Below are positions 1 to 32,667 of a stretch of 32,667 nucleotides of DNA, piece by piece (position 1 is the stretch's first letter; each line of letters opens with the position of its first letter). Source of the DNA: Sandaracinus sp. (GTDB lineage: Bacteria > Myxococcota_A > Polyangia > Polyangiales > Houyiibacteriaceae); the NCBI GenBank assembly GCA_002699025.1, contig PABA01000225.1, positions 1-32,667 of the forward strand, in the 5' to 3' direction. The notes beneath the pieces are model-generated. The model was not told where the DNA came from, did not search any database, and worked only from the letters and a program-made list of their open reading frames with translations. Made by a program: the position numbers and the translations under genes.

Positions 1-235
1 CCGTCCCGGGTACGGCTGTGCGAGTCCGTCCCAGGTACGGCCGTGCGCCGAGTCCGTCCCGGGTACGGCCGTGGGCCGAGTCCGTCCCGGGTACGGGTGT
101 GCGAGTCCGTCCCAGGTACGGCCGTGGGCCGAGTCCGCCCCGGGTACGGCTGTGCGAGTCCGTCCCAGGTACGGCCGTGGGCCGAGTCCGTCCCAGGTAC
201 GGCTGTGCGAGTCCGTCCCGGGTGCGGCCGTGCGC
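1..235. repeat. Tandem repeat array, alternating 25/28-bp units
   Basis: Nine head-to-tail copies of a unit starting GAGTCCGTCCCRGGTACGG. The first copy is cut by the window edge, so the array may continue upstream. Copies mostly alternate between a 28-bp form ending CCGTGGGCC or CCGTGCGCC and a 25-bp form ending CTGTGC, giving a higher-order unit of about 53 bp. Units abut with no unique spacers, so it is not a CRISPR array. No credible gene covers it. It lies downstream of the DUF1232 gene. Function unknown. Confidence 0.9.
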
Positions 236-305
236 TAACTCACGTGGCGGTGTGAGGAGTCACGGGCTCGGGAGCGCGGGCTCGGGAGCGCGGGCGGCGA
301 GCCAG

Positions 306-860
306 CTACTTCGGGAGCTTCGCGTCGAAGAAGGCCTTCAGCTTGATGAGGTTCTTCTCCTCGCGGGCGAAGGCGGGGGACTCGTAGGTCTTGGCGAAGC
401 CGTGGACGTCGGAGAGGAACTCCTTGCGGACCTCCTCCTCGCCGAGGATGTCGGCGACCGAGCGGCCGCGCGCGGCGCCGTTGCGGAGGCCGACCACGTA
501 GCTCTCGAGGCGCGGGTAGTCGTCGCCGAGGAAGTCCCGGATCACGTCGCAGTCGTTCGTGAGCTTGGAGAGGATCTCGAGCTTCTCGGCGTCGGCCTCG
601 CCCGTGTCCTCGCGGGCGGCGAGGTCGGCGGCGACCCGGAGCACGAAGGCGTCGTCGAGGTAGCCGATGTCGTCGATCCCGTCGGGGATGAGGTCGAGAG
701 ACTTGAAGAGGTAGTTCAGGCCCCCGGCGATGGCCTCGCGGGCGTCTTCGGCCATCGTCGTCTCGCTCAGCAGCTCGGCCAGCTCCTCGGCGTCGTGGCC
801 GAGGTTGCGGAGCCAGTGCGGGAAGGTGTCGAGGTACTTGGTCGACTCGGTATCGCTCAT
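306..860 (-). CDS. DUF1232 (YkvA-like) domain protein
   Basis: A 184-residue protein. Its central segment (about residues 45-75) has the DUF1232 pattern: FKSLDLIPDGIDDIGYLDD, a short hydrophobic stretch with the typical DLIPD and GYLDD motifs. DUF1232 proteins are small and of unknown function. The rest is acidic and helical with no signal peptide or clear transmembrane segment. The ATG at 860 is preceded by GGAG about ten bases upstream and by a good sigma-70-type promoter at 911-940, which supports this start. The gene stands alone, divergent from the neighbouring lipoprotein gene. The family assignment rests on motif recognition only. Confidence 0.8.
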   Translation of the reverse strand: MSDTESTKYLDTFPHWLRNLGHDAEELAELLSETTMAEDAREAIAGGLNYLFKSLDLIPDGIDDIGYLDDAFVLRVAADLAAREDTGEADAEKLEILSKLTNDCDVIRDFLGDDYPRLESYVVGLRNGAARGRSVADILGEEEVRKEFLSDVHGFAKTYESPAFAREEKNLIKLKAFFDAKLPK

Positions 861-910
861 CGCTGCTTCGTCTCCGTGGGTGGGTCCGGTGGGCCCGCGA
901 CCGGGGGCGG

Positions 911-940
911 ATGATAGACACGGGCCCCCCGTCGTTTCAA
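911..940 (-). promoter_or_regulatory. Sigma-70-type promoter for the DUF1232 gene
   Basis: On the minus strand TTGAAA (935-940) and TATCAT (911-916) are separated by 18 bases. Each hexamer matches the consensus at five of six positions, which is unusual in DNA this GC-rich. The predicted start of transcription is near 904, giving a leader of about 44 bases before the ATG at 860. Confidence 0.6.
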
Positions 941-983
941 CGGGGGCGTGACGGGAGCTCCCGAGGGCGGTAGAGCGCCATCG

Positions 984-2195
984 ATGGCCTCCCCGACGCT
1001 CGCCCTCCCCATGCGTCTCGCGCTCCTCGCGCTGCCGGCCCTCGCCATGGCGTGCGGCGCCCGGACGGACCTCGGTCTGGACGAGCGCGCCTCGCCGGCG
1101 CCCGAGGTGGACGCGGGGACGCTCCCGGATGGCGGCACGCCGCCGCCGCCTCCGCTCGACGCGGGGGTGGACGCGGGCTCCCCGGACGCCGGGACGGACG
1201 CCGGCACGGACGCCGGCCCGCGCCCCTGCCGCGTCCCGGCGCCGGTCGACCTGCTCCTGGTGATCGACGACTCGGGCTCGATGCGCGAGGAGCAGCTCAA
1301 CCTCGCGGACAACCTCCCGCGCCTGGTCTCGGAGCTCGTGGACCCGCCGGACGCCGACGGGGACGGCCGGCCGGATTGGCGCGCGCCGCGGGACCTGCAC
1401 CTCGGCGTGGTCACCACCGGCCTCGACGTCTTCGGGGGCGACGACGGCGTGCTGCGCGACGAGTCGGCCGGTGAGTCCTGCCGCGACGACTACCCACGCT
1501 TCCTCGAGTTCGCCCGCGGCGACGACGTCGCGGCGGTGAGCGAGGACTTCGCCTGCCTCGCCCTGGCCGGCCTCGAGGGGCCGGGCCTCGAGCAGCCCCT
1601 GGAGGCGGCGCTCAAGGCGCTGCTGCCCGCGGACGCGCCCGTCGAGGTCGTGGGGGAGCGGCCGCACGGGGATCGGGAGAACGCGGGCTTCCTCCGCGAC
1701 GACTCGCTCCTCTCCGTCGTCGTGCTCACGGACGAGGACGACTGCTCGACCTTCGATCCGGTGGCCCTCGCGGAGGGCCCCTTCGATCCGCGCGAGCTGC
1801 CGCCCTGCCTGCGCGAGGGCGACCCGCTCTACGCGATCGACCGCTACGAGGACGCCTTCCGCTCGCTCCGGCCGGACCGGCCGGACCTCTTCTCTTTCTC
1901 GGTGATCGCCGGCGTGCCCGAGCGGATCGTCGAGGACCCGGAGAACCCGGACTTCGAGCGCATCCTCTCGCACCCGCGCATGCAGTACCGCATCGACCCG
2001 GAGTCGCGGATCGGCGTCGTCGAGGCGTGCCGGGGCCGCGGCGGGAGCGGCTTCCCGGCGCGGCGGCTGGTGCAGCTCGCGGAGCGCTTCGGCGACCAGT
2101 CGGTGGTCGAGTCGATCTGCCGGACCTCCTATCGCGGCGTGGTCGGCGCCATCGCGCGGGACGTGGGCCTGCGCGCCTGCGAAGAGTTCGAGTAG
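984..2195 (+). CDS. Lipoprotein with von Willebrand factor A-like MIDAS motif
   Basis: A 403-residue protein with a hydrophobic N-terminal signal ending in LAMAC, a lipobox-like site, so probably a lipoprotein. A low-complexity linker rich in DAG repeats follows (about residues 45-80). Then comes DLLLVIDDSGSM, a DxSxS metal-ion-dependent adhesion motif of VWA domains. The rest contains several Cys residues that may form disulfides. VWA domains usually bind protein partners through a metal ion; the partner here is unknown. I chose the ATG at 984 because TAGAGC (971-976) lies seven bases upstream, matching the leaderless pattern at other genes here. A GTG at 948 and an ATG at 1011 are in-frame alternatives. 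The latter gives the most compact signal peptide. Confidence 0.75.
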   Translation: MASPTLALPMRLALLALPALAMACGARTDLGLDERASPAPEVDAGTLPDGGTPPPPPLDAGVDAGSPDAGTDAGTDAGPRPCRVPAPVDLLLVIDDSGSMREEQLNLADNLPRLVSELVDPPDADGDGRPDWRAPRDLHLGVVTTGLDVFGGDDGVLRDESAGESCRDDYPRFLEFARGDDVAAVSEDFACLALAGLEGPGLEQPLEAALKALLPADAPVEVVGERPHGDRENAGFLRDDSLLSVVVLTDEDDCSTFDPVALAEGPFDPRELPPCLREGDPLYAIDRYEDAFRSLRPDRPDLFSFSVIAGVPERIVEDPENPDFERILSHPRMQYRIDPESRIGVVEACRGRGGSGFPARRLVQLAERFGDQSVVESICRTSYRGVVGAIARDVGLRACEEFE

Positions 2196-2585
2196 GTCCG
2201 GCAGAGGGCGCGACTCGCGCGCGCCGCGGTGCGGAGCGCGCCGGCCAGCGGCCGAGCGGCCGAGAGCAGCAACCGGAGCGAGGACACGCGGACACGCGGA
2301 GCGCGGACACGCGGGGCGACGCGAACGGGAGCGCACGGGGGCATGTGGAGCGCGGGCGACGCGAACGGGAGCGCGCGCGGGCACGCGGAGCGCGGACACG
2401 CGGGCGACGTGAACGCCCGCGAGGGGCGGCGGCTCACCCCCGCGGGGCCGTCGACCCCCGCGGGGCGACGCGAACGGGAGCGCGCGCGGGCACGCGGAGC
2501 GCGCAGACACGCGGGCGACGTGAACGCCCGCGAGGGGCGGCGGCCCACTCCGGCGGCGCCGTCGACCCCGCGGGGCCGTCGACGC
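2196..2585. other. Gene-free interval with duplicated GC-rich sequence
   Basis: Between the convergent lipoprotein and TPR genes lie 390 bases with no convincing gene. Open frames cross it on both strands, but only because stop codons are rare at this base composition. It holds the direct repeat described separately and several short CG-rich inverted motifs (GTCGAC within CCGCGGGG-type runs). No terminator with a T-run was found. Confidence 0.6.
2316..2570. repeat. 109-bp direct repeat with a third partial copy
   Basis: Two near-identical copies begin at 2356 and 2465 with GCGACGCGAACGGGAGCGC and run through CACGCGGGCGACGTGAACGC and GAGGGGCGGCGGC. A shorter diverged copy (about 40 bases) begins at 2316. 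The offset between full copies is 109 bases. The second copy has a small insertion (GCAGACACG against GGACACG). This looks like recent local duplication of non-coding sequence. Confidence 0.85.
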
Positions 2586-3674
2586 TCACGGGGCCGTTGC
2601 GAGCTCGGCCGCGAGGGCGGGCAGGCCGCCGAGCCGGAGCGCCTCGCGCAGCCCCGCGCGCGCCGCGCGCGCGTCGGCGGCGCCCTCCGGGACGCGCGCG
2701 AACGCGGCGGCGGCGGCGGGCGCGTCGCCAGCGGCGAGCCGGGCCTGGCCGAGGGCCAGCCAGGCGCCCGGGAGCTCGAGGGCCGCGCCGGCCTCGGCGA
2801 GCTCGATTGCCAGGCTCGGCCGGCCCGCGCGACGGAGCCGCTCGGCCTGCTCCACCGGACCCCCGAAGGCCTCGGGCGGCCGGGTCAGCAGCAGCGCCTC
2901 GGCCTCGTCGGCGCGCCCGGCGGCGAGCAGGGCGTCCACCCGGAGCCCCGCGGCCGCCTCTTCCGGAAGGTGCGCGAGGAGGCGGAGCGCGAGCGCCGGC
3001 CGCTCCTCCTCGAGCGCCAGCGCCGCCGCCTGCTCGACCTCCGCGATCCGGAGCGGCGCCACCCGGAGCAGCGCCTCGACGGCCTCGCCGCTGGCCTCCG
3101 CGTCCCGCCGCTCGAGGGCCAGCGTCAGCCGCGCCCGGAGCGCGTGGGGGCTGGCCTCGGCTCGCTCGAGGAGCGCCAGCGCCCGGGCATCGGCGCCCCC
3201 CGCGCGGAGGAGCTCGGCGAGCTGGAGCACGGGGCCGTCGCTGTCCGGGGCGAGCTCCGCCGCCCGCGCCGTCGCCTCGATGGCCGCCTCCCGCTCGCCG
3301 CGGCCCGCCAGGATGCGCCCCCGCGCGAGGAAGACCGCCTCGCTCTCCGGGTCGAGGGCCAGCCCGGCCTCGAGGGCCCGATCGGCCTCCGCCGCCCGCC
3401 CGGCCGCTTCGAGGGCGAGGGCCATCCGCGCGACCACGTAGGCGTCGTCCGAGGGGCCGAGGCGCGCCTGCTCGTACTCGGCGATCGCTTCCTCCCAGCG
3501 ACCCTCCGCCGCGGCGAGCTCGGCCCGCACGAAGTGCTCGTAGGCGTAGGGCGAGACGAAGGCCCCCGCGCGCCGCTCGCCGCCGACGACGCGCGCGACG
3601 GTGGCGGGGGCACGGGGCACGCAGGCCGTCGTGGCGACGAGCGCGAAGAGCGCGGGCGTCAGCCGCCGCTGCAC
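2586..3674 (-). CDS. TPR-repeat lipoprotein-like protein
   Basis: About 362 residues, nearly all alanine- and leucine-rich helical repeats of the tetratricopeptide type, for example AEGRWEEAIAEYEQA, then AGRAAEADRALEAGLALDP and GEREAAIEATARAAELAPD. The N-terminus (LTPALFALVATTACVP) looks like a short signal with a lipobox-like Cys. TPR proteins are protein-protein scaffolds. I chose the GTG at 3674, which overlaps the end of the upstream lipoprotein gene by 16 bases, because the signal sequence follows at once. The open frame continues further upstream, but that part is a shadow of the lipoprotein gene. It is the last gene of a three-gene operon. Function unknown beyond scaffolding. Confidence 0.7.
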   Translation of the reverse strand: MQRRLTPALFALVATTACVPRAPATVARVVGGERRAGAFVSPYAYEHFVRAELAAAEGRWEEAIAEYEQARLGPSDDAYVVARMALALEAAGRAAEADRALEAGLALDPESEAVFLARGRILAGRGEREAAIEATARAAELAPDSDGPVLQLAELLRAGGADARALALLERAEASPHALRARLTLALERRDAEASGEAVEALLRVAPLRIAEVEQAAALALEEERPALALRLLAHLPEEAAAGLRVDALLAAGRADEAEALLLTRPPEAFGGPVEQAERLRRAGRPSLAIELAEAGAALELPGAWLALGQARLAAGDAPAAAAAFARVPEGAADARAARAGLREALRLGGLPALAAELATAP

Positions 3675-4180
3675 GCGGTCTCGGAGCCCGTCCCGCAGAG
3701 CACCGTCACCGGGATCGAGGTGCCCGGCTGGAGCGGCCACGGCACGAAGCGCGGGTTGCTCTCGGCGATGCGCTCGCCGCCCTGGAAGAAGATCACGCGG
3801 AGCGTCGGCATCTGCGTCGCGCCGTCCATCTCCTCCTCGGCGTAGAGGGGCACGTCCATGCGGAAGGTCTCGGCGGCGAGCACGTTCGCCTCGACGTAGG
3901 CGGAGCCGAGCGTGAGCACCCACTCGCCCGCGGAGGAGATCCGGCTCTCGACGCCCTCGTCGAAGACGCGCTGCTCCTGGGGCGGGAAGCGGCCGTCGGC
4001 GGGGTCCGGCACGAGGACGAGCTGCACCTCGTCCACGGCGCCCGGCGCGATGGGGCCCGAGCCGATGCTGCCGTCGTCGCCCACCAGGTTGACGATGGTG
4101 GCCGGGATCGGCGGCTCGTCGCCGCAGGACGCGAGGAGCGCGAACGAGAGGAAGAGGAGAGGAAGCCGAACGCGACGCAT
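3659..4180 (-). CDS. Lipoprotein of unknown function
   Basis: A 173-residue protein with a clear signal peptide and canonical lipobox (FALLASC, Cys at residue 19). I do not recognise the mature domain. It is acidic and predicted beta-rich, with two Cys near the C-terminus (VLCGTGSETACSGG) that could form a disulfide. The ATG at 4180 overlaps the stop of the upstream PEGA gene as TGATG, so translation is probably coupled. The downstream TPR gene also overlaps it. The three products are probably made together and may form an envelope assembly. Confidence 0.75.
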   Translation of the reverse strand: MRRVRLPLLFLSFALLASCGDEPPIPATIVNLVGDDGSIGSGPIAPGAVDEVQLVLVPDPADGRFPPQEQRVFDEGVESRISSAGEWVLTLGSAYVEANVLAAETFRMDVPLYAEEEMDGATQMPTLRVIFFQGGERIAESNPRFVPWPLQPGTSIPVTVLCGTGSETACSGG

Positions 4181-5124
4181 CACATGCCCTCCACGCCGGG
4201 GATGGGCGGCACCGGGAAGCCGTCCTGGCTCCCGCCCCCGCCGCCGCTCGCGGCGACCGCCACGGCGATGATCGTCGTCAGGAGCACCGCGCCGCCGACG
4301 GCCGCCCAGAGCCACCAGCGCGTGTAGAGCGGGCCTTCGTCGCCGCTCCCGCCGTCGACGAAGCCGGCCGCTTCGGCCGCGTCCTCGTCGGCCATGCGCT
4401 CGGCCGTCTCCGGGAGCGGCTCGAGCTCGACGTCGACGCGCGCGCCCTCGGCTCCGACCTCGACCGATCGGTTGCCCGGCTCGAAGCCGTCGAGGGTCAC
4501 GGTGACGGTGTGGCGCCCCGGAGCGAGCTCGACGGGGGCGAGGGGCGACTCGCCGACGACCTCGCCGTCGACGCGGATCTCGGCGCCATCCTGGGTGGTG
4601 GCGACCAGCAGGGCGGGGCGCGCGGGCGGAGGCGGGAGGGCCGCCGCGAGCGCGCCGAGGGGCTCGCCGAGGGCGGCGCGGGCGGCGTCCGCGTCGGCGA
4701 GCGCTTCGGGGGGGAGGCTCGCCTCGAGCGCGTCGCCCCGGGGGGAGCCGGTGACCGTGTCGTGGACGCGGAGCGTGAGGAGGAGGGGCCCGGCGGCGTC
4801 GGGGCGGCGCATGCGCGCGACCACCCCGGCGGCGCCCCCGGCCGCGGCGATCCGTTGGCCGATGCACCCGTCGTCCTCGCAGGCGACGAGCGCGGCGACG
4901 GCGTCCGCGTCCGTCACGCCGGCGACGGCCCGGCCCTCCACCCGCGCGTCGAGGGCGGCGATCAGCGCGCCGAGCGCGATCTGGGCCGTGGCCTCGTCGA
5001 GCCCTTCACCCGGGACGGGCAGGACCACGAGGGGAGGGGGCTCCTGGGCCGCGGCGCGCGATGGCCCGGCGGCGAGGCTGGCGAGGGCCGCCAGGGCGAG
5101 GAGGAGAGGCGCGAAGCGCTGCAT
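4180..5124 (-). CDS. PEGA-domain protein with signal peptide and C-terminal membrane anchor
   Basis: A 314-residue protein with a Sec signal peptide ending near SRAAAQE. Next is a region beginning LVVLPVPGEGLDEATAQIAL (about residues 34-180), resembling regions myxobacterial proteins use to gather several inputs. Then comes a PEGA domain (about 185-245), with DGAEIRVDGEVVGESPL and GRHTVTVTLDGFEP as its typical strands. A WWLWAAVGGAVLLTTIIAVA membrane segment lies near the C-terminus (about 275-295), followed by a Gly/Pro-rich tail. It is the first gene of an operon with a lipoprotein and a TPR protein. TATGCT at 5133-5138 lies eight bases before the ATG, with no Shine-Dalgarno, suggesting a near-leaderless mRNA. 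Role unknown; it probably acts at the cell envelope. Confidence 0.8.
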   Translation of the reverse strand: MQRFAPLLLALAALASLAAGPSRAAAQEPPPLVVLPVPGEGLDEATAQIALGALIAALDARVEGRAVAGVTDADAVAALVACEDDGCIGQRIAAAGGAAGVVARMRRPDAAGPLLLTLRVHDTVTGSPRGDALEASLPPEALADADAARAALGEPLGALAAALPPPPARPALLVATTQDGAEIRVDGEVVGESPLAPVELAPGRHTVTVTLDGFEPGNRSVEVGAEGARVDVELEPLPETAERMADEDAAEAAGFVDGGSGDEGPLYTRWWLWAAVGGAVLLTTIIAVAVAASGGGGGSQDGFPVPPIPGVEGM

Positions 5125-5247
5125 GGCGCGGGAGCATAGTCGCCCGGGCGCGCGCTCGAAAAGCCGGGAAGGGGTCGCGCGCCTCACGCCCTCGGGCTCG
5201 GCCCGGGCACGGCGGGAGGTCGGGGCGGGCCTGGATCGAATTTCATC

Positions 5248-5276
5248 TTGCGGACCCCGGAAACGGACGCTAGCTT
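5248..5276 (+). promoter_or_regulatory. Possible promoter for tRNA-Pro
   Basis: TTGCGG (5248-5253) and TAGCTT (5271-5276) are 17 bases apart, about 48 bases before the mature tRNA 5' end. Both hexamers match the consensus only partly. Support comes from position and from the rarity of TA-containing hexamers here. Confidence 0.35.
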
Positions 5277-5323
5277 CCGCCGCCCGTGGTCGCCGAGGGT
5301 ACCCTCCGTGGCCGGGGAAACAT

Positions 5324-5400
5324 CGGGGCGTAGCGCAGTTTGGTAGCGCGCACGGTTCGGGACCGTGAGGTCGAAGGTTCAAATCCTTTCGCCCCGACCA
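5324..5400 (+). tRNA. tRNA-Pro (anticodon CGG)
   Basis: A 77-base cloverleaf. The acceptor stem CGGGGCG pairs perfectly with CGCCCCG, followed by ACCA, so the CCA end is encoded. The anticodon stem is CACGG/CCGTG around the loop TTCGGGA, giving anticodon CGG, which reads CCG. The T-arm carries GGTTCAAATCC. The first base C, pairing with G72, is typical of bacterial tRNA-Pro. No strong terminator separates it from the response regulator gene 74 bases downstream, so the two may share a transcript. Confidence 0.96.
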
Positions 5401-5474
5401 GCTCTCTCGAGTCTCTCCCGAGCTCGATCACCCTCTCACCTCCACCTCCACACCTCCGACCAAGGGGCACGCAG

Positions 5475-6083
5475 ATGGCCAAGGCACCGCAACCGCTCAA
5501 GGTGCTCGTCGTCGACGACGACCAAGAGATCTGCGACTTCATGGAGACCTTCCTGACGAAGGACGGTTTCGAGGTGAAGACGCTCTCGGACCCGGCCGAG
5601 GCGCCGGACGAGGTGAAGGTGGGCGGCTATCACCTGGTCATCCTCGACCTGATGATGCCGAACATGGACGGGGTGGAGGTGCTCGAGCGGCTCCGGAAGA
5701 TCGACAGCGACGTCGCGGTCGTCATCTTCACCGGCTACCCGAGCCTCGACACGGCCGTGAAGTCGATGAAGCTCGACGCGGTCGACTACCTGAAGAAGCC
5801 CTTCAACCCGGACGAGTTCCGGGAGGTCATCGACCGGGTGATGCGCAAGAAGGGGCTGCTCCGCACGCCGGAGGAGAACCTGCACCGGGTGATCGGCGAG
5901 ACCATCCGCGGGCTGCGCAAGGACCGGGCGCTGACGCTGAAGCAGATGGCGCGGCGCACCGGGCTGAGCGTGTCGCTCCTCTCGCAGATCGAGCGCGCCG
6001 AGTCGTCGGCGTCGATCAGCTCGCTCTACAAGATCGCGACCGCCCTCGACGTCCGCATCCAGGACCTCTTCGGCGAGTACTGA
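5475..6083 (+). CDS. Response regulator with REC domain fused to XRE-type helix-turn-helix
   Basis: A 202-residue protein. Residues about 8-125 form a receiver domain: acidic pocket DDD at 14-16, phospho-acceptor Asp58 in LVILDLMMPN, the conserved Thr in VIFTGY, and the conserved Lys in YLKKPF. Residues about 138-200 form a Cro/C1 (XRE) DNA-binding domain: LTLKQMARRTGLSVSLLSQIE, then ISSLYKIATALDVRIQDLFG. This output domain is uncommon for response regulators, which usually carry OmpR, NarL or Fis-type domains. AAGGGG seven bases before the ATG gives a good ribosome binding site. No histidine kinase gene is adjacent, so the partner is unknown. A hairpin terminator follows. Confidence 0.9.
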   Translation: MAKAPQPLKVLVVDDDQEICDFMETFLTKDGFEVKTLSDPAEAPDEVKVGGYHLVILDLMMPNMDGVEVLERLRKIDSDVAVVIFTGYPSLDTAVKSMKLDAVDYLKKPFNPDEFREVIDRVMRKKGLLRTPEENLHRVIGETIRGLRKDRALTLKQMARRTGLSVSLLSQIERAESSASISSLYKIATALDVRIQDLFGEY

Positions 6084-6110
6084 CGCGCCGTCGAGGCGAG
6101 CCCGACGCGA

Positions 6111-6131
6111 GGCGCCCACTCGGGCGCCTTT
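6111..6131 (+). terminator. Rho-independent terminator after the response regulator gene
   Basis: A perfect 7-bp stem GGCGCCC/GGGCGCC with loop ACTC is followed by TTT, 28 bases after the stop codon. The T-run is short, but the placement between genes facing each other is right. It may also serve the convergent rsmB gene. Confidence 0.7.
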
Positions 6132-6175
6132 CGCAATTCGAGGGGTCGGGAGGCTGGTAGCTCGCCCCCGCGGGG

Positions 6176-7555
6176 TCAGCCGCGGGTCCAGCGAACGGCC
6201 TGGTAGGCGTCGCAGCCGTCGAGCCAGGGGCCGAGGCGGAGCACCCCGTCGGCGTCGCTCCGCAGGGGCGCTTCGTCGATGGGCGCGCGGGTGAAGCCCG
6301 GGTGGGCGGCCTCGAAGGCGTCGGCGATCGCCGCGCCCTCCTCCTCCAGCGGGCTGCAGACCGCGTAGACCAGCGTGCCGCCGGGGCGCACCAGCGGCGC
6401 CACCCGCGCGAGGATCGTCGCCTGCGTGCGAGCCAGCGCCTCGACGTCCGCGGGCGTGACGCGGAGCAGGATCTCGGGGCGCCGGTGGACGGTCCCGAGG
6501 CCGCTGCAGGGCGCGTCCACGAGCGCGCGATCGAAGCTCGGCGCGAGGCCTCCGTCGCCCACGGTCCAGTCGAGGGGCACGAGCTCGAGCTCCGCCCCGA
6601 GCCCGAGCCGCGCGCAGGCCGCCTCGATCTGCTCGAGCCGCGCCTCGTGGAGATCGGCCGCCACCACCTCGCCCCCGTCGCCGACGGCGCGCGCGAGCTG
6701 CGTCGTCTTGCCGCCGCGCCCCGCGCAGGCGTCGAGCACCCGCTCGCCGGCCGTCGCGCCGAGGAGCGCGCCGAGCAGCTGCGAGCCCTGCTCCTGGACC
6801 GTGAAGGCGCCCTCTTCCCAGCCGGGGAGCGCCCGCGGATCGCCCGCTTGCCGGACGTGCAGCGCCCGGGGCGCGACGCCCTCCTCGACCTGCGCGTCCG
6901 GCGCGGCGGCGCGCAGCGTCTCGGCCCAGGTCGCGCGGTCGCCCTCCACGCGGAGATCGATCGGCGGCGGGAGCGGCCGCGAGGCGAGGTAGGTCTCGGC
7001 CCGCTCGGCGCCCAGGCTCGCCTCGAGCTTCGCCGCGACCCAGGTCGGCACCTCGAGGCGGGTCGGCGGCGCCGCGTCCTCGGGGCGGCGCAGCTTCCGC
7101 AGCACGGCGTTCGTGAGGCCGGCGAGCCGGCCGCGCTTGGCCCGGACGATGTCGACGGCCTCGTGCACGGCGGCGCGGGGCGGGACGCGGGGCAGGTGGC
7201 GGATCTGGAAGGCGGCGCCCCGGAGCGCCGCCCGCGTCCAGTCGTCGAGATCGCCGGGCCGCTTCAGGTGGGTGTCGAGGGCCGCGTCGAGGCTCGGGAG
7301 CACGCGGAGGGCGCCGTAGACGATCGCCGTCGCGAGGGCGGCGTCGCGGGCGTCGAGGCGGGCGCGCCCGATGGCCGCGTCGAGGGTGGGCGCGGCCCAG
7401 GCGCCATCCGTCTGCACGCGGAAGAGCACCTCCGTCGCGACGGCGCGCGCGTTCGGTCGGCGGGGGGGCTTCCGGGGCGGCTTCGGGCCCCCTCGCTTCG
7501 GGCTCGCTCGCTTCGATGCGCCCGGCTTCGGGCCGTTCTTCGCTCTGTCGCTCAC
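6176..7555 (-). CDS. rsmB: 16S rRNA m5C967 methyltransferase, RsmB/Fmu family
   Basis: A 459-residue protein. A basic N-terminal tail (residues 1-35) precedes a NusB-like RNA-binding domain (about 36-160). The SAM-dependent methyltransferase domain follows. The cofactor motif is LDACAGRGGKTTQL (274-287). The two conserved cysteines of the RNA m5C family are C350 in VDAPCSGLGT and C400 in YAVCSPLEEE; the former acts in product release and the latter as nucleophile in studied relatives. The family methylates C967 of 16S rRNA using S-adenosylmethionine. The GTG start overlaps the rseP stop as GTGA, so the two are probably co-translated. YAVCS replaces the commoner YxTCS, a mild change. Confidence 0.92.
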   Translation of the reverse strand: MSDRAKNGPKPGASKRASPKRGGPKPPRKPPRRPNARAVATEVLFRVQTDGAWAAPTLDAAIGRARLDARDAALATAIVYGALRVLPSLDAALDTHLKRPGDLDDWTRAALRGAAFQIRHLPRVPPRAAVHEAVDIVRAKRGRLAGLTNAVLRKLRRPEDAAPPTRLEVPTWVAAKLEASLGAERAETYLASRPLPPPIDLRVEGDRATWAETLRAAAPDAQVEEGVAPRALHVRQAGDPRALPGWEEGAFTVQEQGSQLLGALLGATAGERVLDACAGRGGKTTQLARAVGDGGEVVAADLHEARLEQIEAACARLGLGAELELVPLDWTVGDGGLAPSFDRALVDAPCSGLGTVHRRPEILLRVTPADVEALARTQATILARVAPLVRPGGTLVYAVCSPLEEEGAAIADAFEAAHPGFTRAPIDEAPLRSDADGVLRLGPWLDGCDAYQAVRWTRG

Positions 7556-9222
7556 GCGCGCCTCTCGATCGGGGTCGGCGAGGGAGGGGCGGCGCCGAAG
7601 CGCCGCTGCAGGTCGTTCTTCAACGCGAGGATCATCAGCGCGATCAGCAGGACGAGGCCGGCCAGGGCCGCCCAGCCCCGGATGCGCTTGGGCACGGGGC
7701 GCCGCGTCACGCCCTCGACCAGGAAGAAGAGCAGGTGCCCGCCGTCGAGGAGCGGGATCGGCAGCAGGTTGATGAGGCCGAGGTTCACGCTGATGAACGC
7801 CATCAGCTTGAGGTAGTTGGTCGCGCCCTCGCGCGCCGCCTTGCCCGCGGCGTCGAAGATCATCAGGGGACCGCCGAGAGACTCGACGCCGAGCCGGCCC
7901 TGGAGGAGACGCAGCACCGAGTAGACGGTCAGGGAGACCATCTCCTCCGTGCTCGCCCAGGCGCGCTCGGCCGCGTGCAGGACCGGTCGCGGGTTCTCCA
8001 CGCCCGGATCGACGCGCATGGGGACCCAGTGGCGCATGCCCACGCGAACGCGCTCGAAGGGCTGACCGTGCTCGGTCACGCCTTCCTCGCGGGCCAGGCG
8101 GAGCGTGCCGTGGTGGAGCGTGTCGCCGCGCCGCCAGCCGAGCGCGTGGGCCGCGCCGCGGCTGGCCCGGAGGTCCTCGAGGAGCGTCGCCCATTGGCGC
8201 ACCGGCCGGCCGTCGAGGGTGGCGATGCGATCGCCGGGGCGCAGCCCGAGCTCGGCCTCCGCGGAGCCGCGGTCGACGCTGCGCACGTAGAGGTCCGCTG
8301 CCTCGAGCCCCGCCCGGGCGGCGGCCCCCTGCGCGTGGCCTCCGCTCTGGAGCGCCGCGACGCGCGCGCCGAAGACCTCGACGGCGACGAGCCCGCCGAG
8401 CGGCTCCCGGACGGGCTCGGGGCGGAGGTAGGTGACGGGCACGGTCCGCAGGCGCCCGGCGAGGGCGTGCTCGAGGTCGATCCAGCGGTCCACGGCGCGC
8501 CCCTCGGCGGCGATGATCGTGTCGAAGGTGCGGAGGCCCGCCTGGTGGGCGGAGGTGCCGGGGAGCACACCGACGACCGGCGTCGCGTGGTGCGGGACGA
8601 TGCCCAGGCGCCCCACCTCCTCGATGCGCTCGAGCTCGAGCAGACGCCGGCTCGCCTGGGGCGTGATCGGCTGCTCGACCTCCTCGCCGTCGCGCTCGAG
8701 GGTCAGCGTGAGCGTCTCACCGGGCCGGTCGCGGACGATGGCCGTGAGCTCCTCGAAGGTGGCGATGGGCTCGCCATCGACGGCCAGGACCCGGTCGCCG
8801 GGCAGGAGGCGACCGTCCGCCGGGCGGTGTGGGTAGACGGTGCCGACGACGGGCGGCGTGAGCTGCCCCTCGCCGAGGTAGACGAGGAAGAAGAGGGCGA
8901 GCGGGAAGACGAGGTTCATGGCCGGGCCGGCCAGGACGATCACGACGCGCTTCCAGAGCGGCTGGGCGCCGAAGCTCCGGGGGCGGTCCTCTTCGCGGAC
9001 GACGTCGGCGGCGTTCTCGCCGAGCATCTTCACGTAGCCGCCGATGGGGAACGCGGCGAGCACGTACTCCGTCTCGCCCAGGCGGCCGCCGGCGATCTTG
9101 GGGCCGAAGCCGATCGAGAAGCGCAGGACCTTCACGCCGAAGGCCTTCGCCCAGACGAAGTGGCCGAGCTCGTGCACGAAGATCAGCGCGCCGACCAGGA
9201 CGACGAAGTAGACGAGGTCCAC
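7552..9222 (-). CDS. rseP: Site-2 intramembrane metalloprotease RseP with three PDZ-like segments
   Basis: A 556-residue membrane protein. The N-terminal helix carries the zinc motif HELGH (17-21). The second metal-site motif NLLPIPLLDGGH is near residues 485-496. Membrane segments surround both ends. RseP enzymes cut membrane-bound anti-sigma factors or signal-peptide remnants within the membrane. Relatives usually have about 450 residues and two PDZ domains. Here the periplasmic part holds three PDZ-like stretches (about 122-185, 214-268, 308-378), each with a GxxxGD or AGL-type pattern. The GTG start at 9222 is preceded by TACCCT (9232-9237) without a Shine-Dalgarno. It is cotranscribed with rsmB. 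Confidence 0.92.
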   Translation of the reverse strand: MDLVYFVVLVGALIFVHELGHFVWAKAFGVKVLRFSIGFGPKIAGGRLGETEYVLAAFPIGGYVKMLGENAADVVREEDRPRSFGAQPLWKRVVIVLAGPAMNLVFPLALFFLVYLGEGQLTPPVVGTVYPHRPADGRLLPGDRVLAVDGEPIATFEELTAIVRDRPGETLTLTLERDGEEVEQPITPQASRRLLELERIEEVGRLGIVPHHATPVVGVLPGTSAHQAGLRTFDTIIAAEGRAVDRWIDLEHALAGRLRTVPVTYLRPEPVREPLGGLVAVEVFGARVAALQSGGHAQGAAARAGLEAADLYVRSVDRGSAEAELGLRPGDRIATLDGRPVRQWATLLEDLRASRGAAHALGWRRGDTLHHGTLRLAREEGVTEHGQPFERVRVGMRHWVPMRVDPGVENPRPVLHAAERAWASTEEMVSLTVYSVLRLLQGRLGVESLGGPLMIFDAAGKAAREGATNYLKLMAFISVNLGLINLLPIPLLDGGHLLFFLVEGVTRRPVPKRIRGWAALAGLVLLIALMILALKNDLQRRFGAAPPSPTPIERRA

Positions 9223-9528
9223 GGGGGCGGCAGGGTACGCCCGTCGCGGGGGCGGCGCGAGCGGACGGACATCGGCCTGATGTGCGGCCCTCGTGCGGTG
9301 TCTTCTGCACGGTGATCTTCACGTGCTCTGCACGGTGCTCATCAGGTGCTCTTCAGGTGCTCTGCACGTGCTCTTCAGGTGCTCTGCACGGTCCTCTTCA
9401 CGTGCTCTGCACGGTCCTCGTGCATCGTTCTCTGCACGGTCCTGGCCCGCGGCCCTCGCGCCGGCGAGGGGTCAGCGCGGGGCCGGCGGAGGCGAGCGGC
9501 ACTGGATGGCTCGCCGCCCCGAACGGGA
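9223..9528. other. Intergenic interval upstream of rseP
   Basis: 306 bases between the 3' end of the subtilisin-like gene and the rseP start. It contains the TGCAC repeat array at 9301-9444 and a likely rseP -10 hexamer TACCCT at 9232-9237 (minus strand). No convincing gene was found. Stop-free frames through the repeat encode only Cys/Leu/Val-rich low-complexity peptide. Confidence 0.6.
9301..9444. repeat. Degenerate 11-12-bp tandem repeat array (TCTGCACGGTGC type)
   Basis: About twelve units of 11-12 bp alternate between TCTGCACGGTSC and TCTTCAGGTGC or TCTTCACGTGC. Many units carry the palindromic core GTGCAC or CACGTG. Base composition is less GC-rich than the surroundings. The array sits upstream of rseP. 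It could arise by slippage or bind a repeated factor; the sequence cannot decide. Confidence 0.8.
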
Positions 9529-11532
9529 TCAGCGGAGGCGGCCGTTCTCGCAGTGCGTCTCGAGGGCCTGCACGATCGGGTGCTCGCGATCGGGGACGCC
9601 GTTGACGAAGAGCACCGAGAGCTCGCCGGAGAAGGGGCGCGTCAGCTCGCTGACGATCGGTTCGCCGTCCCGGTCGTAGCCGTCGACGCGGCCCCCCGTG
9701 AAGGTGCCGCTCGCGGAGCTCGTGATGCGGACGTGCTGGGGGATGCCGCGGTCCGGCCAGGCGTCGCGCATGGAGTCGGAGAGCCCCGGGACCGGGTCGC
9801 CGACGCGCTCCTCGATGACGCAGTCGGTGAGGGTCCAGCTCGCGTCGAGCTCACCCGTGAGCTGCCCGATCGGCGGCATGCGTCCGCCGGGGTCGGGGGG
9901 GCTCACGAAGGAGCCGGTGGCGGGCCAGGTGCCGAGCTCGAAGGCGCAGCCCTCCTCGCAGGCCAGCGCGAGCAGGTCGGAGCCGGGGCGCAGCAGGCTG
10001 AGGGTCAGGCCGTCCTCGGCGATGGCGCCGACGGCGACGACGTCGCTCTCTTCGTCGCGCGTGTACTGGTAGCTGCCGATCCCGTCGATCGTGTACTGGG
10101 ACGCGGAGCAGACGCGGGCGGCGAGGATGCCCGCGGCGTCGGCTTCGCCGTCGTCGTCGCCGTCGAGCACGGGGGCCAGGTCGGGCTGCTCGTCGAGGAG
10201 GAGCTGGTGGACGGGGCGCGCGACGTTCAGGAAGCGGCCCCCGGCCGTGGGCGGGCCGGGGAGGGCATGCTCGAGGAGGGCGCTGCGCACCGCGTGGGGG
10301 GTGAGCTCGGGTTGGATCGAGAAGAGGAGGGCCGCCGCGGCGCTCACCTGGGGGGTGGAGAAGGAGGTGCCGGTCCCGCGGACGAGATCGCCGTTCGGGG
10401 CGATGGCCTGGACGTCGCGGCCCTGGGCGACGATGTCGATCCGGGCTCCCCGGAAGTGCTCCTCCACGTGGCGCTCGGGGGCGCAGGGCTCCGAGCTCCC
10501 GACGGTGATCAGGTTGGGGTGGTCGAGCCCGGCGGGGGCTCGGTTGAGGCCGGTGAGCTCCTCGGGCTCGTTGCCCGCTGCGGCGACGAAGAGCGCCTGG
10601 GGGTTGTCGCGGATGAGGCCGTCGAACTTCAGCTGGACCTCCGCCATCGTGTAGCCCGTCGGGATGGTCTCCGCGTAGGGCCCATAGCCGAGGCTCCAGT
10701 TCACCACCTGGGCGCCCGCGTCGAGCGCGCGTTGGGTCGCGCCGAGGACCTCCGCGATCGCGACGCTCTGGATCGTCGAGACCAGCAGGTGGAGGTCGTG
10801 GCGGAGCGGCGACGCGATGCCGTCGATCCCGAAGCCGTCGTCGTCGGCGGCGATGAGGCTCGCGACCATCGTGCCGTGGCCCACGGTGTCGGCGAGGCTG
10901 CCGGTGTGGCCGCCGGGCTGGCTCACGTCGGCCACGCTCACCTCGTCGAACTCCCGGCTGCCGAGCGCGAGCCCGCTGTCCACGACGGCGACGTGCACGG
11001 GGTAGCGCGGGATCTCCCGGTCGAGCTCCTGGAGGACGGTCGCGGTCGGGAGGTAGCGGTTGTCTTCCCAGGGGCAGCGATCGGGGGGGTCGAGCTCGCC
11101 GACGTCGCGCTCGGCCGGGCAGCGGTCGTACTCGCCGACGTAGTTGGGGATCGCCAGGTCGACCGCCGGGTCGGCGCGGGTGCTGCTCAGGAGCGCCTCG
11201 AGCCCCGCCATGGTCGTGGTGGGCACCTCGAGCTGGTAGAGGTCCAGGGACGGGATCTGGCCCACGACCGAGCCGCCGGCGTCGGCGGCGAGCCGGTCGG
11301 CCGTCGCGCGCGAGCCGTCGAGGGGCACGACTAGCATCTGGTTCACCGGGGCGCGGCTGCCGGGCAGCGGGGGGAAGGGCTGGACCGCGTCCGGGTCGAT
11401 CGCGGCGACGTGGAGCTCGGGGTCGGGCGCGTAGCCCGGCAGGGGCGCGTCGGGGCCGCATCCGAGCGCGAGGCCGAGCGCGAGGCCGAGCGCGAGGGCT
11501 TCCGCCCGAGCCCATCGAGAGCGTTGCGTCAT
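9529..11532 (-). CDS. Subtilisin-like (S8) serine protease lipoprotein
   Basis: A 667-residue protein. The signal peptide contains the repeat LALGLALGLALGC, with lipidation Cys at about 25. A segment at about 60-130 resembles the I9/fervidolysin-type propeptide. The S8 catalytic domain has Asp185 (VAVVDSGL), His219 (TVGHGTMVAS), oxyanion Asn321 (AAAGNEPEE) and Ser390 (GTGTSFSTPQ). All catalytic residues are present, so it should be active outside the inner membrane. A C-terminal extension of about 200 residues, with several Cys, is not recognised; it is probably a beta-rich accessory domain. TAGGGT at 11538-11543 lies five bases before the ATG, with no Shine-Dalgarno. Substrate unknown. Confidence 0.9.
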   Translation of the reverse strand: MTQRSRWARAEALALGLALGLALGCGPDAPLPGYAPDPELHVAAIDPDAVQPFPPLPGSRAPVNQMLVVPLDGSRATADRLAADAGGSVVGQIPSLDLYQLEVPTTTMAGLEALLSSTRADPAVDLAIPNYVGEYDRCPAERDVGELDPPDRCPWEDNRYLPTATVLQELDREIPRYPVHVAVVDSGLALGSREFDEVSVADVSQPGGHTGSLADTVGHGTMVASLIAADDDGFGIDGIASPLRHDLHLLVSTIQSVAIAEVLGATQRALDAGAQVVNWSLGYGPYAETIPTGYTMAEVQLKFDGLIRDNPQALFVAAAGNEPEELTGLNRAPAGLDHPNLITVGSSEPCAPERHVEEHFRGARIDIVAQGRDVQAIAPNGDLVRGTGTSFSTPQVSAAAALLFSIQPELTPHAVRSALLEHALPGPPTAGGRFLNVARPVHQLLLDEQPDLAPVLDGDDDGEADAAGILAARVCSASQYTIDGIGSYQYTRDEESDVVAVGAIAEDGLTLSLLRPGSDLLALACEEGCAFELGTWPATGSFVSPPDPGGRMPPIGQLTGELDASWTLTDCVIEERVGDPVPGLSDSMRDAWPDRGIPQHVRITSSASGTFTGGRVDGYDRDGEPIVSELTRPFSGELSVLFVNGVPDREHPIVQALETHCENGRLR
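11464..11499 (-). repeat. Three 12-bp repeats inside a signal peptide
   Basis: Three copies of GAGCGCGAGGCC (the last ends GGC) are read on the minus strand as LALG-LALG-LALG, the hydrophobic core of the protease signal peptide. Copy-number change would keep the frame while changing core length by four residues. Confidence 0.9.
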
Positions 11533-11627
11533 GGCCGACCCTAGCGGGCGTGGCCCCCGGAGCACGGCCCGTCCGTCTTCTCCCGTCACCAGCCGAGGGC
11601 ACGGCGAGCGCCCCGGCTCCGCGCCCT

Positions 11628-11648
11628 GGCCCCCACGCGCAGGGGGCC
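11628..11648 (-). terminator. Hairpin after the sigma-54 activator gene
   Basis: A perfect 7-bp stem GGCCCCC/GGGGGCC with a 7-base loop lies about 20 bases past the stop codon at 11668. No T-run follows on the minus strand, so termination is possible but not certain. Confidence 0.35.
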
Positions 11649-11667
11649 CCACCCCGGGATCGACGAC

Positions 11668-12636
11668 TCAGAGCTGGTGCTCGCGGCACTTCCGCCAGAG
11701 CGTCGACCGGCTGATGCCGAGGAGCTTCGCCGCCTCCCCCTTGCGGCCCCCCGTCTCCCGCAGCGCCTCCAGCAGCCGCTCCCGCTCGAGGTCCCGCGCG
11801 GTCTTGTGCGGCGAGGGCGGCGGCTCCCCGCGCAGCTCCGGCGTCAGCTCCCCGACCCGCAGCACCGGCCCCTCGCCCACCGCGAAGGCGTGCTCCACCA
11901 CGTTCCGCAGCTCGCGCACGTTCCCCGGCCAGTCGTGCGCCAGCATCGCCTCGAAGACCGCCTCCTCGATCGCGTCCACCCGCCGCAGCCCGCGCTCGTT
12001 CAGCTCGTCCACGAAGTGCCAGGCCAGCGCCTCCACGTCCCCGAGCCGATCCCGGAGCGGCGGCAGGAAGAGCGGCACCACCCGGATCCGGTACATCAGG
12101 TCCGCCCGGAAGCGCCCCCGCTCCACCTCCGTACGGAGCGCCTTGTGCGTCGCCGCCAGCACCCGCACGTCCACCCGGATCGGGTCCGTCCCGCCCACCG
12201 GCACGAACGTCTTTTCTTGCAGCACGCGCAGAAGCTGCGCCTGGATCCCCGGATCGATCTCCGCGATCTCGTCGAGGAAGAGCGTCCCCCCATCCGCCCG
12301 CGCGAAGAGCCCGGCCCGATCCTTCACCGCGCCCGTGAAGGCCCCGCGCACGTGCCCGAAGAGCTCGCTCGCCAGCAGCTCGAGCGTGAAGGTCGCGCAA
12401 TTCACCCCGAGAAACGGCCGCCCGCTCCGCACGCTCAGCGTGTGGATGGCCTTGGCGACCATCTCCTTGCCCGTCCCGGTCTCCCCGCGGATGAGCGCCG
12501 AGACATCCGTCTTCGCCACCCGGCGCACGGTCTCGAAGAAGGCCACCATCTCCGGCGAAGTGGTGATCATCCCCGCGAATTCGGTCACTTTCGGCCGGTC
12601 GCGGCGCGTCCGGGCCTTGTTTCGTTTAGTCGCCAC
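11668..12636 (-). CDS. Sigma-54 activator (bacterial enhancer-binding protein) without sensor domain
   Basis: A 322-residue protein. After a basic tail of about 20 residues comes the AAA+ domain: Walker A GETGTGKE (51-58), the sigma-54 contact loop GAFTGA (98-103), Walker B GGTLFLDE (116-123), and the sensor/arginine-finger region. A Fis-type helix-turn-helix closes the protein (about 290-320, GEAAKLLGISRSTLWRK). The family remodels RNA polymerase-sigma-54 using ATP. There is no receiver, GAF or PAS domain, so it resembles PspF in layout and needs another means of control. It is divergent from the persulfide dioxygenase gene, which has a sigma-54 promoter match. This context suggests it activates the sulfur operon. 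The GTG start follows a CAAAAT -10 hexamer within a palindrome. Confidence 0.92.
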   Translation of the reverse strand: MATKRNKARTRRDRPKVTEFAGMITTSPEMVAFFETVRRVAKTDVSALIRGETGTGKEMVAKAIHTLSVRSGRPFLGVNCATFTLELLASELFGHVRGAFTGAVKDRAGLFARADGGTLFLDEIAEIDPGIQAQLLRVLQEKTFVPVGGTDPIRVDVRVLAATHKALRTEVERGRFRADLMYRIRVVPLFLPPLRDRLGDVEALAWHFVDELNERGLRRVDAIEEAVFEAMLAHDWPGNVRELRNVVEHAFAVGEGPVLRVGELTPELRGEPPPSPHKTARDLERERLLEALRETGGRKGEAAKLLGISRSTLWRKCREHQL

Positions 12637-12638
12637 AG

Positions 12639-12658
12639 CGTTGCAACATTTTGCGACG
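12639..12658. promoter_or_regulatory. 20-bp palindrome, candidate enhancer/operator site
   Basis: CGTTGCAA and TTGCGACG flank a 4-base spacer; seven of eight positions are complementary. It is AT-rich against its surroundings. It overlaps the -10 of the activator gene and ends about 52 bases before the sigma-54 promoter of the divergent operon. It could therefore both repress the activator gene and serve as its enhancer site. A second inverted pair, CACAGCG (12634-12640) and CGCTGTG (12667-12673), brackets it. Confidence 0.55.
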
Positions 12659-12676
12659 TTTGACGCGCTGTGTCGA
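12648..12676 (-). promoter_or_regulatory. Sigma-70-type promoter for the activator gene
   Basis: On the minus strand TCGACA (12671-12676) and CAAAAT (12648-12653) are exactly 17 bases apart. The predicted transcription start near 12641 would leave a leader of only a few bases before the GTG at 12636. The same CAAAAT with 17-base spacing is seen at the NAD operon. Confidence 0.5.
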
Positions 12677-12710
12677 GGGTTTCCGCCGCGTTTCGTCGGC
12701 CCGACCCCGC

Positions 12711-12726
12711 TGGCCCGCCCCGTGCT
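12711..12726 (+). promoter_or_regulatory. Sigma-54 (-24/-12) promoter
   Basis: TGGCCCGCCCCGTGCT matches the RpoN consensus TGGCACG-N4-TTGCW at all but two informative positions. The invariant GG and GC are exactly ten bases apart. It points to the persulfide dioxygenase gene, with predicted transcription start near 12738 and a leader of about 78 bases. The adjacent divergent activator supports it. Confidence 0.7.
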
Positions 12727-12815
12727 TCGAGTGACGGTGGGGTGACGCCAGCGAGCCCGAGGAGGCCGCCGCGCGCGGGGTGTGCGCGGCCCAGGCGGAC
12801 CCAGGGGTGAACCAC

Positions 12816-13523
12816 ATGATCTTCCGCCAGCTCTTCGACCGCGACACCTGCACCTACACGTACCTGCTCGGCGACGAGGAGACCGGCGACGCCGTCCTCA
12901 TCGACCCGGTCCTCGAGAACGTCGAGCGTGACCTCCAGTTCCTGAAGGAGCTCGGCCTCACGCTCCGCTACGTCTGCGAGACCCACGTCCACGCCGACCA
13001 CGTCACGGGCGCCGGCCTCCTCCGCCAGAAGACGGGCTGCAAGACCTGCGTCTCCCGGAACGCCGGCGCCGAGTGCGCCGACCGGCAGGTGGGTGACGGC
13101 TCGCTCGTCGAGTTCGGCCGCTACGGGCTCGAGGTCCGCGAGACGCCCGGCCACACCGACGGCTGCGTCACCTACGTCCTCCAGGACCACTCGATGGCCT
13201 TCACCGGCGACACGCTCTTCATCCGCGGCTGCGGTCGCACGGACTTCCAGCAGGGCAGCGCCGAGCGGCTCTACCGCTCCATCCACGACGCCATCTTCAC
13301 GCTCCCCGACGAGTGCCGCATCTACCCGGGCCACGACTACAAGGGCCGCACGGTCTCCACGGTCGCCGAGGAGAAGCAGTTCAACCCGCGCCTCGGCGGC
13401 GGCAAGAGCGTCGAAGACTTCGCCGCCATCATGGCCGCCCTCGACCTCGCCCCGCCGGCCCGCCTCGAGGTCAGCGTCCCGGCCAACCAGAACTGCGGGC
13501 TGAGCCCCGCTCTCGCCCACTGA
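12816..13523 (+). CDS. ETHE1-like persulfide dioxygenase (sulfur dioxygenase)
   Basis: A 235-residue metallo-beta-lactamase-fold protein. The motif THVHADH (56-62) and the iron ligands His57, His113 (PGHTDG) and Asp132 (FTGDTLF) have the same spacing (56 and 19 residues) as ETHE1. GCGRTDFQQG and YPGHDYKGRTVSTVAEEKQFNPR are also signatures of this group. These enzymes oxidise glutathione persulfide to sulfite with oxygen in the cytoplasm. The ATG at 12816 has a strong AGGGGTGA five bases upstream; an in-frame GTG at 12780 is less likely. It is the first gene of the sigma-54-controlled run, 22 bases before the Fe-S/NrfD gene. The number of Cys (several outside the ligands) is high but not decisive. 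Confidence 0.92.
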   Translation: MIFRQLFDRDTCTYTYLLGDEETGDAVLIDPVLENVERDLQFLKELGLTLRYVCETHVHADHVTGAGLLRQKTGCKTCVSRNAGAECADRQVGDGSLVEFGRYGLEVRETPGHTDGCVTYVLQDHSMAFTGDTLFIRGCGRTDFQQGSAERLYRSIHDAIFTLPDECRIYPGHDYKGRTVSTVAEEKQFNPRLGGGKSVEDFAAIMAALDLAPPARLEVSVPANQNCGLSPALAH

Positions 13524-13545
13524 GCGGAAGAAGACGAGCGCGCGC

Positions 13546-15227
13546 ATGAACTACGGCTTCGTCATCGACAATCGCTCCTGCATCGGCTGTCACGCCTGCT
13601 CGACGGCCTGCAAGAGCGAGAACGAGGTGCCCCTCGGGGTGTACCGGACCTGGGTCAAGTACACCGAGACCGGCACCTACCCCGACTCGCGGCGGCACTT
13701 CCAGGTGACGCGCTGCAACCACTGCGCGAACCCGCCCTGCGCGCGCATCTGCCCGACGGGCGCGATGTACCAGCGCGACGACGGCATCGTGGAGTTCGAC
13801 AAGGACGCCTGCATCGGCTGCAAGGCCTGCATGCAGGCGTGCCCCTACGACGCGATCCACATCGACCCGGAGACGAGCACGGCGGCCAAGTGCCACTACT
13901 GCGCGCACCGCGTCGAGGTCGGCCTCGAGCCGAGCTGCGTCGTCGTCTGCCCGACCCACGCGATCATCGCCGGGGACATGGACGACCCGGAGTCGGAGAT
14001 CTCGAAGGTCCTCGCGAAGGAGAAGGTCACCGTGCGCAAGCCCGAGCAGGGCACGGCGCCGAAGCTCTTCTACATCGAGGGCCACGACGTCAGCCTCACG
14101 CCGACGGCCACCGAGCGCGCCCCCGAGACCTTCATGTGGGCCGACGTGATGCCCCTCCACGCGAGCCCCGGTGGGGCCGTCTCCCTCGGCGCCCCGGCGG
14201 GCGTCGGCGCGGGCGCCCCGGCCCCGAAGAAGAAGCGCCTCCCCATCATCAGCCGCGACGGACGCGAGCTCCGCCAGCCGCAGCCCCAGGGCGACCCGGC
14301 GAGCGGGCCCATCCACATCGGCGAGCGCGTCGCCGGCCACATGGTGCAGGTCGGCTACAACGCGCAGCACAAAGTGCCCTGGCACTGGCCCGTGCCCGCC
14401 TACCTCGTCACGAAGGGCATCGCCGCGGGCGTCTTTCTCTTCCTCGCGCTCGCCGCGATCCTCGGCCTCGCCCCCTTCCAGGGCACGGTCATGGCCCTCG
14501 GCGCCGCCGTCGCCACCGCCTTCATGGGCCTGACGACGGCCCTCCTGGTCTACGACCTCGAGAAGCCGACGCGCTTTCTGAAGATCCTCCTCCGCCCCCA
14601 GTGGCGGAGCTGGCTGACCCGCGGCGCGGTCTTCCTGATCGGCTTCTCCACCATCGCGGGCTTGCTCATGGTGACGGAGGGAGGCGCGGCGCTCGGCCTC
14701 CTCTCCGAAGACCTCGCCGCGAGCGCGCGCCCCTGGCTCCTCTTCGCGGGCCTCCCGCTCGCCGTCGGCGCGGCCATCTACACGGCCTTCCTCTTCGGCC
14801 AGGCCGAGGGGCGCGACCTCTGGCAGAGCACGCTCCTGCCCTTCCACCTCATCGTGCAGGCCGGGATGATGGGCGCCGGCACGGTGCTCGTCCTCGGCGC
14901 CTTCGTCGACCTCGAGCCCGCCCTGGCGACGCTCGCCGTCCGTACCTTCGCCGTCTTCCTCGGCCTCGACCTGCTCATGCTCCTCCTCGGCGAGCTCGGC
15001 ATGCCGCACGCCTCCGAGGTCGCCGCCCGCGCCGCCCACGAGATCACGCGCGGCCACTACAAGAACCACTTCTGGGGCGGCGCGATCGTCCTGGGTCACC
15101 TCATCCCCGCCGGGCTCCTCTTCCAGGACTCGCCCCTCATGGCCGCCGCGGCCGGCCTCTCGGCCGCCGTCGGTCTCTACTTCTACGAGCACGCCTTCGT
15201 CATGGCGCCTCAGGAGGTCCCGAACTC

Positions 15228-15231
<4 letters not shown>
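13546..15231 (+). CDS. Fused 4Fe-4S ferredoxin / NrfD-type membrane subunit (SoeBC- or PsrBC-like)
   Basis: A 561-residue protein joining two subunits that are usually separate. Residues 1-185 are a ferredoxin-type subunit with four Cys groups (CIGCHACSTAC, CNHCANPPCARIC, CIGCKACMQACP, CHYC with SCVVVCP), enough for four [4Fe-4S] clusters. A Pro/Ala/Lys-rich linker (about 215-260) follows. Residues about 285-555 hold eight predicted membrane helices of the NrfD/PsrC family, which passes electrons to or from quinone. There is no signal sequence, so the Fe-S part should face the cytoplasm. The molybdoenzyme gene follows with a GTGA overlap. I read it as the electron-transfer and anchor part of a sulfite-oxidising SoeABC-like complex. 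Polysulfide or thiosulfate reductase is an alternative. Confidence 0.9.
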
Positions 15232-18281
<3,050 letters not shown>

Positions 18282-18338
18282 GCGGGGCGGAGCCGGGTGT
18301 CACGAAGGCACGCGGCGCCATCCGTTAGGATCGCGAGC

Positions 18339-19376
18339 GTGCCGGAGAACGCGCCCGAGAGCGACATCGAGACGGGGCCCGAGGCCGCCGAGCGCGCGGA
18401 GGCGCGGGGGCGGGGCTACGTGCTGCTCGCGGACCTGATCGCGCGGGGGCCGACGGAGGCGCTCGAGGCGCCGGCGCGGGCGAGCGAGCTGCTGGCGGAG
18501 GCGCTCGATGGCTACCCGGAGCGCGACGAGGCGGAGGCGGATCACCAGCACGTCTTCGGCTTCGTCGTGCACCCCTTCGAGGGCGCCTTCCTCGACCCGC
18601 GGGGCGAGGTCGGGAGCACGCGGGGGGCGGCGCTCCACGCGCGCTACGAGGCCTTCGGCTACCGGCCCCCGGCGAAGGGCGAGGACCCGGAGCACCTGGC
18701 GACGGAGCTCCGGGCGCTCGGCGTGCTGAGCGGCGCCGAGGCGGACGCGGCGGCGGACGGGAAGGCGGACATCGTGGGGCACCTGCGGGAGCTCCAGCGG
18801 GGCTTCCTCGACGAGCACGTGCTGCGCTGGTTCGGGGCGCTGGCCTCGGCGGCCCGTCGCTCGGGGCGCGCCTGGCCGACGGCGCTCCTGGCGCAGCTCG
18901 AGGACCTGCTCGCGCTTCACCGGGGCGAGCTCGGGGGCGCGGTGGAGGCGCCGCCGCTCGAGGGGAAGCCGCTCGCGCTCGACGATCCGGAGACCGACCT
19001 GCGGGGCATCGCGCGCTTTCTGACGACGCCGGCGCGCGCCGGGCTCTTCCTCGGCAAGGACGACCTGGCGCGGGTGGGGCGGGCGCTCGAGCTGCCGCGG
19101 GGCTTCGGCTCGCGGGCGCTGATGACGCAGAACCTGCTCCGCTCGGCCGTGCGCTTCGGGCGGCTCGGGGAGGTCACGGCGGCGCTCGGCGCGATCCTCG
19201 CGGCCTGGGAGGAGGAGATCGACGCCTCGCCCTTCGCGGCGCAGCTCGCGCCCTGGCGGCAGCGGGGGGCGACGACGAAGGGCGCGCTCGAGGAGCTCGG
19301 CGCGGCGGCGGCGCGCTTCGCGGAGGAGGCGGAGGAGGCCGACGAGGAGCCGCCGAGCGGGGAGCGCGGGGCGTGA
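18339..19376 (+). CDS. TorD-like molybdoenzyme chaperone with C-terminal extension
   Basis: A 345-residue soluble protein. The first 200 residues are mainly helical and match the TorD/DmsD/NarJ chaperone pattern, with FGFVVHPFEGAFLDP (73-87) and the diagnostic FLDEHVLRWFGALA (156-169). Such chaperones help insert the molybdenum cofactor and hold the partner until mature. The partner should be the molybdoprotein encoded 57 bases upstream. The family is usually about 200 residues, so the remaining 145 residues are an extension, with a second helical block and an acidic tail. The GTG at 18339 has TAGGAT seven bases upstream; an in-frame GTG at 18297 is possible. Family assignment is by motif only. 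Confidence 0.75.
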   Translation: MPENAPESDIETGPEAAERAEARGRGYVLLADLIARGPTEALEAPARASELLAEALDGYPERDEAEADHQHVFGFVVHPFEGAFLDPRGEVGSTRGAALHARYEAFGYRPPAKGEDPEHLATELRALGVLSGAEADAAADGKADIVGHLRELQRGFLDEHVLRWFGALASAARRSGRAWPTALLAQLEDLLALHRGELGGAVEAPPLEGKPLALDDPETDLRGIARFLTTPARAGLFLGKDDLARVGRALELPRGFGSRALMTQNLLRSAVRFGRLGEVTAALGAILAAWEEEIDASPFAAQLAPWRQRGATTKGALEELGAAAARFAEEAEEADEEPPSGERGA

Positions 19377-21013
19377 GCGCCACGGCGAGCGAGGGCCCGG
19401 CCGAAGAGCGCCCAGCGTCCGTCGCGCCGGGGAAGGCCGTCGACGCCAAGCACCGCTGGCTCTCGGATGGGCTCGCGGGCGTGAGCGTCGCGCTCGTCGC
19501 CATCCCCCAATCGCTCGCCTACGCGGACCTCGCTGGCCTGCCGCCGCACCACGGCCTCTACGCCTCGGCGCTCCCGCCCCTCTGCGCCGCGTTCTTCGCG
19601 AGCTCGCCCTACCTGCAGACGGGGCCCTCGGCGCTCACGGCGCTCCTCAGCTTCGCCGCCCTCTCGACGCTCGCCCCCGTCGGGAGCGCCCAGTTCGTGG
19701 CGCTCGCGGCGCTCCTCGCGCTCCTCGTCGGCGTGCTGCGCGGCGTGATCGGCCTGCTCAAGGGCGGCGCCGTGAGCTACATGATGAGCCAGCCCGTGCT
19801 GCGCGGCTTCGCGACGGCCGCCGCCGTGCTCATCTTCGCCTCGCAGCTCCCGAAGGTCCTCGGCGTGAGCGTCGAGGGCGAGGGCGTAATGGTCCGCGCC
19901 CTCGCCGCCTTCTCGGACCCCTCGGCCTGGGAGGTCGAAGCGCTGGCCCTGGCCGGCGGGACGCTGGTGTTGATGCTCGGCGGGCGGCGCCTCCACACGC
20001 TCTTCCCCGGCGTGCTCGTCGCGCTCCTCGGCGGCATCGCCTACACGAGCCTCGCCGGCTACGAGGGCGCGGTCGTCGGCGAGGTGCCGAGCACCATCCT
20101 CCCGCCCTTCTCGCTGGACCTCCCCTGGGCGCAGCTCCCGCGCTTGCTGGTGGCCGGCGCGATCATCGCGCTCGTGGGCTTCTCGGAGGCGGCGAGCGTG
20201 AGCCAGGTCTTCGCCGAGCAGTCGCGGCGCCCCTGGGACCCGAACCGCGAGTTCATCAGTCAGGGCGTCGCCAACCTCGCCGCGGGCGTCGCGGGGGGCT
20301 TCCCGGTGGGTGGCTCCTTCTCGCGGAGCGCGCTGAACCGGGCGGCCGGGGCGCAGACCCGCTGGGCCGGGGCCGTCACGGGCGTGGCGGTGCTCGCGTG
20401 CCTCCCCTTCGCGGGCCTCCTCGCGCGGCTCCCCATGGCCGTGCTCGGCGCCATCGTGCTCGGCGCGGTGCTCAAGCTCCTCGACCCGCGCCCGCTGATG
20501 CGCTTCTGGAAGCTCTCGAAGCTGCAGGCGCTCGTGGGCTACGCGACCTTCGGGCTCACGCTCTGGCTCGCGCCGCACGTCGAGCATGCGGTGCTCGCGG
20601 GCATCGCGCTGGCCCTCGGGGTGCACGCCTGGCGCGAGCAGCGCTTCCACGTCGAGGCGGGGCTCCAGGACGAGACGCTCGTGCTCCGGCCCATGGGCGT
20701 CGTCTGGTTCGCCTCGGCGCCGCTCTTCCGGCAGGCGCTCGCGCGGGAGCTGGCGGCGCATCCGGGGGCGCGGGACGTGCGCATCGAGCTCGGGGCCGTG
20801 GGGCGCGTCGACCTGACGGGCGCGCTGATGCTCCAGGAGGTGGTCGACCGGGGCGCGGAGGTCGGGCTCGAGGTGCAGCTCGACGACGTGCCGCCGCATG
20901 CCCGGCGCATCCTCGGGCGGGTCTGCGCGGAGTCCGTGTGCGAAGGCGCCGTCGGCACGGGCGAAGGTGAGCGCGAGTCGGAGGCGGCGAAGTCGGAGGA
21001 GTCGGCGCCGTGA
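19373..21013 (+). CDS. SulP-family (SLC26) anion transporter with STAS domain
   Basis: A 546-residue protein. After a hydrophilic tail of about 30 residues come about 10-14 membrane segments with the SulP signature (VAIPQSLAYADLAGLPPHHGLYAS), the second signature TGPSALTALL, and GGFPVGGSFSRSALN. A cytoplasmic STAS domain lies at about residues 430-520 (LRPMGVVWFASAPLF, VRIELGAVGRVDLTGALML). SulP proteins move sulfate, bicarbonate or related anions. The start GTG overlaps the chaperone stop as GTGA, which ties it to the sulfur-oxidising genes. Its likely job there is sulfate efflux, or supply of another anion. Direction and substrate are inference; most bacterial SulP proteins studied are importers. 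Confidence 0.92.
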   Translation: MSATASEGPAEERPASVAPGKAVDAKHRWLSDGLAGVSVALVAIPQSLAYADLAGLPPHHGLYASALPPLCAAFFASSPYLQTGPSALTALLSFAALSTLAPVGSAQFVALAALLALLVGVLRGVIGLLKGGAVSYMMSQPVLRGFATAAAVLIFASQLPKVLGVSVEGEGVMVRALAAFSDPSAWEVEALALAGGTLVLMLGGRRLHTLFPGVLVALLGGIAYTSLAGYEGAVVGEVPSTILPPFSLDLPWAQLPRLLVAGAIIALVGFSEAASVSQVFAEQSRRPWDPNREFISQGVANLAAGVAGGFPVGGSFSRSALNRAAGAQTRWAGAVTGVAVLACLPFAGLLARLPMAVLGAIVLGAVLKLLDPRPLMRFWKLSKLQALVGYATFGLTLWLAPHVEHAVLAGIALALGVHAWREQRFHVEAGLQDETLVLRPMGVVWFASAPLFRQALARELAAHPGARDVRIELGAVGRVDLTGALMLQEVVDRGAEVGLEVQLDDVPPHARRILGRVCAESVCEGAVGTGEGERESEAAKSEESAP

Positions 21014-23766
21014 GCGCGGAGGGTCGCGCGCTCGGCCGCGCGACGCTCGCCCCGCCGCCACCTCGCGCTCTGCCGCGCGGTGCCCGGAAGAGCGGCGCTC
21101 CGACGACCGGCCTGCGAGCGACCGCGCTGCCCCCCGCTCGGCAGGGCCGTGCCCGGAAGAGCGCCGCGCCGAGGACCGGCCCGCGAGCGACCGGCGCCGC
21201 GCTGCGCCCCGCTCGGCAGGGCCGTGCCTGGAAGAGCGTCGCGCCGAGGAACGGACCGCGAGCGCCCGGCTCCACGCGGCTCTTCGCGCGGTACTCCGCC
21301 CGGCCGTCGCGCGCGGCGGCGCGGCTCGGCGCGGCACTGCACGGCGCGGCGCTGCACGGCGGGGCACTGCACGGCGCGGTACCGCTCGGCGTGGTGACGC
21401 TCGGCTTGGCGCTGCTCGGCGCGGTGCTGCTCGCGCCCGCCCGGACGAGCGCGCAGGAGGCCGTGCCGCCCGCCGTCGTCGACGCGCCGCCGCCGGCCTA
21501 CCCGGAGGGCGCCACGGGCGATGCGACCGTCGACCTGCTCCTGACCATCGAAGACGACGGAACGGTCTCCGCGGTGGAGGTGGCCGCCGGGGAGCCACCC
21601 TTTGCCGAGCGCGCGGCCGCGGCCGCGGCCGCCTACCGCTTCACCCCCGCCCGCGTGGACGGCACGCCCCGCCGCGCCCGCATCCGCTTTCGCGTAGCTT
21701 TCACGGCGCCCGCGCTGGCGCCCGGCCGGGACGCCGCGGCGGTGGCGGACGCTGGGCCGGACGCCGAAGCCGACCCCGACCTCGAGGCCGCCGCGGCGGA
21801 GGCGGACGCCGGGGCGGAGGCGGGCGCCGAAGCCGGAGGGGACGCCGCTGCCGAAGCCGAGCCCGAGCTCAAGTACGGCGCCCGCGCCACCGCCGAGGCC
21901 CCCCGCGTCGACGCCGCCCGCCACACCCTCGAAGCCGAGGAGCTCGGTCGCCTCGCCGGCACCCGCGGCGATCCCCTTCGCGGCCTCGAGCTCCTCCCCG
22001 GCGTCGGCCGCCCGCCGCTCCTCTCCGGCGGCCTCATCCTCCGCGGCAGCGCCCCCCGCGACAGCGCCGTCTTCATCGACGGCGTCGAGGTCCCGCTCCT
22101 CTACCACTTCGGAGGCCTCACCAGCGTCGTCCCGGCCGCCTTCCTCGAGCGCATCGAGCTCGTCCCGGGCGGCTTCTCCGTGCGCTACGGCCGCCGCACC
22201 GGCGGGATCGCCGAGGTCGGCACGCGCGCCCCGCGCGAGGGCCTCCACGGGGCCGGCGAGCTCACCGTCATCGACGTCAACGCCCGCCTCGAGGGCGGCC
22301 GCCCGGGCCTCGTCGGCGCCGTCGCCGCCCGCCGCTCCCTGGTCGACGTCTTCTTCCGCAGCCTGATCCCCACGGACCTCGGCGGCGACGTCGCCGCGCC
22401 GGCCTACTGGGATTACCAGGCCATGCTCGACTGGGCGCCCTCGCCCACCGACGACCTCCGCGTCCGCGTCTACGGCGCCCACGACGCGCTCCGCTCGTCC
22501 ATCGCCGATCCCGGCGGCGACGACCCGGCCATCCGCGGCGACTTCGGCGGCAGCCAGCAGTTCCACGTCGCCCAGCTCCGCTGGATTCACCGCGGGCCCA
22601 TCCGTCGTGACCTCTCCTTCGCCGTCGTCCCGGACGTGCAGGACGTGGGCATCGGCGACGCGGGCCTCCGCCTCCGCCAGACCCACTTCCGCCTCCGCGC
22701 CGAGTGGCAGGCCTCCCCCACCGAGGCGGTCCGCCTCCGCGCCGGCCTCGACGCCGACCTCACGGTGTTCGACGTCCTCTTCAACGGCCCCCGCCCGCGC
22801 CAGGTCGAGGGCACGGGCCGCCAGCCCCCCCTCGCCAGCGAGGAGCTCGTCCGCCTCGACCGCCGCGGCACCACCTTCCGGCCCGCCGCCTACCTCGAGT
22901 CGCGCATGACCCCCTTCGACGTGGCGACGCTCCAGCTCGGCCTCCGCGTCGACCACTTCTCCGAGATCGACGCCTTCACCCTCGACCCCCGCGCGCTCCT
23001 CCTCGTCCGCCCGGCCGAGGGCTGGGTGCTCACGGCCTCCGCCGGCCTCTTCTCCCAGCCCCCCGAGCTCGCCGAGTCCGAGCCTACGCTCGGCAACCCG
23101 GACCTCGAGCCGCTCCGCGCGGCCCACTACGCGCTCGGGGCCGAGGGGCGCGTCGGCGGCGCCCGCTTCGGCGCGCAGGGCTTCGTGAAGCGCCTCTGGG
23201 ATCTCCCCGTCAGCACCCGCGGTGGCGCCCCGCCCGTCTTCGAGTCCGCCGGCACGGGGCGCGTCCGCGGCCTCGAGCTCTTCGCGAACGTCGACCGGGG
23301 CCCGCTCCGCATGCGCGCCAGCTACACCTTCGCCCGCAGCCGCCGCCGCGATCGACCGGCCGCGCCGCGCCGGGTCTTCGACTTCGACCAGCCGCACGTG
23401 CTCGCGCTCACCGCCATGTTCCGCCTGCCGCGCGGCTGGACCCTCGGCGCGACCTTCCGCTACGTGAGCGGCAACCCGGACACGCCCGTGGCCGGTGCCG
23501 TCTACGACGCCGCGAGCGGCACCTACCTGCCTCTGAACGGTGAGCCCAACGCGCTCCGCGCCGAGGCCTTCCGCCGCCTGGATCTCCGCGCCGAGAAGGT
23601 CTGGACCTTCGCCGGGGGCGGGCGCCTCCGCCTCTTCCTCGACGTCCTGAACGTCACCAACGCCGACAACCCCGAGGGGCGCCGCTACGACTACGACTAC
23701 ACGGACTCGGTCCCCGTCCGCGGCCTCCCGATCCTGCCGAGCCTGGGCCTCCGCGGCGAGCGCTGA
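21010..23766 (+). CDS. TonB-dependent receptor with N-terminal TonB C-terminal domain
   Basis: Up to 918 residues. Repeats dominate the first 140 residues. A signal peptide ends near PARTSAQE (about 150). A TonB-type energy-transducer domain follows (about 160-235; AYPEGATGDATVDLLLTIED and AYRFTPARVDG are characteristic). Then come an Ala/Asp/Glu linker (about 240-285), a receptor plug (about 300-410; GLILRGSAPRDSAVFIDGVE, then GGFSVRYGRRTGGI) and a beta-barrel to the end. Receptors of this class take up large or scarce substrates through the outer membrane. Having the transducer domain on the same chain is unusual. The GTG at 21010 overlaps the SulP stop, but the true start is uncertain because the repeat region has no Met. 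The C-terminus ends in Arg rather than an aromatic residue. Ligand unknown. Confidence 0.85.
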   Translation: MSAEGRALGRATLAPPPPRALPRGARKSGAPTTGLRATALPPARQGRARKSAAPRTGPRATGAALRPARQGRAWKSVAPRNGPRAPGSTRLFARYSARPSRAAARLGAALHGAALHGGALHGAVPLGVVTLGLALLGAVLLAPARTSAQEAVPPAVVDAPPPAYPEGATGDATVDLLLTIEDDGTVSAVEVAAGEPPFAERAAAAAAAYRFTPARVDGTPRRARIRFRVAFTAPALAPGRDAAAVADAGPDAEADPDLEAAAAEADAGAEAGAEAGGDAAAEAEPELKYGARATAEAPRVDAARHTLEAEELGRLAGTRGDPLRGLELLPGVGRPPLLSGGLILRGSAPRDSAVFIDGVEVPLLYHFGGLTSVVPAAFLERIELVPGGFSVRYGRRTGGIAEVGTRAPREGLHGAGELTVIDVNARLEGGRPGLVGAVAARRSLVDVFFRSLIPTDLGGDVAAPAYWDYQAMLDWAPSPTDDLRVRVYGAHDALRSSIADPGGDDPAIRGDFGGSQQFHVAQLRWIHRGPIRRDLSFAVVPDVQDVGIGDAGLRLRQTHFRLRAEWQASPTEAVRLRAGLDADLTVFDVLFNGPRPRQVEGTGRQPPLASEELVRLDRRGTTFRPAAYLESRMTPFDVATLQLGLRVDHFSEIDAFTLDPRALLLVRPAEGWVLTASAGLFSQPPELAESEPTLGNPDLEPLRAAHYALGAEGRVGGARFGAQGFVKRLWDLPVSTRGGAPPVFESAGTGRVRGLELFANVDRGPLRMRASYTFARSRRRDRPAAPRRVFDFDQPHVLALTAMFRLPRGWTLGATFRYVSGNPDTPVAGAVYDAASGTYLPLNGEPNALRAEAFRRLDLRAEKVWTFAGGGRLRLFLDVLNVTNADNPEGRRYDYDYTDSVPVRGLPILPSLGLRGER
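21080..21290 (+). repeat. Three 69/75-bp repeats at the 5' end of the receptor gene
   Basis: Copies begin with GTGCCCGGAAGAGCG or GTGCCTGGAAGAGCG at 21080, 21149 and 21224, spaced 69 and 75 bases apart; both are multiples of three. They read as Arg/Ala/Pro-rich low-complexity peptide in the receptor frame, or may lie in an untranslated leader if the real start is downstream. Confidence 0.85.
21328..21432 (+). repeat. Seven 15-bp repeats encoding the receptor signal-peptide region
   Basis: Seven units with exact 15-base period, from GGCGCGGCACTGCAC to GGCGCGGTGCTGCTC. In frame they read GAALH, GAALH, GGALH, GAVPL, GVVTL, GLALL, GAVLL. The units thus grade from a repeat into the hydrophobic core of the signal peptide. 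Confidence 0.9.
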
Positions 23767-23810
23767 AGGGGGAGCGCGGTCGGCTCGAGGGCCACGCCGC
23801 GCGGGGATGA

Positions 23811-23829
23811 GCCCGGGTCGATGCCGGGC
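23811..23829. terminator. Stem-loop between convergent genes
   Basis: GCCCGG and CCGGGC form a 6-bp stem with a 7-base loop between the receptor stop (23766) and the end of the VOC gene (23846). There is no T-run. The location suits a bidirectional terminator, but evidence is weak. Confidence 0.3.
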
Positions 23830-23845
23830 GGGCGGGCGCCGAGGC

Positions 23846-24244
23846 TCAGCGGGCGCCGGCGGGGCCGGGCCAGCGGGGGTCGTCGAAGCGCTGGATCTCG
23901 ACGAGGTAGCCGTCCGGATCGCGGAGGAAGGCGTGGGTGATGTCGTAGCGCGGGTTGTGCTGCGGGGCCTTCTCGAAGCGCACGCCGCGGGCCTCGAGGG
24001 CGGCGCAGCGGGCCTCGACGTCGTCCGTGAGCAGCGTGAGGATCACGCCGTCCGGGCGGGGGGCCTCGGGCTTGGCGCAGAAGCCCAGGTAGGCGGTCTC
24101 GGTGACGCGGTAGATGCGGCAGCTTCCCTGGTCGAGGGCGAGCGGCAGGCCGAGCTGCTCCTCGTAGAAGCGCGCCGTGCGGGCGAGGTCGGCGACGCCG
24201 CAGAAGGTCACGAAGCCGGCCCAGGGGAGGGGCGCCTCGCTCAT
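23846..24244 (-). CDS. VOC-family (glyoxalase/bleomycin-resistance fold) protein
   Basis: A 132-residue protein with two beta-alpha-beta-beta-beta halves: AGFVTFCGVADLARTARFYEEQLGLPL, and VILTLLTDDVEARCAALEARGVRFEKAP followed by FLRDPDGYLVEIQRF. The DPDGYLVE signature is typical. VOC proteins bind a divalent metal and act as isomerases, dioxygenases or resistance proteins; the substrate cannot be told. Length is normal for the family. It lies 67 bases after the pentaheme cytochrome gene, on the same strand, so cotranscription is possible. No strong Shine-Dalgarno is visible before the ATG at 24244. Confidence 0.87.
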   Translation of the reverse strand: MSEAPLPWAGFVTFCGVADLARTARFYEEQLGLPLALDQGSCRIYRVTETAYLGFCAKPEAPRPDGVILTLLTDDVEARCAALEARGVRFEKAPQHNPRYDITHAFLRDPDGYLVEIQRFDDPRWPGPAGAR

Positions 24245-24311
24245 CGTTCGACCCGCTCGGTCGCCGCCACGCGCGTCGATGCCGCGCTCGACGCCTCGTT
24301 CATCGCTCCAC

Positions 24312-25526
24312 TCATCGCTCCACCGTCAGGCTCGCGAAGGGGCGCGCGCCGGCCTCCGGGCGACCCTCGAGCCCCAGCGCCTCGACGGCGGGCGGCGGGA
24401 GCAGGCGGTAGATCAGCGCGACCTCGACCTTCTGCACGCCCTCGGGGACGGTCCAGCGGAGCGTGCGCGTCTCGTCGGGCCGGAGGCGCGTGTCGCGGAC
24501 CAGCTCCACGCCGTAGGGCGGCAGGATCGGCTGCCCCTCGGCGTCGTGATAGACCTTGTTCAGCACGGCGTCCGGATCCTGTTGCATCGGCGCGTCCGTG
24601 AAGTTCTGCCAGACGACCTCGCCCTCGGCGTCGAGCCCGCGCGCCCGCACCAGGACCATGCGGCCGGGGAAGCCAGAGGGCATCGCATGCTGCGTCTGGT
24701 TCGTGATCCTCAGCTCGAGCGCCTCGCCCTCGAGCGTGCCCTCGAGCGCCACGGCCGAGGCCATGAAGGCCGGCTCGGGCTCCTCGGCCCAGAGCGTGTG
24801 GGGGCCGAGGAAGGCGTGGCTCCGGTGCGTGCCCCGCGTCGAGACGGCGCCGCTCGGGCCTGCCACCTCCGGCATGTGACAGTGGGTGCAGGTGCCGTCG
24901 CCGGCGGCCGCCTGGTGCTCGGTGCCGGTGGTGCAGGTCGGCGCGCCCTGCGCGTTGGTCATCTCCCCGTGACAGGCGAGGCAGAGCGTCTCGCCGTCGG
25001 TGATCCACGGCGCCGCCTCGCCGACCGGGTGGGGCGCCGCGTCCGAGGTGACGTCGTGGGGTCCGCGGAGGCGCCCGTTCGGGGACCACTGGAGCGCCTT
25101 GGCGCCGCGGCGCCGGCCGCCCTCGCCGCGCTCCACGCCCTCGAGGGCGTGGCAGGTCGCGCAGCTCACGCCCTGACGCGCGACCGCCGAGTCGGGGTTC
25201 GCGGGGTCGCGGGGGCCGTGGCAATTCGCGCACTTCGTCGCGAGCTCGGCGCCCTCGCGGCCCATGCGGAGCGTGCGCATGGCGCCGTAGATCGGGTCGG
25301 CGTCGTGGTGCGCGCTCGCGTGCATGCTGCCGCGCCACTCGCGCACGACCTCGGCGTGGCAGCCGGCGCAGACGCTCGGGTCGTCGACGTCGATGCCCGC
25401 GTGGGGCTCGGCGCCTTCGGGGCTTTCATCGACGCTCTCGGAGGGCTCCGCGGGCGCCTCGTCCTCGTCGCAGGCGGAGGCGAGGAGGGCGAGGGCGGCG
25501 AAGGCGGCGAGGAGGGAGGTTCTCAC
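24312..25526 (-). CDS. Pentaheme c-type cytochrome lipoprotein (cytochrome c554-like)
   Basis: A 404-residue protein. The signal peptide ends in LLASAC (Cys19), so it is probably a lipoprotein. Five CxxCH haem-attachment sites lie at about residues 53 (CAGCH), 99 (CANCH), 122 (CATCH), 182 (CLACH) and 213 (CTHCH). Extra His residues can act as distal ligands. The last 170 residues have no haem sites and look like a beta-sandwich. The first part resembles cytochrome c554 and related multihaem reductases. It should act in the periplasm or on the cell surface as an electron carrier or reductase. The GTG start has TAGAGC (25533-25538) six bases upstream and no Shine-Dalgarno. Partner unknown; the sulfur operon is close but on the other strand. 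Confidence 0.88.
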   Translation of the reverse strand: MRTSLLAAFAALALLASACDEDEAPAEPSESVDESPEGAEPHAGIDVDDPSVCAGCHAEVVREWRGSMHASAHHDADPIYGAMRTLRMGREGAELATKCANCHGPRDPANPDSAVARQGVSCATCHALEGVERGEGGRRRGAKALQWSPNGRLRGPHDVTSDAAPHPVGEAAPWITDGETLCLACHGEMTNAQGAPTCTTGTEHQAAAGDGTCTHCHMPEVAGPSGAVSTRGTHRSHAFLGPHTLWAEEPEPAFMASAVALEGTLEGEALELRITNQTQHAMPSGFPGRMVLVRARGLDAEGEVVWQNFTDAPMQQDPDAVLNKVYHDAEGQPILPPYGVELVRDTRLRPDETRTLRWTVPEGVQKVEVALIYRLLPPPAVEALGLEGRPEAGARPFASLTVER

Positions 25527-25652
25527 GCCCCCAGCTCTAGCAACTCCCGGGCCGGAGCCATAGGCCGGACGAGCTCCGGGCCCCGTGCGACATCGCGCGA
25601 CGGGTCGCCGTCGCGCGTCGTATCCGCCCGAATCGGGGGCGACACCGAGAAG

Positions 25653-25680
25653 AAGTTGAACTCGACGTCAAGTTCAACTT
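25653..25680. promoter_or_regulatory. 28-bp near-perfect palindrome, candidate operator
   Basis: The sequence reads AAGTTGAACT-CGACGTCA-AGTTCAACTT. It equals its own reverse complement at 26 of 28 positions (one mismatched pair) and is centred on GACGTC. It is much more AT-rich than its surroundings, so chance is unlikely. It lies about 127 bases upstream of the cytochrome start codon. The length and symmetry suit a dimeric repressor or MerR-type activator, but no such gene is adjacent. Confidence 0.6.
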
Positions 25681-25790
25681 TGGGGAGGTCGCCCTCCACC
25701 CCACGCGGCCCGTACACCCACGCAAGCCCACGGCATCATGCGGTATTCCGCCCCCGCCCGAGCCCGCTCCCCGCTCCGCCGAGCCCCCCG

Positions 25791-25833
25791 GTGTCCGCAG
25801 GACTCCTGGTGGTGTCCGCAGGACTCCTGGTGG
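25791..25833. repeat. Two 21-bp direct repeats
   Basis: Two adjacent copies of a unit starting GTGTCCGCAGGACTCCTGGT, with a 21-base period. Each copy holds a small inverted repeat (CAGGACTCCTG). Non-coding as far as can be seen. Confidence 0.85.
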
Positions 25834-25941
25834 GCGGGTCCCCGGGGGCCGAGGCCCCCACCGTCGCCCGCGAACGGGCGTGGACCCGCCTCGAGCGACG
25901 CGCTCGCCGCACGACCGAGGGTCGCGCCCCCCTCCGAGCCT

Positions 25942-26577
25942 TCAGCCCGCCGGGACGGCGTCGCTGGTGGTGACGAGCACGCCGGCGGCCTTCATGGCCT
26001 CGATGGCGCGGGCGTCGTCGCCCTCCTGGAGGTTCACCCCGCGGACGCCGTCCTCCACGAGGAAGGTGCGGAAGCCGAGCTTGGCGGCGTCGAGGGCCGT
26101 GAACTTCACGCAGTAGTCCGTGGCCACGCCGAGCACCCAGACGCTCTCCACGTCGCGCTCCTTCAGCCAGTCGCCGAGGCCCGTGTCGTGGCGCTGGCCG
26201 TTGTCGAAGAAGCCCGAGTAGGAGTCGACGCTCGGGTCCGTGCCCTTGGGGAAGACGGCGGTGATGGCGTCCGTGTCGAGGGCGTCGACGAGCTCCGAGC
26301 CGGGCGTGCCCTGGACGCAGTGGTCGGGCCAGAGGACCTGCTCGAGGCCGTGGAGATCGATGATCTCGCCCGGCGCCTTGCCCTCGTGCTGGGAGGCGAA
26401 GGACTCGTGGCCCGGCGGGTGGAAGTCGCGGGTGGCGACGACCAGGTCGAACTTCGGGATCAGCGCGTTGGCGACTGGCACGACGGCGTCGCCGTCGGGG
26501 ACGGCGAGGGCGCCGCCGGGCATGAAGTCGTTCTGGATGTCGACGAGGAGGAGGGCGCGCTGGGCATGGCTGGGCAT
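25942..26577 (-). CDS. pncA: Nicotinamidase
   Basis: A 211-residue isochorismatase-fold hydrolase. The catalytic triad is Asp13 (LLVDIQNDF), Lys111 (VFPKGTD) and Cys156 (GVATDYCVKFTA). Metal-binding residues Asp51, His53 and probably His86 (WPDHCVQGT) are present. It converts nicotinamide to nicotinate and ammonia in the cytoplasm. Length and motifs are standard. The ATG at 26577 has GGAG eight bases upstream. It is the last gene of the NAD salvage operon, after nrtR with a gap of about 70 bases. Confidence 0.96.
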   Translation of the reverse strand: MPSHAQRALLLVDIQNDFMPGGALAVPDGDAVVPVANALIPKFDLVVATRDFHPPGHESFASQHEGKAPGEIIDLHGLEQVLWPDHCVQGTPGSELVDALDTDAITAVFPKGTDPSVDSYSGFFDNGQRHDTGLGDWLKERDVESVWVLGVATDYCVKFTALDAAKLGFRTFLVEDGVRGVNLQEGDDARAIEAMKAAGVLVTTSDAVPAG

Positions 26578-26649
26578 GGTTGGGGCTCCGGGTGAGGGGG
26601 CGGCAGGCTGCGGGGAAGGGACGGGCTGGGGCGAGCGGGCGGGGGTCGT

Positions 26650-27339
26650 TCAGATCGAGAACTCGAAGCCCTGCTTCTCCAGCGCGCGGTACTTCCGCTT
26701 GTCGAAGCGATAGAGCCGCGCCGGGCGTCGCGGCACGTTCTTCTCGCGTTCGCCCGTGTCGACGAGGAGATCCAGGCTCGAGACCTTCTTGCGGAAGTTC
26801 CGCTTGTCGAGCTCCCGCTCGAGGATGACCTCGTAGAGGTGCTGGAGCTGCGTGAGCGTGAAGCGCCGCGGCAGCAGCTCGAAGCCGACGGGGCGGTAGC
26901 GCACCTTCCCCTGCAGACGCTCGTGCGCGACCCCCACGATGTGCCCGTGGTCGAAGGCGAGCTCGGGCAGCGCGTGCAGCGGAAACCACTGCGCGTCGCG
27001 CGCGTCCGTCGCCGCCACCACCCGGTGGTCGCGGATGTTCGTCAGCGCGTACCAGGCGACGGAGACCGTGTGCTCGCGCGGGTCCCGGTCTGGCGCGCCG
27101 AAGGTGTAGAGCTGCTCGAGGTAGACCTTCTCGAGCCCCGTCTCCTCCTGGAGCTCGCGCCGCGCCGCCTCCTCGAGCGCCTCGCCCACGCGCACGAAGC
27201 CGCCGGGGAGCGCCCAGGCGCCCTCGAAGGGCGGCAGCTCGCGCTCGATGCAGAGCACCTTCAGCCCCTCGTCGTCGAGGCCGAAGACGACGCAGTCGAC
27301 GGTCAGCGCCGGGCGCGGGTAGGCGTAGGTCGCGCTCAC
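26650..27339 (-). CDS. nrtR: NrtR-type Nudix transcriptional regulator of NAD metabolism
   Basis: A 229-residue protein. The N-terminal Nudix domain (about residues 10-145) has a full Nudix box: [20 protein letters not shown], followed by TGL. The C-terminal winged helix (about 155-229) has the NrtR pattern [26 protein letters not shown]. NrtR proteins repress NAD genes and respond to ADP-ribose or related ligands. In many NrtR proteins the catalytic box is degraded, but here it is intact, so hydrolase activity may remain. The GTG start overlaps the nadE stop as GTGA. It sits inside the operon it most likely controls, with a candidate operator at 31806-31824. Confidence 0.92.
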
Positions 27340-29330
27340 GCTCCGTCGCTCCCGGCGCCCGCGCTCTCCTCGAGCTCGCGCAGCTCGAGCGCGTAGCCGC
27401 CGCTGAGGATCGGGAAGCGGCACCAGGTCTTCGGGTCGAGGTTCTTGTCGTCGACGTGGAAGGAGGGCGCGTAGCGCTCGCGCTTCCACTGGTTGCGGCA
27501 CCAGAGCCGGTAGAACTTGTCGACCCAGGCGCGGAGCTGCGCCGGCGCGATCTCCGGCTGCTCGGCGCGCAGGATCGCGTAGGCCTCGTCGGGCATCTTC
27601 TTGTCGCGGATGGCGACCCGCTCGATGGCGTCGAGGAGCGGGTAGGGCATCAGATCTCCCTCGTCGGTCTGCCCCTCCGCCTGCGGCCGGAGCTCGGCCG
27701 TCGGCTGCTGCGCGTTCACCGCCTCGAGCGCCGGCACCGGGCCGATCCCCGCGACGCCCTCCTCCTCGAGCCAGCGGAGCCACTGGCGGAGGAAGGCCTT
27801 GTCGATCCCGGCGATGGGCGAGATGCCGCCGCAGGTGTCGCCGTCCATGGTCGCGTAGCCGACGGCCGCCTCGGAGCGGTTCGACGTCGCCATGAGGATC
27901 TGCCGCCGCACGTTGGCGAGCATCCACACGCTCGGGCCGCGCACGCGCGCCTGGATGTTCTGGAGCGTGAGGTCGTCCCGTTCCCAGCTCAGCTCGCGGC
28001 CGAGGGCCTCGCCGATCATCCCGACGTAGCGCTCGACCAGCGCGTCCACGTCGAGCTCGTGGTGGTCCGCGCCGACGGCCTCGGCCACGGCCCGGGCGGC
28101 GCCCCGCGTGACGTCGCCGCTGTTCCGCGTCGCCTGGTAGGCGGTCGTGAGCAGGGCCTTCGTCATCGCCGCCGCGTCCCCGGCGCCCTCGAGCGCCGCC
28201 ACGTGGCCGAGCCGCTCCTTCGCGCCCTCGAGGCCGAGCTCCTGGACGGCGAGGTCGACCATCATGCGCACGAGGCACGCGCAGGCCGCCGAGTCCGCGC
28301 CGCCGCTCAGCGAGACGACGTAGCCCTGCGCGCGGCTCTTGCGGAGGTAGTCGAAGAGGGCGAGGGCGATGATGCGCCCGAAGGCCTCCTCCTTGCCGTA
28401 GTCGCTCAGCTCGATGCGCTCGAAGGCCGCGGGCCCGACCCGCGGCACCTCGAACTCGACGCGCACGATGTCCTCGTCGCCCCCCTCCACGTCGGGCGCG
28501 AAGGAGGCCGAGCGCGCGCGCTGGAGTCGCGTGAAGTCCACGTCGGCGACGGCGTCGACGACCTGCACGGGCGCGAAGGAGAAGCGCGTCGTCTCGGCGA
28601 TGGGCGAGCCGGCCGACGCGATGATCCCGCCGCCGTCGTAGACCGCCCGGCCGGCCTCGTTGCCGAGGAGGTTCGCGTAGAGGTAGGTGACGCCGAAGGC
28701 GCGCGAGCCCTCCACGACGATCTGCCGGCGCACGGCCTGCTTGCCGAAGGCGAAGTGGCTCGCGCTCGGGTTGAAGATGACGTCGATGCCCTGCGTGCTC
28801 AGGCGCGCGCCGGGGCGAGCGGCGACCCAGGCGTCCTCGCAGATCTCGAAGCCGACCAGGAGCCCGCTCAGGTCGAAGGCGAGGTCACCGATGGGGATGC
28901 GCCGGCCCCGGCGCTCGACGTGCGTGACGACGCCGCGCGGCCAGGCCTTGAACCAGCGGGGCTCGTAGTGGATGCCGTCGCCGGCGAGGAAGCGCTTGGC
29001 CACGAGGCCCACGACCTGGCCGTCCACGCAGAGGGCCGCGCAGTTGTAGACGGCGCCCCGGAGCTCGAGGGGCAGGCCGAGGCTGACGACCATGCCCTCG
29101 GTCTCCTCGGCGGCGACGCGCTCGAGGACCTCCCAGGCGCGCTCCTGGAGGCCGGCGGACTGGAACATGTCGTCGCAGCCGTAGCCGGTGATGCAGAGCT
29201 CCGGGAGGCAGAGCATGGAGGCGCCGCGGCGGCGGGCCTCGCGGATGGCGGCGCGGATGTTCCGCTCGTTCTCCTCCCAGGCGAAGGGGGTCTGGTTGAG
29301 GATGCCGACGGCGACGTGGACGCGGTGCAT
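27336..29330 (-). CDS. nadE: Glutamine-dependent NAD+ synthetase
   Basis: A 664-residue two-domain enzyme. The N-terminal nitrilase-type amidase (about 1-280) has the triad Glu44 ([11 protein letters not shown]), Lys112 ([18 protein letters not shown]) and Cys164 (FEICEDAW). It releases ammonia from glutamine. The C-terminal synthetase carries the ATP pyrophosphatase loop [12 protein letters not shown], then NIQARVRG and [20 protein letters not shown]. It adenylates and amidates nicotinate adenine dinucleotide to NAD+. Length fits the glutamine-dependent class. The gene is 42 bases downstream of prs and overlaps nrtR by four bases. Confidence 0.97.
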
Positions 29331-29372
29331 GGGCGGGGTCTCGGGTCGGAGGTGGAAGAGGGCGAGCGCGGA

Positions 29373-30334
<962 letters not shown>

Positions 30335-30338
<4 letters not shown>

Positions 30339-31801
30339 GGTCGGCGTTCCTTGGCTTCGATCAGGGTTTGGCGGAGCTTCCAGACGTCCTCCTCGAGCCC
30401 GGCGAAGTAGCGGGCGGGCTCGCGGCTCCTGGCGACGTCGGGCGGGAGGCGCTCCTGCTGGGCGAGGGCGCGGGCGCGGAGATCGCGGATCGGCGGGGCG
30501 TCGTAGACGCGGCGGCCGCGCTCGATCACGGGGACGAGGAGATCTTCGAAGGGGGCGTCCTCGGGGACCTCGAAGCGGTCTTCGGCGTCCTCCGGGTGAA
30601 CGAGGTGCCGCTCGGTGAAGCCGGTGGCCTCGTCGTAGATGGCGTCGGCGAGGAAGGTGCCGTCCGGCCCGTGGAAGCGGCGCACCTGCTGGCGGGTGGG
30701 GATGGAGATCTTGATGGGCGTCTCGCTGAGCTTGATCCGCGGCTCCCACTCGCCGTCCGCGCCCTGGATGGCGGCGAGCTTGTAGACGCCGCCGAGGGCC
30801 GGCTGGTCCCAGCAGGTGCTCAGGCGCGTGCCGACGCCCCAGACCTGGACCAGGCCGCCCTCGGCCTTGTGGGCCTCGATGCGGTACTCGTCGAGGCTGT
30901 TGGAGGCGACGATCTTCGCGTCCGGGAAGCCGCCCTCGTCGAGGATGGCGCGCGCGCCCTTCGAGAGCGCGGCGAGGTCGCCCGAGTCGAGGCGCACGCC
31001 GACCATCTCGTGGCCGCGGGCGCGGAGCTCGCGGCCGACCTCGACGGCCGTGCGGACCCCCTCGAGGGTGTCGTAGGTGTCGACGAGGAAGATGCAGTTG
31101 TTGGGGAAGGCGCGGGCGTAGGCCTCGAAGGCCTCGCGCTCGGTCGGGTAGGTCATCACCCAGGAGTGGGCGTGGGTGCCGCGGACCGGGATGCCGAAGC
31201 GCTGGCCGGCGAGGACGTTGCTGGTGCCGCTGCAGCCGCCGACGAACGCGGCGCGGCTGGCGCTGAGGCCGCCGTCGAGGCCCTGGGCGCGGCGGAGACC
31301 GAACTCGAGGACGCCCTCCTGCTCGCCGTTCGGACCGCGGGCGGCGCGGCAGACGCGGGCGGCCTTGGTGGCGACGAGGGTCTCGAAGTTCACGAGGGTG
31401 AGGAGGGCGGTCTCGACGAGCTGGGCCTGCCAGAGCGGGCCCTCGACGCGGAGGAGGGGCTCGTGGGGGAAGACGACCGTGCCCTCGGGGATGGCCATGA
31501 CGTCGAGCTCGAGCTCGGAGCCGGCGAGGAAATCGAGCCAGCCCTCCTCGAAGAGCGGGCCCCCGTCGGCGCCCTTCAGGGAGCGGAGGTAGGCGATCTC
31601 GGCGTCGCCGAAGTGGAGGCGCTGGAGGTAGTCGAGGGCGCTTTCGAGGCCGGCGGCGATCGCGTAGCCTCCGCCGAAGGGGTTCTTCCGGAAGAAGAGG
31701 TGGAAGCAGGCGCGGCGTTCGGCCAGGCCGTTCTTCCAGTACCCGGCGCCCATGGTGAGCTGGTAGAGGTCCGTGAGGAGCGCGAGGGAGGGCTGGGTCA
31801 T
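30335..31801 (-). CDS. pncB: Nicotinate phosphoribosyltransferase
   Basis: A 488-residue enzyme starting [20 protein letters not shown], the typical N-terminus of bacterial NAPRTase. Other family motifs are [44 protein letters not shown] and VRLDSGDLA. It joins nicotinate and PRPP to nicotinate mononucleotide. The open frame continues upstream to 31933, but the ATG at 31801 begins the conserved N-terminus. A promoter and palindrome lie directly before it. First gene of the operon pncB-prs-nadE-nrtR-pncA. Confidence 0.95.
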
Positions 31802-31805
31802 CTCG

Positions 31806-31824
31806 TGGTGTATTTTGTACACTA
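31806..31824 (-). promoter_or_regulatory. Palindrome over the NAD-operon promoter, candidate NrtR operator
   Basis: On the minus strand TAGTGTA-CAAAA-TACACCA, with perfect GTGTA/TACAC arms and one mismatch at the outer bases. It covers the -10 CAAAAT and ends four bases before the pncB ATG. A repressor here would block transcription. NrtR is the natural candidate because it is encoded in the operon. Confidence 0.65.
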
Positions 31825-31840
31825 AGTGCGTGGCCGTCAA
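31812..31840 (-). promoter_or_regulatory. Sigma-70-type promoter of the NAD salvage operon
   Basis: TTGACG (31835-31840) and CAAAAT (31812-31817) on the minus strand are 17 bases apart. The predicted transcription start near 31805 leaves only about four bases before the ATG at 31801, so the mRNA would be almost leaderless. Confidence 0.6.
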
Positions 31841-31846
31841 GGAGCC

Positions 31847-31885
31847 CCGCGTGGGGTCCCCGCGTGTGGTATCCGCGTGTGGTGG
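31847..31885. repeat. Three 13-bp tandem repeats upstream of the SEC-C gene
   Basis: CCGCGTGGGGTCC, CCGCGTGTGGTAT and CCGCGTGTGGTGG follow each other with exact 13-base period, ending just as the ribosome binding site GGAGGG begins. They may influence expression of the downstream gene. Confidence 0.8.
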
Positions 31886-31895
31886 AGGGTCGGCG

Positions 31896-32432
31896 ATGGC
31901 GGGCAAGAAGAAGCCGAAGAAGCGGCGGCGCAAGGCGGGCGGGAGCGGCTGCCCCTGCGGGTCGGGGCGCGCCTACGGGGCGTGCTGCGGGCGCTTTCAC
32001 GGGGGCGAGGAGCCGCCGGACGCCGAGGCGCTGATGCGCTCGCGCTTCGCGGCGTTCGCGCGCGGGGAGTACGAGTACCTCTGGCGGACGCTCCACCCGG
32101 AGCACGCGGACCGGAGCGAGCCGAAGGCGGAGTGGATCGCGGGGGCGAAGGAGACGACGGCGCCGCTGAGCTACCGGCGCCTCCGCGTGCTCGGCACCGA
32201 CGGCCCCGACGAGGAGGGCATCGCGCGCGTGCTCTTCCACGCCGTGGTCGGCCGGCGCGGGCGCGACGTGAGCTTCGCCGAGCTGAGCCGCTTCGCCCAC
32301 GACGGCGACGGCTGGCGCTACCTCGATGGGATCCCCCTGCCCAACCGCGCGCTGCCCAAGCCCATCGACGCGCTCGACATCGCCGCCTTCGTCGCGCTCG
32401 TCGCACGCCTCGAAGCGTCGACGGCGGGCTGA
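31896..32432 (+). CDS. YchJ-family protein with SEC-C metal-binding motif
   Basis: A 178-residue protein. A basic tail is followed by the SEC-C motif [13 protein letters not shown] (Cys19, 21, 30, 31), which binds zinc in other proteins. The remainder (about residues 40-170) matches the YchJ (UPF0225) NTF2-like domain, with [27 protein letters not shown] typical. Its biochemical role is not known. Many relatives carry a second SEC-C motif at the C-terminus; it is absent here. The ATG at 31896 has GGAGGG seven bases upstream. Divergent from the NAD operon; no functional link is evident. Confidence 0.9.
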
Positions 32433-32633
32433 CTCGCTCGCGGCTCGCGCTCCGCGCTCGGCTTTCCGCTCTCCGCTCTCCGCGGTCCGTCGCTGGCGCG
32501 GGGCGTGGGCGGTCCATGCCGCGTGCGCGGAGAGGCGGGGCGGTCCGTTGCAGCGGCCGTCGGCGAGCTCGCGCTGCGTAACCGTTCAGCCCCCTGCTTG
32601 AGCGCGTGATCCTGCCCGTGCGACTCGGAGTTC

Positions 32634-32667
32634 ATGACGACGACAACCGAGTCCCTGGCGCAGAAGA
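32634..32667 (+). CDS. Start of a gene cut by the window edge
   Basis: ATG at 32634 with GGAG just upstream, encoding MTTTTESLAQK before the sequence ends. Only eleven codons are visible, so no product can be named. The codon run and ribosome site make a real gene likely but not certain. The 200 bases upstream (32433-32633) contain only GC-rich CTCGCGCTC-type repeats. Confidence 0.4.
   Translation, partial: MTTTTESLAQK

Follow-up and report, generated by a model that had tools for sequence, protein, structure and literature searches.

Frame-keeping repeats in signal peptides have been described in human genes. In human CNDP1, a (CTG)n leucine repeat occupies the hydrophobic core of the signal peptide, and the accessible text of the source reports that repeat number changes secretion (PMC6335667). 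The signal peptide of human APOB is also polymorphic in length, with forms of 24 or 27 residues according to the available portion of PMC2674308. A third source, in the part available, deals with single-residue repeats of eukaryotes, which it describes as rare in bacteria (PMC3124433). A literature search, which could not reach most subscription journals, returned no bacterial report of a tandem repeat in a signal peptide. The locus described here lies in a 32,667-nucleotide stretch of DNA from Sandaracinus sp., the whole of which is referred to as the window. As in CNDP1, a frame-keeping repeat lies within a hydrophobic signal-peptide core. However, the CNDP1 repeat is single-codon, eukaryotic, and polymorphic between people, whereas the repeat here has a worn 15-bp unit, probably lies largely before the start codon, and is not known to be polymorphic, the genomes compared including one of its genus. 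APOB resembles this locus in that signal length shifts by whole codons, but it involves a three-codon insertion or deletion in a human gene rather than a long array.

The features discussed are as follows.

19373–21013, plus strand: upstream gene for a SulP-family transporter with a STAS domain; GTG 21010 overlaps the stop codon of this gene
21014–21390, plus strand: sulP–receptor gap and probable untranslated leader, repeat units 1–4 included, as delimited by coding scores and by lag-15 identity over 21014–21327
21066–21271, plus strand: older higher-order layer of three ~75-bp copies, spaced 69 and 75 nt apart, with weak 15-bp substructure; non-coding
21328–21432, plus strand: degenerate 15-bp tandem array of seven units (TRF array, 21316–21433)
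21391–23766, plus strand: gene for a TonB-dependent receptor of 791 aa when read from GTG 21391, with TonB_C-like domain, plug, and beta-barrel
21391–21453, plus strand: probable signal peptide MVTLGLALLGAVLLAPARTSA, 21 residues, with predicted cleavage before QEA; the last 2.8 repeat units supply its first 42 nt
21493–21705, plus strand: TonB_C-like N-terminal domain of the receptor, residues 35–105

The receptor gene and its 15-bp array

The protein carries both a plug (PF07715, 31.3 bits; cut-off, 23.9) and a beta-barrel (PF00593, 75.5 bits; cut-off, 27), which identifies it as a TonB-dependent receptor. MxcH-type TonB-dependent receptors (NF038079) likewise place a TonB_C-like domain before the plug and barrel, and their profile matches P0001 residues 154–416. 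This match scores only 54.8 bits, where the cut-off is 925, and so the receptor is not MxcH. Its acidic Ala/Asp/Glu linker (window 21732–21848) is repeat-like, with a 57-bp period. At the related loci L015 and L017, a carboxypeptidase-regulatory-like match separates TonB_C from the plug, exceeding the cut-off only in L015; L014 and L016 have no such match. Upstream of the receptor, window 13546–21013 encodes a probable respiratory set consisting of an Fe-S/NrfD fusion, a molybdopterin oxidoreductase, a delta-type chaperone, and the SulP transporter.

The seven 15-bp units lie in register and in the receptor frame, where they read GAALH, GAALH, GGALH, GAVPL, GVVTL, GLALL, and GAVLL. The original prediction had called them exact, but no two units are identical; neighbors agree at 11–14 of 15 bases, and all pairs at 9–14 of 15. 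The lag-15 identity of the array is 0.811 (81%), as compared to a mean of 0.308 and a maximum of 0.589 in a composition-matched, first-order Markov sequence of 5 Mb. When the array's own 35 codons were shuffled, 0/20000 shuffles attained the observed value. The in-gene part alone (21391–21432) has a lag-15 identity of 0.741, attained by 22/20000 codon shuffles. Because the period is retained there, this part is a true repeat, beyond mere low complexity, and the Markov and codon-shuffle nulls together rule out chance or low complexity as the source of the array. Slippage requires runs of near-identical units, and the near-identical runs expected of a contingency locus are absent. The replacement of CAC (His) by CTC (Leu) from unit 3 to unit 4 may, to judge from few changes, reflect selection for hydrophobicity that acts only near and after the start.

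The periodicity extends upstream in weaker form. Over 21014–21327, lag-15 identity is 0.49 and lag-75 identity is 0.55, with other lags averaging 0.35; a lag-15 value of 0.49 is attained by 2.4% of 248 intergenic gaps. The gap looks like one old tract whose better-preserved end reaches into the receptor gene. Further tandem arrays in the window (1–232, 2354–2576, and 9304–9443), with periods of 53, 111, and 11–45 bp, lie largely in gene gaps.

Probable translation start and signal peptide

The start was examined with a hexamer coding score, for which 1.1 Mb of this genome served as training data. The gene caller and signal scan were home-made, and starts were chosen by hand. The top-scoring ATG, GTG, or TTG start is GTG 21391; it is codon 2 of unit 5, 3 nt beyond the first four units of the array. 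In the receptor frame, the hexamer score is negative over 21014–21330, near zero over 21306–21395, units 1–4 included, and positive beyond. Across most of the gap it is negative in all six frames, as it is throughout the three ~75-bp copies. Start scores are highest at 21337–21391, and those of the two end positions differ by about 1 unit. Three CTG codons in units 1–3 have a neutral coding score, and a rare CTG start within these units is conceivable. No Shine-Dalgarno-like word lies upstream of 21391, but by the same test such a word is missing in 55% of 933 genes of this genome. There is no ATG near the receptor start, and the 100 bp upstream of 21391 have a G+C content of 84%. The receptor frame is open far upstream, which says little because the genome has 74% G+C. 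By coding score, GTG 21391 is the most likely translation start; the missing Shine-Dalgarno word and the uncharged n-region described below count against it. Since this start lies inside unit 5, units 1–4 are probably untranslated leader. The original prediction had placed all seven units in the signal peptide; the seven units, their register, and their period stand, but the true start probably lies beyond most of the repeats, a circumstance that the prediction itself had named as counting against it.

The peptide read from 21391 has a hydrophobic h-region with a mean hydropathy of 2.82 over 10 residues, and its core is encoded by the last array units, as had been proposed. Cleavage is predicted after TSA and before QEA; the site was assigned from the AQ motif common to relatives, and TSA both fits an A-x-A-like cleavage motif and sits at the relatives' AQ junction. 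The net charge of the n-region is 0. A positively charged n-region is usual, but not strictly required, in Sec signal peptides, and among 237 signal-like N-termini in our sample, net charge is 0 in 33 and below 0 in 13. Position, core, and cleavage motif point to a Sec signal peptide of the signal peptidase I type, which we call only probable because the n-region charge is missing.

Relatives indicate what such a signal looks like when no repeat is present. The receptor query matches all 57 genomes searched, its own included, none of the others being of the same genus. From 32 relative loci, 25 entered the periodicity test and 28 entered the alignment, which was completed by the genome's own paralogues L067 and L068. 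Four loci (L024, L036, L039, and L040) were left out for contig-end truncation or for want of a candidate, and a further paralogue, L069, offered no convincing start. Relatives' starts were hand-picked from candidate lists. The homologous loci used share 34–48% identity with the receptor, and none of the 25 homologous 5' regions shows a 15-bp period, the highest lag-15 identity being 0.49 versus 0.81 in the window. Signal length over the window sequence and 30 homologues, two of them its own paralogues, ranges from 18 to 35 residues with a median of 22; the AQ junction is found in 29 of these 31 sequences. Counted from 21391 to the A of AQ, the receptor signal is 21 residues and falls within the homologue range. 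The signal of L014, MLGLALVLVSGAAGPHAARSQ, has a similar LGLAL core with neither repeats nor n-region charge. To judge from these sequences, the signal peptide predates the repeat or is independent of it, because homologues have ordinary-length signals lacking the 15-bp period. The repeat would then be a lineage-specific overlay on an export signal that did not need repeats to arise. In the original interpretation, repeat expansion was suggested to have created the signal; that part is not supported by the homologues, whereas its statements that the last units encode the core and that a 15-bp step preserves the frame hold.

Repeats elsewhere in the genome

The genome is rich in tandem arrays. 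It carries 471 per Mb (1.44 Mb), as compared to 222 in G043 and 109 in G007, and period-15 arrays of at least three copies occur at 37.5, 7.5, and 0 per Mb, respectively; this comparison covers two relatives only (400 kb of G043 and 220 kb of G007), both of lower G+C content (0.719 and 0.694 vs 0.741). In a 1.10-Mb sample, arrays take up ~16% of the non-coding DNA but 2.3% of the coding DNA. Non-coding arrays are also led by periods 18, 15, 21, 6, 12, and 24, though no frame constraint applies there. Gene starts are rarely spanned by an array that reaches 30 bp to either side (2/933 genes).

Five other sites of this genome, among those most similar to the receptor array, were examined. Four (on contigs C210, C185, C61, and C8) are 15-bp arrays in gene gaps; at the first, two converging genes are separated by ~27 copies of a 15-bp unit (L062:14043–14465). 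The fifth, on C218, coincides in part with a predicted gene of weak score and adjoins an in-gene 15-bp array. Other 15-bp arrays of the genome, in gene gaps or within genes, share the period of the receptor array. Units from an unbiased sample match its unit at 11 or more of 15 positions in 5/90 cases against a null of 4.2%. A single dispersed 15-bp family was therefore rejected: the best genome-wide matches are alike but were chosen for likeness, and the unbiased sample is at chance. At L113:354–671, 53 copies of the hexanucleotide GTCGCT, probably in a gene gap, read as (VA)n and misled the start caller. The apparent (VA)n signal peptide was discarded as probably spurious, since the coding score is positive in the codon-like repeat and negative from the repeat to ~830; the real start of that gene is probably downstream of the repeat.

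A second exported protein contains 15-bp units. With the first ATG assumed as the start, this 127-aa protein (contig C162; L093:966–1349, minus strand) opens with MTLRRMTLRRMTLRRSALRRGALRRSAL, which is encoded by successive 15-bp units. The units of its n-region read MTLRR three times, then SALRR, GALRR, and SAL, and three have their own ATG; if translated, they would enlarge the n-region. The protein has matches in 45/57 genomes, its own included, and no such repeats were found near the starts of the five relatives examined. Shorter in-frame repeats occur at L082, L084, L089, and L091. Because the C162 protein supplies a second case, a broader reading stays alive, in which 15-bp duplication repeatedly enters the 5' ends of exported-protein genes (the receptor, the C162 protein, and the four shorter cases) and remodels the signal's n-region or core. 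Signal peptides would be frame-safe landing sites, and export strength could drift with copy number. We regard this reading as rather unlikely. In-frame repeats with a diagonal score of at least 12 occur in 37/309 signal-like N-termini here, 0/90 in G043, and 0/44 in G007, and TRF repeats in 22/237 signal-like genes versus 18/461 others (40/698 overall). After local codon shuffling, however, 16/309 signal genes and 26/624 others reach p ≤ 0.01 (6/90 signal genes in G043), and the difference is no longer clear. Signal peptides are thus not clearly favored as repeat targets.

Origin of the array and alternative readings

We consider it probable that a worn 15-bp tract fills the sulP–receptor gap and enters the gene by ~42 bp, with the start at GTG 21391, units 1–4 in the leader, and the last 2.8 units forming the core of a normal-length Sec signal that is cut after TSA. 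The repeat would be a tolerated by-product of the genome's duplication load; it would not be the source of the signal, nor is it an established tuning device. Of this reading, the array, the coding boundary, the ordinary signals of relatives, and the repeat load are observed, and the exact start, the cleavage site, and passive tolerance are inferred. The tract may have grown through tandem duplication in this array-rich genome and then extended into the first codons of the receptor. Tolerance there would be passive, because each unit preserves both frame and hydrophobicity: the 15-bp step keeps the frame, and the GLALL and GAVLL pentapeptides remain hydrophobic.

It is unlikely that most or all units are translated, with a signal peptide that owes its origin to expansion and a copy number that adjusts receptor export. 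The in-frame gradation from GAALH to GLALL, the neutral CTG codons, the array in the n-region of the C162 protein, and the human leucine repeat, whose number is reported in the accessible text to alter secretion (PMC6335667), are all consistent with such an arrangement. The best start at 21391, the repeat-free signals of similar length in relatives, the lack of a clear repeat excess in signal genes, and the His-bearing units 1–3, which are less hydrophobic than a core, argue against it. A misassembly in the tract, such as a collapse that hides the true start and unit number, is quite improbable. The genome is in 238 contigs, this one of 32667 bases, and the G+C-rich approach to 21391 with neither ATG nor Shine-Dalgarno word would fit a missing start. 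All units differ, however, making collapse of identical copies less likely, and the frame continues from the array into the gene. Translation from GTG 21010 would give the core a preceding 127-residue Arg-rich extension; GGAGGAG lies upstream, GTGA overlaps the sulP stop, the frame is open throughout, and the spacings of the ~75-bp copies are both multiples of three. The coding score nevertheless loses ~22 between 21391 and 21010, read backward, and over most of that stretch it is negative in all six frames; no homologue needs the extension, leaving this start very improbable. Least probable of all is a role of the array, mostly within the gene gap, as binding sites or a structured DNA or RNA element that sets expression from the leader, since folding of the tract is no stronger than that of shuffles (z 1.08), no promoter-like or terminator-like sites were found in it, and it is not conserved in relatives.

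With a worn tract that enters the gene at unit 5 and a start at 21391, changes in units 1–4 would leave the protein unaltered, whereas a unit change in 5–7 would shift core length five residues at a time. By analogy with the human leucine repeat, tuning of receptor export by copy number is possible: if the translated copy number changes, export could be adjusted without breaking the frame. In G+C-rich genomes, open frames through tandem tracts can easily mislead start calling. Mainly, this case shows how a tandem tract in a gene gap may become part of a coding signal.
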